DNA from: Owenweeksia sp.
GTDB taxonomy: Bacteria > Bacteroidota > Bacteroidia > Flavobacteriales > Schleiferiaceae
Length of the DNA stretch: 64,000 nucleotides
Reading direction: 5' to 3'
Assembly: GCA_028285465.1 (NCBI GenBank)
Contig: JANQPD010000085.1
Coordinates: forward strand, 1-64,000
Shown here: piece after piece, positions 1-64,000 of the stretch
How the letters are laid out: each line of letters begins with the position of its first letter
Position numbering within the stretch: the stretch's first letter is position 1
Made by a program: the position numbers and the translations under genes
Notes under the pieces: model-generated
What the model was told of the DNA's origin: nothing
What the model saw: only the letters and a program-made list of their open reading frames with translations
Database searches by the model: none

Positions 1-1089
1 TGAAGTATAATCCATATTCCATGCATCCCCATCGTTATTGGCGTTGAGTACGGTCCAGCACACTTGAGTGGGTGAATTGCTGTTAAAGGTTTCTGTAAAC
101 GGAACAGATTGCGCCAGGCATAGAGTACCAACGGAAAAAGGTCCTGCCCACGAGCTAAAGCTGCCTCCACCGCAATCAAGCCTTATATAAAACTCATAAT
201 TTGAACCTGGGACCAGACCACCCACTCCACTGGTATCATTATTTGAAGTAATTACAGAACCCCCTGAGTTAGGGTCGAACCCTATTGCACCATAAGCAAT
301 CTCAAAAGGTCCGGCAGGAGTAAGGCTGTTCCAACCAATCTCTACAGAATCTGTACCTACAAAAGTGAAGCTCCCGTTAGAAGGGGCTATACAGCTAGGA
401 GGGGTAAACGTAAATACCCTGTTGGTAACCACGGAGTCGATGGTTGAATATTCGGTCAGGTTAGACACCACCGGTGTAGCAGATGTGTCGTATACCGAAA
501 GGAAGGTAGTTGCGCCCGAAAGGCCAATCGAAGCACTTGGTGAATTCACCCCTCCGGGGTTTACAAAATCGTAGTGAAACTCTATGGCGTTGGTGGTTTC
601 AAAAAGCTTTACCTGGAAAGAAACCACGGAGTCTGATGAATTGTAACGCCACTCCCAGTCTCTCCATTCAAAGGTAAATACCCGGTTTGGGGCGGAGCCG
701 CTTGTCTCATAACTGGCATAAGAGGTGTTTGCCCGGCCGTCCAGGTCATCCCAAAGAGGGGCCGCCAAAGGCCTTCTCACGGAAGAGCCGTTGTCCAGAT
801 CGTTTGTGGTAGCCGCGGAAGACCCTACAACAAAGGATATAAATCCGTCAGAAGCCACTGAAACCGAATCATAGATATTGCCTTCAAAGACAAAATCGAA
901 GCCTATGGGAGCGTCATCAGAGGCAAAATCTGCTTCTACACCCGGCAAATGCGTGGCGGTTACACCAAGGGGGGTGTAGGAAGAGGTGCTTATGGAAAAG
1001 GTATAGTCTCCTGCCTGTCCGAAAGCGGATAAGGAAGCAAACAAAAATCCAACATAAAACAAATGGGTTAGTAATTTTTTGACTTTCAT
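1..1089 (-). CDS. Secreted FN3-repeat adhesin-like protein, partial (C-terminus outside window)
   Basis: The reading frame is open from an ATG at 1089 to the window edge, giving 363 residues and no stop. The N-terminus has a signal peptide (MKVKKLLTHLFYVGFLFASLSAFG) followed by mature QAGDYTF. A beta-sandwich domain of about 220 residues comes next, then FN3-like modules with the motifs CIAPSNG, EIAYGAIGFDP and YEFYIRLDCGG. The end seen here begins a MAM-like module (PFTETFNSNSP...CWTVLN). The first 250 residues closely parallel the N-terminus of the 6620-11980 product, so this is a third tandem paralogue. By analogy with its neighbours a T9SS C-terminal sorting domain is expected beyond the edge. 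The likely role is a surface or secreted adhesin or matrix protein; the ligand is unknown. Confidence 0.85.
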   Translation of the reverse strand, partial: MKVKKLLTHLFYVGFLFASLSAFGQAGDYTFSISTSSYTPLGVTATHLPGVEADFASDDAPIGFDFVFEGNIYDSVSVASDGFISFVVGSSAATTNDLDNGSSVRRPLAAPLWDDLDGRANTSYASYETSGSAPNRVFTFEWRDWEWRYNSSDSVVSFQVKLFETTNAIEFHYDFVNPGGVNSPSASIGLSGATTFLSVYDTSATPVVSNLTEYSTIDSVVTNRVFTFTPPSCIAPSNGSFTFVGTDSVEIGWNSLTPAGPFEIAYGAIGFDPNSGGSVITSNNDTSGVGGLVPGSNYEFYIRLDCGGGSFSSWAGPFSVGTLCLAQSVPFTETFNSNSPTQVCWTVLNANNDGDAWNMDYTS

Positions 1090-1251
1090 AATTCGTAATT
1101 AGGGAATATTCTTAAGATCGCAAAATAAGTCTTTATTTAGTTTATGGCCATGTTTTTACAGTGTTAAAATTTAGGAGACTTTATTTGCCTGTGGATAAAG
1201 GGGTGGGGGAGGAAAAGAGAAAGTAGGCGAAACGACTCCTGAGTGTTTTAT

Positions 1252-1289
1252 AAGCAAAAACCCCGGCCATATGGCCGGGGTTTTTGCTT
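1252..1289. terminator. Perfect palindromic terminator
   Basis: A perfect 38-bp palindrome, 19-bp arms with no unpaired loop base. The core is CCCCGGCCAT/ATGGCCGGGG flanked by AAAAA and TTTTT, so it could work in both directions. It lies 17 bp past the stop codon of the minus-strand adhesin gene at 1307. Confidence 0.9.
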
Positions 1290-1306
1290 AACTATATAAA
1301 GAGAGA

Positions 1307-4300
1307 TTATTTATCGAGAATGATCCGTTGGTTCATTCGCAAACCTTCTCCCTTAATCTTAAGCAGGTACATACCGGCTGCTTCATCCGATAGCTGGATC
1401 ATATGATCCATGCGGGGTTCGAGCTCTGCAGCACGGAATACCACCCGTCCGCTGAGGTCGGTGATCTCTACTCCATACAACTTGCTGGTATTGCCTACAT
1501 TCAGGTAAAATACACCCTTAGAGGGGTTTGGATACAAGCTTATCGTAGCATTAAAGCGATTTTCCTCCAGGCTGATGCCTGTTACGGTTACCGCCTGGGT
1601 AAGGCTGTCTCTAGCCCCGCAAGGCCCTCCTACGATCAACTTCACATTGTACACCTGGTTTGCACTGTACGTAGTAGTAGCGTTTACACCAATGCCACCA
1701 TTTCCATTGCCAAAATCCCAGAGATAAGAAGTAGCGCCCACCGAGGCACTGGCGTCAAAATCAACCGTAGCGTTATTGGCTGTAGTTGTCGTCTGTACAA
1801 AACTAAAGTCGGCAGTGATTGCCGGTGTGGTATCCGTAGTAAAGGTAAAAGGTCCTGCCCAGTTGCTGGTATCCCCAGGTGCGCAGATGTCTCTTACATA
1901 GAAATCATAAGCAGTAGCCACATTTAAGTTCCCCATGGGATAAGGAGATGCAGCCCCTGCAGTTCTGGTGCCGGAGCCGATCGGTCCACCAGAAGGCATG
2001 ATCTCCACTTCCGTGTCGGTAGCGGAAGAAGAGCTGTTCCAACTTAAAGTGGCCTGGTCACAACCAACAGCAATAGTATCCAGGTTAAGCGGTTGCGGAC
2101 AAGAAGTAGGTTCTGAGATCAGTACGTCATCCACAACATTCGCTCTGCCATATAAATCGACTCCCTCAAAAGCCACTTGCAGTGTACTTGAATTTGAAGG
2201 TATGGTTACGGTGTCGCCCTTCCACGCCGTTACATTACTGGAGTCACCCCAAACAAGTATCCAGGGAGAAGAGGTACTTGTGCGGTAATACACATTGAGA
2301 TAGTTCTGATCTCCAAACCACTCTTCCTGCGCATACCAGAAGCTTAATTGAGTAGTGGATAACGCACTTGCATCAATAAGAGGAGAAACAAATTTGGTAA
2401 TGTGCGGTCCTGCAAAACTGCTTGTAAAACGTGCATTCAAATTTCCGGAATGCGCAGAGGTCACAACACCACCGCTTGAACCTGTATTTATAGTCCATTC
2501 CTGCGTTCCTGTATCAAATTCATTCGACCAGCAAGAGGCGGACCCTCCCTCAAAATCTTCAGAATAAGGAGCGACAAATGGGTTACAAAGGGTATTAAAG
2601 CATAAGGGCCCTGCGGTATCGGAAATGCCGTTGGCACATGTTTCCACCAGGTAAATACAATAAGTTGTAGCATCCGTAAGGTTGCTGTAACTGTAGCTGC
2701 CGCTGCTGGATAAGGTGGTTACAACCCCTTGCCCGGGCGATTGACCGGAAGTAGTCAGGATCAGATCCCAGGAAGAAGCGTTTATTTCGCCATCTGTCCA
2801 GTGCACGGTGGCACTGGTAGTGGTAATGGCTACAACGGAGTCTAACACAGGGGTGTTGCAGACGCGCGGGGTACGTACTTCAAAGTGATCGATGTGGAAA
2901 TCATTATCCGCGCTTCCTGAGGTAGCCGATTTGCCATAAAAACCAAAGCGCACATAACCCGAGTAAGCAGCAAGTGGAAGAGTGATCCGCTCCCCGGTGG
3001 CATCTATAGTGTCTTGATCGGTAGCGGCCCAGAGTATGTTGGCATTTGACCAGGTGTTTCCATTGTCTGTGGAAATGACAAAAGCCAGGCTGTCATCCGG
3101 GTCAAGATACCCTTGTATGGAGTCATTGTATGCTGTAACAGCCACGTCAAATTCTGCCTGTAAGTTGGGTATGGATGGATCGAGATAAAGAGAGGGCGTG
3201 ATCAGCCATTCTGATTGATTCGTTGTCCAGATGTTTACTTTCATGGCTTGCGTGGTGCCGCTGGAGTTGCCAAAATTGGCACTTCCCCAATCGGAGCTTG
3301 TCCCGCTAAGTACCGTATTTGCCATAAGAATGCCATCGGCTTCTTCCCAGGCAAAGGGTGGGGCGATACCTGCGTTAAAATCCTCTAAATAATTGGTATT
3401 AAAAGCCGTAATAAATGAGAACGGCCCGGTCCAGAAGCTGGTATCCGTAGCACTACAGCTGTCGCGTACATGGAATTCATATTCTGTACCAGAAGCTAAG
3501 TTGCTCAAGCTAAGGGTGTCATTGGTAGACTGAATGCCAAAGCCCGCTCCCAGAGAAAAGCCCGCGGCACCGTATTCTACATTCCAGTTTGTAGCTCCAC
3601 CGGTTGTCCAGTATATGTCCGCAGCATTAAGGGTAATGGAAGTAGGGTCAACACCCAAATTGGTAGGAGCAGGGCAGGTAGGAGGTGTACAAAAGGTAAA
3701 GGGGCCAATCCATTGACTCGTACCATTGCTGCCACAATCCTGTTGTACGTAATAATCGTAACAGGTATTTGGAGAAAGATTTGTAGCTGTATACGGGTTG
3801 TTACTCGTACTTGCCGTTGTTCCGGAGCCTTGTCCGAACCCAGCAGGTAGTACTTCGATGTTCCACAGGGTAGCATTGGGATTTGTCCAGCTTAGATCTG
3901 CCTGGAAAGCGGTAATGTTACCAGCGGTGAGCTGGCTGGGGTCAGGACATGGAGGCAAGGCTTCTACCACTACACTATCGATGTACAACCTCCAGCCGTC
4001 AAGCCCACCCGGGGGCACGTGCCAGGCAATGTAAATATCACTTGTGTAGGCGGACATGTCTACGGTTTCACGGATGTATGTTTCATTACCATACGAGGCA
4101 AAAGGAACGATGGTATCGGTAAAATCAGCGGGGTTAGTACCAGTAGTAGAAACCAATACCTGGAAGTCGTTGGGCTCAAAAGAGCTTTGCACCCGGTAAT
4201 AGTAAGCCAATTGTTCATTCCCGGTGAAAGAAAGTGCCGGGCTGATCAACCAATCGTCATTAACCCCTCCGTTAAAGTCCGTATATATTACAGCTACCTC

Positions 4301-6106
4301 ATCACCATTTAAAGGATTAGAGGGATAGTCCAGGTCCCATGCATCCCCGTCACCGTTGACATCGAGTACTGTCCAACAAGATTGGGTCAAAGAAGTACTA
4401 TTAAAGGTTTCGGTAAAGGGAACCGGCAGTGCGTTGCAAAGGGTGTTAACGGTAATAGGTCCCGTAGTAACACTAAAGCCATTGCCGGCACCGGAGCAAT
4501 CGGTGGTTACATAAAAATCATAGGGTGTATTGGCTGAAAGGCCTCCGACCCCGGCAAAGGTGTCGGTAACGGCTATCACTGTCCCCTGGCCTATGCCGGG
4601 AGTGAAACCACTTGGTCCGTACTCCAGGTTAAAGGCGTTGTAAACAGAATCCCAGGCAACCTGTATGCTGTCTCGGCCTATCCAGGTCGAAACAAGTCCC
4701 GAAGGGTCAGGACAGGACGGTGGAATTCGTATTTGAATGTTATCTATGTATATGTCATTGTCTGCATTTGACAATGTTGACTCGGCGTAAAAACCGACTT
4801 GGATGGGTCCGCTGTAAGCTGCGAGACTTACAACATAATGAGTACCTGCACCATTGAGGATGTTGCTTGTGGAAGTAAGGGTCAATAAAGTATTGGCCTT
4901 AGACCAGGTAATGCCGTTATCGGTAGAAATTACTACCCTCAATGTATCATCTGTTCCTAAAGTGGCAGAAGATGCGCTGGCATAAGCCGTGAGCATAACA
5001 TCAAATTCCAATTGGTATGCGGTACCGGTCCCTAAATCAATTGTGGGCGTGAAGAACCACTCGAACCTACCTGTAGAATAAAGGTTCAAATATGCTTTTT
5101 CGCCTCCTCCAACATTGGTGCTTGCGGAAGAACCCCAAAAGGAACTTGTTGATGTAAAAGTGGTGGAGTCGGTAATTTGCCCTTTTCCTTCCGTATACCC
5201 ATCGTTGGGATAGACGTTTACGAAATCTTCTAAATAAGGAGGTACATAAGCCGTTGTAAAACGCAAAGGGCCTGTCCACCGGCTAAGACCATTGGAGGTA
5301 CCGCAATCTTCGCGGACGTATACGTCATAAGCCGTACCGGGTAACAGGTTGTTCAAAGAGGCTGTATCATCGGAAACGCTTATGAAACTGGTATTCGTTC
5401 CCTGTGTAAATCCAGCCAAGCCGAAGTCAATCTCGAAATTGCTGCCTCCTGAAGCTGAGGTCCATGTAAATACAGCTGAATCCTTACCCACAAAAAAGTC
5501 GTAAAGATTTGTTGGCTTTAAACAAGTAGGATACGCGTCTATTGAAACATCGTCTATTAACAAATCGTTGTTGTAGTCTGCGCCTCCGCCGCCGGATTCA
5601 GCACGAAAACGCACCTTTAGCTGGTTGGCATTGACATATGTACTAAGGTCATAAATGAAATCAGCCCATCCCCCCAGGTCTTGCTGAATGCTGTCAACAG
5701 CTGTCCAGCCGGTGCCGGGGTCTACTTCTATGTACATGATGTTCAGATCAGGGCTCAGGGAGTTTGAGCTAAACATGCTGAAGAAGAGAGCGGGTGTAGT
5801 AAGACTTGTTACATCTACCGCAGGCATTTCCAGAACGGTAAATAAGTCAGTTCCTGAAAAATCAACCCAGGCAAAAAGACCTCCGTTGCCGGTGTGGTCT
5901 CCTGCAGAAGCAGCATCATAATCCGGATTTCCCGAGAATTGCCAACCGTCACCGGTAGTAGCGGTGTCTACCCAGCAATTCGGGATAACGAGGCTGTCGA
6001 ATGTTTCCGTGTAGGGCGCTGTTTGAAGGCATTGCGCCTGCGTCATCATGGATGAGGCAAATAACAAGGCGCCCAAACTAGCTTTAAGTAATCGTTTAAG
6101 GTTCAT
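1307..6106 (-). CDS. Giant modular FN3/MAM/PKD T9SS-exported adhesin-like protein
   Basis: About 1,599 residues from the chosen ATG at 6106. An in-frame codon 36 bp upstream would put charged residues ahead of the signal peptide MNLKRLLKASLGALLFASSM, so it was not used. Roughly in order: a MAM-like module (25-190), FN3, a beta-sandwich 'cleaved adhesin'-type module (about 300-490), FN3, a MAM-like module, two FN3, a second adhesin-type module (about 930-1120), FN3, a MAM-like module, FN3 and a PKD domain (FDASASVGATSYLWDFGNGN). It ends in a T9SS type A sorting domain (SLYPNPSKGVFYLNVG...GMYLLKI). Export across the outer membrane by T9SS with surface attachment or release is family knowledge. 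Adhesion or polymer binding is inferred; no catalytic motif was seen. A strong terminator follows. Confidence 0.88.
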   Translation of the reverse strand: MNLKRLLKASLGALLFASSMMTQAQCLQTAPYTETFDSLVIPNCWVDTATTGDGWQFSGNPDYDAASAGDHTGNGGLFAWVDFSGTDLFTVLEMPAVDVTSLTTPALFFSMFSSNSLSPDLNIMYIEVDPGTGWTAVDSIQQDLGGWADFIYDLSTYVNANQLKVRFRAESGGGGADYNNDLLIDDVSIDAYPTCLKPTNLYDFFVGKDSAVFTWTSASGGSNFEIDFGLAGFTQGTNTSFISVSDDTASLNNLLPGTAYDVYVREDCGTSNGLSRWTGPLRFTTAYVPPYLEDFVNVYPNDGYTEGKGQITDSTTFTSTSSFWGSSASTNVGGGEKAYLNLYSTGRFEWFFTPTIDLGTGTAYQLEFDVMLTAYASASSATLGTDDTLRVVISTDNGITWSKANTLLTLTSTSNILNGAGTHYVVSLAAYSGPIQVGFYAESTLSNADNDIYIDNIQIRIPPSCPDPSGLVSTWIGRDSIQVAWDSVYNAFNLEYGPSGFTPGIGQGTVIAVTDTFAGVGGLSANTPYDFYVTTDCSGAGNGFSVTTGPITVNTLCNALPVPFTETFNSTSLTQSCWTVLDVNGDGDAWDLDYPSNPLNGDEVAVIYTDFNGGVNDDWLISPALSFTGNEQLAYYYRVQSSFEPNDFQVLVSTTGTNPADFTDTIVPFASYGNETYIRETVDMSAYTSDIYIAWHVPPGGLDGWRLYIDSVVVEALPPCPDPSQLTAGNITAFQADLSWTNPNATLWNIEVLPAGFGQGSGTTASTSNNPYTATNLSPNTCYDYYVQQDCGSNGTSQWIGPFTFCTPPTCPAPTNLGVDPTSITLNAADIYWTTGGATNWNVEYGAAGFSLGAGFGIQSTNDTLSLSNLASGTEYEFHVRDSCSATDTSFWTGPFSFITAFNTNYLEDFNAGIAPPFAWEEADGILMANTVLSGTSSDWGSANFGNSSGTTQAMKVNIWTTNQSEWLITPSLYLDPSIPNLQAEFDVAVTAYNDSIQGYLDPDDSLAFVISTDNGNTWSNANILWAATDQDTIDATGERITLPLAAYSGYVRFGFYGKSATSGSADNDFHIDHFEVRTPRVCNTPVLDSVVAITTTSATVHWTDGEINASSWDLILTTSGQSPGQGVVTTLSSSGSYSYSNLTDATTYCIYLVETCANGISDTAGPLCFNTLCNPFVAPYSEDFEGGSASCWSNEFDTGTQEWTINTGSSGGVVTSAHSGNLNARFTSSFAGPHITKFVSPLIDASALSTTQLSFWYAQEEWFGDQNYLNVYYRTSTSSPWILVWGDSSNVTAWKGDTVTIPSNSSTLQVAFEGVDLYGRANVVDDVLISEPTSCPQPLNLDTIAVGCDQATLSWNSSSSATDTEVEIMPSGGPIGSGTRTAGAASPYPMGNLNVATAYDFYVRDICAPGDTSNWAGPFTFTTDTTPAITADFSFVQTTTTANNATVDFDASASVGATSYLWDFGNGNGGIGVNATTTYSANQVYNVKLIVGGPCGARDSLTQAVTVTGISLEENRFNATISLYPNPSKGVFYLNVGNTSKLYGVEITDLSGRVVFRAAELEPRMDHMIQLSDEAAGMYLLKIKGEGLRMNQRIILDK

Positions 6107-6556
6107 ACAACTGCGTTTAATAGTTCGGGTGAAATTTAACAATTTCTTGTTGGAGGATTTAGCTCTATAGCAATATTTATTCTCTAAAGACAGACCAAGG
6201 CTATTTTGCCTGGAAGTTTTTTCGCACAGGAGAACAGGGCCTCAAAAGGAATGAAAAACGCTTAATGTTGTTTATGAGTGAGTTATGGGAAAATCATAGG
6301 AGAGAAAGGCTTATGGCAAGTAGTAAGAAAAAAAGGGCCGGATCGGTTAGGAAAAATAGTAGACTACTCTTTTTTTGAGGTTTATCGTCTTATTTTCTTA
6401 AGAGAAAGCCTACAAAACGCAGGCCGATAAGCCTTAGACATCGCCATTATTTTCCTGCAGAAGGAAAGTTTTGCCGTAAAAGTGAAGGTGAAGAAGAAAG
6501 GGTGTGTGGGCCAAGAGACTCTATGTCTATCGACTTTAAAGCAATGTGTATTGTAT
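6107..6556. other. Gene-free stretch between two adhesin genes
   Basis: About 450 bp. The part next to 6106 must hold the promoter and leader of the minus-strand adhesin gene, but I found no clean TAnnTTTG element. The rest is A/T-rich with no coding signature; an 84-codon plus-strand frame runs through the following terminator and into the next gene. No RNA gene or repeat was recognised. Confidence 0.5.
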
Positions 6557-6590
6557 GAAAAAACCCCCGGGGCTATAGCCCCGGGGGTTC
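6557..6590 (-). terminator. Rho-independent terminator
   Basis: A 14-bp perfect stem (AACCCCCGGGGCTA / TAGCCCCGGGGGTT) at 6562-6589. On the minus strand it is followed by a run of T. It lies 30 bp downstream of the stop codon at 6620. Confidence 0.9.
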
Positions 6591-6619
6591 AAAGAATTAG
6601 AATAAGAAAGATGGAGGGT

Positions 6620-9600
6620 TTATTTTTCCAGGATGATCCTTCGATTCGTTTGCAAACCTTCCCCTCTTATTTTCAAAAGGTACATGCCTGCAGCTTCTTG
6701 CGTAAGCTGGATCATATGTTCTACACGTGGTTCTAAGCCCACAGCGCGGAATACCACACGTCCGCTTAGATCGGTGATCTCCACCTCATACAATTTACTG
6801 GTGTTACCTACATTCAGGTAGAATGCCCCTTTAGAAGGGTTGGGGTATAAACTCACCCTTGCATTAAAGCGGTTTTCTTCGAGGCTGATATCGGTCACAT
6901 CGATCGTTTGCGTGATGCTGTCTACCAGGCCGCAATCTCCTTCCACGATCAATTTCACCGTGTATTGCTGATTAGCGGTGTAGGTAGCGGAAGCATTCAC
7001 ACCGGTACCCGTTGTACCATTCCCAAAATCCCAGGTATAACTCACCCCTCCTGTACTCGTAGAAGCATCAAAGTCAACGGTGGCATCTACAAGTGTAGTA
7101 TCGGATTGGTTAAAGGTGAATGCTGCCACAACCGGCCCTACAGAATCTGTTTTGAACGCAATCGGTCCAACCATACCGGTATCCAGCCCACAGCTGTCTA
7201 CGATATATACCTCATAATCCGTATTGAGCGAAAGCCCGTTGATGGTGTAAGGACTGCCAACATTAGGTACTAAAGTACCTCCCGTAGGGAAGGTGAATCC
7301 CTGGGTGCCGTATACAAGGTAGCTGGAGGTGGCGAAGGGGCCAGATGTCCAGCTTACCTCCACGCTATCGCAGTCTATGTTTCCTATGGCCACATTATCC
7401 GGGCCGGCACAAGTAGGAATAGCTTCATAGTGGAAGTCATCGAAGAAGAATTCAAATCCTCCTCCGGCTATCTTATAACTAAAGGCTACAAAAGTATTCG
7501 TGTCAATCAGGCTTACATCATCCATGTCAAAAATGTATTCTGCAAAGCTTCCGTTTGTAGACCCTAACAAAAGGGTATCGTAGTGCACGAAGCTGGCCTC
7601 TGTTACCTGATCGGGCATAACCCCAAAGAACAGGGTGTCGTTAAACGCACTACCACCACCTTCGTAAGCAATTTTTACCCGTACCCTGTTTAAGCCCGTT
7701 GGCAGATCAGAGAATTCGGGAGAAATTACGATAGCCGGGTTAGCATCGTTCATTTCCAGCGCGTTCGGTAGGCTGGGGATGGGCACACCATGATCATCAG
7801 CGGTAGACGAAACCGTTTGTATAGTACTTGCATTATTTGCTATTTCAGCCCAGCAACTTGGGAGGTCAGGGGTGGTAACCGCATCAAAATCCTGCGCATA
7901 AGGGGCGGTTAATGCTCCCCCGCAAAGGGTGGAGAAACATATTGGTCCAAGGGTATCGGAAAAACCGTTTGCACATTGTTCCACGAGGTATACACAATAT
8001 CCGGAGCTTGGGCTTAATCCCGTGAGCCATAAAGAGTCGACAGTTGTGGTGAGCAAGGTGCCTGAAGCGGCCGGTTGATTGCCCACCGTATAAATAACAC
8101 TCCAATCGATGGCGCCCACAACGCCCGGATCCCAATCCACAAATGCACTATCCTGGCCAATCCGGGTAACTTCAAAGTTAAGCGGATCTGCACATGCTCT
8201 AGGTGTACGTACCTCAAAGTTGTCAATGTGGAACTCGTTATCTGCGCCTCCTTCAATAGATGATTTTCCGTAAAAACCAAAGCGTACATAGCCGGAGTAA
8301 GCGCTCAAAGGTACAATGATGCGTTCTCCTGTAGAGTCAATCGTGTCCTGCTCAGTAACTGTCCACAAAATATTGGCGTTTGACCAACTTGCCCCGTTAT
8401 CGGTGGAGATCACAAAGGCCAGTGAATCATCGGACTCCAGGTAGCCCTGTACAGAATCAGCAAAAACAGTTACGGCTGCGTCAAACTCTGCCTGCAGGTT
8501 GGGGATCGCAGGATCTAAATAAATGGATGGGGTGAGCACCCACTCAGACTGGTTTGTGGTCCAGATGTTTACACGCATGGCACGCGTAGTTCCACTGGAG
8601 TTGCCAAAATTCGCATCTTCCCAGGAAGAGGCGGTGTTGGTAAACACGGTGTTGCTGGTTAAAATGGCGTCTGCTTCACCCCATGCAAATGCCGGAACAA
8701 CCCCTGCGTTAAAGTCTTCCTTGTAATTTGTGGGGAAGGCGGTAATAAAGCTGAACGGCCCTGTCCAGAAACTGACATCCCCTAGTCCGCAGCTATCACG
8801 CACATAGAACTCATATTCTGTGCCACTGTTTAAGTTTGTCAAGGCAGCAGAAGGTGAAGTAGTGCTTATGTAGGTGCCAAAGCCCGGCCCGCCAAAACCT
8901 GCCGGTCCATATTCTACATTGTAATCCGCTCCTGATCCTCCCGGGGTCCAGGATATAGAAGCAGAAGTAAGCGTAATGCTTGCAGCGTCTACTTCCTGAT
9001 CGGTAGGAACAGGGCAGGTGGGAGGCGTACAGAAGTTAAAAGGCCCGATCATTATGGAAACTCCGTTAGGCGCACAGGTGTCGTTAATAAACAGGTCATA
9101 ACAACTGTTCTGGTTAAGCGAAGAAATAGTGATCGGAGAACCGCTTTGGTTTATCACCCGGCTACCTGTTGTAGTGGTACTTTGCATAAAGCCGGTTGGG
9201 CCGTACGTAAAGTTGGTAGCGCCATTATAGCTGGTCCAGGCAATGGATATAGAGTTGGGCGTAATGTTGAAGAGGCTGTCTAAGATAGGAGCCGGACATG
9301 CCGGGCCTTCTTCTACACGTACTTCGTCTATCGCTATATCGCTTTCAAAACTATTTCCCCTTATACCTGTAAACCTGATCCTGATCGTATCTGAAGCCAG
9401 CGTAAGCACATCCAGGTTTACTTCTGCCTTTCTCCAGGGGTCCGTATTTGCTCTTTGCACTCTTCCGTCTATAGTGGATACGCCATCAATCCAGGCGTTT
9501 CCGTCATGTACGTCTATGCGGAGGTCTCCCATACCGGTAACCGTTCCGAACTTGTGGTAATAGAACGTCAGGAAGGGTACGCTCAATGAGCTGATATCGA

Positions 9601-11980
9601 TAGCAGGCGTTTCAAAGAAGGCTGTGGAACCAAGCCCACCGGAAGAACCTTCTGTATAGATGTAATTCCCACCTATATTAAAGTCGTCATCAGGACCGGT
9701 GCCTGTAGAGGTTGTACTGGCAGTACGGGTACCCCAGAAATAGCCGGAACCGGGATCCTTACTCCAACAATTGTCTATGGTATCGTTGGCATTATCTCCC
9801 CCTGTGCCACTGCCCCAGGTCGGGCCGTCAAAATTCTCGGCAAAGGGAGCAGAGAAAACAGCGCAGTTCGTGGTTACGGTAACAGGTCCTATCACAACGC
9901 TGGATGGCCCTCCTGTCCCGGAACAATCGGCACTGATGTAAAAATGATACACAGTGTTGGGGGTAAGGCCGCCAATGCCGGCAAAAGTATCTGTCACCGA
10001 TATTATCGTACCCTGGCCTGTATTGGGAATGAAGCCCTGAAGGCCGTATTCCACATCAAAGGCATTGTGTACCGAATCCCAAACCATGGTAATGCTGTCG
10101 GTACTCACAAAGGCAGAAGTAAAGCCGGTAGGTTCAGGGCAGGGAGGTGCTTCATCCAGGCTAAATTCATCAATAGAGATATCCCCATTAAAATCAGGGC
10201 CTCTAATACCGACAAAACGTATCATAATAGTATCTGACGCCAGGTTTAATAAACTAAGGTCTACTCCGGCCTTGAGCCAGGGATCTCCCCCTGATAACTG
10301 TTGCTCACCTGAAACCGTGAACACACCGATGTGCCAGGTGCTTCCATCGTATACGTCTACTTCGAGTGTTCCCATATCATCACCATACATATGGTATTGA
10401 AAAGTCAGGTAGGGTTCAGCAAGGGCACTTACATCAATTTCGGGAGACATGAAGTTGATGGTATCGTCCTGAGAACCAGAAGAGGCTTCAGTATAAATAT
10501 AATTGCCACTGCCGCTAAAATCGTTAGTAGGACCTGTAGACGTACTAACTGTTGTGCCTGTGCGTACCCCCCAGAAATAACCTGAACCGGCATCTCTTGT
10601 CCAGCAAACCTTAAGTGCGTCACCGGTATTTGCGCTTCCTGTTCCGGGAACCCAGCCGGGGCCATCAAAAGTTTCTGTAAAAGGAGCGGTAAAGGGCACA
10701 CATTGGGTTTGTACGGTAAAGGGGCCTGTCCAGCGGCTGGAATCTCCGGCACCACAATCCAGGAGCACGTAGAAATCATAAAAAGTTCCGGGAGCTAAAC
10801 CACCTAATCCTAAGGTGTCGTTATTGCTGACTACAATATTGGTGCTGTTAGTGCCCTGCATGAAGCCAAATGGTCCGAATTCTATCACAAAGGGGCCTGC
10901 GGGTGTACCGCTCGACCAACCAAAAACTATTGAGTCTGTAGAGCTAAAGGTAAAGCCTCCATTGGTAGGGGCTATACAGGAGGGCAAAGTGGCTACGGTA
11001 AAGGGACCGCTCCATGAACTGAATACGCCCCCTCCGCAATCGCGCCTCACATAAAAATCGAATTCTACATCATCGGCTAAGCCTCCTATACCTGCGGTAT
11101 CATTTGTGGAGGTAACCACCGTACCGGATGAAGTTGGGTCGAAACCGCTTAGGCCATAAGATATCTCAAAGGCACTTGGAAACCCGGTTGCATCATTCCA
11201 GCCGAATACCACCGTGTCTACACCGATAAATGGGAAACCACCAAAGACAGGTGCCATACAGCTTGGGGGGGCAAAGGTGAATACGCGGTTGGTAACTACC
11301 GTGTCAATACTTATATACTCTAAGGTGTCTGATACCTCGGGGTTGGTACCGGGTAAGGTGTCAAACACGGAAAGAAAGGTCCCTACGCCCGAAAGTCCTA
11401 TTGAGGCACTGGGAGCAGAAACGATTGAAGGGTCTACATAATCGTAATGATATTCTATTTGGTTGGTGGTTTCGAATAACTTCACCTGGAAAGAAACCGT
11501 ACTGCCCGATGCGTTAAAATCCCACCAGGAATTTTCCCATTCCATAGTAAAGACCCTGTTGGGTGCAGTGCCGGATACCTCATAATTGGCTGCAGAGGCA
11601 GTGCCCTGCCCACTAAGGTCATCCCACAGCGGAGCTGCCAAAGGACGCATGTCTGCAGGCCCGTTATCCAGGTCATTAGTCCGGTCAAGAAAAGCGGCAA
11701 CGGTAGTGGCTAAAGTATCAAAGGAAAGAAAACCATTGGATGAAGCAACCACATCTGTATAGGGTACTCCTTCAAACTCAAAGGTGAAGCCAATAGGTAT
11801 TCTGGCTGATGCGTCATCGGCTTCAATAGCGGAAAGATTGGTTGCGGTAACTCCTAAAGGGGTATAGGTGGCGTTACCTACAGAAAAGGAATAATCACCC
11901 GCCTGGCCGAAGAGAGAAGAACATGCGAACAAAAGCGCACAAGCAATAAAAAAACGACCGAGTAATTGTTTTAAATACAT
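6620..11980 (-). CDS. Giant modular FN3/MAM/PKD T9SS-exported adhesin-like protein
   Basis: 1,786 residues. The signal peptide MYLKQLLGRFFIACALLFAC precedes mature QAGDYSF. A roughly 230-residue N-terminal beta-sandwich domain (GFLSFDTL, RVFTMEWENS, FQVKLFETTNQIEYHY) matches the start of the partial paralogue at 1-1089. Then come two FN3 modules, a MAM-like module (about 440-625, W..DAGSGYFWG...NYIYTEASSG), FN3, a second near-duplicate MAM-like module (about 725-910), two FN3, an adhesin-type module (about 1100-1290), FN3, another beta-sandwich, FN3, PKD (about 1640-1700) and a T9SS type A sorting domain. The last 90 residues and the 1100-1290 module are very similar to those of the neighbour at 1307-6106, showing duplication and module exchange. 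A surface adhesion role is inferred. Confidence 0.88.
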   Translation of the reverse strand: MYLKQLLGRFFIACALLFACSSLFGQAGDYSFSVGNATYTPLGVTATNLSAIEADDASARIPIGFTFEFEGVPYTDVVASSNGFLSFDTLATTVAAFLDRTNDLDNGPADMRPLAAPLWDDLSGQGTASAANYEVSGTAPNRVFTMEWENSWWDFNASGSTVSFQVKLFETTNQIEYHYDYVDPSIVSAPSASIGLSGVGTFLSVFDTLPGTNPEVSDTLEYISIDTVVTNRVFTFAPPSCMAPVFGGFPFIGVDTVVFGWNDATGFPSAFEISYGLSGFDPTSSGTVVTSTNDTAGIGGLADDVEFDFYVRRDCGGGVFSSWSGPFTVATLPSCIAPTNGGFTFSSTDSIVFGWSSGTPAGPFVIEFGPFGFMQGTNSTNIVVSNNDTLGLGGLAPGTFYDFYVLLDCGAGDSSRWTGPFTVQTQCVPFTAPFTETFDGPGWVPGTGSANTGDALKVCWTRDAGSGYFWGVRTGTTVSTSTGPTNDFSGSGNYIYTEASSGSQDDTINFMSPEIDVSALAEPYLTFQYHMYGDDMGTLEVDVYDGSTWHIGVFTVSGEQQLSGGDPWLKAGVDLSLLNLASDTIMIRFVGIRGPDFNGDISIDEFSLDEAPPCPEPTGFTSAFVSTDSITMVWDSVHNAFDVEYGLQGFIPNTGQGTIISVTDTFAGIGGLTPNTVYHFYISADCSGTGGPSSVVIGPVTVTTNCAVFSAPFAENFDGPTWGSGTGGDNANDTIDNCWSKDPGSGYFWGTRTASTTSTGTGPDDDFNIGGNYIYTEGSSGGLGSTAFFETPAIDISSLSVPFLTFYYHKFGTVTGMGDLRIDVHDGNAWIDGVSTIDGRVQRANTDPWRKAEVNLDVLTLASDTIRIRFTGIRGNSFESDIAIDEVRVEEGPACPAPILDSLFNITPNSISIAWTSYNGATNFTYGPTGFMQSTTTTGSRVINQSGSPITISSLNQNSCYDLFINDTCAPNGVSIMIGPFNFCTPPTCPVPTDQEVDAASITLTSASISWTPGGSGADYNVEYGPAGFGGPGFGTYISTTSPSAALTNLNSGTEYEFYVRDSCGLGDVSFWTGPFSFITAFPTNYKEDFNAGVVPAFAWGEADAILTSNTVFTNTASSWEDANFGNSSGTTRAMRVNIWTTNQSEWVLTPSIYLDPAIPNLQAEFDAAVTVFADSVQGYLESDDSLAFVISTDNGASWSNANILWTVTEQDTIDSTGERIIVPLSAYSGYVRFGFYGKSSIEGGADNEFHIDNFEVRTPRACADPLNFEVTRIGQDSAFVDWDPGVVGAIDWSVIYTVGNQPAASGTLLTTTVDSLWLTGLSPSSGYCVYLVEQCANGFSDTLGPICFSTLCGGALTAPYAQDFDAVTTPDLPSCWAEIANNASTIQTVSSTADDHGVPIPSLPNALEMNDANPAIVISPEFSDLPTGLNRVRVKIAYEGGGSAFNDTLFFGVMPDQVTEASFVHYDTLLLGSTNGSFAEYIFDMDDVSLIDTNTFVAFSYKIAGGGFEFFFDDFHYEAIPTCAGPDNVAIGNIDCDSVEVSWTSGPFATSSYLVYGTQGFTFPTGGTLVPNVGSPYTINGLSLNTDYEVYIVDSCGLDTGMVGPIAFKTDSVGPVVAAFTFNQSDTTLVDATVDFDASTSTGGVSYTWDFGNGTTGTGVNASATYTANQQYTVKLIVEGDCGLVDSITQTIDVTDISLEENRFNARVSLYPNPSKGAFYLNVGNTSKLYEVEITDLSGRVVFRAVGLEPRVEHMIQLTQEAAGMYLLKIRGEGLQTNRRIILEK

Positions 11981-12109
11981 ATGAAATAAGGACTTTAGTG
12001 TGAAGTGATGAAATTACCTTTTTTCAATGGGCAGGTAGGTTAAGTGTATCATTTTCTTGGGCTTAATGATTATTCGACAAGAAAACAGAATATCTTCGCT
12101 GAGTAAACG

Positions 12110-12733
12110 ATGGATATTATGGTGCAAACGATTATTTTCGATTTTGGAGCAGTACTACTTGCTATCAATGAATCTCTTACCTGGAAAGAGTTTGAAAAGT
12201 TAGGCGCTAAAAAGTCGCTTAGAGAGCAGCGAAGTGTTTTTTGCGCGTTCGAAAAAGGAGAGATTTCTCACGATGAGTTTTTGATTAACCTGGAACCTCA
12301 TTTTGAGGCGAAAATTTTCAGGCCTGACCTGGTTAAAGCATGGAATGCCCTGTTGATTTCTCCTGTACAAAGCGAGATCATAACTTTTTTGAAGGCCTTA
12401 AAACACAGATATACCTTGCTCTTGCTGAGCAATACCAATGCATTACATATTAAGAAAGTGCGGGAGTTGAGCGGGCCGTTTCGGTATGGTCAGTTCACAA
12501 AACAATTTGACCGGGTTTACTACAGCCACGAAATAGGGATGCGTAAGCCGGAGAAGCAGATCTTTGATAAAGTGATTGCAGATAATGCGCTTATTCCAAG
12601 CGAATGCCTGTACATAGACGACAAGAAGGAAAACATAGAAGGAGGAGAAGCGGCAGGTTTCAAAACCTGGCATTTTCGGCCTTCGGTCGATACTATCCTC
12701 GATCTTGACAAAGTTCTATCAGCACACCAGTAG
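12110..12733 (+). CDS. HAD-IA family phosphatase (YihX-like)
   Basis: 207 residues, the usual length for HAD subfamily IA. Motif I is FDFGAVLL near residue 10: the nucleophile Asp is present and Gly replaces the second Asp, as in the YihX/DFG-type subgroup. Motif II is LLLLSNTN, the Lys is in RKPEKQIFDK, and motif IV is LYIDDKKENIEGGEAAGF. These residues fit hydrolysis of a phosphate monoester such as a sugar phosphate in the cytoplasm; the substrate cannot be read from the sequence. A second ATG three codons in is an equally possible start. The 3' end overlaps the convergent epimerase gene by 41 bp, and no terminator separates them. Confidence 0.85.
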   Translation: MDIMVQTIIFDFGAVLLAINESLTWKEFEKLGAKKSLREQRSVFCAFEKGEISHDEFLINLEPHFEAKIFRPDLVKAWNALLISPVQSEIITFLKALKHRYTLLLLSNTNALHIKKVRELSGPFRYGQFTKQFDRVYYSHEIGMRKPEKQIFDKVIADNALIPSECLYIDDKKENIEGGEAAGFKTWHFRPSVDTILDLDKVLSAHQ

Positions 12734-13094
12734 TCGTTTTAGGATGCAGAAAAGCGACCCACTTATTATCTGCCCCTGCTTTGGGTTCTGCATTTAGCAG
12801 GGTGAAACCTTCCTTTTCCAAACGCTTCATTTCCGTACGTATGTCCTTTACGGCAAAAGCAATATGATGAACGCCCTCGCCCCGCTTTTCGATAAACCTG
12901 GCAATAGGGCTGTCGGGTTTACGCGCTTCCAAAAGCTCTATCTTGTTGGGGCCGGCTTTAAAAAACGAAGTGATTACGCCCTCACTTTCTACCGCCTCTT
13001 CTTTATAGGGAGGAATGCCAAAGAGTTTTTCGTATACCTTGTTGGCGTTTGACAGGTTCTTTACTGCTATGCCAATGTGTTCTATCTTTTCCAT
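12693..13094 (-). CDS. mce: Methylmalonyl-CoA epimerase
   Basis: 133 residues, a single vicinal-oxygen-chelate (glyoxalase fold) protein of the expected size. Metal-binding residues are visible: H6 in EHIGIAVKN, E53 in KIELLE, H76/H77 in GVHHIAF and E127 in LIELC. The enzyme interconverts (R)- and (S)-methylmalonyl-CoA in the propionyl-CoA/succinyl-CoA pathway; this is family knowledge. It follows the ABC transporter gene on the same strand with a 36-bp gap and may be co-transcribed, although their functions are unrelated. The 3' end overlaps the convergent HAD gene. Confidence 0.93.
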   Translation of the reverse strand: MEKIEHIGIAVKNLSNANKVYEKLFGIPPYKEEAVESEGVITSFFKAGPNKIELLEARKPDSPIARFIEKRGEGVHHIAFAVKDIRTEMKRLEKEGFTLLNAEPKAGADNKWVAFLHPKTTTGVLIELCQDRG

Positions 13095-13130
13095 GCTTGT
13101 TCTACTTACGTGTATCTACTTCAAAAAATA

Positions 13131-14972
13131 TTATTCACTTACAAAGCTTTGCAGTTCTACCAGCTTTTTATAAATGCCTTTTCTTTCGAGCAATGCCGTA
13201 TGTGTGCCCATTTCAGCAATACGCCCTTCATCCATTACCACAATCAGGTCAGCATGCTGTACGGTACTGAGACGGTGAGCTACTACCAGGCTGGTGCGAT
13301 TCTCCATAAGCTTGTACAGGGCGTCTTGCACCAGGCGTTCGCTCTCCGTATCTAAAGCGGAAGTCGCTTCATCCAATAATAAAATAGGAGGGTTCTTTAA
13401 TACGGCACGTGCTATGCTAAGCCGCTGGCGCTGGCCACCGCTCAGCTTGCCGCCTCCATCGCCAATGTTGGTTTCATACCCATTTTCCAGGCCTGTAACA
13501 AAATCGTGGGCGTTGGCGATCTTTGCGGCTGCAATAACTTCTTCGCGACTGGCTTCTGGTTTGCCCAGCGCAATGTTGTAATGTACACTTTCGTTAAACA
13601 ATAAGCTTTCTTGTGTAACGATACCCAGTTGTGCACGAAGGGTCTTAAGCGGAATGTCTTTTACGTTCAGACCATCGATCAAAAGGGCTCCTTCTTCTAC
13701 TTCATAAAAGCGAGGTACCAGGTTGGTAAGGGTAGTTTTGCCACTTCCGCTTTGCCCTACCAAAGCCACCATTTTTCCCTTTGGGATCTCCAGGTCAATG
13801 TCGTGCAACACCTTTTTAGGTACACCTTCCTCCGAAGCATAACTGAAAGAGACTTTCCGGAACTCCAGGCTTTTTGAGAAAGTTGTGAAGGTTTTGGGTT
13901 GTTGGGGATCTTCTATCGGGTTTTGCGCATCCAGTATTTCCCACACCCTTTCGCTACTTGCATTTCCCCTTTGTATGTGATAGCTGGCTTTGCTCAATGC
14001 CTTTGCCGGTGCCAGGATCTGGTAGAAAAAAAGGATATACGCAATAAAAGCTTCTGCTGTAAAGTCGTTTTCCTGCAATACCAGGCGTCCGCCATACCAT
14101 ATAATAACACTCATTACCGCCACGCCCAATGTTTCACTAAGGGGAGAAGCCATGTCGCTTTTGCGCATTACGCTGTTCATAGTACGGAAATAGGCTTCTA
14201 CCGTACGTTTAAAGAGCCCCTTTTTTAAGGGTTCTGCATTAAATGCCTTGATGACTTTTAGTCCTGTAACGCTTTCTTCTGTTTGCGACATCAGGTCTCC
14301 CATTTGTTGCTGCGCACGTGTACTGCTGCGCTTCAGGCTTTTGCCGATGGCGGTAACCAGTAGGGCTACCAGGGGCAACAGCAAAAATACAAAAGCGGTA
14401 AGCGCCGGGCTCATCCAAACCAGGATAAGGAGGGAAGCCAGGATCATAATGGGATCACGGAAAAACATTTCAATGGTCATAAGGATACTCCATTCGATCT
14501 CTTTAAGGTCTGTGGTCATGCGGGAGATGAGGTCACCTTTGCGCTGTTCAGTAAAAAAAGACAGGGGAAGCTCCAGTATTTTATTGTGCAAAGCCAACCG
14601 CAGGTCCTTGGTGATGCCGTTGCGAAGGGGCGTAATGGCATAAAGGGCAAGGTAGGTGAACAGGTTTTTCAGAAAAAAGGCCACGATCACCACTATACAC
14701 ACAAAAAAAAGTGCTTCGGCCTGGCCAACCTCTTTTAAGCGTAACCCGATCTCGTAATACAAGCTATCCTTGACATAAGCGATTAAGTTGCCGGTGTAGG
14801 CCGGTGACTCGGTAACGGCTTCGGTTGTGCCAAAAATGAGCCCCAGCACCGGGATAACCAGCGTAATGGAAACCAGGGAGAAGACAATTCCCAGTAAGTT
14901 AAAAAGTATGTTGAGTACTACATTAAAGCGGTAAGGACGGGCAAAAGCCAGGATACGCCAAAAGGATTTCAT
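13131..14972 (-). CDS. MsbA-like ABC exporter (fused permease and ATPase)
   Basis: 613 residues with the exporter half-transporter layout. Six transmembrane segments lie in residues 1-340. The nucleotide-binding domain has Walker A GQSGSGKTT, signature LSGGQRQRLSIARA, Walker B ILLLDEATSAL and switch His AHRLSTV. It works as a homodimer in the inner membrane. Family members flip lipid A, phospholipids or drugs; the substrate here is unknown. A perfect TAnnTTTG element ends only 5 bp upstream of the ATG, so the mRNA may be almost leaderless. Methylmalonyl-CoA epimerase follows on the same strand. Confidence 0.93.
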   Translation of the reverse strand: MKSFWRILAFARPYRFNVVLNILFNLLGIVFSLVSITLVIPVLGLIFGTTEAVTESPAYTGNLIAYVKDSLYYEIGLRLKEVGQAEALFFVCIVVIVAFFLKNLFTYLALYAITPLRNGITKDLRLALHNKILELPLSFFTEQRKGDLISRMTTDLKEIEWSILMTIEMFFRDPIMILASLLILVWMSPALTAFVFLLLPLVALLVTAIGKSLKRSSTRAQQQMGDLMSQTEESVTGLKVIKAFNAEPLKKGLFKRTVEAYFRTMNSVMRKSDMASPLSETLGVAVMSVIIWYGGRLVLQENDFTAEAFIAYILFFYQILAPAKALSKASYHIQRGNASSERVWEILDAQNPIEDPQQPKTFTTFSKSLEFRKVSFSYASEEGVPKKVLHDIDLEIPKGKMVALVGQSGSGKTTLTNLVPRFYEVEEGALLIDGLNVKDIPLKTLRAQLGIVTQESLLFNESVHYNIALGKPEASREEVIAAAKIANAHDFVTGLENGYETNIGDGGGKLSGGQRQRLSIARAVLKNPPILLLDEATSALDTESERLVQDALYKLMENRTSLVVAHRLSTVQHADLIVVMDEGRIAEMGTHTALLERKGIYKKLVELQSFVSE

Positions 14973-14976
14973 AAAG

Positions 14977-14984
14977 CAAAGGTA
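14977..14984 (-). promoter_or_regulatory. Bacteroidota -7 element TACCTTTG for the ABC exporter gene
   Basis: On the minus strand this reads TACCTTTG, an exact TAnnTTTG. It sits 5 bp upstream of the start codon, implying a leader of only a few nucleotides. About 17 bp further upstream is a GTTT that could serve as the -33 element. Confidence 0.55.
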
Positions 14985-14999
14985 GGGCTTGTGTAAGAG

Positions 15000-15030
15000 T
15001 TAAACTTTGAAATTTAAACCCAAAGTTTAA
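15000..15030. repeat. Inverted repeat upstream of the ABC exporter promoter
   Basis: Perfect 10-bp arms TTAAACTTTG (15000-15009) and CAAAGTTTAA (15021-15030) around an 11-bp spacer. The repeat covers the expected -33 region of the exporter promoter and could be an operator. The roughly 150 bp between it and the terminator at 15186 show nothing recognisable. Confidence 0.45.
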
Positions 15031-15185
15031 ACACTATGCGGGTGAGCGTTGGGAACGTATGAGAGGGGCGTACGGCCTTTGCGGATTCGTTTACTTATTT
15101 CCGACACTAAAAAAGCAAACTATGAAAAAATACAGGTTTCGATGCCAAACTAAACAACCACATACGGGATCATTTACAGCCACAA

Positions 15186-15224
15186 AAAGAAAACCCCCGC
15201 TGACCCTCTCAAAATCAGCAGGGG
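15186..15224 (-). terminator. Rho-independent terminator of the susCD operon
   Basis: A 10-bp stem (CCCCTGCTGA / TCAGCGGGGG on the minus strand, one G-U pair) with an 11-nt loop, followed by TTTTCTTTTT. It lies 28 bp after the stop codon at 15252 and closes the operon that starts with susC. Confidence 0.85.
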
Positions 15225-15251
15225 CGTTCCTCTACCACTCTCAAACGTTTG

Positions 15252-16106
15252 TTACTCGCACAGCAGATTTATGTCCAGGTCATAATCTACCCGGTCGTCT
15301 CCGCTGGTGAAGGGAGAACGCCTGGTTACAATAAATTTCATGCTGGAAATAGTAAGTCCTGCAGGTACATTAAAGAATGTATTGGGTATAATGAATTTTT
15401 GGAAAGTGTTGTCTCCAATGTATTCCATTTGCAAAGCCGGGTTTGAGCTTACCGAGGTGAAAGGCTGGATCTGCACTTCCGATGAGTCCGAAAGCACCGC
15501 CCTGGCGTATACAAAGCAATCGTTGGGGTCGAGGTTTTGCATGCTGGTTTTCGTTTCGCGTGCGTTTTCGTAATTAATAGAAAGCACATCATCTCCATAG
15601 GCTACCGAAGGAAATACAAAGGCAGGGTCCAAGGTTACCTTGGGCGGGTCTACGACCAGGGTAAGGTCATCGGATTTCACATCAGGATCACCAAAACCAC
15701 CCCCGTTCTTCGTTTTTACCAAAAACTTAATGTCTTTATCATACACCTCAGCGGCATCTACCTCATAAAATTCCGTAGGCACCATAGTATAGGAATATAC
15801 GCGATCTGCTTCTTTCGTCATGCGAAGCGTGTCATTACTATTTTGCCAAGCCGGCTCAGCTACTCCATTTACCAATGGGTGACCTGCGGGATGCTCAACC
15901 GGTGAAAAAGTCCAGATGTAAAGATCCGCACCATTATCAGCCGAGTCAATCAGATTCGTAACGTACTCTTGAGAAAGATCAAGCAGATTAAGATTTACAA
16001 TAATCTTAACCGAAGATTCCGGATCAACTTCCTGTGGTTCGCTGGTAACCTGGGCAAAAAGGAGGCTGCTGAAAAGCAATGCCAAAAGGGTATACGTACT
16101 TTTCAT
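15252..16106 (-). CDS. SusE/F-like secreted starch-binding protein
   Basis: 284 residues with signal peptide MKSTYTLLALLFSSLLFAQ and no lipobox. The body looks like two related beta-sandwich modules. Each ends in a similar segment: FYEVDAAEV...IKFLVKTKNGGGFGDPD near residues 110-145, and FFNVPAGLTISSMKFIVTRR near 245-265. The same pattern (FYNVPANETVQQLAMVFRN) occurs in the N-terminus of the T9SS amylase at 21297. It is the last gene of the susC-susD-lipoprotein operon, 2 bp after its upstream neighbour. SusE/F-type glycan binding outside the cell is inferred from this pattern and position; how it stays on the surface is not visible. Confidence 0.6.
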   Translation of the reverse strand: MKSTYTLLALLFSSLLFAQVTSEPQEVDPESSVKIIVNLNLLDLSQEYVTNLIDSADNGADLYIWTFSPVEHPAGHPLVNGVAEPAWQNSNDTLRMTKEADRVYSYTMVPTEFYEVDAAEVYDKDIKFLVKTKNGGGFGDPDVKSDDLTLVVDPPKVTLDPAFVFPSVAYGDDVLSINYENARETKTSMQNLDPNDCFVYARAVLSDSSEVQIQPFTSVSSNPALQMEYIGDNTFQKFIIPNTFFNVPAGLTISSMKFIVTRRSPFTSGDDRVDYDLDINLLCE

Positions 16107-16108
16107 GA

Positions 16109-16582
16109 TTATTGTCTTGTAAATAAATATTGGTAACTCACATAGACCTTCTCACAAGCGCTACGCTCAAAAGAAAGATCCAAGAAGGGGTCTGTACTTC
16201 TTGTGGCCCGGTTAAATGCCATTTCTACCGTATCACCCTGTGTGTAGAAATATATAAGCGTCGGGAATTCATCATCGTCAAAACCAAAGGAACCGCCATC
16301 GCCGAAAAAGTGACGTACAGCAGCACCATCATTGACGGTATAGGTTCTAGCATCCACATTGAGGTTGATACCAAAGTTTGGTGCCGTGGCCGAATAAAAG
16401 ACGGTAATGTCACGCTCTAGTTTAATGGGTGAAGACTCATCCACAACTACTACTTCATTTATTAACCAATTACCGCTTACCCCCTCAGAAGTGCTGTAAC
16501 GTGGTCCTATTTCTTTGGGTTCCTCAGGCCTGCAAGCCACAGCGAGAACCGTTAAAAACATAAAAAAAGCTAGTTTTTTCAT
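16109..16582 (-). CDS. Small lipoprotein of the susCD operon, function unknown
   Basis: 157 residues from the ATG at 16582, which gives the signal peptide MKKLAFFMFLTVLAVAC with lipobox cysteine C17. An in-frame codon at 16606 would overlap susD and spoil the signal sequence. Acidic residues soon after the cysteine (CRPEEPKE) resemble the surface-export signals of Bacteroidota lipoproteins. The mature part is beta-rich (GNWLINEVVVVDESSPIKLERD) and resembles small lipocalin-like or DUF-type barrels, but I cannot name a family. Its place between susD and a SusE/F-like gene suggests an accessory role in maltodextrin binding at the cell surface. Confidence 0.65.
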   Translation of the reverse strand: MKKLAFFMFLTVLAVACRPEEPKEIGPRYSTSEGVSGNWLINEVVVVDESSPIKLERDITVFYSATAPNFGINLNVDARTYTVNDGAAVRHFFGDGGSFGFDDDEFPTLIYFYTQGDTVEMAFNRATRSTDPFLDLSFERSACEKVYVSYQYLFTRQ

Positions 16583-16599
16583 AATTCTGTTATTCCTTA

Positions 16600-18003
16600 T
16601 TAACATCCACCTTGTGGGTTCAACTCAAAAAGACTGGTGCGGGAAGTTGCGGGAAACTGAATGATCATGCCCGGACAGTTCCAGTCATCTCCTCTTATTT
16701 CAATCGCTTCTCCTTCTATGGCACCTCTGCGTTTCAATTGCTGGATACGATCACCTTCCCCTAGCATTTCAATGCGTCTTTCATAGCGAGCCGCTTCAAC
16801 AATAGCTGAAGCCGTGGCTGAAGCACCCAGGTTACGGTCACTGGATCCATAAGCACGCTCCCGTATGTCGTTCACATCCTGAATAGCGGTCGCCAGGTCT
16901 GTTCCACTTAAAGCAAGCGCTTCAGCTCTTAAAAGCTTTAAGTCAGTGAGATGAAGAATAGCCACATCAAAAACCTGTTGGTTAAATTTACGAATCGCTA
17001 TAATTTCTTCCGGTGTACCGGGGTTTAGCACCTCCAAGAACTGACGTACACGGGCATCATTCGTATCCGATGCATAGGCATCATAAAGTTCTCTGGTCGC
17101 TCTAAACTCAGGGTTAGGCGAATTATTGATCCCATAATTTGCGGTAAAGTCTCCGTTGCGTAAATCATTGGTTGGCGAGTAGCTGCGCGTTCTAAAAATC
17201 ACCTCCGGACTCACGATTGTATCCGGCAAAAAACGATCTACGCTCGTGCCTAAACTATAGGTACCGGTGTTGATCACCGCTGCAGCATATTGGGCTGCTT
17301 GCGTATAGTCACCTTGCTGAAAATAAAGCTTCGCGAGGTAAGCGTTTACCGCATCTATCGAAGCATAGTAACCTGAGTTAGCAGGCAGGGCCTGACTATT
17401 TAATACATCCAATAAGTCCTGCTCAATTTGAGCATAGGTTTCTGCTACAGAGATTCTTGGCAATACCTCCACCTCCACAGAGGTTTTGTATACAATGCCT
17501 GCATGGGTATTCGTAGGTGTAAAACCATAAGGTTGTGCCCAAAGCTTTACCACCTCCCAATGGCTAATGGCTCTCAAGAATTTAACTTCATCCAGAATGC
17601 GTGCCTTTTCGGTGGCATCAAAGTCAAAGTTTTCTACAAAATTCAAAATCTGATTGGCTCTAAATACCGTGATATAAGGTTCTCCATAGATAACTTCAAT
17701 AGCACCGTTGAAAATGGAAACATTGTGGTTATACACCTGACCATAATCACCCGACTCGGTTTGCATCTCCAGGTTATCACTAAGCAATTCACCAAGGTTT
17801 TGCACCCGGCCATTATAGAAGTTTGCGTTTACATCATAACAAGATTGTAAAACACGCAATACATCGTTTTTAGACTTAATCGCTTCCTCCTCTGTAAGCT
17901 CCGTACCCTGAAGGTCGGTGTCCAAAAGATCGTTACAAGCACTCAGAACCACGAATGACATTCCGAGAATAAAACTGAATTTTAATAAGGTAATCTTTCT
18001 CAT
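16600..18003 (-). CDS. susD: SusD/RagB-family glycan-binding lipoprotein
   Basis: 467 residues. The signal peptide MRKITLLKFSFILGMSFVVLSAC carries the lipobox cysteine C23, followed by NDLLDTDLQG. The TPR-rich SusD fold is shown by EVKFLRAISHWEVVKLWAQPYGF, AYLAKLYFQQGDYTQAAQYAAAVINTG and the C-terminal LLRAEALALSG...DVNDIRERAYG and RYERRIEMLGEGDRIQQLKRR. It sits 12 bp after susC, as is usual. SusD acts as a surface lid on the SusC porin and binds the glycan; that is family knowledge. The amylases and maltose phosphorylase around it make starch-derived maltodextrin the likely ligand. Confidence 0.92.
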   Translation of the reverse strand: MRKITLLKFSFILGMSFVVLSACNDLLDTDLQGTELTEEEAIKSKNDVLRVLQSCYDVNANFYNGRVQNLGELLSDNLEMQTESGDYGQVYNHNVSIFNGAIEVIYGEPYITVFRANQILNFVENFDFDATEKARILDEVKFLRAISHWEVVKLWAQPYGFTPTNTHAGIVYKTSVEVEVLPRISVAETYAQIEQDLLDVLNSQALPANSGYYASIDAVNAYLAKLYFQQGDYTQAAQYAAAVINTGTYSLGTSVDRFLPDTIVSPEVIFRTRSYSPTNDLRNGDFTANYGINNSPNPEFRATRELYDAYASDTNDARVRQFLEVLNPGTPEEIIAIRKFNQQVFDVAILHLTDLKLLRAEALALSGTDLATAIQDVNDIRERAYGSSDRNLGASATASAIVEAARYERRIEMLGEGDRIQQLKRRGAIEGEAIEIRGDDWNCPGMIIQFPATSRTSLFELNPQGGC

Positions 18004-18015
18004 GATAATCGTGAA

Positions 18016-21000
18016 TTAAAAGCTGGCGTTAAGTCTAACCGAATAGGTTTGCTCCTGTGGTGGTGTTAGATAGGTGGTATTCACACTCATGTTGCGGTCG
18101 GTGATATCCGCAAAATCACGAGCCACTTCAGGATCAAGCCCGGTAAATCTCGTGAAGGTTAAGATGTTTGTTCCAATAAGGGAAACGCTTAGGTTTTGTA
18201 GGCCTAACTTCTCCGCCGCTTGACGCGTGAAGTTATAGGTGAAAGTCACGTTTCGCAAACGTAGATAGCTTGCATCTTGTACCCAAAGGTTTGTGTTCCA
18301 AAAATCTTCTTCCAAGCCGGGAAGGGTGGATCTGTCTAGAGTTAAGCGCGGTAAACGCGCTACGTCACCGGGCTGTTGCCAACGATCAAAAACCTGATCG
18401 GTGTAGTTCCAGTAATTACCAAAAGCAGCCCAGGAAGTCTGTTGGTATTTGCCAGAATGATCATACACATCGACACCAATGCTGTAGACAAAGAGCGTGC
18501 TCAGTGTAAAGCGCTTATACGTAAAGGTGTTATTAAAGCCACCAATCGCATCTGGAATACCCTTACCCACCGGTACACGTAAATCTTGTGAGTAAGTTTT
18601 GGTTGTTCCACCCTCAGGTGTTGCATAAATGGGTAAGCCATCGTCCGGATCAATTTCTACCACAGGCACCATATAAAAAGTTCCTACCGATTGACCTGCT
18701 ACCACCCGTGTATCATTGGTGCCACCGGCTACCGCATCTTCTGAATAACCACCCAGACTGGTAATACGGTTGCGGTTAAAGGCGATGTTAAAATCCGTAC
18801 GCCAGCTAAAGTTACTGGTGGAGACGTTATTGCTAGACAATCTAATCTCTGTACCATAGTTCAGCACGCCCCCTACGTTATCATAGTATTCCTCAAAACC
18901 ATTGATCCGCGGAAGTTCAACTGTCATTAACACATCCTGGGTATTTTTACGGTAATAAGCAATCTCACCTGTAATGCGGTCCTCAAACAGTCCAAACTCT
19001 AAACCGATATCGAATACTTCGGTAGTTTCCCACTTCAGGTTAGGGTTGGGTGCGTTTACCGGATAGGTAATCGGTTGGCCATCATAGTTACCGGCGGCCT
19101 GATAACGTGCAAAAAACTCGTTGGCTGAAAGGTTGGCGTTACCAATGTAACCGATACTTGATTTCAGTTTTAAATAGTTGATGTAACGATTGGTATTTAG
19201 GAAATTCTCTTCTGATAATATCCAACCTGCTGAAACGGATGGAAAAAAGCCGTAACGATTGTTTGGTCCAAAACGTGAACTGCCATCGGTACGCAATACG
19301 GCCTGAGCCAGGTACTTTCCTTTATAGCTATAGTTAACCCGTGCAAACAAACTCGCGAACTTGGAATGCGATTCAGGAATAATGCTATCAAATTCTGTTA
19401 AGTCCCGTAAATTCTCATCTTCATAAAAAGGAGCCGTGGTATTAAACACTTCGTTGGTAAGCGTAATGGAGGAATCGGCATTTAATTGAGCAATTTGACG
19501 GCCAAAGCTTCGTGTCTCTTGATACTCTGCCCCCAGCAAGAACTTCCAGTTACTATGATCACTGGCATCCCAATCATAGGTGGTGGTTAAGAACGTATTG
19601 AAGTTTCTCGAAGTACGAGGCCATCTTTTGCTAACACCGGTTCCCAAAACATCATCAGGACCAATGTAGGTCCCCAGTCCGGCAGGCTCAAAAAGATCCT
19701 CTACAAAATTGCTGTAGTCTAAACTTGTACTGGATGAAATGGTCAGATTCTTAATGGGGGTATAGTTTAAGCGCAGATTATTAATGGATCGTATCTCCGT
19801 ATTACGCCACTGCTTTTGCTCTCTAAACCCTAATGGGTTATTGCTTGAACCGCCCAAGAACCAGTAATCCCCTTCTCTAAACTGAAGGACTGTATCGTTT
19901 TGAAATACATCTTCATCATGATACCTTGGGTAGATCGGAAGGGCTGTACCCATGGCGGCACCTAAACCACCACTTGGGCCATTGTCGATACGATAGTAAA
20001 CGCCACGTGTTAAACCCGTGCTTACACTGGCATTAAACTTATCGCTAAACTTATAATCCCCGTTAAAGCGGCCACTTAAACGATCATATTGATCACCTAT
20101 CAAATAGCTTTGGTTGGCATCATAAGAGATTCCGGCATAAAAATTATACTTATCGCCACTCTTCTCAGCGCTGAAATCATAGAACTGCTTGTAACCTGTG
20201 CGCAGCACATCATCCAACCAATTGGTATTGTTTTGTTGTGCCTCTTCCCAACTCAAACCACCTGGTAAACCCGTTGGCACGCCAACGTTGCCATCGTTGA
20301 TCCAAGCCTCTTCATACAGCTGTAACCACTCTTGTGAGTTAAGCGGTTCCGGACGTTTAGTAGGCATGGATATACCCTGAGTGGTAGAGAAATTAAAACG
20401 CAGCTTTTTAGAGCTACCTCTTTTGGTGGTAATTAAAATTACACCATTGGCTCCGCGAGAACCGTAAATAGCAGTTGCCGAAGCGTCTTTTAAGATTTCA
20501 ACAGATTCAATATCATCCGGGTTTAGGAAAGCCAAAGGGTTTTGGTTCATACCGCCCGCATCTGCATTTCGGATGCTTCGCCCGGCAAAGTAGTCTTGGT
20601 TTAACTGTACTCCATCCACAATATAAAGTGGATCACCACCGGCACCAATACTAGAAATACCACGAACACGAACTACGGATGCACTACCGGCCATACCACC
20701 ACCGGTAGTAATTTGAACACCAGCCGCTTTACCTTGTATAGCCGCCTCAAAACTGGGCGCTGGCATATCATTTAGTTCAGCTCCTGAAAGGCTTACAATA
20801 CTTCCGGTAACCTCCCTCCTGCGCTGTACGCCATAACCAACTACTACCACCTCATCCAACTCATTATCGCTTTCGGCCATGGTTATACTAATTTGTTTGG
20901 TACCTGATTCCGGAACTTCCACACCAACTTCTTGCGTCTCAAATCCAATAAACGTAAAAACCAATACGGCCGGGCCCGGTTTTAATCCGGTAATTGAAAA

Positions 21001-21180
21001 GTTCCCTGCAGCATCCGTAACAGTACCTATGCCATTTAAACCTTTAACTGTAACGTTAGCTCCAGGCAAGCTTAGTCCGGCAGGATCTTGAACCGTTCCA
21101 CGAACTTCCTGCGCTTTTGCAGCGATGATAGAAAAAAGGGCTAAAAGGAATGAAAGTGATCGAATAATTGTTTTCCCCAT
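18016..21180 (-). CDS. susC: SusC/RagA-family TonB-linked outer-membrane transporter
   Basis: 1,054 residues. Signal peptide MGKTIIRSLSFLLALFSIIAAKAQ, then a carboxypeptidase-regulatory-like domain (EVRGTVQDPAGLSLPGANVTVKG...GFETQEVGVEVPESG), a TonB-box-like DEVVVVGYGVQ, and a plug domain (SGAELNDMP...GVQITTGGG, DPLYIVDGVQL, VEILKDASATAIYGSRGANGVILITTKRG). A large beta barrel follows, ending in aromatic TYSVRLNASF. It imports maltooligosaccharides across the outer membrane, powered by TonB, with SusD. It has its own promoter (TACATTTG at 21210) and a palindromic operator at 21234, and heads the four-gene operon down to 15252. Confidence 0.94.
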   Translation of the reverse strand: MGKTIIRSLSFLLALFSIIAAKAQEVRGTVQDPAGLSLPGANVTVKGLNGIGTVTDAAGNFSITGLKPGPAVLVFTFIGFETQEVGVEVPESGTKQISITMAESDNELDEVVVVGYGVQRRREVTGSIVSLSGAELNDMPAPSFEAAIQGKAAGVQITTGGGMAGSASVVRVRGISSIGAGGDPLYIVDGVQLNQDYFAGRSIRNADAGGMNQNPLAFLNPDDIESVEILKDASATAIYGSRGANGVILITTKRGSSKKLRFNFSTTQGISMPTKRPEPLNSQEWLQLYEEAWINDGNVGVPTGLPGGLSWEEAQQNNTNWLDDVLRTGYKQFYDFSAEKSGDKYNFYAGISYDANQSYLIGDQYDRLSGRFNGDYKFSDKFNASVSTGLTRGVYYRIDNGPSGGLGAAMGTALPIYPRYHDEDVFQNDTVLQFREGDYWFLGGSSNNPLGFREQKQWRNTEIRSINNLRLNYTPIKNLTISSSTSLDYSNFVEDLFEPAGLGTYIGPDDVLGTGVSKRWPRTSRNFNTFLTTTYDWDASDHSNWKFLLGAEYQETRSFGRQIAQLNADSSITLTNEVFNTTAPFYEDENLRDLTEFDSIIPESHSKFASLFARVNYSYKGKYLAQAVLRTDGSSRFGPNNRYGFFPSVSAGWILSEENFLNTNRYINYLKLKSSIGYIGNANLSANEFFARYQAAGNYDGQPITYPVNAPNPNLKWETTEVFDIGLEFGLFEDRITGEIAYYRKNTQDVLMTVELPRINGFEEYYDNVGGVLNYGTEIRLSSNNVSTSNFSWRTDFNIAFNRNRITSLGGYSEDAVAGGTNDTRVVAGQSVGTFYMVPVVEIDPDDGLPIYATPEGGTTKTYSQDLRVPVGKGIPDAIGGFNNTFTYKRFTLSTLFVYSIGVDVYDHSGKYQQTSWAAFGNYWNYTDQVFDRWQQPGDVARLPRLTLDRSTLPGLEEDFWNTNLWVQDASYLRLRNVTFTYNFTRQAAEKLGLQNLSVSLIGTNILTFTRFTGLDPEVARDFADITDRNMSVNTTYLTPPQEQTYSVRLNASF

Positions 21181-21209
21181 ATTACGTCACAGTTAAGTTT
21201 ATTTTTTTT

Positions 21210-21217
21210 CAAATGTA
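21210..21217 (-). promoter_or_regulatory. Bacteroidota -7 element TACATTTG for susC
   Basis: An exact TAnnTTTG on the minus strand, 30 bp upstream of the susC start codon. No TTTG lies at the -33 spacing; that position is taken by the palindromic operator at 21234-21252. Confidence 0.75.
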
Positions 21218-21233
21218 AACGAATTTTTGGAGT

Positions 21234-21252
21234 AAGTGTAAAAAGTACACTT
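21234..21252. promoter_or_regulatory. Palindromic operator AAGTGTA-N5-TACACTT upstream of susC
   Basis: AAGTGTAaaaagTACACTT, with perfect 7-bp arms. Its centre is about 30 bp upstream of the middle of the susC -7 element, so it covers the place of the -33 box. It is one of six copies of the same motif, all in the maltodextrin locus. The proposed binder is the Nudix-winged-helix protein at 24150-24848. Confidence 0.8.
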
Positions 21253-21296
21253 AAAAATGCAGGGCTAATTATTTGATTGTAAGCAATTTCTCACTT

Positions 21297-24143
21297 TTAC
21301 AGTATGATAATACTTCCTGAAACGCGTTTCGTGCGGGTAATTACCCGATAATAAAATAGGCCTGAATCAATAGAGTACCTTTGTTTTAAGTTACCTAAGT
21401 CCAATAGATTTAATCCGGCCGATAGATTCCTAAATGTTTCGGAATACACGTGCTTCCCCTGTGGATTAAACATATCAATGCGCATATCCGTATCACGATC
21501 CAGTTTAACAAAAGCTCTTAGGCTGCCACTATTCGGGTTTGGAAACATTCGAATTAAAGCGCCATCCGTGGTACTGTCCAACGGAATACTCGGTACCGGA
21601 ATAAAAACGCTGTCCTCTTCTTCAATTTCTGTTTTGAAGTCCGTAAGTAATATATATTGGCCTGCTCCGAGATTGGTAGCAAAACTGGTTTGCTCCAAAA
21701 ACAAACTATCCCCGGTAAAGTAGTTATACCAACTCCCTGCACGAGGCAAATCGATAGTTACGCTTCGCTCGCTTATACCAAAGTTACCGGCAGCAACCAG
21801 GTTGCTATCACCCCCATATAAATGCACCGTTTTAGTGACGGTTCCCAGGGACAGGCTTAAGCTATCCGTTTGCATTAACTTTGGAAAGTCTTTTCTCAAA
21901 CGCATAAGTCTACCATACACCTGATTCAGTTTCGTTCTTGCAGGATTATTGTAATAGTCCCAACGTACGGGTTTGTTGCCCGTTCTACACGATGGATCAA
22001 CGGTGCCATTGGTGCACCAGTTGATCGAGTAATCATAGCCCATTTCACCAAATTGCCAAAGCATTTTCGGGCCTGGAATCGTAAAGAAAAAGACGGCAGC
22101 CTGAGCGGCACGGTCCAAAGCAGTGTCCAATTCCCGCGTACTATAATCAGCTGAAGTGTTCCCAAAATTTACGTTTCTGTAGATCAAGCGTTCCTCATCA
22201 TGGCTTTCCATAAAACCTACTAAAGCCGGACGGTCGAAGTTGCGGTTCTCATGATACACTGAACTGAAATTGGATTGATAGGCCATGGTAGCTTCATTGT
22301 ATTGGTGGTTTTCATTCCCCCACAATAAAAAGCCATCCTCAGCCAAGGCACGTTCTTCAGGGTTATCCGCAAAATGCTCCAGGATCATAATCACATTAGG
22401 ATCAACTTGCTCCACATCAGCCTTGATGCGGTTTAATATGTCCACACGTGATTGATCATACTGATTCCAAAGACCAATATTACCCAAGGTATTGCGCTGA
22501 GTAAAACCTTTAGAAAGGTCCACACGATAACCATCCACCTTGTATTCTTCTAACCAGTGCTGAAAAACTCTACGCGTATGATAAATGGTTGCGGGCGCCT
22601 CATGATTGAAGTCATAACCTACGTTAAAGTCATGGCGTGCGGTAGTATTAAAATAAGGGCTGCTAGCGGTGGGTGCACCATTTTCAAAATACATCCGCAC
22701 CAGTGGGCTCTGACCAAAAGCGTGGTTAAGGGCAATATCCAGCAAAACGGCAATACCGTGTTTATGACAGGAATCCACTAAGGCTTTAAAATCGTTTTTG
22801 GTACCGTAGTATTTGTCGGGTGCCATAAAAAACATAGGATTATAGCCCCAGCTTTCATTTCCTTCAAATTCCATAATGGGCATTAGCTCAATGGCGTTAA
22901 TGCCCAGGCTGTCAAAATAGGGTAAGCGATCAATGACCGACTGATACGTTCTGTGTGTATCAAAATCACGGATCAAAAGCTCGTAGATCAACAACTCTTC
23001 AGGCGCAACTCTTGTGTAGTTATAGGTAGTATCCCAAGCATATTCCTCTTCATTAATCTTAAAAGCCGTTACCGGGAAATCTGTTTTGCCCGTCGGGTAT
23101 TCAATTAGGTTGGGATAACTAGCGCTGGGTATCCATTGATCATTCCAGGGATCCAATATCTTTTCACTGTATGGATCACCAATGCGTATGCCTTCAGAGC
23201 CTACATAATATTGTAAGCGATATTCGGTATTCGGGTCAAGGTTATTGACTTCCAACCAGAAGAATTCACCATCAGGTGTTTGATTCATATCATAGGCAGG
23301 GTCCAGCTCCCAATGGTTAAAGTCTCCAATCATGTAAACCAAATCTTTTCCAGGAGCACGCAATTTGAAAAACAAGGTGTTTTGGTCAATAATGGTAATT
23401 CCCTCCTCAGCTCCGCGAGGGTCAGCTGCCACATTAGTAGCCGCCCGAGCCAGATAAGGCAGTGTGTCGTATAAGGTGGTTGCGCCCTGTGTGGCCTCTA
23501 ATCGTATATTGAATTTACCTGCACCATAATTGCCCGTATATAATTTGTAATCAAGGGTTAACGCATTGATTTCCTGCTTAAGCAAAGTGTTTTCATGAAA
23601 AAGTGAAAGCTGTGCGTTTTGAGAAGCGCCAGCTGATATATAAATCGTATCGTTTAGGCCGTATATCCCCAGTGGACCCGATGGTTGATTGATGGCCGCC
23701 TGCAAACCTGCACTGTAGATAGGCATGTAAATATCGCCCCCGCTGGCGGTCTTTCCTTCTTTGGTGCCGTCAACATTGCGAAAAACCATAGCCAGCTGTT
23801 GCACGGTTTCATTAGCGGGTACGTTGTAAAAAGTAGGGAGGTGAAATTTGATCCGGTGCAGATTATTGCCCAGGGCCGTCATGCGTACCTTAGCGTCATC
23901 TGTACCCCAGTTGCCCTGTACGTATCTCCAGTCTGTAGGTGAGGTGCTTAAGTCTGTAATGAGGCCTGTATGGATGTACACCTGGCCTACCCCGCTTAAT
24001 CCGGCATTGCCTTGTGTGGCATCATAGGTCAGGGTAATGGTGTCGTTTTGCGTAGCAAATACCGGGTTAAGGCTTACCTGGCCTTGTATACCGGCCAGGC
24101 CGCTGAAAAAGAGAAACAAAAAGGCTAGGGGTTTACGCATCAT
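21297..24143 (-). CDS. T9SS-exported GH13 alpha-amylase with N-terminal binding domains
   Basis: 948 residues. Signal peptide MMRKPLAFLFLFFSGLAGIQG; then an E-set/SusE-like module (about 25-135), a second E-set region, and a CBM48-like domain (about 240-330, YMIGDFNHWELDP). The GH13 (beta/alpha)8 barrel follows with VLLDIALNHAFG (region I), DGYRVDLSKG (II, nucleophile Asp), MILEHFAD (III, acid Glu) and FMESHDEER (IV, His and Asp). It ends in a T9SS sorting domain (RMFPNPNSGSLRAFV). It should cleave alpha-1,4 glucans outside the cell and supply maltodextrins to SusCD. It lies 6 bp after the Nudix regulator gene, so the two are probably co-transcribed from the operator-controlled region at 24926. 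Either of two adjacent ATGs may start it. Confidence 0.92.
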   Translation of the reverse strand: MMRKPLAFLFLFFSGLAGIQGQVSLNPVFATQNDTITLTYDATQGNAGLSGVGQVYIHTGLITDLSTSPTDWRYVQGNWGTDDAKVRMTALGNNLHRIKFHLPTFYNVPANETVQQLAMVFRNVDGTKEGKTASGGDIYMPIYSAGLQAAINQPSGPLGIYGLNDTIYISAGASQNAQLSLFHENTLLKQEINALTLDYKLYTGNYGAGKFNIRLEATQGATTLYDTLPYLARAATNVAADPRGAEEGITIIDQNTLFFKLRAPGKDLVYMIGDFNHWELDPAYDMNQTPDGEFFWLEVNNLDPNTEYRLQYYVGSEGIRIGDPYSEKILDPWNDQWIPSASYPNLIEYPTGKTDFPVTAFKINEEEYAWDTTYNYTRVAPEELLIYELLIRDFDTHRTYQSVIDRLPYFDSLGINAIELMPIMEFEGNESWGYNPMFFMAPDKYYGTKNDFKALVDSCHKHGIAVLLDIALNHAFGQSPLVRMYFENGAPTASSPYFNTTARHDFNVGYDFNHEAPATIYHTRRVFQHWLEEYKVDGYRVDLSKGFTQRNTLGNIGLWNQYDQSRVDILNRIKADVEQVDPNVIMILEHFADNPEERALAEDGFLLWGNENHQYNEATMAYQSNFSSVYHENRNFDRPALVGFMESHDEERLIYRNVNFGNTSADYSTRELDTALDRAAQAAVFFFTIPGPKMLWQFGEMGYDYSINWCTNGTVDPSCRTGNKPVRWDYYNNPARTKLNQVYGRLMRLRKDFPKLMQTDSLSLSLGTVTKTVHLYGGDSNLVAAGNFGISERSVTIDLPRAGSWYNYFTGDSLFLEQTSFATNLGAGQYILLTDFKTEIEEEDSVFIPVPSIPLDSTTDGALIRMFPNPNSGSLRAFVKLDRDTDMRIDMFNPQGKHVYSETFRNLSAGLNLLDLGNLKQRYSIDSGLFYYRVITRTKRVSGSIIIL

Positions 24144-24149
24144 GGAGCA

Positions 24150-24848
24150 TTAAGAGTTTTCATCGTTATTGATCTCGTACAGCATAGCGGGCTTGTGCAG
24201 CACACCTTTCTGCTTTTGGTTGGTGGGTGTTACCAGGTTTTCTTTCAGGATCTTCTTCCGGAAATTGCGCTTGTCCAGTTTCTTGCCCAGTATAATCTCG
24301 TACAGGCGCTGGATCTGGCTCAGGGTAAATTTTTCGGGAAGCAGTTCAAAACCGGTTTTGTGTTGCTCAAAGCCTTCACGCAGTTGGGCAAAAGCGGTGG
24401 AAAAGATTTCATTGTGGTCAAAAGCCAGGGCGGGCACGGCCTCCACATCCTGCCAAAATACCCGATCGGCAAAAGAAGAAGCGGAAGCCTGGAATTCTTC
24501 CATTTTCACCAAAGCATAATAGGCGATGGTGATCACACGGGCCTGCGGTTGCTCCCGGTAGCTTTGCAGCCAGTCCAGGTCTTTGATGTCTTTTACCCTG
24601 TTGGGGTTGCCAAAGGCTTTGAACTGTTTCAGGTATATGCCCTGCAGCCCGGTAAGTTCAAGCAATACACGGGCAGCCGCATCATCGAGGCTTTCATCGT
24701 CAGAAATAAGATCTCCCGGCAAGGCAAGTTGTACCTTGTTCCGGTTTTGCATTTTCTGTTCAATAAGAAGGACGTTCAATTGTTCGTTATCAAAACCGAA
24801 AACAACACAATCAACAGATACGTTAGGGTTTAAATTTGATGCGCTCAT
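24150..24848 (-). CDS. Nudix-winged-helix transcriptional regulator (NrtR/AraR class), probable maltodextrin regulator
   Basis: 232 residues from the ATG at 24848 (MSASNLNPNVSVDCVVFGF). An in-frame codon at 24905 adds a poorly fitting 19-residue tail. Residues about 8-140 form a Nudix fold. Its Nudix box, G-x6-E-x7-RVLLELTGL, departs from G-x5-E-x7-REUxEExGU: the first E of REU is V and the second E of EE is L, so hydrolase activity is doubtful and a sensor role likely. The C-terminal part (FTLSQIQRLYEIILGKKLDKRNFRKKIL...) is the winged helix typical of this class. Known members regulate NAD or arabinose genes by binding palindromes; the role here is inferred from position among maltodextrin genes and six shared palindromes. 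It is divergent from pfkA, with one operator between them. Confidence 0.85.
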   Translation of the reverse strand: MSASNLNPNVSVDCVVFGFDNEQLNVLLIEQKMQNRNKVQLALPGDLISDDESLDDAAARVLLELTGLQGIYLKQFKAFGNPNRVKDIKDLDWLQSYREQPQARVITIAYYALVKMEEFQASASSFADRVFWQDVEAVPALAFDHNEIFSTAFAQLREGFEQHKTGFELLPEKFTLSQIQRLYEIILGKKLDKRNFRKKILKENLVTPTNQKQKGVLHKPAMLYEINNDENS

Positions 24849-24925
24849 GAGAATACCATTTAAAAAGGTTGAAAACGCAAAAGTCAACATTTTCTGTAAG
24901 GGCATAAAAATACAACATTTTTTAA

Positions 24926-24944
24926 AAGTGTATATTTTACACTA
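24926..24944. promoter_or_regulatory. Palindromic operator AAGTGTA-N5-TACACTA between regulator and pfkA
   Basis: AAGTGTAtatttTACACTA, with 6 of 7 arm bases symmetric. The right arm overlaps the first two bases of the pfkA -7 element. Binding there would block RNA polymerase, which suggests repression of pfkA-gapA and possible autoregulation of the regulator-amylase operon. Confidence 0.8.
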
Positions 24945-24950
24945 AGTTTG
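24943..24950 (+). promoter_or_regulatory. Bacteroidota -7 element TAAGTTTG for pfkA
   Basis: An exact TAnnTTTG, 23 bp upstream of the pfkA ATG. It shares two bases with the operator at 24926-24944. No good -33 TTTG was found. Confidence 0.7.
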
Positions 24951-24973
24951 CTAACCTGAATCTTAAATCAAAG

Positions 24974-25957
24974 ATGAACAAACCGATCAAGACCATTGGC
25001 GTGCTTACTTCCGGTGGAGATTCACCCGGCATGAATGCCGCCATAAGAGCCGTTATCCGGACATCTACATTTTACAACAAAAGGGTTTTTGGCATTTATG
25101 AAGGCTACCAGGGCATGATAGAAGGGCAGGTAAAAGAACTCAATGCCCGCTCGGTAAAAAACATCCTGAACCGGGGAGGGACCATTTTAAAGAGTAGCCG
25201 TAGCGAAGAGTTTCGCACCAAAGAAGGACGCAAAAAGGCTTTTGAACAACTGAAAAAACACGAAATAGATGCCCTGGTGCTCATAGGGGGAAACGGCACG
25301 TTTACCGGGGCACATCTTTTTTTTGAGGAATTTGGGGTACCTGTTTTAGGTGTGCCCGGCACCATTGATAATGACCTGTATGGAACGGATTACACCATAG
25401 GCTTTGATTCGGCCACCAACGTGGTGATAGCCTGTATCGATAAATTGAGGGATACGGCAGAATCACATAACCGCCTCTTCTTCATCGAAGTGATGGGGCG
25501 CGATTCGGGTTTTATTGCGTTGCGCGCTGCCCTGGCTTCCGGTGCCCTGGATGTGATCTTGCCCGAGGAAAGCACTCCGCTCGAAGATCTGTACAGGGAG
25601 TTGGAGCGGGGAACGGAGAATAAAAAAACCAACAAAATGGTAGTAGTAGCAGAAGGAAATCACCTGGGTAGTACCTTTGAGATTGCGGAAAAAGTAAGGC
25701 AAAAATACCCTGAACTTGAATCTAAAGTTACCATACTGGGACACCTGCAAAGAGGCGGTGCACCAAGCTGTTACGACCGTGTTTTGGCCAGCCAGCTTGG
25801 CGTAGCGGCCGTTGAGGGTTTGCTTAACGGAAAAACGGATGTAATGGCCGGGATGGTAAAGGGAGAAATAGCCTATACTTTTTTGCAAAAGGCGATCAGC
25901 AACAAAGCGGTGTTGGATACCGAACTGTTGCGGATCAGTAAAATCTTGTCTATTTAA
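24974..25957 (+). CDS. pfkA: 6-phosphofructokinase
   Basis: 327 residues, the normal length of bacterial ATP-PFK. It has TSGGDSPGMNAAIRA (ATP site), GIYEGYQGMIEG, GTIDNDLYGTDYTIGFDSA with the catalytic Asp near 132, FIEVMGRDSGFIAL and LGHLQRGGAPSCYDRVLA. The motif usually read as GGDGT/S is GGNGT here, with Asn at residue 107 in place of the Mg-contacting Asp. It phosphorylates fructose 6-phosphate in glycolysis. gapA follows after 12 bp. The start is the first ATG, downstream of a TAAGTTTG promoter overlapped by a maltodextrin-locus operator, so glycolysis is probably tied to sugar availability. Confidence 0.94.
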   Translation: MNKPIKTIGVLTSGGDSPGMNAAIRAVIRTSTFYNKRVFGIYEGYQGMIEGQVKELNARSVKNILNRGGTILKSSRSEEFRTKEGRKKAFEQLKKHEIDALVLIGGNGTFTGAHLFFEEFGVPVLGVPGTIDNDLYGTDYTIGFDSATNVVIACIDKLRDTAESHNRLFFIEVMGRDSGFIALRAALASGALDVILPEESTPLEDLYRELERGTENKKTNKMVVVAEGNHLGSTFEIAEKVRQKYPELESKVTILGHLQRGGAPSCYDRVLASQLGVAAVEGLLNGKTDVMAGMVKGEIAYTFLQKAISNKAVLDTELLRISKILSI

Positions 25958-25969
25958 AAAACTAAAAAC

Positions 25970-26962
25970 ATGATCAAAGTAGCCATTAATGGCTTTGGCC
26001 GCATAGGAAGGCTCACCTTTCGGGACCTAATTGAGAAACAAAACATAGAAGTGGTCGCTATCAATGACCTCACAGACACCAAAACCCTGGCGCACCTGCT
26101 TAAATTTGACTCTGTACACGGGCAGCTGCCCGATACGGTAGAAGCTACGGAGGAGGGCATAAGAGTGGGCGGTTCGGAGATACGCGTTTTTTCGGAACGC
26201 GACCCCAAAAAATTACCCTGGAAAGCACTGGATATAGATTTGGTGATCGAATGTACAGGCATTTTCCGCAATCGCGAAAAAATGAACTGGCATGTAGAGG
26301 CCGGAGCCAGGATGGTATTGCTCAGCGCACCTGCCTCCGGAGATGTGAAAACCATAGTGTTGGGCGTAAATGACGCACAGTTAAACAGCGGAGACCAGTT
26401 TATTTCCAATGCGAGTTGCACCACAAACTGCCTGGCGCCTGTAGCGAAGGTATTGGATGATGCTTTTGGTATTGAGAAGGGGTATATGACCACCGTGCAT
26501 GCCTATACAGCCGACCAGAACCTGCAGGACGCTCCGCACAAAGATCTGCGCAGGGCAAGAGCTGCAGCATTGAGCATCATCCCCACTTCTACGGGAGCCG
26601 CACAGGCGGTGGGCCTGGTATTGCCCCAGCTAAAGGGAAAACTGGATGGCTTTGCCTTACGCGTTCCCACCCCAACGGGTTCTGTAGTTGACCTGACCGC
26701 TATGCTTGCACGTGAAGTATCTGCAGAAGAAGTAAACGAGGCCATGAAGCAGGCGGCCAGCAGTAAAATGCACGGTATTTTGCAATACAGCACTGATCCG
26801 CTTGTGTCGGTTGATATAGTAGGCAATAAGCACTCCAGTATCTTTGATAGTGCCTTGACCACTACCACCGGGAATCTGGCAAAAGTAGTAGCCTGGTACG
26901 ATAATGAAGCGGGATATTCGGCACGTCTTGCCGATCTCGCAGAGATGATGGGGAATATGTAA
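25970..26962 (+). CDS. gapA: Glyceraldehyde-3-phosphate dehydrogenase, type I
   Basis: 330 residues. The NAD-binding start is MIKVAINGFGRIGRL, with D33 in AINDLTD favouring NAD over NADP. The catalytic cysteine is C150 in SNASCTTNCLAP, and HAYTADQNLQDAPHKDLRRARAA holds the active-site His. It oxidises glyceraldehyde 3-phosphate to 1,3-bisphosphoglycerate. It is translated 12 bp after pfkA and presumably shares its transcript. Its stop codon is overlapped by the next palindromic operator (26955-26973), which separates this pair from the kinase/phosphorylase operon. Confidence 0.96.
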   Translation: MIKVAINGFGRIGRLTFRDLIEKQNIEVVAINDLTDTKTLAHLLKFDSVHGQLPDTVEATEEGIRVGGSEIRVFSERDPKKLPWKALDIDLVIECTGIFRNREKMNWHVEAGARMVLLSAPASGDVKTIVLGVNDAQLNSGDQFISNASCTTNCLAPVAKVLDDAFGIEKGYMTTVHAYTADQNLQDAPHKDLRRARAAALSIIPTSTGAAQAVGLVLPQLKGKLDGFALRVPTPTGSVVDLTAMLAREVSAEEVNEAMKQAASSKMHGILQYSTDPLVSVDIVGNKHSSIFDSALTTTTGNLAKVVAWYDNEAGYSARLADLAEMMGNM

Positions 26963-26973
26963 AAATTACACTA
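26955..26973. promoter_or_regulatory. Palindromic operator TATGTA-N5-TACACTA at the gapA stop codon
   Basis: ATATGTAaaaatTACACTA. The right arm matches the consensus and the left arm is weaker (TGTA core kept). It overlaps the gapA stop codon and lies 40 bp before the kinase ATG, so it probably controls an internal promoter for the kinase-pgmB-GH65-amylase-mgsA genes. Confidence 0.65.
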
Positions 26974-27012
26974 AGCCAATTTTAGTATTTTGGCGCACTC
27001 AAATCAATTGTA

Positions 27013-27891
27013 ATGATCTTTATTGCGGAAAGCGGCTCAACAAAATGTGATGCAGTATTTATGCGCCCCGATGGAAAGGAGGTAGCGCGGGTAAATACTA
27101 TGGGCTTCAATCCTTACTTCCATACGGCAGCCTTTATACGCAAAGAGGTGGCCCGGGTGCCGGAGATACAGCGCTTTGGAAAAGAGGTAAGCAAAGTGTT
27201 TTTTTACGGGGCGGGGTGTAGCAGCCCTTCGCTCAATGCCATTGTAGCCGAAGGCTTACAAGAAGCTTTTCCCAATGCAGAGATCCTTGTTGATCACGAC
27301 CTTAAATCCTGTGCCTATGCCACGTATAACGGGGAGCCGAACATCAGTTGCATCCTGGGCACCGGGAGCAATTCCGTGTATTTTGACGGGAAAGAAATAA
27401 GTGAAGAGGTACCGGCCCTGGCCTATATCCTGGGAGACGAGGGCTCCGGGAGCTATCTGGGCAAAAAACTGCTGGCTGCATATTTATATAAGCAATTGCC
27501 TCCCTCTATTCAGGAAGACTTTGAGCAAACGTATACACTCAGGCGCGATGAGATCATGGAGCATGTATATGCGCGGCCCCATGCCAATGTCTACCTGGCG
27601 GGTTTTGCTCCTTTTTTTAGCAAGCACATTAAGCATCCGTATATGTGGGAGATTGTATTTACCGGCTTCCGCACTTTTCTGGAAATACACGCTTTATGCT
27701 ATCCCAATGCGCGCGCAGTGGAGTTGAATTTTGTGGGGAGCATTGCCTATCACTTTAAAGATGTCCTGGAGGATGCTGCAGAGCACTTGGACCTGAAAAT
27801 GGGTATTGTTGTACAAAAGCCGCTGGACGGCCTCATTGCCTATCATTTTAACTACCTGTTGCGCTCACCGTCAACCATAAAAATGGCTTAA
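27013..27891 (+). CDS. BadF/BadG-type sugar kinase (glucokinase or N-acetylglucosamine kinase-like)
   Basis: 292 residues of the ASKHA ATPase fold. It shows phosphate-1 IAESGSTKCDAVF at the N-terminus, SCILGTGSNSVYFDG (phosphate-2) and the ILGDEGSGSYLGKKLL segment typical of BadF/NagK-like kinases. Homologues in Bacteroidota are usually annotated as N-acetylglucosamine kinases. Here it comes 4 bp before beta-phosphoglucomutase and upstream of maltose phosphorylase, which releases free glucose, so phosphorylation of glucose to glucose 6-phosphate is the likelier job. Sequence alone does not settle the substrate. Confidence 0.8.
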   Translation: MIFIAESGSTKCDAVFMRPDGKEVARVNTMGFNPYFHTAAFIRKEVARVPEIQRFGKEVSKVFFYGAGCSSPSLNAIVAEGLQEAFPNAEILVDHDLKSCAYATYNGEPNISCILGTGSNSVYFDGKEISEEVPALAYILGDEGSGSYLGKKLLAAYLYKQLPPSIQEDFEQTYTLRRDEIMEHVYARPHANVYLAGFAPFFSKHIKHPYMWEIVFTGFRTFLEIHALCYPNARAVELNFVGSIAYHFKDVLEDAAEHLDLKMGIVVQKPLDGLIAYHFNYLLRSPSTIKMA

Positions 27892-27895
27892 GTCC

Positions 27896-28549
27896 ATGAT
27901 ACAAGCGTTTATTTTTGACCTGGATGGGGTTTTGGTGGATACGGCTAAATACCACTTTAGGGCCTGGCACAGGTTGGCGAAGTCGATAGATATTCATTTT
28001 ACAGAGGAAGAAAACGAACAACTCAAAGGCGTAAGCCGCAAAGAGTCGCTGGAAAAGATCATGCAATGGGGCGGGGTAAGTCTTCCCGAAAAAGAAAAGG
28101 AAAAACTAATGGCGCTCAAGAATGCGTGGTACCTGGAATTTGTGAATGAAATGGATGCCTCCGAAACACTTCCTGGTGTTCGGCTGTTTTTAGAAGAATG
28201 CCGCGCTATGCAACTCAAAATAGCATTGGGAAGCGCCAGCAAAAATGCGGTGCAGATCTTACAGCGTACGGAGCTTTCTTCTTTTTTTGATGTGGTTATT
28301 GACGGTACCAAAACTTCAAAATCCAAGCCGCATCCGCAAGTATTCCTTATGGGAGCCGAAGCTTTGGACGTACAACCCGCTAAATCGGTCGTTTTTGAAG
28401 ATTCCATAGCCGGCATTGAAGCAGCTCAACGGGGAGGGTTTAAAAGCGTAGGCATTGGAAAAGCACAGAACCTGGGCAAAGCAGACCTTATTCTGGAAAG
28501 TCTGCAACGCAAAAAAGCCAGTGAGATCATTAACCATTTGAATTTTTAG
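27896..28549 (+). CDS. pgmB: Beta-phosphoglucomutase
   Basis: 217 residues, HAD superfamily with an alpha-helical cap. Motif I is FIFDLDGVLVDTAKYHFRAW with both aspartates; ALGSASKNA (motif II), SKSKPHPQVFL (Lys) and VVFEDSIAGIEAAQ (motif IV) follow. It converts beta-glucose 1-phosphate to glucose 6-phosphate, completing the maltose phosphorylase route. The gene lies 4 bp after the kinase and 8 bp before the GH65 gene, a standard maltose-phosphorolysis arrangement. Confidence 0.94.
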   Translation: MIQAFIFDLDGVLVDTAKYHFRAWHRLAKSIDIHFTEEENEQLKGVSRKESLEKIMQWGGVSLPEKEKEKLMALKNAWYLEFVNEMDASETLPGVRLFLEECRAMQLKIALGSASKNAVQILQRTELSSFFDVVIDGTKTSKSKPHPQVFLMGAEALDVQPAKSVVFEDSIAGIEAAQRGGFKSVGIGKAQNLGKADLILESLQRKKASEIINHLNF

Positions 28550-28557
28550 CTCCATTG

Positions 28558-30843
28558 ATGAAGGAAAAGTACCTGGTAGCGGATGAATGGAACATCATAG
28601 AAGAAGGGTGGGACCCGGCACGTCAGGAGGGCTCGGAATCTATTTTTAGCCTTGGCAACGGCCACATGGGCCAGCGCGCCAACTTTGAAGAGCAATACAC
28701 GGGCAAACACCTGCAGGGCAGTTACATAGCGGGGATCTATTATCCCGATAAAACGCGTGTAGGCTGGTGGAAAAACGGATACCCGGATTATTTTGCCAAG
28801 GTGCTCAATTCGGTAAACTGGATTGGGATCAACCTGAGCATTGATGGCGAAGCATTGGACCTGGCAAAAGTGAAAGTGAGGGAGTTCAGGCGCATACTGA
28901 ACATGAAAACCGGCACCTTAAGCCGCAGCTTTACGGCTGAATTACACGGTGGAAGGGAGCTAAAGGTAGAAACGCTGCGCTTTATAAGTATGAAACGCAA
29001 AGAAATAGGGGCTATCCGGTATAGCCTTACTCCTCTGAACTTTGAGGGAAGCATCAGCTATACGCCTTACCTCGATTTTGACGTAGTAAACCACGACAGC
29101 AATTATGATGAGCAGTTCTGGGAAGGGGTAGAAGAGCATGTAGGTACGCAAAAGGCAGTGTTGAGTGCCCGCACCAAAAAACTGGACTTTCATGTAGCGG
29201 CGGCTATGCGGTATGAATTTTTTGAGGACGGCAAGCACATTACCCTGTATCCTGAGATGGAGAAACGGGCCCGCTATGCCCAAAATACGTTTGCCGCTAC
29301 TGTGGAAGAAGGAAAAACGTACCACCTGTATAAGTATGCCGCGGTAGTTTCCTCTTTGCATCATACCAAGGCAGCGTTGATCTCCGTAGCGGATAACCTG
29401 GCGTCTGACGCCATGAATGACGGATTTAGGCAATTGCTTGATGAGCACACAACAGATTGGGCGGCACGCTGGGAAAAGAGCGACATCATGATCGAAGGGG
29501 ATGTGGAAGCGCAGCAAGGCATCCGCTTTAATATTTTTCAACTAACCCAAACCTATACCGGCGAAGATGCCCGCCTCAACATTGGCCCAAAGGGCTTTAC
29601 CGGGGAAAAATACGGAGGTTCTACCTATTGGGATACCGAAGCTTATTGCCTGCCTTTCTACATGGCCAGCGCCGGGCAGGAAGTGGCCAAAAACCTCCTG
29701 GTGTACCGCTACAACCACCTGCCCAAAGCCATTGAAAATGCCGAAAAACTTGGGTTTACCGGGGGCGCTGCGCTGTATCCTATGGTTACCATGAATGGGG
29801 AGGAATGCCACAACGAATGGGAGATCACCTTTGAAGAAATACACCGGAACGGGGCTATTGCATACGCCATTTACAATTACATACGCTATTTTGGTGATGA
29901 AACCTACCTGGCGGATTATGGCTTGGAAGTATTAATTGCCATTGCCCGCTTTTGGGCACAACGCGTAAACTGGAGCACCGCAAAACAGCAGTATGTAATG
30001 CTGGGCGTAACTGGCCCGAACGAGTACGAAAACAACGTCAACAACAATTGGTACACTAGTTATATTGCGCAGTGGTGTTTGTCCTATGCCCTGGAAAGCA
30101 TTGCCCAGGTGGAGGAACTTGATAAAACCCGCCTTACCGAAATATTTGACAAAACAGCTTTTGACCGGGAAAAGGAAAGTGAACAGTGGCAGCACATCAT
30201 CCACAAGCTGTACTTGCCTTATGATGAAGCGCAAGGCATTTTCCTGCAGCAAGAAAACTACTTGGACAAGGAACAACGTACCGCGGAGGATCTTGACCCG
30301 GGGGAGCGCCCTATAAACCAGCATTGGAGCTGGGACCGCATCCTGCGTTCTTGTTTTATTAAGCAAGCCGATGTACTCCAGGGGCTTTATTTTTTCGAGG
30401 AAGACTTTGACCGGGAAACCGTGCGCAGGAATTTTGACTTCTATGAGCCGCGTACGCTGCACGAGAGTTCACTATCCCCATGTGTGCATGTAGTACTGGC
30501 GGCTTACCTCGATAAAATGGAAAAAGCGTACGAGCTGTACCTGCGCACCAGCCGCCTGGACCTGGACGATTACAACCGGGAGGTACACGAAGGCCTGCAC
30601 ATTACCAGCATGGCAGGCACCTGGTTAAGTGTAGTAGAGGGCTTCGGAGGCATGCGTGTGCGCAACGGAGCTTTGCATTTTACGCCCAAGCTACCTAAAG
30701 GCTGGCATAAACTCTCCTTTAAAATTGCCTTTGGCGGCACTACTTTGCTTTGCTCCTTTGGCAGGGAAAACCACATGGTAAAGAACCTGGGGGTACAAAA
30801 GGTAAAAGTGGCGATAAACGGCAAAGAGGCACAACTTGTTTAA
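28558..30843 (+). CDS. GH65 maltose phosphorylase
   Basis: 761 residues from the ATG at 28558 (a TTG directly before it is unnecessary). Family features include EGWDPARQEGSESIFSLGNGHMGQRANFEE at the N-terminus, TGEDARLNIGPKGFTGEKYGGSTYWDTEAY, VTGPNEYENNVNNNW with the general-acid Glu, and the phosphate-site region HWSWDRILRSCFIKQADVLQG. There is no signal peptide, so it is cytoplasmic. It splits maltose with phosphate into beta-glucose 1-phosphate and glucose, feeding the two genes just upstream. Trehalose or kojibiose phosphorylase activity is the alternative within GH65; the locus favours maltose. Confidence 0.93.
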   Translation: MKEKYLVADEWNIIEEGWDPARQEGSESIFSLGNGHMGQRANFEEQYTGKHLQGSYIAGIYYPDKTRVGWWKNGYPDYFAKVLNSVNWIGINLSIDGEALDLAKVKVREFRRILNMKTGTLSRSFTAELHGGRELKVETLRFISMKRKEIGAIRYSLTPLNFEGSISYTPYLDFDVVNHDSNYDEQFWEGVEEHVGTQKAVLSARTKKLDFHVAAAMRYEFFEDGKHITLYPEMEKRARYAQNTFAATVEEGKTYHLYKYAAVVSSLHHTKAALISVADNLASDAMNDGFRQLLDEHTTDWAARWEKSDIMIEGDVEAQQGIRFNIFQLTQTYTGEDARLNIGPKGFTGEKYGGSTYWDTEAYCLPFYMASAGQEVAKNLLVYRYNHLPKAIENAEKLGFTGGAALYPMVTMNGEECHNEWEITFEEIHRNGAIAYAIYNYIRYFGDETYLADYGLEVLIAIARFWAQRVNWSTAKQQYVMLGVTGPNEYENNVNNNWYTSYIAQWCLSYALESIAQVEELDKTRLTEIFDKTAFDREKESEQWQHIIHKLYLPYDEAQGIFLQQENYLDKEQRTAEDLDPGERPINQHWSWDRILRSCFIKQADVLQGLYFFEEDFDRETVRRNFDFYEPRTLHESSLSPCVHVVLAAYLDKMEKAYELYLRTSRLDLDDYNREVHEGLHITSMAGTWLSVVEGFGGMRVRNGALHFTPKLPKGWHKLSFKIAFGGTTLLCSFGRENHMVKNLGVQKVKVAINGKEAQLV

Positions 30844-30859
30844 CAGAAAGCAAAAAGCC

Positions 30860-33208
30860 ATGAAGGGCAAAGCTCTATTTTTCAGCTTGTTTCTAACGTC
30901 AATAGCTTTCTATGCAGGGGGGCAAACCGCTTTGCATGGGCTATTTACACCGGTTCAATTACAACCGGAGCAAAGCACCATTTACCTGCGCGATTATTTG
31001 GTGGATGAAGCGCCTGATGCCATTGAACTCCCCCGAGGGCTTTACCAGCTGAACAACAGCATAGATACCATCGTGCTGAGTGGGAAAATGGCCCAAAAAA
31101 TAGACGTGCTAAAAGTGCGTACCGGTGCGGAAACCAGGAGCATAGTGCTGATAAATCCCAGTGCCCGTCAGGTAAACATTACGGTTTCCGCTCAACAGCT
31201 TTATGGCAAAGAAGTACGGATCATTGGCGCTTTTAACAATTGGAACAGAGGCAGTGAAGTGCTGAAACCGGGGAAAGGCGTGTACAGTGCCAGCTATACC
31301 CTGGAACCCGGTAGCTATGAATATAAGTTCTTTGTAGATGGGCAGGAGATGTTGGACCCCAGCAATCCGGATAGCGTTTCAAACGGCATGGGGGGGTACA
31401 ATAATATCCTTGAAGTGAAACCCGAGAGCGATGAGCGCGCGCATGCCTTCGACCTTCAATTAGGTAAGGATACCATTAGAGATCCTGATGTATTAGAAAA
31501 GATCACTATCCAGCCTTCCATAAAGATTAGCAGTCGGCTCAAGGGCAATCAATACCTGGCCCTTTGGAACAATCAAAAAATTGAGCCCTTCCATGGTACT
31601 CTAACCATACCCTTGAAGGCCAAAAAAACCAAACGTTCATACATCCGTGTGTATTCCTTTGCGGGAAGTGATAAGGGACGTGATCAGCTGATACCTTTAG
31701 AATATGGTGTTCCGGTTTCTGAGGTAAACGAATTAGATCGCAGCGACTGGCACCAGGCACGCATGTATTTTTTGATGATTGACCGCTTTTACAATGGCAA
31801 TACAAAGAATGACCTGCCCACACCAGACACCAGTATTAAGCCCATTGCGAATTATATGGGCGGTGACTTAGCCGGTGTAGCGCAAAAAGTAGCAGGAGGT
31901 TTTTTTGAAGACCTGGGCACCAATACCATCTGGCTTTCGCCCATTACGCAGAATCCGTACGATGCCTGGGGACTTTGGAACAAAGGCAAGGTACACAGCA
32001 CCTTTAGCGGGTATCACGGCTATTGGCCGATCAGCAATAAGCGGGTAGATACACGCTTTGGCGATTCCAAAGGGGTAAAGACGCTCTTGCGTGAAGCACA
32101 TGCACGAAAGCAGAATGTGGTTTTGGATTATGTGGCCAATCACGTACACATCCACCATCCGGTTTATACGCAGCATAAAGACTGGGCAACGAACCTCTAC
32201 TTGCCTGATGGGACAAAAAATACGGAAAAGTGGGACGCACATCGCCTGACGACCTGGTTCGATGATCACCTGCCCACTCTGGACCTCAGGCGTTACGAGG
32301 TAGTAGACCCTATGGCCGACAGCGCTCTTTTCTGGGTAGATCGCTACGATTTTGACGGCTTTCGCCACGATGCCACCAAACACATTGATGAACTGTACTG
32401 GCGTACCCTCACTTACCGGATAAAGAAAAAAACCGGCAAACCTATCTACCAGATCGGGGAAACCTACGGCAGTCCGCAACTGATCAACAGTTACATCAGC
32501 AGTGGTATGCTGGATGCACAGTTTGATTTTAACCTGTACGATGCAGCTGTTTCAGCTTTTGCTTTTAAAAACGGCGACCTGGATAACCTGATACATAAGA
32601 CGCAGCAGGCGCTAAACGTATACGGCTACCACCATTTAATGGGGAATATAAGCGGCAACCAGGACCGGGTGCGCTTTATTACCCTTGCCAATGGCGATGT
32701 AAAGCCCCAGGATGACGCCAAACTAGTAGGCTGGGATACTGAAATAGGCAAGCCTGCCACGGAAGCATACCAAAGACTGGCCCTGCTGCATGCGTTTAAC
32801 TATGCCATGCCGGGTATTCCCTGCATCTGTTATGGCGATGAATACGGTATGCCCGGGGCAGGAGATCCCGACAACCGCAGGATGATGATCTTTGAAGGTT
32901 ACGATAGTGATGAGCAGGCTTTGCTTTCCAAAGTGAAGAAACTGAATGCCTTGAGAGCAGGAAATCTGGCCCTTTTGTACGGAAGCACATCCATAGAAAA
33001 GCTAAAGGAGAATCTCTTGCTGATCACCCGCGTTTACCTGGATGAAGAAGTAAAAGTCTTGATCAATACAGGAAGTAAAGCACAGGACATAGACCTACGT
33101 ACATGGAAAGGGCAATATGTCCGTCACTTTACAGAGGAGCCTGCTGCGGCTGAGTACTTACTTACCTTACCCCCGCTGAGCTTTGAATATTTAATCAAAA
33201 TCAACTAA
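30860..33208 (+). CDS. Exported GH13 alpha-amylase with CBM48-like domain
   Basis: 782 residues from the ATG at 30860, which gives signal peptide MKGKALFFSLFLTSIAFYAGG; an upstream TTG overlaps the GH65 gene. After an N-terminal beta domain comes a CBM48/glycogen-binding-like module (about 117-190, VRIIGAFNNWNRGSEVL...GSYEYKFFVDG). The GH13 barrel has VVLDYVANHV (region I), DGFRHDATKH (II, nucleophile) and YQIGETYGS (III). Region IV reads SGNQDRVRF, with Gln where most GH13 enzymes, including the other three here, have His. It has no T9SS domain or lipobox, so it is probably periplasmic and trims imported maltodextrins. Confidence 0.9.
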   Translation: MKGKALFFSLFLTSIAFYAGGQTALHGLFTPVQLQPEQSTIYLRDYLVDEAPDAIELPRGLYQLNNSIDTIVLSGKMAQKIDVLKVRTGAETRSIVLINPSARQVNITVSAQQLYGKEVRIIGAFNNWNRGSEVLKPGKGVYSASYTLEPGSYEYKFFVDGQEMLDPSNPDSVSNGMGGYNNILEVKPESDERAHAFDLQLGKDTIRDPDVLEKITIQPSIKISSRLKGNQYLALWNNQKIEPFHGTLTIPLKAKKTKRSYIRVYSFAGSDKGRDQLIPLEYGVPVSEVNELDRSDWHQARMYFLMIDRFYNGNTKNDLPTPDTSIKPIANYMGGDLAGVAQKVAGGFFEDLGTNTIWLSPITQNPYDAWGLWNKGKVHSTFSGYHGYWPISNKRVDTRFGDSKGVKTLLREAHARKQNVVLDYVANHVHIHHPVYTQHKDWATNLYLPDGTKNTEKWDAHRLTTWFDDHLPTLDLRRYEVVDPMADSALFWVDRYDFDGFRHDATKHIDELYWRTLTYRIKKKTGKPIYQIGETYGSPQLINSYISSGMLDAQFDFNLYDAAVSAFAFKNGDLDNLIHKTQQALNVYGYHHLMGNISGNQDRVRFITLANGDVKPQDDAKLVGWDTEIGKPATEAYQRLALLHAFNYAMPGIPCICYGDEYGMPGAGDPDNRRMMIFEGYDSDEQALLSKVKKLNALRAGNLALLYGSTSIEKLKENLLLITRVYLDEEVKVLINTGSKAQDIDLRTWKGQYVRHFTEEPAAAEYLLTLPPLSFEYLIKIN

Positions 33209-33210
33209 AC

Positions 33211-34602
33211 ATGCGTACGAAATCAACCTATATCATGCTTTGTGGTTTTTTAGCCCTTATCTCGGCAATGGGCTGCCAGCAAAGCCCGCAAAAAAACATT
33301 GAAAAAACGGTAGAGGAAACGCCCATATCGGTAAAGGTGAAGCACGCAGACTGGGTAAAAAATGCCTCCATCTATGAAGTAAACATCCGGCAATTTACCC
33401 CCGAAGGAACCATAAACGCCTTCAGGAAAGAGCTTCCCAGGCTTAAAGCACTGGGCGTTGAACTCTTGTGGATCATGCCTATCCAGCCCATTGGTGAAAA
33501 GAACAGGAAAGGGAGCCTGGGGAGCTATTATTCTATCAAAGACTATACAGCCGTAAATCCGGAGTTTGGGACCCTGGAAGATTTCAAGGCGTTGGTAAAA
33601 GAAGCGCATGCCCTTGGGTTAAAAGTGATCCTCGACTGGGTAGCCAACCATACGGCATGGGATGCGGTGTGGATAGACCAGCACCCTGACTGGTATACCC
33701 GGAATGATTCCAATGAAATTGTATCTCCTGTGGAGGATTGGAGTGATGTTGCAGATCTGAACTATGGAAACAAAGACATGCGGGCAGCTATGTTGGCTGC
33801 CTTAAAATTCTGGGTGCGCGAAGCAGATATAGATGGCTACCGCTGTGATGTGGCCATGATGGTACCCATGGATTTCTGGAACCAGGCGCGGGAAGAACTG
33901 GACGACATTAACCCCGTATTTATGCTGGCAGAAGCCGAAGGCCCCGAATTTCATGAAAAGGCATTTGATATGACCTATGGCTGGGAGTTTCATCACCTTA
34001 TGAACCAGGTCGCTAAAGGGCTTGAGCCGGTAAGTGGCTTTACACAATATGCGCAAAAACAGGATACCACGTATGGCGAAGGCGATATCCGTATGTATTT
34101 CACCACCAACCATGACGAAAACAGTTGGAACGGAACCGTTTATGAACGCTTGGGAGAGAACCACCGCAATTTTTTTATACTGGCAGCTACTTTTCCACAG
34201 GGCATGCCTTTGGTATACAGTGGCCAGGAGGCCGGTTTAAACAAACGATTGGCCTTTTTTGAAAAAGACACCATTGACTGGACCGATACCAGCTTGGTAG
34301 AGTTTTACAAGCAGGTACTGCACTTACATGCCGGGCACCCGGCCTTAGCGAATGGTAAGGCCGAAGGTGATTTTAAAGTGCTTGCCGAGGAAAAAGGCCT
34401 CTATGCCTATACACGCAGCAAAGCAGGGCAAACACTGCTGGTAGCGCTTAACTTTAGCAATAGTGCCCAACGCCTCATGTTAGCACAACAAAGTAGCGGA
34501 GAAGGTTTTGCCAGTTTATTGGGATCGGGTTATGTGAAAGGGATAAACGGAGGGCTGGAAATTCCGGCCCACGGACACCTGGTGCTTGACATTACAAAAT
34601 AA
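33211..34602 (+). CDS. GH13 alpha-amylase lipoprotein
   Basis: 463 residues. A lipoprotein signal MRTKSTYIMLCGFLALISAMGC carries C22 as the lipid site. A compact GH13 enzyme without extra domains follows: VILDWVANHTAWD (region I), DGYRCDVAMMV (II, nucleophile Asp), VFMLAEAEG (III, acid Glu) and FTTNHDENSW (IV, with His). It starts 2 bp after the preceding amylase gene and ends 13 bp before mgsA, so translation is closely coupled. The cysteine is followed by QQSPQKN without an acidic cluster, which favours a periplasm-facing lipoprotein acting on imported oligosaccharides. Confidence 0.91.
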   Translation: MRTKSTYIMLCGFLALISAMGCQQSPQKNIEKTVEETPISVKVKHADWVKNASIYEVNIRQFTPEGTINAFRKELPRLKALGVELLWIMPIQPIGEKNRKGSLGSYYSIKDYTAVNPEFGTLEDFKALVKEAHALGLKVILDWVANHTAWDAVWIDQHPDWYTRNDSNEIVSPVEDWSDVADLNYGNKDMRAAMLAALKFWVREADIDGYRCDVAMMVPMDFWNQAREELDDINPVFMLAEAEGPEFHEKAFDMTYGWEFHHLMNQVAKGLEPVSGFTQYAQKQDTTYGEGDIRMYFTTNHDENSWNGTVYERLGENHRNFFILAATFPQGMPLVYSGQEAGLNKRLAFFEKDTIDWTDTSLVEFYKQVLHLHAGHPALANGKAEGDFKVLAEEKGLYAYTRSKAGQTLLVALNFSNSAQRLMLAQQSSGEGFASLLGSGYVKGINGGLEIPAHGHLVLDITK

Positions 34603-34615
34603 GTCAGGAAAGATT

Positions 34616-34987
34616 ATGAAAATAGCGCTCATTGCCCACGATGGAAAGAAGGCGGAAATGGTAAGCTTTATGCGCGATTTCCTGGAGGAGCTTCACCGTA
34701 AGGACATTGAGCTGGTAGCTACCGGTACTACGGGTAGTCATGTTGTGCGTGCAGGACTGGAGGTACAAAGAGTATTGAGCGGACCCATGGGCGGAGATGC
34801 GCAGATTGCGACTATGGTGGCAGAAGGGCAGGTACATGCGGTGTTTTTCTTCCGCGACCCCCTGGATAAACACCCGCATGAGCCGGATATTCTTATGCTG
34901 ATGCGCATGTGTGATGTACATAACATTCCATTGGCGACTAATCCGGCAACGGCCAAATTGGTTTTTGAGCGCTTGCTCAACAGCTAA
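34616..34987 (+). CDS. mgsA: Methylglyoxal synthase
   Basis: 123 residues from the ATG at 34616 (MKIALIAHDGKKAEMV). Earlier in-frame codons lie inside the amylase gene. Phosphate-binding GTTGSHV, SGPMGGDAQIA with the catalytic Asp, and FFRDPLDKHPHEPDI are all present. It turns dihydroxyacetone phosphate into methylglyoxal and phosphate, bypassing lower glycolysis when sugar phosphates build up. Its place as the last gene of the maltose-phosphorylase operon suggests a relief valve for sugar influx. The operator of the next gene begins inside its stop codon. Confidence 0.94.
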   Translation: MKIALIAHDGKKAEMVSFMRDFLEELHRKDIELVATGTTGSHVVRAGLEVQRVLSGPMGGDAQIATMVAEGQVHAVFFFRDPLDKHPHEPDILMLMRMCDVHNIPLATNPATAKLVFERLLNS

Positions 34988-35004
34988 GTGTAATAATTAC
35001 ACTT
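34986..35004. promoter_or_regulatory. Palindromic operator AAGTGTA-N5-TACACTT upstream of the MFS transporter
   Basis: AAGTGTAataatTACACTT, with perfect 7-bp arms, starting within the mgsA stop codon and 37 bp before the transporter ATG. A TACATTGC at 35012, close to TAnnTTTG, may be the -7 element. Confidence 0.8.
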
Positions 35005-35041
35005 TATTTTATACATTGCTGCTTCTTAACGGTTTCACAAC

Positions 35042-36562
35042 ATGAGCACTCCCAAACCTAAACTCAGTTTTTGGCAGATCTGGAATATGAGCTTCGGCTT
35101 TTTAGGCATTCAATTTGGTTTTGCACTTCAAAATGCAAACACCAGCCGGATCTTTCAATCCCTGGGTGCCGAAGAAGAAAACCTAGCCATTCTTTGGTTG
35201 GCGGCCCCCGTTACCGGTTTGCTGGTGCAGCCCCTGATCGGGTATTATAGCGACAAAACCTGGCATCCCAAATGGGGGAGGAGGAGGCCTTACTTTGCCA
35301 TAGGCGCCATCCTGGCCACGCTTTCCTTATTGGTTATGCCTAATTCTCCCGCCTTATGGGTAGCGGCAGGCACGCTCTGGATCATGGATGCCTCTATCAA
35401 CATCAGCATGGAACCTTTCCGCGCCTTTGTGGGAGACCTGCTGCCCCCGGAACAACGTACCCGGGGCTTTGCCATGCAGAGCTTTTTTATAGGCGTGGGA
35501 GCCGTAGTGGCTTCTGCTTTGCCCTGGATGCTTACCAATTGGTTTGGCATCACCAATACCCCAGCACCTGGCGAACAGATCAGCGAAAGCGTAAAGTGGT
35601 CTTACTACCTGGGGGGGATCGTGTTTTTGGCGGCGGTGATGTGGACGGTCTTCACGACAAAAGAATATCCTCCTGAAGAAAATGAAGGGACGGCCGCCGC
35701 ACAGGAAGCCCCATTGGTTATAAAATACAGGCCTGCTACATACCGCAGTATAGGGGTAAGTATGCTGGCTCTTGCCTTGCTTTTGGCCTTTTGGTTTTAC
35801 ACAGCCGGTTTAGACCAGAAACTATATGTGCTTTGCGGCATTCTCGGGATCTTTGGCTTTGCCTATTTCATTGCTTCGCTTTTCATGAACAAAGGGAAGT
35901 ACCGGAACGGCTTTGTACAGATTGTACGCGATTTTCAGAACATGCCCAAGACTATGATCCAATTGGCCTTTGTCCAATTCTTCAGTTGGTTTGCCCTTTT
36001 TGCTATGTGGATCTACACTACTTCCGGAGTGACGGCCCATATATATGGTACAACAGATACGGCTTCGGAAGCATACAATAACGGGGCAGATTGGGTGAGT
36101 GTGCTGTTCAGTGCGTACAATGGCATTGCCGCCCTGGCGGCCTTTGGTATTCCGTGGCTATCCAGGTATATCGGGCGGAGGTTTACGCACCTCACTTCTT
36201 TAACGTTGGGTGGCCTGGGGCTTATCAGTATGTACTTTATCTCAGACCCGGATATGCTTGTTGTTTCCATGATCGGGGTAGGCGTGGCCTGGAGCAGCAT
36301 TCTTTCCGTTCCTTATGCGATGTTGTCCAACAGCATTCCACAAGAAAAAATGGGGTATTACATGGGTATTTTCAATTTCTTTATTGTGATCCCGCAAATT
36401 GTAGCCGCCAGTATTTTAGGCTTTATCCTGAGCCGTTTTTTTGCCTCGGAGGCCATTTATGCCCTGGTGATCGGGGGAGCCGCCATGATCTTATCCGGGC
36501 TTTTATGCCTTATGGTAAATGACAAAGATGAGATCCATGTTGCCGACCCGAATCAAGCTTAA
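35042..36562 (+). CDS. MFS sugar (maltose/maltodextrin) transporter
   Basis: 506 residues with about 12 hydrophobic segments. The N-terminal signature SFWQIWNMSFGFLGIQFGFALQNANTSRIFQSLGA and LIGYYSDKTWHPKWGRRRPYF (the loop 2-3 D-R-R pattern) match the glycoside/sucrose-like MFS transporters found in Bacteroidota maltose loci. It should carry maltose or short maltodextrins across the inner membrane, between periplasmic amylases and cytoplasmic maltose phosphorylase. It has its own operator. It converges on the amylase gene at 36588 with a 25-bp gap and no visible terminator. Confidence 0.9.
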   Translation: MSTPKPKLSFWQIWNMSFGFLGIQFGFALQNANTSRIFQSLGAEEENLAILWLAAPVTGLLVQPLIGYYSDKTWHPKWGRRRPYFAIGAILATLSLLVMPNSPALWVAAGTLWIMDASINISMEPFRAFVGDLLPPEQRTRGFAMQSFFIGVGAVVASALPWMLTNWFGITNTPAPGEQISESVKWSYYLGGIVFLAAVMWTVFTTKEYPPEENEGTAAAQEAPLVIKYRPATYRSIGVSMLALALLLAFWFYTAGLDQKLYVLCGILGIFGFAYFIASLFMNKGKYRNGFVQIVRDFQNMPKTMIQLAFVQFFSWFALFAMWIYTTSGVTAHIYGTTDTASEAYNNGADWVSVLFSAYNGIAALAAFGIPWLSRYIGRRFTHLTSLTLGGLGLISMYFISDPDMLVVSMIGVGVAWSSILSVPYAMLSNSIPQEKMGYYMGIFNFFIVIPQIVAASILGFILSRFFASEAIYALVIGGAAMILSGLLCLMVNDKDEIHVADPNQA

Positions 36563-36587
36563 AAGAATCCGGTTGCAATACATTTCC

Positions 36588-38435
36588 TTATTTCTTCAGT
36601 TGAATGATCCTGCTGCTCATGGCCGGTAACAGGACCTCGTGGCTACGGATATCTTCTCCGGAAAGTACGTCTGTGCCTGAAGCATGCAAAGGCCAAAGTT
36701 CCCGGTATCGTTTAAGGCTATGTGTAACAGCGGTATCCGCGGTATTAGCAATCACCATTACGGTATCCTGTGCACTGTGCCTGAAGTACACGTATACCCC
36801 TTTTTCGGGAACAAATTGTGTAAGCTTTCCTTTGGCAACAGCCTGCGAAGTAGCCCGCCACTGCAATAAGTTGCGCAGGTAAGAGAAAATGCTGTCCTGT
36901 ATAGGGGTGCGCCCTTCAGGAGTAAAGGCATTTTGCTCGTCTTCCGGCCAACCTCCGGGAAAATCTTCACGCAGCAGCCCGTGGTTTTTGGTTTGGTGCA
37001 TGCCTAGTTCACTGCCGTAATACAGGCAGGGGATGCCGCGCATGGTAAAGAGCCAATTGTATCCCAGCCGCAATTTTTTGAGATCCATTTGCACGTTTCC
37101 GGCAAAACGGGCCAGGTCGTGGTTGTCCAGAAAAGTAACCAGTTTTTCAGGCGCATTATATAGGTAATCTGCCGCCAGGGTATAGTAAATCTTAGAAACG
37201 CCTCCCGTCCAGCTTTGCTTGTTGTGTACGGCATCGTTAAACGCATAGTACATCTGAAAATCAGTAACCGCATCCAGGTAGGTGTTAAGCGGATTGTACC
37301 GCATTTGCTCCACAAAGTAGCTTTGTATAGGTTGTCCGTGTACCCAGGTCTCCCCAAAAATGAAAAAGCCGGGGTATTGCTTTTTCACCTGTTTGGATAA
37401 ACGGGCCATAAAGGCTTGATCGGGATAAATGTAGGTGTCTATCCGAAAGGCATCTACGCCAAAAGTTTCGATCCACCAAATGGAGTTTTGAATAAGGAAA
37501 CGGGCCACATGCGGGTTGCGCTGGTTCAGGTCGGGCATATGGGCCACAAACCAGCCGTCCTGGAAGGTTTCATAATCTTCCCGGGAACGGTGGGGATCGG
37601 TAACCGTAGTGGCGCGATAACTGGTCTGTTTATACCCGTCAGGTTTTCCTTTATGCAGGTTAAAAAAGGAAGAATCCGGCATATCCCGGTAAAGAAAATG
37701 ACCGGTGCCCACATGGTTGTATACCATGTCTTTTATAACCTTCATTTGTTTTTTATGAGCGGTACGGATCAGTACCTGGTAGGCTTTGTTTGAGCCCATC
37801 CGGGGGTCTATCCGGTAATGATCTGTAATGGCATACCCGTGATAGGATTCATCGGCCTGGTTGTTTTCGAGCAGCGGACTGATCCAGATGCTGCTTGCAC
37901 CAAGGTCTTTTATGTAATCCAAATGCGCCTTGATGCCCTCTATATCTCCCCCGTGACGACCGAAAGGTTTGCTGCGGCCATATTTCTTTTCTGCAAAACC
38001 CGGGAGGCTGTCGTTCTCCAGGTTGCCGTTCGCAAAGCGATCCGGGGTGATCAGGTACATGACGTCTGCCTGTGAAAAGCGGGCCACTTCCCTTTTTTGC
38101 CTTTCCTTAAACAGGTAGTTATGTGTTTCTCCATTAACCTGTATGCGTAAGGTAGCCGGCCGCTCTCCCCCGATAAACAAAGTGAAGCTGGCGTAGCGGG
38201 GATTTTTAAAAGGTGTGCGCTCCAGGAGCACAATACCGCCGGGAGTATCGAGGTCCAGGGAAGTGATCGGGTCGCCTTCGCTGTATACTAAAACTTCCAG
38301 TGTATCATTTTCCATCCCCGCGTACCAAAAAGGAGGGTAGAAGTGGAGTTGCGCTTTTCCCGTTTGCGGGAAGCATAGCGTTAAGATCGCTATAAACGTG
38401 TACAAAATACACTTTTTGTAAGTAAGCCCTTTCAT
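36588..38435 (-). CDS. Exported GH13 neopullulanase/cyclomaltodextrinase-like amylase (SusA-like)
   Basis: 615 residues. Signal peptide MKGLTYKKCILYTFIAILTLCF, then a cyclomaltodextrinase-type N-terminal domain (about 30-120, FYPPFWYAGMENDTLEVLVY). The barrel has ADVMYLITPDRFANGN, KVIKDMVYNHVG (region I), DAFRIDTYIY (II, nucleophile), FIFGETWVHG (III) and TFLDNHDLARF (IV). This layout matches SusA-type periplasmic neopullulanases that cut maltooligosaccharides and pullulan. No lipobox or sorting domain is seen. A palindromic operator copy (38396-38414) lies inside its signal-peptide codons. It is divergent from the SusE/F-like gene at 38559. Confidence 0.93.
   Translation of the reverse strand: MKGLTYKKCILYTFIAILTLCFPQTGKAQLHFYPPFWYAGMENDTLEVLVYSEGDPITSLDLDTPGGIVLLERTPFKNPRYASFTLFIGGERPATLRIQVNGETHNYLFKERQKREVARFSQADVMYLITPDRFANGNLENDSLPGFAEKKYGRSKPFGRHGGDIEGIKAHLDYIKDLGASSIWISPLLENNQADESYHGYAITDHYRIDPRMGSNKAYQVLIRTAHKKQMKVIKDMVYNHVGTGHFLYRDMPDSSFFNLHKGKPDGYKQTSYRATTVTDPHRSREDYETFQDGWFVAHMPDLNQRNPHVARFLIQNSIWWIETFGVDAFRIDTYIYPDQAFMARLSKQVKKQYPGFFIFGETWVHGQPIQSYFVEQMRYNPLNTYLDAVTDFQMYYAFNDAVHNKQSWTGGVSKIYYTLAADYLYNAPEKLVTFLDNHDLARFAGNVQMDLKKLRLGYNWLFTMRGIPCLYYGSELGMHQTKNHGLLREDFPGGWPEDEQNAFTPEGRTPIQDSIFSYLRNLLQWRATSQAVAKGKLTQFVPEKGVYVYFRHSAQDTVMVIANTADTAVTHSLKRYRELWPLHASGTDVLSGEDIRSHEVLLPAMSSRIIQLKK
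38396..38414. promoter_or_regulatory. Palindromic operator copy inside the start of the SusA-like amylase gene
   Basis: ACGTGTAcaaaaTACACTT, with one arm mismatch. It covers codons 8 to 14 of the amylase gene, about 22-40 bp after the ATG. It may act as a roadblock or loop with the copy at 38509, about 113 bp away. Confidence 0.6.
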
Positions 38436-38508
38436 GTCAGGTGTTTAACGATAAAATTTATGGCAATATTAAGTATTGATTAAGAAATTTACGTTACATT
38501 GCGCTAGT

Positions 38509-38527
38509 TATTGTAAATAATACACTA
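38509..38527. promoter_or_regulatory. Palindromic operator TTGTA-N5-TACACTA upstream of the SusE/F-like gene
   Basis: TATTGTAaataaTACACTA, with a TGTA/TACA core and a consensus right arm, 31 bp before the ATG at 38559. A TACATTGC at 38495-38502 could be a -7 element, which would put the operator just downstream of the promoter, a repressor-like position. Confidence 0.65.
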
Positions 38528-38558
38528 AGTAAAATAAAAAAATCAAAACCCTATCACA

Positions 38559-40250
38559 ATGAAGAAAATGTACTCCTTGGTGGTTGCGCTCTTAACCACA
38601 GTTGCGCTCTTTGCACAGCGCAACGTAACGATACAGGTAGATATGACAGGCCAGACCATCAGCGCCAATGGCGTACACGTGGCCGGCGACTTCCAGGGCC
38701 CGGCCGGAGGTACTAACTGGACACCCAATGGTACCCCTATGACGCAGGTAGGCACAAGCAACATTTACGCAGCAACCGTAAACATTCCCGATGGCGCGTA
38801 TCATTTAAAGTTTATCAACGACAACGACTGGGCAGGTGTTGAAGGCGTGCCGGCTGAATGCCAGGTTTCCCTTGGGATGGGGCTTGATAATGGTAGTGAT
38901 AACCGCTGGATGGCGATCACTTCCGATACCACACTCCCGGCTATCCAGTTTGGTGGCTGTGCTCCGGCAGGTATGTATGCCATAACCTTTGCTGCAGATC
39001 TTAGCCAGGAGGCAACGGTAGCGGATACGGTATCTATTGCCGGAGACTTCCAGGTTCCGAATACCTGGACTCCGAAGGCTGATATTATGTATGACGTAGT
39101 ACCGGGATCGGATAGTGTTTTCCGCTATGTATATTTTGGAAATACGGACGATACTATAAACTATAAATTCATTAATGGGTCGGCCTGGGAGAACGTACCG
39201 GGTGCCTGTGCGGTAAATGGCAACCGCCAGTTCATTATCGGGACGGCTAATGCAGTAGCCTCTAACTGCATCAATGCCTGTGGCGCCTGTTTTATTCCCG
39301 ATACCTTTAATCTTACCTTGCAGGTAGATATGAACGGGGTATGCGGGTTTAGCGATACCCTTGACTTTGCCGGACCTTTTAATGGCTGGCCCGGAAGCTT
39401 TGACCCCAATACGCAGTTTACCGATGCCAATAGCGATGGGATATATGAGATCACTGTTCGTGCCCCTTCTCCTGAATTTACCTACAAGGCGCGTTTTCAT
39501 ACAAACGGCAATACCAACTGGGAAGGCGGCAACAACAAGGTAATTATGTTCAATGGCGATACCACCGTAGCGGTGCGTTGCTTTGGCTCAGATGCTTACG
39601 GCCCCTGTGCCCCTGTACCTGCCCCTTCCGACCTGACGTTTATGGTGGATGTTAGCCAGGATCCGAATTTCATCCCGAGCGGAGACGGCATCTGGTTTAT
39701 AGGCGATTTTACAAGTCCTGCCTGGCAGGGAGGCGCCATCCAAATGACCCCGCATTCCACCCTACCGGGGGTTTTTGAAACTTCTGTAAACGGAGTTTGC
39801 CCGGGAAAGATCAACTTCAAATTTGTAAACGGTGATCCCAATAACGGGGGTGTTGAAGAAGATTTTGCCGGTCTTCAGGATTCTTCCTGTACAGAGCCGA
39901 GTGGAGCCGGTGGTTTGAATCGTTTTTACGTACGTCCGGACGACCAGCCTCAGACCATCAAGGCGATTTACAATACATGTCAGAACAACATTGGCTTAGA
40001 AGAGAGCTTTGCAGAAAGAACGTTTAGCATTTACCCGAATCCTTTTACCGGTCAAACCACTTTGCAGTTAGACAATGAAGAAAGCTATACCGTAAGTATT
40101 GTTGACCTGAACGGAAGGGTGTTGGAAACACTACCCGAAGCCAGCGGAAAAGTAACGCTCAGCGCCCGCAATATGGCGCCCGGGGTGTACATGATCCGGA
40201 TCAGGAATGCCGCAGGTGCGTTGAACATCAACAAGGTGATTGTTCAATAA
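38559..40250 (+). CDS. SusE/F-like multi-domain starch-binding protein with T9SS sorting domain
   Basis: 563 residues. Signal peptide MKKMYSLVVALLTTVALFAQ is followed by four related beta-sandwich modules of about 110-120 residues. Each begins with a strand like VTIQVDM, ITFAADLSQ, LTLQVDMNG or LTFMVDVSQ and contains VAGDFQ, IAGDFQVPNTW, FAGPFNGWPG or FIGDFTSPAWQ and a KFxNG segment. This is the pattern of SusE/SusF starch-binding domains. A T9SS sorting domain (SIYPNPFTGQTTLQL...GVYMIRI) ends the protein, so it reaches the surface by T9SS and not as a lipoprotein. It probably holds starch near SusCD and the T9SS amylase. It stands alone between an operator and a strong terminator. Confidence 0.85.
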   Translation: MKKMYSLVVALLTTVALFAQRNVTIQVDMTGQTISANGVHVAGDFQGPAGGTNWTPNGTPMTQVGTSNIYAATVNIPDGAYHLKFINDNDWAGVEGVPAECQVSLGMGLDNGSDNRWMAITSDTTLPAIQFGGCAPAGMYAITFAADLSQEATVADTVSIAGDFQVPNTWTPKADIMYDVVPGSDSVFRYVYFGNTDDTINYKFINGSAWENVPGACAVNGNRQFIIGTANAVASNCINACGACFIPDTFNLTLQVDMNGVCGFSDTLDFAGPFNGWPGSFDPNTQFTDANSDGIYEITVRAPSPEFTYKARFHTNGNTNWEGGNNKVIMFNGDTTVAVRCFGSDAYGPCAPVPAPSDLTFMVDVSQDPNFIPSGDGIWFIGDFTSPAWQGGAIQMTPHSTLPGVFETSVNGVCPGKINFKFVNGDPNNGGVEEDFAGLQDSSCTEPSGAGGLNRFYVRPDDQPQTIKAIYNTCQNNIGLEESFAERTFSIYPNPFTGQTTLQLDNEESYTVSIVDLNGRVLETLPEASGKVTLSARNMAPGVYMIRIRNAAGALNINKVIVQ

Positions 40251-40271
40251 GGCACCATACCAGAGTTTTAT

Positions 40272-40302
40272 AAAAATGCCCCTGCTAAGGGGCATTTTTT
40301 TT
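40272..40302 (+). terminator. Rho-independent terminator
   Basis: Stem TGCCCCT / AGGGGCA (40277-40283 and 40288-40294) with loop GCTA, extended by A/T pairing, followed by eight T. It ends the SusE/F-like gene and the maltodextrin locus. Confidence 0.92.
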
Positions 40303-40312
40303 GCTCTTTAAA

Positions 40313-40359
40313 AAACCTTCCAGGTTTATCTCCGCACCGTTGAAAAACCTGGAAGGTTT
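40313..40359. repeat. REP-like inverted repeat with 15-bp perfect arms
   Basis: AAACCTTCCAGGTTT (40313-40327) and AAACCTGGAAGGTTT (40345-40359) with a 17-bp spacer. Each arm is also an imperfect palindrome (AAACCT-N3-AGGTTT). It has no T run in either direction and sits between two separate terminators. The core CCTTCCAGGTTT recurs at 52438-52449. The remaining 175 bp up to 40534 show no gene or other signal. Confidence 0.6.
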
Positions 40360-40534
40360 GATGGTGTCTTTGGTCCTGGAAAATTTATTTGAATACGCCA
40401 TTCCCCGCTATTTAAAAGGCATCAAAGCCTATACTTACAGGGAATTTCTGTTTCAATCAATCAAAACGGCTTTGCCGTTATATGAATGTCAGGCTTTACT
40501 TCCGGCGTATATTAAAAACAGAGTATAGGCACAT

Positions 40535-40565
40535 AAAAAAGCCCGGGCGTTACGCCCGGGCTTTT
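40535..40565 (-). terminator. Rho-independent terminator of the ribosomal protein operon
   Basis: A 12-bp stem AAAGCCCGGGCG / CGCCCGGGCTTT with loop TTA and A/T flanks. It lies about 23 bp after the tsf stop codon on the minus strand. Confidence 0.92.
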
Positions 40566-40587
40566 CAAATCAGATCAGTTACGTTCG

Positions 40588-41406
40588 CTAAACGCCCAGT
40601 CCAACACGCTTAAAGCCGGTTACGGTAAGTCCTTTTTCCTCACTGTCAAGGTACTTGGCAATGGTCAGTTTGTTGTCGCGGATGTATTCTTGCTCCACCA
40701 AAGTGTTTTCCTTGTAGAATTTATTTAGACGACCGGTAGCGATCTTATCCAGCATTTCTTCTGGCTTACCTTCCTGGCGGGCCATGTCTTTACCTACCTC
40801 CAGTTCGCGTTCTACCACTTCCTGGGGTACTTCATCACGGTTCAGGGCCACCGGGTTCATTGCAGCAGCTTGCATGGCCACGTTGCGTCCGGCATCTTCG
40901 GCTTCGCCTGTAAGGCCAACCAAAGTAGCCAGCTTATTGCCGGCGTGAATGTATGTAGCTACATAAGGAGCCTCCAAGGTTTCGAAAGCGCCTATTTCCA
41001 GTTTTTCGCCAATCACCCCGGTTTGCTCAGTTAGCTTTTCTTCTACGCTCATGCCGTTAAGGTCGGCTTTCAAAAGCGCTTCTTTAGAAGAAAAGGTGTT
41101 GGCCAGGGCGAGGTCAAGAACAGACTGCGTCAAAGCCACAAAGCTGTCGTTTTTAGCCACAAAATCCGTTTCGCAGTTCAGGCTCAGCACTACGCCAAAG
41201 CCCTCTTTGCTACCGGCCAGTACGCAGCCCTCTGCTGCTTCCCGGTCGGCGCGCTTGGCGGCAATTTTTTGCCCTTTCTTGCGCAGAATATCTACGGCCT
41301 TTTCAAAATCGCCCTCCGCTTCCTGGAGTGCTTTTTTGCAGTCCATCATACCTGCTCCGGTTTGTTTCCTTAATTTATTTACGTCTGCTGCAGTTATTGT
41401 AGCCAT
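40588..41406 (-). CDS. tsf: Translation elongation factor Ts
   Basis: 272 residues. The UBA-like N-terminus ITAADVNKLRKQTGAGMMDCKKALQEAEGDFEKAVDILRKKG and the second signature ETDFVAKNDSFVALTQSV are diagnostic. It recycles EF-Tu from GDP to GTP form. It follows rpsB by 104 bp and is the last gene of the operon. Confidence 0.98.
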   Translation of the reverse strand: MATITAADVNKLRKQTGAGMMDCKKALQEAEGDFEKAVDILRKKGQKIAAKRADREAAEGCVLAGSKEGFGVVLSLNCETDFVAKNDSFVALTQSVLDLALANTFSSKEALLKADLNGMSVEEKLTEQTGVIGEKLEIGAFETLEAPYVATYIHAGNKLATLVGLTGEAEDAGRNVAMQAAAMNPVALNRDEVPQEVVERELEVGKDMARQEGKPEEMLDKIATGRLNKFYKENTLVEQEYIRDNKLTIAKYLDSEEKGLTVTGFKRVGLGV

Positions 41407-41510
41407 TGTTTTGTGTTTGTTTAAGGGATTGTTTTAAAAAGGTAAAAAAGGGATAAAAATCACTTTTCACCCCTTTTTTATATCAAATTCATGTTAAGAA
41501 ATAAGCCTGC

Positions 41511-42272
41511 CTATTCTTCGGTAGATACTTCCGTTTTATTGGCGGCCTTTTTGATCTTTTCATCAGAGGCTTTGGCCTTTTCGTTCTTACGGTCTTTCAA
41601 GCCTTCTTTCATAGCGTCTGTAGCGCGGTTTACCAGGTAAGCAATAGACTTGGTCGCATCGTCATTGCCCGGAATAGCATAGTCCACTTCTTTGGGATCG
41701 GAGTTGGTATCTACGATAGCAAAGGTGGGTATACCCAGGTTTTGCGCTTCTTTTACGGCAATGTGTTCTTTATTGATGTCTACGATAAACAAAGCAGCCG
41801 GCAAGCGCGTCATATCCGCAATAGAACCCAATTGCCTTTCCAGCTTTTCACGCTGACGGTCTACCTGCAACCTCTCCTTTTTAGATAAGGTGTTGAAAGT
41901 GCCGTCTTCCTTCATTTTATCAATGCCCTGCATCTTCTTCACCGCTTTGCGGATGGTAATGAAGTTGGTAAGCATGCCTCCGGGCCAACGCTCGGTGATG
42001 TAAGGCATACTTGCTCCTTTAGCGGCTTCCGCTACAATGTCTTTGGCTTGTTTTTTAGTAGCTACCAAAAGGATCTTGCGGCCCGAAGCGGCAATTTTTC
42101 TGAGCGCTTCGGAAGCTTGCTCAAGCTTGGCTTCTGTTTTGTATAAGTCAATGATGTGGATCCCGTTGCGCTCCATGAAAATGTAAGGCGCCATGTTGGG
42201 GTTCCATTTGCGGGTGAGGTGTCCAAAGTGTACACCTGCATCCAGCATTTGTTTGATGTTTTCTTCTGCCAT
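41511..42272 (-). CDS. rpsB: 30S ribosomal protein S2
   Basis: 253 residues. Signatures are [44 protein letters not shown] and [28 protein letters not shown] charged, lysine-rich tail (about 225-253, [21 protein letters not shown]) extends the usual fold. It follows rpsI by 105 bp in the usual Bacteroidota order; I saw no convincing leader RNA in that gap. Confidence 0.98.
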
Positions 42273-42377
42273 TTTAATTTGTGTTTACTTTCTCTAAAGC
42301 AATGCCGGGGTGGTCAACAAACCGCCGTTTCGGAGTGTGTGTGCCCCCAACATTTGGATACTAAACCCAAGAGAGGA

Positions 42378-42764
42378 TTAACGTTTGCTGAACTGGAATT
42401 TCTTACGCGCTTTCTTCTGACCGAATTTCTTACGCTCTACCATACGTGGGTCACGAGTCATAAGGCCTTCAGGCTTAAGCAAGCTCTTGTGTTCAGGGTT
42501 TATTTCTACCAGGGCACGTGAAATACCCAGGCGGATCGCTTCTGCTTGTCCGGTGATGCCGCCTCCTTCTACATTAACCATAATGTCGTACTTACCCATG
42601 TTTTCGGTAAGCTGAAGGGGCTGTTCCACCTTGTAGTGAAGAGGTCCGGTAGTAAAGTACTCTTTGTAAGCTTTTTTGTTGATTACAATGTCGCCTTTAC
42701 CTTCTTTCAAAAACACGCGAGCTACTGAAGTTTTGCGTCTTCCAATGGTGTGCGTTACTGCCAT
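42378..42764 (-). CDS. rpsI: 30S ribosomal protein S9
   Basis: 128 residues. THTIGRRKTSVARVFLKEGKGDIVINKK, the central GGGITGQAEAIRLGISRALVEI and the C-terminal RKKFQFSKR (universal terminal KR) identify it. It starts 5 bp after the rplM stop codon. Confidence 0.98.
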   Translation of the reverse strand: MAVTHTIGRRKTSVARVFLKEGKGDIVINKKAYKEYFTTGPLHYKVEQPLQLTENMGKYDIMVNVEGGGITGQAEAIRLGISRALVEINPEHKSLLKPEGLMTRDPRMVERKKFGQKKARKKFQFSKR

Positions 42765-42769
42765 CTTTC

Positions 42770-43228
42770 TTATTTAATGATATCGTTAAGATCAACTTTA
42801 GTGGGTTGCTGTGCTTCTTGTTTGTGCGCAGCATCGGCATATACGTGCAGGTTTCGGAACATCTGGCGGCCAAGTTTATTTTTAGGCAACATGCCCTTCA
42901 CGGCATTTTCCACCACCTTGGTAGGTTGCTTTTTCAAAAGCTCACTGGGTGTACTGAAGCGCTGTCCTCCGGGGAAACCGGTATGGCGCACATACTGCTT
43001 CTCTTCTTCTTTTGCTCCGCTTAGTGCTACGGCTGCGGCATTAATGATCACCACATTGTCGCCACAGTCTACATGAGGGGTGAAATTTGTTTTGTGCTTG
43101 CCGCGAAGCAAATAAGCAACTTTAGATGCCAAACGGCCCAAAGTTTCCCCCTGGGCATCTACCAACAACCATTTCTTGTCTACAGTCTCCTTATTTGCAG
43201 ATACAGTTTTATAGCTAATCGTGTTCAC
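42770..43228 (-). CDS. rplM: 50S ribosomal protein L13 (GTG start)
   Basis: 152 residues. KKWLLVDAQGETLGRLASKVAYLLRGKHKTNFTPHVDCGDNVVIINA and VVENAVKGMLPKNKLGRQMFRNLHVYADAAHKQEAQQP are diagnostic. The start codon is GTG at 43226-43228. It fits the normal N-terminus (M-NTISYKTVSA) and no ATG is available in frame nearby. A well-formed promoter lies about 55 bp upstream and heads the rplM-rpsI-rpsB-tsf operon. Confidence 0.97.
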   Translation of the reverse strand: MNTISYKTVSANKETVDKKWLLVDAQGETLGRLASKVAYLLRGKHKTNFTPHVDCGDNVVIINAAAVALSGAKEEEKQYVRHTGFPGGQRFSTPSELLKKQPTKVVENAVKGMLPKNKLGRQMFRNLHVYADAAHKQEAQQPTKVDLNDIIK

Positions 43229-43286
43229 AACTGTTTTGTTTTTAACCTGTTACGTAAGTACGCTACCCTTCTAAAAAAAGGGGCTG

Positions 43287-43318
43287 CAAATGTACGTGTA
43301 AATATTTGAAATACACAA
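43287..43318 (-). promoter_or_regulatory. Bacteroidota promoter of the rplM operon
   Basis: On the minus strand: TTGTG (43314-43318), 19 bp, then TACATTTG (43287-43294), both boxes matching the phylum consensus. The leader of about 55 nt contains a weak CCCTT...AAGGG hairpin, which could be part of an autoregulatory L13 leader. Confidence 0.8.
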
Positions 43319-43450
43319 GGGTATGTGTTTCAAAATCTACACAAAAGTAAGCCAACAGCTGGTAGACAGAGGAAGGGCATGAACATTGATGACATTTATC
43401 AGTATAAAGAGGGTAGTCGCCCCACTAACAAAAAGCCGGGAATTGATTAT

Positions 43451-43458
43451 TACCTTTG
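43451..43458 (+). promoter_or_regulatory. Bacteroidota -7 element TACCTTTG for the metalloprotease gene
   Basis: An exact TAnnTTTG, 29 bp before the ATG at 43488. No good -33 box is seen. The preceding 130 bp hold a short frame (43325-43579) that runs into the protease gene in another frame and is not credible. Confidence 0.6.
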
Positions 43459-43487
43459 TGCTACAATTTTTTTAAGAAACCCTAAAA

Positions 43488-45572
43488 ATGAAGCTACTGT
43501 TCCGTTCGCTTTTGGCGTTATTTTTTATCGCCCCTGCTTTTCTGCTGGCGCAGGAGAACCACAAAAAATGTGGTGTTGATATACTTGAGGAGCACCTGCA
43601 TCAGCGTGATGCCGACTATGCGCTGTTGAGGCAACAGGCAGACGCCCTTATTGAGCAACAGATTTTACTGAACAAACAAGAAGAGGAGCGAAATGGAAAG
43701 ACGGCTGGAATTGTTTATACCATCCCGGTGGTAGTGCATGTAATATACGGGGATTACCGGGACAATATAGGCCGGGCACAAATTGAAGATGCCTTACGCG
43801 TACTGAATGAAGACTTCAGGCGCCAGAACAATGATGCGTCTAATACCCGCTCTGTTTTTCAATCGGTGGCGGCAGATGTGGAAGTAGAATTTAAACTTGC
43901 CAAGAAGGACCCTGACGGCAATTGCACCGATGGCATCAACCGCGTACAAAGCGCTATGACCGTTGATGCGCGCGATAATGTGAAAAGCCTGATCATGTGG
44001 CCCAGGGATAAGTACCTTAACATTTGGACGGTACGCAGTATCGATGTAAGTTCTTCCGTACCTGGTATTGTGCTGGGGTATGCCTACCGGCCTACTCCGG
44101 GGCAAACCGGAACACGTGACGGGATCGTGATCCGCCACGACCGTATGGGAACCATAGGCACCGGAGCCGGGATATCCCTGGGGCGTACGCTGACGCATGA
44201 AGTAGGCCATTACCTTGGGCTGCAGCACCCCTTCGTCAATGCCTGCTCTGCCGGGAACGATGGGATTGCAGACACGCCTCCCGTGTTTGGCCCCAGTTTT
44301 GGTTGTCCGCTAAATGCCAATACCTGTACCAATGACAGCCCGGATCTGCCGGACATGATAGAAAACTACATGGATTATGCAGATGACAATTGCACCAACC
44401 TCTTTACCGAAGGTCAAAAAACGCTGATGCGGGCCGTATTGACCAATGCCAGTTTGCGCGCCAGCATAAAATCCAGCGCTAACCTTACGGCCACCGGAGT
44501 TACCGACCCACCTGCCTGTACACCTACCGCTTTCATGGCAGTGGAAAAAACACTCTTGTGTGCGGGAGAGAGCACTACCTTTTTTGACCTGAGCGAAGAC
44601 GGAGACCCAACGGCCTGGCAGTGGAGCTTCGGGGGGGGGACACCCGCTACCTCAACGCAGCAAAACCCAACCATACAGTACAATACACCCGGAAGCTATG
44701 ATGTAAGCCTAACCGTGAGCAACGCAGCCGGGGCAGACAGCAAAACATTTACGGGTAAGATACAGGTGAAACAACCCTATGATGTGTATTACCCGAATTG
44801 GGCGCAGAGCTTCGAAGATGCCACTATCCCTATGCCTGAGATAACCCTTGAAGAAGGGGGAGATGAAATAAGTTTTGAGCTTTTTGCCGGGGCCGGAAGC
44901 GATGGAAACCAATGCCTGAAGCTGGATAACTTTAACGTAGACATAGAGGAGGAAATAGATGCCGTAATTTCTCCTGCTATTACCACCATCTTTACCCAAG
45001 ACCTGGACCTGAGCTTTGATGTGGCTTTTGCCCGGAAGGAAAATACAAATACGGATGAGATCCGTGTACTGGCTTCTACGGATTGCGGGGAGACCTGGGT
45101 GCTAAGAAGATTTTTCAGGGGGGCCAGCCTGGCTACAGCTTCTAACACCACAGCCTCATTTGTACCCACCGCAGCAGATTGGCAAACCTTATCTGTAGGC
45201 TTTGATGCCTATGCAGGGCCCGATCCTTTGTTGGTAAAGGTAGAATTTGAAAGCGGTGGGGGAAACAATATATACCTGGATAATTTTCGGTTTACCGGTA
45301 CCATTGGAGAAAAGGAAAACCAATTGTTGCAGCGTTTTGAGCTGTACCCCAATCCGAGCAAGGGGCAATTCCAGGTAGCCGTGGAAATGCAGGGCAGAGA
45401 AAACCTCCGCCTTGAGCTATCCGGTCTAGACGGCAAGTTGATCATGGTGAAGGAAGTGGAAGTAAACCAAACGGCACGGCTGGATTTTGATACAAGGCTG
45501 CCTGCCGGGGTATATTTGTTGAAAGCCATTGCCGGTGATAGGGTGGAAACCAAAAAGGTACTGGTAGAATAA
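43488..45572 (+). CDS. T9SS-exported M43 (pappalysin-like) metalloprotease with PKD domain
   Basis: 694 residues. Signal peptide MKLLFRSLLALFFIAPAFLLAQ and a propeptide-like region precede the catalytic domain from about residue 75 (YTIPVVVHVIYGD). The zinc site is LTHEVGHYLGLQH (HExxHxxGxxH) and the Met-turn is in ENYMDYADDNC. A PKD domain (about 350-430, FFDLSEDGDPTAWQWSFGGG), a MAM/jelly-roll-like module (about 435-600) and a T9SS sorting domain (ELYPNPSKGQFQVAV...GVYLLKA) follow. It probably degrades proteins outside the cell. A run of nine G at 44631-44639 encodes the PKD Gly-Gly-Gly and could be unstable. Confidence 0.92.
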   Translation: MKLLFRSLLALFFIAPAFLLAQENHKKCGVDILEEHLHQRDADYALLRQQADALIEQQILLNKQEEERNGKTAGIVYTIPVVVHVIYGDYRDNIGRAQIEDALRVLNEDFRRQNNDASNTRSVFQSVAADVEVEFKLAKKDPDGNCTDGINRVQSAMTVDARDNVKSLIMWPRDKYLNIWTVRSIDVSSSVPGIVLGYAYRPTPGQTGTRDGIVIRHDRMGTIGTGAGISLGRTLTHEVGHYLGLQHPFVNACSAGNDGIADTPPVFGPSFGCPLNANTCTNDSPDLPDMIENYMDYADDNCTNLFTEGQKTLMRAVLTNASLRASIKSSANLTATGVTDPPACTPTAFMAVEKTLLCAGESTTFFDLSEDGDPTAWQWSFGGGTPATSTQQNPTIQYNTPGSYDVSLTVSNAAGADSKTFTGKIQVKQPYDVYYPNWAQSFEDATIPMPEITLEEGGDEISFELFAGAGSDGNQCLKLDNFNVDIEEEIDAVISPAITTIFTQDLDLSFDVAFARKENTNTDEIRVLASTDCGETWVLRRFFRGASLATASNTTASFVPTAADWQTLSVGFDAYAGPDPLLVKVEFESGGGNNIYLDNFRFTGTIGEKENQLLQRFELYPNPSKGQFQVAVEMQGRENLRLELSGLDGKLIMVKEVEVNQTARLDFDTRLPAGVYLLKAIAGDRVETKKVLVE

Positions 45573-45590
45573 CAAGCCACTTTAAGAAAC

Positions 45591-45628
45591 AAAAAAAGGG
45601 GGCGGTTTTAAACCGCCCCCTTTTTTTT
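45591..45628. terminator. Bidirectional terminator between metalloprotease and polA
   Basis: Stem GGGGGCGGTTT / AAACCGCCCCC (45598-45608 and 45610-45620) flanked by A7 and T8, which also pair. It serves the plus-strand protease gene and the convergent polA gene. Confidence 0.93.
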
Positions 45629-45671
45629 GCCTTCTGTTAACAGGTATCCAAATGCGTTGAAACAAGGGTGC

Positions 45672-48455
45672 CTAATGGGCTTCCAGCCAATTGCTTCCGG
45701 CACCGAAATCAACCACAAGAGGCACTTCGGTTTTTACCGCCTCTTCCATTGCCTTTTTAATAAGGGGCTTAATTTGCTCTACTTCTTCTTTTGGCGTGTC
45801 AAACACCAGTTCATCATGTACTTGCAGGATCATTTTGGTCTTCCAGTCTTTGGCGCTGAGTTTTTGGTGGATGTCGATCATTGCCATTTTTATGATATCG
45901 GCAGCGCTTCCCTGTATGGGTGCGTTTACGGCATTGCGTTCTGCATGGCCCCTTACTACGGCATTGCGCGAATTGATGTCTTTCAAATAGCGCCTGCGGC
46001 CCATAATCGTTTCTACAAAGCCTTGTTTCCTGGCCAATTCTTTTTGTGTTTCGATATACTCACGAATGCCGGGGTAGGTCTGGAAATAGGATTTGATGAT
46101 CTCTCCCGCTTCTGAGCGGCTAAGGCTGGTTTGCTGGCTCAGGCCAAAAGCAGACACCCCGTAAATGATCCCGAAGTTTACCGTTTTCGCATTGCTGCGC
46201 TGTTCGCGGGTCACCTTTTCGAGCGGCACATCAAAAACTTTAGCCGCGGTGGCTGCGTGAATGTCTTCTCCCTTTATAAACGCGTCTTTCATAACCGGGT
46301 CGCCACTGAGCTCGGCAATTAACCGGAGCTCGATCTGCGAGTAATCGGCAGCTAAAATTACATGGTCGGAATCCCTGGGAATAAAGGCTTTGCGTACTTC
46401 GCGTCCGCGTTCGGTGCGGATGGGAATGTTCTGTAAGTTGGGGTTGTTGCTGCTCAGACGACCTGTGGCGGCTACCGCCTGGTTGAAAGATGTATGTATT
46501 CTACCGGTAGCGGCATGTACGATAACGGGCAAGGCATCTACATAAGTAGATTTAAGTTTCATCATTTGACGGTAGTCTATGATCTTCTCCGCTATAGTGT
46601 GCTCCTTTGCCAGTTCCAGTAAGATGTCCTCAGAGGTAGAATATTGCCCGCTTTTGGTCTTTTTGGGCTTTTCCACCAGTTTCATATGCTCAAAAAGCAC
46701 CTCACCTAATTGCTTTGGAGAAGCCAGGTTAAAATCTACTCCGGCCATCTCCTTGATCTCTTTTTCCAGGTTGGCAATGTCGTTGGCAAGGGCTGCAGAA
46801 AGCGAGGCCAAGGCTTCTTTGTCCAGGTTTACCCCTGCCATTTCCATTTCCGCTAAAACCGGTACCAACGGCATTTCTATTTGCTTAAATACCGGTGCAG
46901 TATTGCTTTCTTCAAGTGTTTTTTCAAAAAGCTGTTTGAGTTGGAAGGTTATATCGGCATCCTCCCCTGCATATTCTTTCACTTTGTCCAGTTCAACATC
47001 CCTCATATTGCCTTGCTTCTTTCCCTTTTTCCCGATCAGGGTTTCGATAGACACCGGGCGGTAGTGTAAATAGGTTTCGGAAAGTATGTCCATATTGTGC
47101 CGCATATCAGGCTGCAACAAGTAATGCGCCAGCATGGTATCGAAGTTCTCACCCTTCACGGAAATGCCGTATTTTTTCAGGATAGAATAGTCATACTTCA
47201 GGTTCTGCGCTATTTTTTCAATGTTTTCGTTCTCGAAAAAAGACCTGAACTCTTCTGCAATTTCCTTTTCCTGTCCCGGAGGCACGGCAACGTAATACGC
47301 CATCCCGGGGGTATAACAAAAGGCAATACCCAGAAGGTCGGCATCCAATACATCTATGGCGGTAGTTTCCGTATCAAAACAAACGGAAGCTTGTTGCATA
47401 AGGTTTTTGAGCAGGAGCTCACGCTCTTTGGGTTCGGTGATGAGCTGGTAAAGATGGTCGGTGGTTTCAATGGTCTTGAACGCGCCCTCCGGGGTGGTAC
47501 CGTTTTCTGCCGGAAGGGTCTGTGCGAAAAGGTCTTGCTGACCACTTGGGTTTGCCGGTTGCGCTTTTTGGATCTCTTCACCGGTAACGCGTTTCAGCAG
47601 TGTCCTGAACTCCAACTCACTAAAAATCTCTTTAATGGCCTCTTCATCGGCCTTTTCGCATTCAAAGGCTTTGGCGTCAAATTGTATGGGGACATCCGTA
47701 ATGATAGTGGCCAGCTTTTTAGATAGCCTTCCCTGCGCTTCGTGTGCGCGTATTTTCTCGCCCAGTTTGCCCTTTATGCTGTCGGCATTTTCCAGCATTT
47801 CTTCCATGCTGCCGTACTGAGCCAGCAGTTTTTGAGCTGTTTTGGGACCTACCCCAGGGAAGCCCGGAATATTGTCTACGGCATCTCCCATCATGCCCAG
47901 GTAATCGATCACCTGTTCCACACGTTCAATGCCAAACTTTTCTTTTACCTCCTCAATGCCCCATATCTCTGCGGGGTTTCCCATACGCCCCGGGCGGTAC
48001 ATTTTGATATGTTCGGAAACCAACTGCCCAAAATCCTTATCGGGGGTCATCATAAATACCTTAAAGCCCTCTCTTTCTGCCTGTTTGGCCAAAGTGCCGA
48101 TCACATCGTCCGCTTCATAACCGTCCATTCCGAGAAAGGGGATCTTAAATGCTTCCATTAGCCGCTTTATGTAGGGAATGGCTATGCGAATGCCATCCGG
48201 TGTTTCTTCCCGTTGGGCTTTATACTCGGGGTATTCCTCGTGCCGTTGGGTAGGTGCACTGGTGTCGTATACTACGGCTATATGGTTTGGTTTTTGCTTT
48301 TCCAATACCTCCAGCAATGTGGTGGTAAAGCCGAAAATGGCGGAGGTGTCTAACCCCTTGGAGGTAATACGCGGGTTGCTGATAAACGCAAAATAGGCAC
48401 GGTAGATCAAGGCATAGGCGTCCAGCAGAAAGAGTTTGGGTCTATTTTCAGACAT
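45672..48455 (-). CDS. polA: DNA polymerase I
   Basis: 927 residues with all three domains. The 5'-3' exonuclease (about 1-300) has LFLLDAYALIYRAYFAF, DGYEADDVIGTLA and GDAVDNIPGFPGVGPKTA. The 3'-5' exonuclease (about 330-520) keeps FDTETTAIDV, NLKYDYSIL and YAGEDADIT, so proofreading looks active. The polymerase domain has LAADYSQIELRLIAELSGD (motif A), RSNAKTVNFGIIYGVSAFGLS (B) and LQVHDELVF (C). It works in repair and Okazaki fragment processing. It is a single gene, separated from the protease gene by a shared terminator and divergent from the metallophosphoesterase. Confidence 0.97.
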   Translation of the reverse strand: MSENRPKLFLLDAYALIYRAYFAFISNPRITSKGLDTSAIFGFTTTLLEVLEKQKPNHIAVVYDTSAPTQRHEEYPEYKAQREETPDGIRIAIPYIKRLMEAFKIPFLGMDGYEADDVIGTLAKQAEREGFKVFMMTPDKDFGQLVSEHIKMYRPGRMGNPAEIWGIEEVKEKFGIERVEQVIDYLGMMGDAVDNIPGFPGVGPKTAQKLLAQYGSMEEMLENADSIKGKLGEKIRAHEAQGRLSKKLATIITDVPIQFDAKAFECEKADEEAIKEIFSELEFRTLLKRVTGEEIQKAQPANPSGQQDLFAQTLPAENGTTPEGAFKTIETTDHLYQLITEPKERELLLKNLMQQASVCFDTETTAIDVLDADLLGIAFCYTPGMAYYVAVPPGQEKEIAEEFRSFFENENIEKIAQNLKYDYSILKKYGISVKGENFDTMLAHYLLQPDMRHNMDILSETYLHYRPVSIETLIGKKGKKQGNMRDVELDKVKEYAGEDADITFQLKQLFEKTLEESNTAPVFKQIEMPLVPVLAEMEMAGVNLDKEALASLSAALANDIANLEKEIKEMAGVDFNLASPKQLGEVLFEHMKLVEKPKKTKSGQYSTSEDILLELAKEHTIAEKIIDYRQMMKLKSTYVDALPVIVHAATGRIHTSFNQAVAATGRLSSNNPNLQNIPIRTERGREVRKAFIPRDSDHVILAADYSQIELRLIAELSGDPVMKDAFIKGEDIHAATAAKVFDVPLEKVTREQRSNAKTVNFGIIYGVSAFGLSQQTSLSRSEAGEIIKSYFQTYPGIREYIETQKELARKQGFVETIMGRRRYLKDINSRNAVVRGHAERNAVNAPIQGSAADIIKMAMIDIHQKLSAKDWKTKMILQVHDELVFDTPKEEVEQIKPLIKKAMEEAVKTEVPLVVDFGAGSNWLEAH

Positions 48456-48532
48456 TCGCTAAAATTTGGTTAAAAGTAAAACGAATAGGGCGAGGCATAA
48501 AACCTTCTTGTCTTTTTCCCTGTATATGTACT

Positions 48533-49765
48533 ATGGTAAACTTTTCTGTACTCCTTCGGATACTTGTTTTCGTAGGTTTTTTGCTCCTGATCGATTTATA
48601 TGCTTTTCAATCCGTAAAAACAGCTTTTAAGAGCTCCTTTGTACGTTACCTGTATTGGGGCATAAGCCTGGGCTTTTTACTGGCTTTTACCTATGGCGTG
48701 GTAACCTTTGACCGGGGGGCACGCCAGAGTGCTTTCCTAATGTACTTCATAGGGGCCTGGATCCTGTTTTTTGTACCTAAGCTTATACTTCTGCTTAGCA
48801 TGTTCTCCGAAGACCTATTGCGCTTTTTAGTAGGTGTCGGGGGAAAGATATCCGGGAGCGCGCAAGAACAATTTTTACCGGACCGCAGGAAATTTGTAAG
48901 CCAGACAGCGCTTGTTCTGGCAGCGATCCCTTTTGTGGGCATTTTGCATGGCATCTGGAAGGGGCGCTACAATTACCGCGTGGTTAAGAAAACGCTCACG
49001 TTTGCCAACCTTCCCAAAGCTTTTGATGGTTTTACCATTACCCAGATCAGCGATGTGCATTCCGGTAGCTTTGACAATGCGGAGAAGATCCGTTATGGAA
49101 TTGACCTGATCAATGCGCAAAAAAGCGATGTGATCCTGTTTACCGGTGACCTGGTAAACAACCGCGCAGAAGAAATGGAACCCTGGGTAGATACCTTTAA
49201 ACAATTGGAGGCCCCGATGGGGAAATTTTCGATCCTGGGAAATCACGATTATGGCGATTACGTAGATTGGCCCAGTGCGCAGGCCAAAGCAGACAATATG
49301 GAACGGCTATATAGCATCCATGAGCAACTGGGCTTCCGGTTGTTGCGCAACCAGTCTTTGCCCCTGAAGCGGGAAGGGGAGAAGATAGATTTAGTAGGGG
49401 TGGAGAACTGGGGTGTTGGTTTTCACCAGCATGGCGACCTGGATAAGGCTACCGAAAACCTGGTTCCCGATACCTTTAAAATATTAATGTCTCATGACCC
49501 CAGTCACTTTGACCAGGAGGTGAAAACCCACCCTAAAGACATTGACCTTACCCTGAGCGGCCATACGCATGGCATGCAGTTTGGGATAGAGATCCCCGGC
49601 TTCATTAAATGGAGCCCGGTGAAATATCGCTATCCCAAGTGGGCAGGTTTGTATGAAAGTGTAGGGAAATACTTATATGTAAACCGCGGCTTTGGTTTCC
49701 TGGCTTTTCCCGGCCGGGTGGGTATTTGGCCCGAGATCACTGTGCTGGAGCTGCGGAAAGGGTAG
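48533..49765 (+). CDS. Membrane-anchored metallophosphoesterase
   Basis: 410 residues. Three or four hydrophobic segments lie in about 5-115, then a calcineurin-like phosphoesterase domain from about 150 with the full metal set: ITQISDVHSG (D-x-H), ILFTGDLVNN (GD), LGNHDYGDY (GNHD) and LSGHTHGMQFG (GHTH). The YkuE-like family hydrolyses phosphoesters such as lipid pyrophosphates or UDP-linked lipids; the substrate here is unknown. The start is the first ATG, 78 bp from the divergent polA start. Confidence 0.9.
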   Translation: MVNFSVLLRILVFVGFLLLIDLYAFQSVKTAFKSSFVRYLYWGISLGFLLAFTYGVVTFDRGARQSAFLMYFIGAWILFFVPKLILLLSMFSEDLLRFLVGVGGKISGSAQEQFLPDRRKFVSQTALVLAAIPFVGILHGIWKGRYNYRVVKKTLTFANLPKAFDGFTITQISDVHSGSFDNAEKIRYGIDLINAQKSDVILFTGDLVNNRAEEMEPWVDTFKQLEAPMGKFSILGNHDYGDYVDWPSAQAKADNMERLYSIHEQLGFRLLRNQSLPLKREGEKIDLVGVENWGVGFHQHGDLDKATENLVPDTFKILMSHDPSHFDQEVKTHPKDIDLTLSGHTHGMQFGIEIPGFIKWSPVKYRYPKWAGLYESVGKYLYVNRGFGFLAFPGRVGIWPEITVLELRKG

Positions 49766-49797
49766 TTTGTGCGCTTTCCCATTCTTTTTTATACTTG
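49766..49797 (+). promoter_or_regulatory. Bacteroidota promoter of the small lipoprotein gene
   Basis: TTTG (49766-49769), 20 bp, then TATACTTG (49790-49797), one mismatch to TAnnTTTG. The leader is about 35 nt. Confidence 0.7.
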
Positions 49798-49837
49798 CAG
49801 TTCAATTAATTAACTACAACTTAATCTTAACTAAATC

Positions 49838-50377
49838 ATGAAAAGATTTTTTGCCCTGGCCATTGGTTTGGCCATTTTCACCAGTTCTTGTTCTAAAGAC
49901 GAGGAGAACAATAACAACGGAAACAACAACCAGAACACCCCATCGGCAACCCTGGAAGAGGCCTTACCCGGTACCTGGGAAGTAACCAAGATAGAACAAA
50001 AGAATGGGGTGAGTGATTTTGGCGGTATGCAAATGACGTTTAGTGGTGTAGGAAAAGACATCAACGTTTCCTTTACTTTCAATACTGATGGAACATTTGA
50101 AACAGCCGGTAGCTACACTATGGATCTGACTATGTCTTTTATGGGACAGACCATTCCTCAATCCCAGCCGGTAGCCTTTGATAATGACGGACAATGGAGT
50201 ATTACCAGTGACGGAAAGATCGAATTTTCCTACGTAGGAGAAGACCCGGTAGTTTATGATGTGGTAAGCCGTACGGATAACAAGTTAGAACTTATGGCAG
50301 CTGTGGAGCAAGACCAGGAATTTCAAGGTCAAACGATTAGGGCTACACTCGATTCTTATTTGACTCTTGAGAAATAG
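49838..50377 (+). CDS. Lipocalin-like lipoprotein, function unknown
   Basis: 179 residues. Lipoprotein signal MKRFFALAIGLAIFTSSC with C18, followed by SKDEE, an acidic stretch like the surface-export signal of Bacteroidota lipoproteins, and an Asn-rich linker. The mature domain has the repeated beta-strand pattern of small lipocalin-like proteins (LPGTWEVTKIEQKNGV, FTFNTDGTFETAGSY, GQWSITSDGKIEFSY, YDVVSRTDNKLELM). Such folds may bind small hydrophobic ligands, but no role can be assigned. It is a single gene with its own promoter and terminator. Confidence 0.8.
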   Translation: MKRFFALAIGLAIFTSSCSKDEENNNNGNNNQNTPSATLEEALPGTWEVTKIEQKNGVSDFGGMQMTFSGVGKDINVSFTFNTDGTFETAGSYTMDLTMSFMGQTIPQSQPVAFDNDGQWSITSDGKIEFSYVGEDPVVYDVVSRTDNKLELMAAVEQDQEFQGQTIRATLDSYLTLEK

Positions 50378-50402
50378 AGCGTTGCCGCTATACTATTTTA
50401 GT

Positions 50403-50428
50403 AAAAAAGGGCCTTCAGGCCCTTTTTT
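50403..50428 (+). terminator. Rho-independent terminator
   Basis: A 12-bp perfect stem AAAAAAGGGCCT / AGGCCCTTTTTT with a 2-nt loop, 25 bp after the lipoprotein stop codon. It is symmetric, so it may also stop minus-strand transcripts from the dehydrogenase gene at 50472. Confidence 0.92.
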
Positions 50429-50471
50429 GATGTAATGCATCAGGCTTTACCCGGTATGGAAGGAGGTGCGG

Positions 50472-51407
50472 TTAAACATTTGCCAACATCTCCCGGACCA
50501 TATCTTTTAACGAGAAGGCAGGCTTCCAGCCCCAGTCTGTGCGGGCTGCTGAATCGTCTATGCTGCCCGGCCAGTTCCGGGCAATTGCCTGGCGGTAGTC
50601 GGGCACGTAGTTTATACGGAATTCGGGCAGGTGTTCTTGTATGGCCTTGGCCAGGGTTCGTGGATCAAAGCTCAGCGCGGCTAAATTATAGGAAGTGCGG
50701 ATCTTCACCTGTTCGGAAGGGGCTTCCATAATGCCAATGGTTGCTTTGATCGCATCCGGCATATACATCATGGGCAAGGTGGTGTCTTCTGCTAAAAAGC
50801 ATTCATATTGGCCCCTGGCTTTTGCCTGGTGGAAAATGTCTACCGCGTAATCCGTGGTGCCTCCTCCCGGCAGGGTTTTATAGCTTATTAAGCCGGGATA
50901 ACGCAAGCTGCGTACGTCTACCCCGTATTTTTCGTGGTAATACGCGCACCAAAGCTCCCCGCTAAGCTTGCTGATGCCGTATACCGTAGTGGGATTCATA
51001 ACCGTGTGCTGGGGGGTGTTTTGGCGGGGCGTATCCGGGCCAAAGACCGCAATGCTGCTGGGCCAGAAAACCTTGTTTATTTTTCCTTCACGCGCCATCT
51101 CCAGCACGTGAAAAAGGGTTTCCATGTTGAGGTCCCACCCTTTGCGGGGCATCTTTTCCGCGGTAGCGGATAACATAGCCACCAAGTGATATACTTGTGT
51201 GATCTTGTATTTAGCTACTATCTCCTCGAGGCGATCCCGGTCCATGGCATCTATAACCTCAAAGGGCTCTCCCAATAATGTCTTTGCCGGTTCTTCTTTG
51301 ATATCGCTTGCTACTACCCGGGCACTGCTGTATTTCTTCCTGAGCGTTTCAACCAGTTCCGTGCCTATTTGCCCACCGGCACCCAATACCAATATGTTTT
51401 CTTGCAT
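50472..51407 (-). CDS. L-threonine 3-dehydrogenase, SDR (epimerase-like) type
   Basis: 311 residues from the ATG at 51407. A longer in-frame start at 51494 lies inside the next gene's terminator and is rejected. NAD-binding ILVLGAGGQIGTELVETL opens the protein. The extended-SDR catalytic Tyr and Lys are in TTVYGISKLSGELWCAYY. VYHLVAMLSATAEKMP, SLRYPGLISY and PGGGTTDYAVDIF are typical of the UDP-galactose-epimerase-like threonine dehydrogenases known in Bacteroidota. It oxidises threonine to 2-amino-3-ketobutyrate. A TATATTTG promoter element lies just upstream. Confidence 0.9.
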   Translation of the reverse strand: MQENILVLGAGGQIGTELVETLRKKYSSARVVASDIKEEPAKTLLGEPFEVIDAMDRDRLEEIVAKYKITQVYHLVAMLSATAEKMPRKGWDLNMETLFHVLEMAREGKINKVFWPSSIAVFGPDTPRQNTPQHTVMNPTTVYGISKLSGELWCAYYHEKYGVDVRSLRYPGLISYKTLPGGGTTDYAVDIFHQAKARGQYECFLAEDTTLPMMYMPDAIKATIGIMEAPSEQVKIRTSYNLAALSFDPRTLAKAIQEHLPEFRINYVPDYRQAIARNWPGSIDDSAARTDWGWKPAFSLKDMVREMLANV

Positions 51408-51434
51408 AAGACTAAATACGATTTGAGAGAGCCA

Positions 51435-51442
51435 CAAATATA
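51435..51442 (-). promoter_or_regulatory. Bacteroidota -7 element TATATTTG for the threonine dehydrogenase gene
   Basis: An exact TAnnTTTG on the minus strand, 27 bp upstream of the ATG at 51407. It supports that start over the longer frame. Confidence 0.7.
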
Positions 51443-51470
51443 GGTTAGGGCCGGGTTTATGACCGTAAAC

Positions 51471-51504
51471 AAAAAAGCCCCATAAGATCTGCACTTACGG
51501 GGCT
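51471..51504 (-). terminator. Rho-independent terminator
   Basis: An 11-bp stem (AGCCCCGTAAG / CTTATGGGGCT on the minus strand, one G-U pair) with a 7-nt loop and six T. It lies 20 bp after the stop codon of the barrel gene at 51524. Confidence 0.88.
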
Positions 51505-51523
51505 GTTTAATGCGGTAAAAAGT

Positions 51524-52351
51524 CTATAGAACAATGCGTAGGCCTACCATAAGGTTAACGGCATTATAAGCATAACTAAACCGGAATTCTTTAGATGGAC
51601 TATTGGGGTCTTGTTGGGCTCCTGTATCTACGAGCTCCCTTTCATACTCCGTTTCAATGTCCACTGTTTGAAGGTCATCCAATATACTTTCCCCATTCAC
51701 ATCAAATTGGGTGATCTCCGATTTAGAAGGAGAGATGTAGCCTCCGGCCAATTGCAGCGCAGTGGTGAAATAGAGATCACGATCCAGTTCAAACTCTATT
51801 CCACCAGTGGCCAGTAAGCCAAAAGATAAGGTCATATTATACTCCTCCTTTCTGACAAAACTGCTGCTGGTCCCTTGGTTCGCATCTGTAGTTTCCGAAA
51901 AGCTATTCAATACCACACTTGGTCCGAAAGTGGCAAAAAAGTTGAAATCGCGCCCATCACTTTGCACCCTCACGGCAGGTGTAAAGCGTATGCTTTGCCC
52001 CCTGTATGTATGATCTGTGGTAGAGGTGACCAACTCCACCCCATTCGGAGTAGACACGGGTATAATACCTTGATCGGTAATGGTTTGGCCGAACTGGTTT
52101 TGGTACTGTATCCCAAAATCAAGCCCCCAATTGTCGCGGGACATAAAACCGAAAGAGGCACTTGCATTTAACCCTCCGGCAATTTGCCGGTTTTTTACAA
52201 CGGCTACGCTTTGCGCGGTATCACCAGTGATCTCGAGGGTTGGGAAACCGGGTAGCCCTAGCCCATATCCGGCCTGGAAACTAAAATAAGAATCTTGTGC
52301 ATAAACCGTAGCACTTGCTGCGCACAGCAATCCTAGAAATGCTTTTTTCAT
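51524..52351 (-). CDS. Outer-membrane beta-barrel protein
   Basis: 275 residues. Signal peptide MKKAFLGLLCAASATVYAQ, then alternating amphipathic strands with aromatic residues (YFSFQAGYGLGLPG, GLDFGIQYQNQFGQTI, FNFFATFGPSVVLNSF, LYFTTALQLAGGYISP) and a C-terminal strand VNLMVGLRIVL. This is the look of an 8- to 12-stranded OmpA/PorT-like barrel. The function is unknown. A CAAGTATA at 52391 (TATACTTG on this strand) may be its -7 element. Confidence 0.8.
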   Translation of the reverse strand: MKKAFLGLLCAASATVYAQDSYFSFQAGYGLGLPGFPTLEITGDTAQSVAVVKNRQIAGGLNASASFGFMSRDNWGLDFGIQYQNQFGQTITDQGIIPVSTPNGVELVTSTTDHTYRGQSIRFTPAVRVQSDGRDFNFFATFGPSVVLNSFSETTDANQGTSSSFVRKEEYNMTLSFGLLATGGIEFELDRDLYFTTALQLAGGYISPSKSEITQFDVNGESILDDLQTVDIETEYERELVDTGAQQDPNSPSKEFRFSYAYNAVNLMVGLRIVL

Positions 52352-52450
52352 AGGTTAAGATGTTTGATTAAAAGATGATTAAAGTGACTGCAAGTATACT
52401 ACAGATTTTCCATAACTGAGTTTTGTCATGGTTAAGCCTTCCAGGTTTGG

Positions 52451-52458
52451 TAATTTTG
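52451..52458 (+). promoter_or_regulatory. Bacteroidota -7 element TAATTTTG for trhO
   Basis: An exact TAnnTTTG, 21 bp before the ATG at 52480. It directly follows CCTTCCAGGTTTGG (52438-52450 region), a partial copy of the inverted-repeat arm found at 40313. Confidence 0.65.
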
Positions 52459-52479
52459 CAACCTTAAACTTTTGGAGAA

Positions 52480-53553
52480 ATGGATCCCAATGCAGGAAAA
52501 AAGGATTTGGTAAATCGGCTAGGGCCTGAGGAGTTGAAAAAAAAACTGGACGCGGAAACTTTTGCGCGCAGAACTGTATCTTTTTATCGCTACGTACGGA
52601 TTGAAGAGGTATCCGCTATGCGTGATCAACTGTATGCCGAGTGGAGCGAACTGGATTGCCTGGGCCGCATTTACATAGCGCAGGAGGGGATCAATGCACA
52701 GATGAATGTGCCGGAGCACCATTGGGATGCTTTCGTGGAAAAGCTCTACCGTTACCGGGAGTTTGAAGATATTCCCTTTAAGATAGCTGTGGAGGACGAT
52801 GGGAAAAGCTTTTTGAAGCTCACCGTGAAGGTGCGTCAGCATATCGTGGCAGATGGCCTTACTCCGCAGGATTACGATGTAACCAATGTGGGAAAACACC
52901 TTACGGCCAAAGAGTGGAATGAGGCGATGGAGAGTGGAAAAGCCGTAGTAGTAGATATCCGCAATCACTACGAAAGCGAAATAGGGCGCTTTGAAGGAGC
53001 GCTTTTACCGCAAGCCGAAACCTTTCGCGAAGAATTGCCCGAAGTATTGGAAATGCTGAAGGGCAAAGAGGAAGAAAAGGTGCTGCTTTACTGTACCGGG
53101 GGTATCCGTTGCGAAAAGACCAGTGCGTATTTAAAGCACCATGGGTTTACGGATGTAAACCAGTTGCATGGAGGTATTATTGATTATGCGCGGCAGATCA
53201 AAAAAGAGCAATTGCCCAATAAGTTCAAAGGCAAAAACTTTGTGTTTGACGAACGTTTGGGCGAGCAGATCAGTGAAGAGGTAATTGCCGAATGCCATCA
53301 ATGCGGCACAAGCTGTGATGCGCATGTAAACTGTGCCAATAAGGATTGCAACCTGCTCTTCATTCAATGTCCTGCATGTGCGGAAAAGTACAAGGGTACC
53401 TGTTCTGCGCATTGCCGGGAAGTGATCCGTTTACCGGAAGAAGAACAGAAGGAGCTGCGCAAGAGCAGGGCGCAAAAAAAGCGTTTTCACCGGCACAAGA
53501 AAGTAGACCTCAAACAAAAAACAACCGAAGAAAAGAAGCTCACTTCTTCGTAA
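52480..53553 (+). CDS. trhO: tRNA uridine(34) hydroxylase, rhodanese-like
   Basis: 357 residues. The N-terminal acylphosphatase-like domain contains YRYVRIEE and GRIYIAQEGINAQMNVPE. The rhodanese domain (about 145-245) has VVVDIRNHYESEIGRFEGA and the active-site loop LLYCTGGIRCEKT with C205 and C211. A Cys-rich C-terminus (CHQCGTSCDAHVNCANKDCNLLFIQCPACAEK) and a lysine-rich tail follow. This is the TrhO/YceA architecture, which forms 5-hydroxyuridine at tRNA position 34. The trailing 14 residues are very basic and may aid RNA binding. Confidence 0.93.
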   Translation: MDPNAGKKDLVNRLGPEELKKKLDAETFARRTVSFYRYVRIEEVSAMRDQLYAEWSELDCLGRIYIAQEGINAQMNVPEHHWDAFVEKLYRYREFEDIPFKIAVEDDGKSFLKLTVKVRQHIVADGLTPQDYDVTNVGKHLTAKEWNEAMESGKAVVVDIRNHYESEIGRFEGALLPQAETFREELPEVLEMLKGKEEEKVLLYCTGGIRCEKTSAYLKHHGFTDVNQLHGGIIDYARQIKKEQLPNKFKGKNFVFDERLGEQISEEVIAECHQCGTSCDAHVNCANKDCNLLFIQCPACAEKYKGTCSAHCREVIRLPEEEQKELRKSRAQKKRFHRHKKVDLKQKTTEEKKLTSS

Positions 53554-53595
53554 ACTTGTTGAATCGCGTAATTTTAAACCCTTTATTCCATAAAT

Positions 53596-54753
53596 ATGCC
53601 TTTCTACCATCGTTTAGGAAACATTCCGCATAAGCGCCACACCACTTTTACCAAGCCCGGGGGAGGTTTGTATTATGAACAGCTGTTTGGAACCGTAGGT
53701 TTTGCCGGCATGTCGTCCCTGTTGTATCACATCCACCGCCCTACACAAGTGGCCGACATTGGAGAAGTGTTGGATGTAACCCCTAAGCTGGCCTTGGAAA
53801 ACAACATCAGCAGTATGATGCTGGACAGCTGGCAGGCACCGCCAACGGACGATTACCTGGAGGCGCGCAAGCGTACGCTGGTCAATCAGGATTGCCACAT
53901 CAGCGTAGCGGCTCCACGCCAAAGCATGACGGCCTATTTTTATAAGAACACAGACGCGGACGAAATGGTGTTTGTACACAAAGGAAGCGGCACCCTCAAG
54001 ACTTTTTTAGGCAATATTCCTTTCGGTTACGGGGATTACCTGCTCATTCCAAGGGGTATGATATATCAGATACACTTTGACGGACCCGATAACCGCCTTT
54101 TCATCGTGGAGTCCTTTACACCCGTCTATACCCCCAAAAGGTACCGCAACCATTTTGGGCAGTTGCTGGAGCACTCTCCTTTTTGTGAGCGCGACATCCG
54201 TTTGCCGCAGGACCTGGAGCCAAAGGATGAAAAGGGAGCATTCCTCATGAAAATAAAGAAGCGCAATGCTGTACATCACCTGACCTACGCTACCCATCCG
54301 TTTGATGTAGTGGGCTGGGATGGGTACAATTATCCTTATGCATTTAACATCAAGGACTTTGAACCTATTACAGGACGTGTACATCAGCCACCTCCCGTGC
54401 ACCAGACATTTGAAAGCGGGGGCTTTGTAGTGTGCTCCTTTGTACCGCGTCTTTATGACTATCATCCGGAGGCCATTCCGGCACCTTACAATCACTCTAA
54501 TATCGATAGTGACGAGGTGCTTTATTATGTAGACGGGGATTTTATGAGCCGCGCACATGTAGATAAAGGCTACATCAGCCTGCATCCGGCAGGGATCCCG
54601 CACGGCCCGCACCCGGGGCTATACGAGAAAAGCGTAGGGCAAAAAGAAACCCATGAGCTGGCCGTTATGGTAGATACTTTTCGCCCTTTAATGGTTACGC
54701 AGGAAGCCCTGGACCTCAACGTGGGCGACTACTGGAAAAGCTGGTTGGAGTAA
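53596..54753 (+). CDS. hmgA: Homogentisate 1,2-dioxygenase
   Basis: 385 residues, cupin fold, of the shorter bacterial type. The N-terminal FYHRLGNIPHKRHTTFTKP and LYYEQLFGTVGFAGMSSLLYHIHRPTQV are typical. The C-terminal iron-site region has PYNHSNIDSDEVLYYVDGDF and SLHPAGIPHGPHPG, with the His-Glu-His ligands. It opens the ring of homogentisate in tyrosine and phenylalanine breakdown. hppD, the preceding step, lies at 55778 on the same strand, but a minus-strand gene separates them. It follows trhO by 42 bp. Confidence 0.94.
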   Translation: MPFYHRLGNIPHKRHTTFTKPGGGLYYEQLFGTVGFAGMSSLLYHIHRPTQVADIGEVLDVTPKLALENNISSMMLDSWQAPPTDDYLEARKRTLVNQDCHISVAAPRQSMTAYFYKNTDADEMVFVHKGSGTLKTFLGNIPFGYGDYLLIPRGMIYQIHFDGPDNRLFIVESFTPVYTPKRYRNHFGQLLEHSPFCERDIRLPQDLEPKDEKGAFLMKIKKRNAVHHLTYATHPFDVVGWDGYNYPYAFNIKDFEPITGRVHQPPPVHQTFESGGFVVCSFVPRLYDYHPEAIPAPYNHSNIDSDEVLYYVDGDFMSRAHVDKGYISLHPAGIPHGPHPGLYEKSVGQKETHELAVMVDTFRPLMVTQEALDLNVGDYWKSWLE

Positions 54754-54760
54754 ACCTGGG

Positions 54761-55711
54761 TCACAACTTGCTCAGGTAGCTAATGCCGTGATCCGGGAAA
54801 AGGCATACTACAAAATCACCGGGCTTACTTTTATATGGCCATTGATAAAACGCCTGGAGTATGGCCCCTCCCGAAGGACCTACCAGTAAGCCTTCTTTCC
54901 GGGCCATGGGTTTTATGCGGTCCATACTTTCGGCATCCGATACCTGCACATAGGCATCAATAAACTCATTGTGCAAGGTGCCCGGTACAATGTTCTTTCC
55001 CACTCCTTCCAGGCGATAGGGCTTTAGCTCACCCGGATCAATCTGTCCCGTATGGAAGTATTTGGTAAGCAAACTTCCAACGGCATCAACCGCAATTACT
55101 TTAATATCCGGGTTTTGCTCCTTTAAATACCTGGCGCAGCCACTAATGGTGCCTCCGGTACCCGCGCAGCATACAAAATGCGTAAGCTTTCCTTCAGTTT
55201 GTTCCCATATCTCAGGACCTGTTGAAGCGTAGTGGGCTTCTGTATTGAATTTGTTGTAATACTGGTTCAGGTAAACCGCGCCAGGTGTTTCATTGGCGAA
55301 CGCAGCCGCCCGGCTGTAATACGATTCCGGAGAGTCCGGGGCAGCCTCTTTGGGGCAAATGTGCACCGATGCTCCGTAGAGCTCCAGGAGCTTCTTTTTT
55401 TCGTCAGATATTTTTGTAGTAGTAAAGATCACACAGGCATAGCCCTTCAAGGCACAGATCATGGCAAGGCTTCTGGCCGTATTTCCCGAGCTTGCCTCTA
55501 CCACTGTGCCCCCTGCCTTTAATTTGCCCTGCTCCTCCATTTTGCCCAACATTTGCCGTGCAATGCGGTCTTTAGAGGAGTGCCCGGGGTTAAAGCTCTC
55601 AAACTTACCAAAAACAACCCCCTTCAGCGGGTGGCTTTTCACTTGTATAAGCGGCGTATTTCCGATTGCATCAAGAAAAGTAGGGTACAAAAGCGTCAGT
55701 TTTGTTGCCAA
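54761..55711 (-). CDS. PLP-dependent cysteine synthase/cystathionine beta-synthase-like enzyme
   Basis: 316 residues, fold-type II. LDAIGNTPLIQV opens the fold, the PLP lysine is in FNPGHSSKDRIA, the phosphate loop motif is VEASSGNTARSLAM, and CCAGTGGTISGCARYL and GPSGGAILQ follow. It probably makes cysteine from O-acetylserine, or cystathionine from homocysteine; both occur in close relatives. No ATG is available: the start is TTG, either at 55711 or at 55690. A TACCTTTG element at 55709-55716 would favour the downstream one. The gene is inserted in opposite orientation between hmgA and hppD, 7 bp from the former. Confidence 0.88.
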   Translation of the reverse strand: MATKLTLLYPTFLDAIGNTPLIQVKSHPLKGVVFGKFESFNPGHSSKDRIARQMLGKMEEQGKLKAGGTVVEASSGNTARSLAMICALKGYACVIFTTTKISDEKKKLLELYGASVHICPKEAAPDSPESYYSRAAAFANETPGAVYLNQYYNKFNTEAHYASTGPEIWEQTEGKLTHFVCCAGTGGTISGCARYLKEQNPDIKVIAVDAVGSLLTKYFHTGQIDPGELKPYRLEGVGKNIVPGTLHNEFIDAYVQVSDAESMDRIKPMARKEGLLVGPSGGAILQAFYQWPYKSKPGDFVVCLFPDHGISYLSKL

Positions 55712-55716
55712 AGGTA
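55709..55716 (-). promoter_or_regulatory. Possible -7 element TACCTTTG for the cysteine-synthase-like gene
   Basis: An exact TAnnTTTG on the minus strand. It overlaps the TTG at 55711, so if it is the real promoter, translation must start downstream, probably at the TTG at 55690. Confidence 0.45.
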
Positions 55717-55777
55717 ACAGGGGTTTTTCAAAAGCCTAGGCCAATTTATTAACTTCGCAAGAAATATCTTATAGCCC

Positions 55778-56923
55778 ATGCAAACCACTTATGATACTAC
55801 CTCGCTTAAACTGAAAAAGGAATTTCCTGAAGCTGAGGATTTTTTGCCGCTGAACGGTACGGATTATGTTGAACTCTATGTGGGCAACGCCAAGCAGGCA
55901 GCACATTATTATAAGACCGCCTTCGGTTTTCAGGGAGTGGCCTATGCCGGATTGGAAACAGGCTCCAAAGACCGGGTATCTTATGTATTGCAACAAGACA
56001 AAATTCGCCTGGTACTTACTTCACCACTTGCTCCCGGAGGCCCTATAAATGAACACCTGCAAAAACACGGGGATGGGGTCAAAAATGTAGCCCTTTGGGT
56101 GGATGATGCGCAAAAAAGCTGGGAGGAAACGACCAGGCGAGGAGCGGAATCGGTTTATGCAGTGCAGGAACACGAAGACAAACACGGAAAGGTGCGTACA
56201 AGTGCGATTAAAACATACGGGGATACGGTACACATTTTTGTAGAACGCAGTGCATACGATGGTCCTTTTTTACCGGGCTTTAAGGTGTGGGAAGACGAGT
56301 ACCAGCCAAGCGCAACCGGCCTCAAATATATTGACCATATGGTGGGTAATGTAGGCTGGGGTGAAATGAACAAGTGGGTAGATTTTTATGCGCGCGTTAT
56401 GGGGTTTGCGCAATTGGTATCTTTTGATGACAAGGATATCTCGACCGAGTACACTGCGCTTATGAGTAAGGTAATGACCAATGGGAACGGGCGTATTAAG
56501 TTCCCGATCAATGAGCCGGCCGAGGGTAAGAAAAAATCACAGATCGAAGAATACCTCGACTTTTATAATGGCCCCGGGGTGCAGCATATAGCCGTAGCTA
56601 CCGATAACATTTTGGATACTGTGAAAAAGCTAAAGGCCCGTGGGGTAGAATTCCTGTATGTGCCTACGAGTTATTATGACGACCTGCTGGACCGGGTAGG
56701 ACATATTGATGAAGATGTGGAAGCCCTCAAGGAACTGGGCATTCTTATAGACCGGGATGATGAAGGCTATCTGTTGCAGCTCTTCACCAAGCCGGTAGCC
56801 GATCGCCCTACGCTTTTCTTCGAGATCATTCAGCGCAAAGGGGCAAAAAGTTTTGGGAAAGGAAATTTCAAAGCCCTTTTTGAAGCCATTGAAAGAGAAC
56901 AGGAAATGAGAGGTACCCTTTAA
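55778..56923 (+). CDS. hppD: 4-hydroxyphenylpyruvate dioxygenase
   Basis: 381 residues with two vicinal-oxygen-chelate domains. The N-terminal one has DYVELYVGNAKQAAHYYKTAFGF. The catalytic C-terminal one has IDHMVGNV (first iron His), GPGVQHIAVAT (second His) and LFFEIIQR (Glu). EYLDFYNGPGVQHIA and the C-terminal GNFKALFEAIEREQ are diagnostic. It turns 4-hydroxyphenylpyruvate into homogentisate, the substrate of HmgA encoded nearby. TAACTTCG at 55750, one mismatch to TAnnTTTG, may be its -7 element. Confidence 0.96.
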   Translation: MQTTYDTTSLKLKKEFPEAEDFLPLNGTDYVELYVGNAKQAAHYYKTAFGFQGVAYAGLETGSKDRVSYVLQQDKIRLVLTSPLAPGGPINEHLQKHGDGVKNVALWVDDAQKSWEETTRRGAESVYAVQEHEDKHGKVRTSAIKTYGDTVHIFVERSAYDGPFLPGFKVWEDEYQPSATGLKYIDHMVGNVGWGEMNKWVDFYARVMGFAQLVSFDDKDISTEYTALMSKVMTNGNGRIKFPINEPAEGKKKSQIEEYLDFYNGPGVQHIAVATDNILDTVKKLKARGVEFLYVPTSYYDDLLDRVGHIDEDVEALKELGILIDRDDEGYLLQLFTKPVADRPTLFFEIIQRKGAKSFGKGNFKALFEAIEREQEMRGTL

Positions 56924-56944
56924 CGCGTACCGAAACTTCCGCGC

Positions 56945-58027
56945 TTGGAGCAGGAAAAACACATCCTGGTAGCTGTTCTCAACTGGGGATTGGGCCATGC
57001 TACACGTATGGTGCCCCTGATAAAGGAGTTGCAAAAACAGGGGTTTTCACCGGTACTGGCTTCTGATGGTGTGGCCCTGTGCTACCTGCAAAAGCAATTT
57101 CCGACTATGCCTGCACATAGGTTACCCGCTTACAATATTCAATACGGGGGCAGTTCCTTTATGGGAAACATGTTGCGACAGCTGCCAAAAATTGCCAAAG
57201 CCATACGGGCAGAACATAAAGAGGTGGCGCTTTTGGCGAAAAGGTACAGGCTACTCGGGATCCTAAGTGACAATCGTCTGGGGGCTTACCATGTGCGTAT
57301 TCCATGCATGTATGTCACCCATCAGTTAAACATCAAAGCCGGTATTTTTTCCGGCATAGCCGGTTTAGTACACCGCTTTTTCATAAGGCGGTTTACGCAC
57401 TGCCTGGTTCCCGATACGGAAGAAGAAAAAAATAGCCTGGCCGGAAAACTTAGCCACCCCTCCCGCTCCAGGAAGGCCTGCCAGTACATTGGTCCTTTAT
57501 CGCGTTTCATGGAGGGGCCGGGCATACCTGTTAAAGCCAGCCGGGGAGAAAAAAAGTATAAAGCTTGTATAGTGCTGAGTGGACCGGAGCCCGACCGTAG
57601 CGAATGGGAGGCTGAAGTAATGAGACAAACTACACACCTGAAGAGGCCTTTCGTACTCATACGAGGTACAGATAAACCCCTGGAAATCAATCCGCCGGAA
57701 TATGTAAAAGTAATGGGGCTGGCAGGAGAAGCAGAGCTGTTGAAGGCGCTTTCTGAAAGCGAAGTGGCCGTGAGCAGAAGCGGGTACTCTTCCATCATGG
57801 ACTATTGTTTCCTGCAAACAACCGCCTTGCTGGTTCCTACCCCGGGTCAGGGAGAGCAGGAATACCTGGCGGGGCGTTTAAAAGGATATTTTGCCATACA
57901 AAAACAAAGTGAATTCGACCTTAAAAAAGGAATTACACAAGCAAAAAAAAAGAAGGGCATACCCTTAGCATTGATTCCTGCTTCATCTGACTGGGCAAGC
58001 CTATTTGCTCTTTTTCAAGGTAAATGA
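56945..58027 (+). CDS. MurG-like glycosyltransferase, TTG start
   Basis: 360 residues with a GT-B fold. The N-terminus is HILVAVLNWGLGHATRMVPLIKELQKQGF. GILSDNRLGAYHVRIPCMYVTHQLNI and the C-terminal half FVLIRGTDKPL...YVKVMGLAGEAELLKALSESEVAVSRSGYSSIMDYC...LVPTPGQGEQEYLAGRL resemble the nucleotide-sugar site of MurG/GT28 enzymes. The TTG at 56945 is the only usable start: the frame is closed by the hppD stop codon 21 bp upstream and no ATG or GTG lies before the conserved core. Acceptor and donor are unknown. The 3' end overlaps the convergent histidine kinase gene by 27 bp. Confidence 0.8.
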   Translation: MEQEKHILVAVLNWGLGHATRMVPLIKELQKQGFSPVLASDGVALCYLQKQFPTMPAHRLPAYNIQYGGSSFMGNMLRQLPKIAKAIRAEHKEVALLAKRYRLLGILSDNRLGAYHVRIPCMYVTHQLNIKAGIFSGIAGLVHRFFIRRFTHCLVPDTEEEKNSLAGKLSHPSRSRKACQYIGPLSRFMEGPGIPVKASRGEKKYKACIVLSGPEPDRSEWEAEVMRQTTHLKRPFVLIRGTDKPLEINPPEYVKVMGLAGEAELLKALSESEVAVSRSGYSSIMDYCFLQTTALLVPTPGQGEQEYLAGRLKGYFAIQKQSEFDLKKGITQAKKKKGIPLALIPASSDWASLFALFQGK

Positions 58028-59047
58028 GAACGTGCTGCCGGCGTTTTCGCTACTCCGCACGTTAATGCCCTGTTTATGGGCTTCGAGAATATGCTTTACA
58101 ATAGAAAGTCCCAGACCCGTGCCGCCTGCTTTTCGGCTTCGGCTTTTGTCTACGCGGTAAAAGCGCTCAAACACCCGGGGGATATCTTCCTGGGGTATGC
58201 CGATGCCATCATCTGCAATTTCGGTTAAGATCTGGTTGTGCATATCGTAAAAGCGCACTTCCACATACCCTTTAGGTCGGCCGTACTTAATGGCGTTCAC
58301 GATCAGGTTGACCAATACCTGTGAAATTTTTTCGTGATCGGCATGCACCTTTAATGGCTTATCGTAGTCCTTCTTCAGGCGAAGTTGGATTTTTTCATCA
58401 GAAGCTTTGTCTTCCAGCATTTCAAATGTTTCCTTCACCAGTTCTACAATGTCAAAATTGCTGAGGTTCAGCTGTACGATGTTTGCTTCCAGGTTGCTGA
58501 TGGTCTCCAGGTCTTCTATAATACCGATCATCCGGTCTACGGATTTATTGGCACGTTTTAAATAGCGTTGGTTGATCTCGGGGTCTTCCAGACCACCGTC
58601 CAGCAGCGTAAGTAAATAGCCCTGAATATTAAAAACGGGTGTTTTTAACTCGTGCGAAACGTTTCCGATAAATTCGCGCCTGAAATCTTCGCGTTCGCGC
58701 AGCTGGGCAATTTCATTTCTGCGCTGCTCCGCCCATTCACTTACTTCCCGGGTTACCATATCCAGGTCGGTGGTCCGCACGGCCTCATCCTCATCTGCAT
58801 CACTGCCTACTTTAAGTTCATGGATATTTTTGTAAATGATCTTAACCTTATTGTAAATGAAGTTCTCAATGGTAAAGCGGGTGATAAAGAAGCCAATGGT
58901 GACCACAGCTATAGAGAAAACAAAGCGCGTGGCATAGGGAACATAAACCCTATCCCAGGCTTCGAGCAGGAAAAAAGACAAGAAGAGGAGCAGCCCAAAA
59001 AAAAGAGCCACGGCAAACGCCAGAATGTTAGGCTTTTCAAAGCGCAT
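58001..59047 (-). CDS. PhoR-like sensor histidine kinase
   Basis: 348 residues. Two transmembrane helices (about 8-30 and 41-58) with almost no periplasmic loop, then a short linker and the HisKA domain EFIGNVSHELKTPVFNIQGY with phosphorylated H132. The HATPase part has VLVNLIVNAIKYG (N box), EIADDGIGIPQEDIPRVFERFYRVD (G1/F) and GGTGLGLSIVKHI (G2). The lack of a sensor loop is typical of PhoR-type kinases that sense through partners. It follows its response regulator by 17 bp. Phosphate sensing is inferred from family and the nearby box-like repeats. Confidence 0.9.
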   Translation of the reverse strand: MRFEKPNILAFAVALFFGLLLFLSFFLLEAWDRVYVPYATRFVFSIAVVTIGFFITRFTIENFIYNKVKIIYKNIHELKVGSDADEDEAVRTTDLDMVTREVSEWAEQRRNEIAQLREREDFRREFIGNVSHELKTPVFNIQGYLLTLLDGGLEDPEINQRYLKRANKSVDRMIGIIEDLETISNLEANIVQLNLSNFDIVELVKETFEMLEDKASDEKIQLRLKKDYDKPLKVHADHEKISQVLVNLIVNAIKYGRPKGYVEVRFYDMHNQILTEIADDGIGIPQEDIPRVFERFYRVDKSRSRKAGGTGLGLSIVKHILEAHKQGINVRSSENAGSTFSFTLKKSK

Positions 59048-59064
59048 TAAGCGGTATCACGTGA

Positions 59065-59748
59065 TTACGCGTCAAATTTATACCCCACACCTTTTACCGT
59101 GCGGATGTATTTGTCGCTGATTTTCTCACGCAATTTACGGATATGTACATCAATGGTGCGCCCGCCTACTACCACATCGTTGCCCCAGATCTTATCGAGG
59201 ATCTCATCACGATGAAAAACCTTTCCTGGGCGTGAAGTAAGTAAGGTCAACAATTCGAATTCTTTACGGGGCAGGTCGAGTTTTTCTCCTTTATAACTTA
59301 CCTGGTATTTGTCGTGATCTATAGTAAGCTTGTCAAATTCCTGGATGGAGCTTGATTTTTGCGTTTGGCCGTGCCTGCGCAGCAGAGCCTTGATGCGGCT
59401 TACCAGTACTTTCGGTTTAATGGGTTTGGTGATGTAGTCGTCAGCGCCGGCATCGAAACCGGCCACCTGGCTGTAGTCTTCACCCCGGGCCGTTAAAAAG
59501 GCAATCAATACATCCTGCAGGTCGGAAGAAGCCCGGATCTTATCACAAGCCTCTATGCCGTCCATGCCCGGCATCATTACATCTAAAAGGATCAAGTGTG
59601 GCTGCTCTTTATGCGCCAGGTCGAGGCCATCTTCTCCGTTGCTGGCGGTATGTACCTCAAAGCCTTCTTTTCTTAGGTTATAGCTTACGAATTCTATGAT
59701 ATCCGGCTCATCGTCAACCAGTAGTATCTTATAGTCGCTTTCTTTCAT
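59065..59748 (-). CDS. PhoB/OmpR-family response regulator
   Basis: 227 residues. The receiver domain has ILLVDDEPDI, phospho-acceptor D56 in LILLDVMMPGMDG, and TKPIKPKVL with the conserved Lys. The C-terminal winged helix has FELLTLLTSRPGKVFHRDEILDKIWGNDVVVGGRTIDVHIRKLREKI and the end VKGVGYKFDA. This is the PhoB type. It heads a two-gene operon with the kinase. A TACTTTTG promoter at 59775 and TTAAC repeats with an 11-bp period upstream suggest that it activates its own gene. Confidence 0.92.
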   Translation of the reverse strand: MKESDYKILLVDDEPDIIEFVSYNLRKEGFEVHTASNGEDGLDLAHKEQPHLILLDVMMPGMDGIEACDKIRASSDLQDVLIAFLTARGEDYSQVAGFDAGADDYITKPIKPKVLVSRIKALLRRHGQTQKSSSIQEFDKLTIDHDKYQVSYKGEKLDLPRKEFELLTLLTSRPGKVFHRDEILDKIWGNDVVVGGRTIDVHIRKLREKISDKYIRTVKGVGYKFDA

Positions 59749-59774
59749 GCGTAGTGTATTGCATTAGCTGCGGG

Positions 59775-59782
59775 CAAAAGTA
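59775..59782 (-). promoter_or_regulatory. Bacteroidota -7 element TACTTTTG for the response regulator gene
   Basis: An exact TAnnTTTG on the minus strand, 26 bp upstream of the ATG at 59748. TTAAC-type boxes at 59810-59825 lie about 40-55 bp upstream of the expected transcription start. Confidence 0.7.
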
Positions 59783-59809
59783 AGTATATAAACAGGTGCC
59801 GTTCGCATC

Positions 59810-59856
59810 TTAACAAATCTTTAATGCAATATTATGGATGTTAACACGGTGTTAAC
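59810..59856. promoter_or_regulatory. PhoP/PhoB-box-like direct repeats with 11-bp period
   Basis: TTAAC at 59810, TTAAT at 59821 and TTATG at 59832, each 11 bp apart. Then TTAAC at 59841 and 59852, again 11 bp apart, both as GTTAAC; together these two form the 17-bp palindrome GTTAACACGGTGTTAAC. Further copies TTAACA (59945), ATAACA (59956) and TTAACA (59989) continue in the same 11-bp phase. Tandem boxes at one helical turn are the usual binding mode of OmpR/PhoB regulators. Confidence 0.6.
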
Positions 59857-60005
59857 CGCAAGGGGGAAAGGACTTTACATTTTTGTGCGGTAAATTTCGT
59901 ACAGTCCACAGCACTAAAGGAGTTAGGGTAAAAATTATTTTGGCTTAACATACGCATAACAGCACCCCCCTTTCTTTGCGGCAATATTTTAACACAAAAG
60001 TTCTG

Positions 60006-61193
60006 ATGAAAAAAATTAATGCAATCGTATTCGCTGCTGCTGCAGCTTTTGCTCTTACCTCTTGTGATGAGGATGACCCCGTAGAGGAGCCCTCAAATGA
60101 AAATGTAAGATCAGGTCTTATTTCTTCTGACGAGACCTGGACTACCGGTAATGTATACACGCTCAACGGTAGGGTTACCGTAACCAGCGGGGCTACGCTT
60201 ACCATTGAGCCCGGTGTTATTGTGAAGGCTAAGCCCGGTGGAGGGGCGTCCGCTTCTGCTTTGTTGATTGCCCGTGACGGTATGATCAACGCACAAGGTA
60301 CGGCTACTTCTCCCATTATCTTCACCAGCACAGCGGATGAGATTCAGCCCGGGCAGATCAACAGCCCGAACCTTGATCCTGAAAGCAACGGCTTCTGGGG
60401 AGGCGTGATCATCTTGGGTCAGGCACCTATCTCTGCTTCTCAAGCCTCTGTGCAGATTGAAGGTATTCCTACTTCTGATCAAAATGGTTTGTACGGCGGT
60501 TCTGAATCTGGCCACAGTTCAGGTACTTTCTCCTATGTTTCTATCCGTCACGGAGGTACAAACATCGGTGCAGGTAACGAGATCAACGGGCTTACCCTGG
60601 GTGGTGTAGGCTCCGGTACTACAATCGACCATGTAGAGATTGTAGGGAACCAGGATGACGGCATCGAGTGGTTTGGCGGTTCCGTAAGCGTAGAAAACGC
60701 TTTGGTATGGAACACCGGTGATGACGGGCTTGATACGGACCAGGACTGGACAGGTACCTTAGATGGCTTTATCGTAGTAAACGCAGGCGACCGTGCAATG
60801 GAATTGGATGGTCCGGAAGGCTCTTCTTCTACCGGTCTTAACCACACTTTTACCAACGGTACCGTTTTCTTAGGCGGTAGTTCCGAGTTGATCGACTTTG
60901 ACGACAACACCAATGTAGACATCAACAATGTATACTTCTACGGTATTGACGATGAGGATCCACAAGTGGTTTCTGGTTACGCCGGTTACCTGGCTGCCAT
61001 GTCAGGTACCGTAGCTAATCTTGAAGCTACCTTCCCTACAGGGGTTGACGTGTTAGACGTATTTGCCGGTTTTGATGTTTCGATCATCACTTCCGTAGCT
61101 GCTAATGCCAACACGGTAGGACCAACCAATGACGATGATTACACCTGGACCTGGGCCAGCCAGTCAGGTGCTTTAGCCGGAATTGGTCTGTAA
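60006..61193 (+). CDS. Surface lipoprotein with parallel beta-helix-like repeats, partner of a TonB receptor
   Basis: 395 residues from the ATG at 60006, which gives the lipoprotein signal MKKINAIVFAAAAAFALTSC with C20; the upstream in-frame start adds ten residues ahead of it. DEDDPVEEP follows the cysteine, an acidic stretch favouring the outer surface. The mature part has repeated short strands typical of right-handed beta-helices (LTIEPGVIVKAKPGG, FTSTADE, WGGVIILG, TIDHVEIVGNQDDGIEWFGGSVSVENALVWNTGDDGLD, INNVYFYGIDDED). Such proteins often neighbour TonB receptors in Bacteroidota. A role in binding a phosphorus compound is only inferred from the PhoB-like neighbour and box-like repeats. 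Confidence 0.8.
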   Translation: MKKINAIVFAAAAAFALTSCDEDDPVEEPSNENVRSGLISSDETWTTGNVYTLNGRVTVTSGATLTIEPGVIVKAKPGGGASASALLIARDGMINAQGTATSPIIFTSTADEIQPGQINSPNLDPESNGFWGGVIILGQAPISASQASVQIEGIPTSDQNGLYGGSESGHSSGTFSYVSIRHGGTNIGAGNEINGLTLGGVGSGTTIDHVEIVGNQDDGIEWFGGSVSVENALVWNTGDDGLDTDQDWTGTLDGFIVVNAGDRAMELDGPEGSSSTGLNHTFTNGTVFLGGSSELIDFDDNTNVDINNVYFYGIDDEDPQVVSGYAGYLAAMSGTVANLEATFPTGVDVLDVFAGFDVSIITSVAANANTVGPTNDDDYTWTWASQSGALAGIGL

Positions 61194-61215
61194 GCCTTAA
61201 TAAAGATATGTGTAG

Positions 61216-61254
61216 AAGCTTGCTTTAGCATTTGGCTAAAGCAAGCTTTTTTCG
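61216..61254 (+). terminator. Terminator between lipoprotein and TonB receptor genes
   Basis: A 14-bp perfect stem AAGCTTGCTTTAGC / GCTAAAGCAAGCTT with a 5-nt loop and a T-rich tail, 22 bp after the lipoprotein stop. It may fully end the transcript or act as an attenuator giving more lipoprotein than receptor. Confidence 0.9.
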
Positions 61255-61327
61255 TTTTTCTTTTCAAAAGCTGCACACTTTCCAACCCCCAACCAAACTT
61301 TCCCCTTTTCTTAATATTCTATTTTAC

Positions 61328-64000
61328 ATGAAAACACTTTTCCAAACCCTCTTTTTTTGCCTGGGTATCATGTGGCTATCCAGTACGGCATTACACGCCC
61401 AAAACGGTACAATAAGAGGTACGATCATTGACGAGATTGGCGAACCGCTCTTCAGCGCAAATGCTGTGGTAAAAGGCACCACCATTGGTGCTACTACCGA
61501 TTTTGACGGGAAGTTTGACATCTCCATTGCACCGGGTACCTATTCGGTAGAGTTGTCTTTTATCGGTTACCAGTCAGTACTCACCACGGATGTAGTGGTA
61601 AAACAAGGAGAGGTTACTTCTATGGGCACCATTAAGCTGGAACCCTCCACCAACGAGCTCGAAGCGGTAACCATTACCGTAGAAGCTGTGCGCAACACAG
61701 AGACAGCACTCCTTACCTTGAAAAAGAAATCCGTAGCGGTGATGGATGGCATCTCCGCCTCTAAACTCAAGCTAACAGGCGACTCTGATGTAGGCGACGC
61801 AGCCAAACGTGTAACCGGAGTTTCGGTAGAAGGAGGAAAGTACGTATACGTAAGGGGGCTGGGAGACCGCTATACGAAAACCATGCTGAACAACGTAGAT
61901 ATTCCAGGTCTTGACCCTGATCGGAATGCCGTTCAGATCGACATTTTCCCTACCACATTGATCAGCAATATGACGGTGGTAAAATCAGCTGTTGCTTCAT
62001 TGCCTGCCGATTTTGCCGGGGGGGTGGTAAACATTGAGACCAAAGATTTTCCCGAGAATAAAATATTAAACGTTTCGGTAGGGATCGGGTATAACCCTTC
62101 CATGCACCTCAACAACAACTACCTTACCTACGAGGGAGGCAATGTAGATTTCCTGGGTTTTGACGATGGTGCCCGTGCCCTTCCTGCCCGGGCCGAAAAT
62201 GATCCCATTCCGAGTCCTCCTACAGGCTTTCCGGACAACCAGGTAAATGACTTTGTAAACCAGTTTTCATCCATTCTGGGAGCAGATCAAAACACCAGCT
62301 TGCTAAACGGCAGCCTCGGTCTTTCTATGGGGAACCAGTACTTACTTAAAAATGGCAACAAGCTGGGGTACGTGTTTGCCGCTACGTATAAAAACGAATC
62401 CCGCTATTATGATGATGTAACCTTCGGGGAATACATCGTGCCCACTGCTCCGGATTCTACCGAAATGGAGTACACTACCTTGCGCCAGGGTCGCATTGGA
62501 GAAAACAACGTACTGGTTGGCGGGCTGGCGGGTTTAGCCTATAAAACAAACCTGTCTAAATATCGCCTGACGCTCATGCACCTGCAAAACGGAGAAAGTG
62601 CGGCAGGTGACTTTTTTGTAGACAATAGCGAGAACCTGGGACAGTCGGGCTTTATCGCATACGCCAACTCTTTAACTTACAGCCAAAGGGGCCTTAGCAA
62701 CTTACTCTTCCAGGGAGAGCATCACGACCAGGAAGATGTCTGGGAAGTGAACTGGCGTGTTTCTCCGACCTATTCGAACATTACGGAGCCCGACCTGCGC
62801 AGTGCAGCTTTTACGATCACCTTGCAAGGGGATTCTATTTTTAACGCAGGCGCAGGAGGTTACCCCAAAAGGATCTGGCGATACCTGGATGAGGTAAACG
62901 TGGTAGAGAAAATAGACGTTACCAAAAAAGCGAAAATGTTTACGCGGGATGCAAAAATCGGGTTTGGGCACAGCTATTTGTTTAAGTACCGCAATTACAA
63001 CATCCTTACGTATAGCATGCAATCGCAGCAACAAACCCCAACTTTGAACGGGATAGAGTTTAACGACATACTAAACGGCAGTAACCTCTATCCCAATGAT
63101 CCGGGATTGTATTACATCTCGGAAAACGGCAATGGAAACCCCAATCCCAATGAGTATTCTTCTAATGTAAACAATATAGCATTATACGGCTCGTTGGAGG
63201 CCTCTCCTTTGTATCGCTTAAAGGTAATTCTGGGCTTGCGCGCCGAATACTTCCTGCAACGCCATACCGGTCGTAACCAACAACAAACAAGGGTTTTGGA
63301 TAATGAGCTCGTGCTAAACTCGCTCGATCTCTTCCCATCTGCGAACTTCATCTATGCCCTTACGGAAGACCAGAACCTGCGTTTTTCTTATTTCCGCTCG
63401 ATCGCCCGGCCTTCTTTTAAAGAGCTTTCTTTTGCGCAGATCCTTGACCCTATCTCCAACCGTACCTTTAACGGGGGCCTTCTGCCTTATACTGACGTGA
63501 ATGGGAATGTGGTTTGGGATGGAAACCTTACCGAAACCCGGATCAACAACTTTGATGTACGCTGGGAGATGTACGAGGAGAACGGAGGATTGGTCTCGTT
63601 CAGCGGTTTCGTGAAGTTGTTTGACAATGCTATTGAACTGGTGCGTATCCCCGAAGCGCAAACTACTTCTGATTTTCAACCCCGAAACGTGGGGAACGGA
63701 CAGGTTTTTGGCGCAGAGTTTGAATTCATAAAAAGTCTTGGCTTCATCATGCCTGCCTTAAAGCCCCTTAGCTTTAGCGGAAACATTACCTACGTATACT
63801 CGCGTATAGAGATGTCGGATACCGAATTTGAGATCCGCAAGGCCTTTGAAAAAGAAGGCCAGACTATAGAGCGTACCCGGGCTATGGCGGGGCAAGCTCC
63901 TTATATCATAAACGCGGGTTTTTCCTACAACAACTTGGAAACCAAGTTAAACATCGGCGCTTTCTACAACGTGAAAGGCAGAACACTGGAAGTTGTGGGT
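61328..64000 (+). CDS. TonB-dependent receptor, partial (C-terminus outside window)
   Basis: 891 residues are visible, with no stop before the window edge. Signal peptide MKTLFQTLFFCLGIMWLSS; then a carboxypeptidase-regulatory-like domain (about 26-110, GTIRGTIIDEIGEPLFSANAVVKGTTIG...FIGYQSV). A plug domain (about 120-250) has VGDAAKRVTGVSVEGGKYVYVRGLGDRYTKTMLNNVDIPGLDPDRNAVQIDIFP and FAGGVVNIETK. Barrel strands with the typical FRSIARPSFKELSFAQILDP and ITYVYSRIEM follow. It is not of the SusC type. It imports a ligand across the outer membrane with TonB; the substrate is unknown. The beta-helix lipoprotein upstream is its likely partner. Confidence 0.92.
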   Translation, partial: MKTLFQTLFFCLGIMWLSSTALHAQNGTIRGTIIDEIGEPLFSANAVVKGTTIGATTDFDGKFDISIAPGTYSVELSFIGYQSVLTTDVVVKQGEVTSMGTIKLEPSTNELEAVTITVEAVRNTETALLTLKKKSVAVMDGISASKLKLTGDSDVGDAAKRVTGVSVEGGKYVYVRGLGDRYTKTMLNNVDIPGLDPDRNAVQIDIFPTTLISNMTVVKSAVASLPADFAGGVVNIETKDFPENKILNVSVGIGYNPSMHLNNNYLTYEGGNVDFLGFDDGARALPARAENDPIPSPPTGFPDNQVNDFVNQFSSILGADQNTSLLNGSLGLSMGNQYLLKNGNKLGYVFAATYKNESRYYDDVTFGEYIVPTAPDSTEMEYTTLRQGRIGENNVLVGGLAGLAYKTNLSKYRLTLMHLQNGESAAGDFFVDNSENLGQSGFIAYANSLTYSQRGLSNLLFQGEHHDQEDVWEVNWRVSPTYSNITEPDLRSAAFTITLQGDSIFNAGAGGYPKRIWRYLDEVNVVEKIDVTKKAKMFTRDAKIGFGHSYLFKYRNYNILTYSMQSQQQTPTLNGIEFNDILNGSNLYPNDPGLYYISENGNGNPNPNEYSSNVNNIALYGSLEASPLYRLKVILGLRAEYFLQRHTGRNQQQTRVLDNELVLNSLDLFPSANFIYALTEDQNLRFSYFRSIARPSFKELSFAQILDPISNRTFNGGLLPYTDVNGNVVWDGNLTETRINNFDVRWEMYEENGGLVSFSGFVKLFDNAIELVRIPEAQTTSDFQPRNVGNGQVFGAEFEFIKSLGFIMPALKPLSFSGNITYVYSRIEMSDTEFEIRKAFEKEGQTIERTRAMAGQAPYIINAGFSYNNLETKLNIGAFYNVKGRTLEVVG

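Follow-up and report, generated by a model that had tools for sequence, protein, structure and literature searches.

At activated promoters of Bacillus subtilis, the PhoP-type box consists of four TTAACA-like repeats. The Pho box of Escherichia coli is built of two 11-nt units (PMC4415409), and its direct repeats lie 10 bp upstream of the -10 element (PMC1906773). In the cyanobacterial SphR box, 8-mers of the type CTTAACCT are joined by 3-bp linkers, which gives an 11-bp period (PMC1906773). For phosphate genes of Bacteroidota, we found neither a published operator with its geometry nor a promoter code in the literature searched. The phoBR cluster of Flavobacterium johnsoniae (PUSIV, Fjoh_0541-0549) is induced by Pi depletion, with log2 fold changes of 9.9 for the lipoprotein (FII), 8.0 for the receptor and 3.1 for PhoB, and PlcP and PhoX-like genes are also strongly phosphate-induced there (PMC8115612); we found no operator or promoter for the cluster in that paper. 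PhoB of Bacteroides fragilis binds the pstC promoter, and the passages on this binding give no motif (PMC3547664). An OmpR-family regulator of Riemerella anatipestifer named "PhoP" is reported to be up in phosphate starvation; the relevant passages describe a DAP-seq motif TTTAACA, likened to ArcA, with hundreds of targets (PMC9603813). Outside the phylum, Caulobacter makes the surface lipoprotein ElpS on phosphate starvation, from a gene beside a type II secretion system on which release of the protein depends (PMC2996285). An identity of 31-36% with such a lipoprotein of Caulobacter was reported for the FI-FIII lipoproteins of F. johnsoniae (PMC8115612).

The window analysed here is a stretch of 64,000 nucleotides. 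It contains a related gene cluster with the following features:

56972-58027, plus strand: PF04101 glycosyltransferase gene, convergent with the kinase gene (compare Fjoh_0541)
58001-59047, minus strand: PhoR/PnpS-like histidine kinase (NF046044, 272 bits; TIGR02966, 242 bits; under cut-off)
59065-59748, minus strand: PhoB-like response regulator (PF00072, PF00486)
59775-59782, minus strand: regulator -7 element TACTTTTG; AAAA and TA of (C/T)AAAA(A/G)TA are invariant in the alignment
59810-59825, entered on the minus strand: regulator-proximal box TTAACAAATCTTTAAT, which reads on the plus strand, opposite to regulator transcription; in 10 of 10 relatives
59840-59856, no strand: distal palindromic pair GTTAACACGGTGTTAAC, a possible accessory regulator site
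59876-59885, plus strand: TACATTTTTG, the lipoprotein -7 proposed in the initial annotation; its alignment columns are not conserved
59945-59960, plus strand: lipoprotein Pho box TTAACATACGCATAAC, two half-sites 11 bp apart, with fixed spacing in 10 of 10 family alignments
59971-59978, plus strand: lipoprotein -7 element TTTCTTTG of the TAnnTTTG type, 10 bases after the box; TTTGC is invariant
60006-61193, plus strand: predicted surface lipoprotein of 395 residues, FII-like and beta-rich
61214-61250, plus strand: terminator-like hairpin between lipoprotein and receptor genes, 16 pairs with a T-rich tail
61328-64000, plus strand, continuing past the window to G000:C68:64225: TonB-dependent receptor (PF00593, PF07715, PF13715)

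Judged by gene set and domains, phoB, phoR, a TonB receptor, a lipoprotein and PF04101 lie together here as in phoBR/PUSIV clusters of the F. johnsoniae type. Both clusters include the PF04101 glycosyltransferase, PhoR, PhoB, the TonB receptor and a lipoprotein without a Pfam domain, and the F. johnsoniae cluster is induced by phosphate depletion. They differ in that, by the numbering of the F. johnsoniae genes, the receptor lies between PhoB and the lipoprotein there. The functional half of the initial annotation, a lipoprotein/TonB receptor pair serving under phosphate limitation, is therefore already shown in a relative by the expression data from the syntenic cluster (PMC8115612).

Regulator and kinase both have their highest scores in phosphate families, though under the curated cut-offs (for the regulator, TIGR02154 PhoB, 225 of 296 bits; NF053854, 219 of 270). 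The regulator is the best match of its genome to the Bacteroidota PhoB model; the PhoB cut-off is passed in only 1 of 16 relatives' genomes. The lipoprotein has no Pfam or NCBIfam match, its cysteine at residue 20 is invariant, and its AlphaFold model is beta-rich with a pLDDT of 85. A fold search with it listed mostly right-handed beta-helix proteins, none at E < 0.001. It resembles Caulobacter ElpS as a predicted surface lipoprotein of phosphate starvation and differs from it in that the ElpS gene has a type II secretion system as its neighbour. That the lipoprotein and receptor import a phosphorus compound is a guess. On visual inspection, most of 20 Bacteroidota relatives have hairpins comparable to that at 61214-61250, GC-rich and with T-rich tails; the hairpin may raise the lipoprotein over the receptor or set their stoichiometry. 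Downstream of the receptor follow a lamin-tail/T9SS protein and then a Na/Pi cotransporter with PhoU domains. The cotransporter gene occupies G000:C68:68324-70060, beyond the window and about 9 kb from the regulator. We did not find PstS in this genome, which carries the Na/Pi cotransporter-PhoU protein instead.

The initial annotation had placed eight TTAAC-type elements, mostly 11 bp apart, between the regulator and lipoprotein genes. Direct reading of the sequence found words at all eight positions, five of them exact TTAAC (59810, 59841, 59852, 59945 and 59989) and three degenerate (TTAAT at 59821, TTATG at 59832 and ATAAC at 59956). The series itself reduces to three genuine 11-bp steps, 59810/59821, 59841/59852 and 59945/59956. 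The word at 59832 is not conserved in an alignment of ten genomes, and that at 59989 is not a box: located past the conserved -7 element, it probably belongs to the transcribed leader. Both TACTTTTG, on the minus strand, and TACATTTTTG are present where they had been claimed.

In many genomes of the family, which probably includes Owenweeksia, the regulator and lipoprotein genes lie side by side and are transcribed divergently. We aligned ten such regions as a footprint, and two islands remained. The pairs at 59945/59956 and 59810/59821, conserved in all ten genomes as Pho-box-like 11-bp repeats, contain most of the invariant columns of the gap. Island 1 reads TTAAC-N6-(T/A)TAAC-N14-TTTGC (59945-59979), with every spacing fixed in 10 of 10 genomes. 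Its second half-site is separated from TTTG by exactly N14, that is, by 10 bases from the 8-base -7 element. Island 2 (59810-59825) reads TTAACAAWTCnTTAA and lies 34-35 bp from the regulator -7 box in 10 of 10 genomes, at a variable distance from the lipoprotein box. This difference assigns island 1 to the lipoprotein promoter and island 2 to that of the regulator, in agreement with the earlier proposal that one site is tied to the regulator's own promoter. The TTAAC words are thus real, and they are very probably the docking sites (Pho boxes) of a phosphate-starvation regulator that controls its own gene and the adjacent lipoprotein gene.

The boxes share with known Pho boxes the direct repeats of 11-bp period, seen in the ten-genome alignment and at Bacteroidota loci, and the replacement of the upstream promoter element by a box about 10 bp before the downstream one, here a -7 element assigned by consensus. 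The 10 bases between the end of the second TTAAC and the 8-base -7 element reproduce the geometry of E. coli, where 11-nt direct repeats also stand 10 bp from the downstream promoter element; the core is CTGTCA there and TTAAC here, and a sigma70 -10 takes the place of the TAnnTTTG -7. With the SphR box the locus shares the 11-bp period and the core, (C)TTAAC here, whereas the cyanobacterial box has at least three repeats against usually two conserved ones here, and a different promoter type. Nor do we find the four repeats of the B. subtilis PhoP-type box: each lipoprotein promoter has two conserved half-sites, as does the one in the window, and the PhoX-type promoter of the same genome has three steps.

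A gene-blind scan of 60 family genomes with the promoter pattern gave 21 matches, compared with 19 for the reversed pattern; gene placement was read for the 21. Nineteen of them precede phosphate-type genes: 16 the lipoprotein, two PF01663 phosphatases and one a PF05787 PhoX protein. The other two lie before pgk and inside a gene. With up to 2 mismatches, the genome of the window has 52 matches to the pattern and 42 to its reverse. Neither count is clearly enriched over the reversed pattern, and only placement is therefore informative.

We sampled the regulon of this genome by pattern and family searches. Few of the 52 matches are promoter-placed. Among them are the matches before the lipoprotein gene, before a PhoX homologue (C33:17246) and before a PlcP-type metallophosphoesterase (C47:101039), and in each of the three the TTTG lies 27 bases before the ATG. 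The PhoX homologue is named by its 70% identity to a relative's PF05787 protein; it has no Pfam PhoX match itself, and a PDB sequence search with it gave none. The large PhoX-domain gene on C98 continues off its contig, with its promoter outside the sequence. Other promoter-placed matches precede genes without a known phosphate role, such as a redoxin-like gene and a T9SS-tail protein. An exact pair also precedes the gene of a choice-of-anchor-I protein (G000:C20:6924), where the distance to TTTG differs from the usual one by one base. Exact TTAACN6TTAAC stands before two further genes (G000:C32:8192 and G000:C90:13802), candidate regulon members whose N-termini resemble the carboxypeptidase-like domains of TonB receptors. 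Separately, TTAACCAAACCTTAAC occurs three times on one 33-kb contig (G000:C10), in stretches without long open frames, and is perhaps a dispersed repeat.

The spacing was tested by keeping the words and varying both gaps (72 combinations) in the stretch of about 160 bases preceding other phosphate genes. Of the 72, (6,14) was the maximum for PhoX genes and for two sets of PlcP-type genes, and weakly so for PafA-type genes; window genes, taken as control, were flat. After deduplication, PhoX genes had a mean score of 10.76 of 14, and 11 of 25 scored at least 12 of 14 (0.13 in shuffles); the corresponding values for PlcP were 11.05 and 7 of 20 (0.06 in shuffles). Only 3 of 30 PafA-type phosphatases scored at least 12 of 14; PafA is not Pi-induced in F. 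johnsoniae (PMC8115612). The check suggested in the initial annotation, a search for the motif before other phosphate genes, thus located it upstream of PhoX-type, PlcP-type and some PafA-type genes, the first two in this genome as well as in relatives.

Across the phylum, the lipoprotein is encoded at 80 named Bacteroidota loci, with a TonB receptor downstream in 79; at the other one the contig ends first. TTAAY pairs at 11 bp occur upstream of the lipoprotein at 25 of 56 non-redundant loci outside the own family (shuffle mean 0.7, maximum 4), and harmonics are seen in the same 56 regions, at distance 22 in 13 and at distance 33 in 10. The N14 to TTTG is less strict outside the family: all (6,n) spacings are raised and (6,14) is highest. 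With a PSSM built on the own family, few lipoprotein promoters were recovered in other families, perhaps because the receptor can precede the lipoprotein there. This is the case in a genome of another family (G002), probably that of a Flavobacterium, where the order is phoB, receptor, lipoprotein, and the gap between phoB and receptor contains ATAAC, CTAAC and TTTAC at 11-bp steps, followed by N14 and TTTG.

Could the words simply be expected in A+T-rich DNA? The 64 kb contain 6 matches to TTAAYN6TTAAY where 1.2 are expected, and none of 100 shuffles got to 6; three of the six fall in this gap, two of them being both strands of one palindrome. Conservation is a stronger argument against chance than this count. 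The raw counts of the full pattern, close to those of its reverse, speak for chance. Against it are columns and spacing that are invariant over divergent genomes, a spacing-specific recurrence before other phosphate genes and a phylum-wide 11-bp periodicity, and we regard this explanation as scarcely credible. The pair at 59841/59852 admits two further readings. The initial annotation had the lipoprotein transcribed from TACATTTT at 59876 under this pair; the words and the 19-base gap do exist, and the pair matches exactly. In the ten-genome alignment, however, only about half of the relatives keep it, as two TTAA words at an 11-bp distance, against an invariant 59945-59979, so that such a start is very improbable and the promoter is placed at 59945/59956 with TTTCTTTG instead. 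The same pair forms a nearly perfect palindrome, GTTAACACGGTGTTAAC, whose two-fold symmetry would suit the operator of an unrelated dimeric repressor. Since relatives retain the direct TTAA words at 11 bp and not the palindrome, this too is improbable, if slightly less so; the pair may be an accessory site.

A better alternative, still unlikely, is that the boxes are bound mainly by another regulator of the OmpR/ArcA type, or that the neighbouring regulator senses, for example, redox or envelope stress. The R. anatipestifer PhoP lends it some weight: this OmpR-family protein is also from Bacteroidota, and the most conserved letters of its ArcA-likened motif, TTTAACA, with hundreds of targets, agree with the boxes here, so that phosphate regulation may not be the only use of TTAAC repeats (PMC9603813). 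The comparison is one of motifs, the passages concerned giving no repeat spacing or promoter geometry. The own regulator also falls under the PhoB cut-off. Against another regulator or signal are the linkage of the boxes to a PhoB-like pair, their co-occurrence with PhoX and PlcP, and the behaviour of the syntenic cluster in F. johnsoniae, which is induced by phosphate depletion.

We therefore consider it likely, from sequence comparison, that the gap is a divergent phosphate-starvation control region in which a PhoB-type Pho box, joined to the Bacteroidota -7 element, activates the surface lipoprotein/TonB-receptor system, with feedback on phoB. The basis is sequence conservation, fixed spacing, co-occurrence with phosphate genes and synteny with the Pi-induced F. 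johnsoniae cluster. Against it stand the scores of regulator and kinase below the curated PhoB/PhoR cut-offs, the inversion of the regulator box relative to regulator transcription, the raw pattern counts near the reversed-pattern control, and the likening of the Riemerella TTTAACA motif to ArcA in passages of that report (PMC9603813).

When phosphate is scarce, the adjacent PhoR-like kinase would phosphorylate the PhoB-like regulator, which would then bind the 11-bp TTAAC direct repeats head to tail. At the lipoprotein gene, the regulator would occupy 59945-59960, leaving ten bases to the -7 element downstream, and so replace the -33 element and recruit RNA polymerase. Activation from such a site is proposed because the geometry is that of the E. 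coli Pho box and the core that of the cyanobacterial boxes. Lipoprotein expression would rise strongly, and that of the TonB receptor, read past the terminator, less so. Feedback on phoB would come from the second site, possibly with assistance from 59841-59856. This second box, at 59810-59825, is located some 40-56 bases upstream of the start estimated for the regulator; the feedback could have either sign, since the box has the opposite orientation and a longer spacing.

The phosphate response of the gene cluster was already known in Flavobacterium; new are the DNA code and the fixed promoter geometry, which recur in other Bacteroidota. A real possibility, if somewhat short of probable, is a phylum-wide Bacteroidota Pho promoter code of 11-bp TTAAC repeats at a fixed 14 bases from the -7 TTTG, whose most conserved target would be a surface lipoprotein/TonB-receptor pair importing a phosphorus compound, with a conserved intergenic terminator yielding lipoprotein excess. 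Phosphate-responsive genes of Bacteroidota have so far been listed by transcriptomics and proteomics. With the rule TTAAC-N6-TTAAC-N14-TTTG, phosphate regulons could be predicted in uncultured Bacteroidota of soils and the sea, organisms of importance for the turnover of organic phosphorus; the code also suggests that the lipoprotein/TonB pair is a core function.
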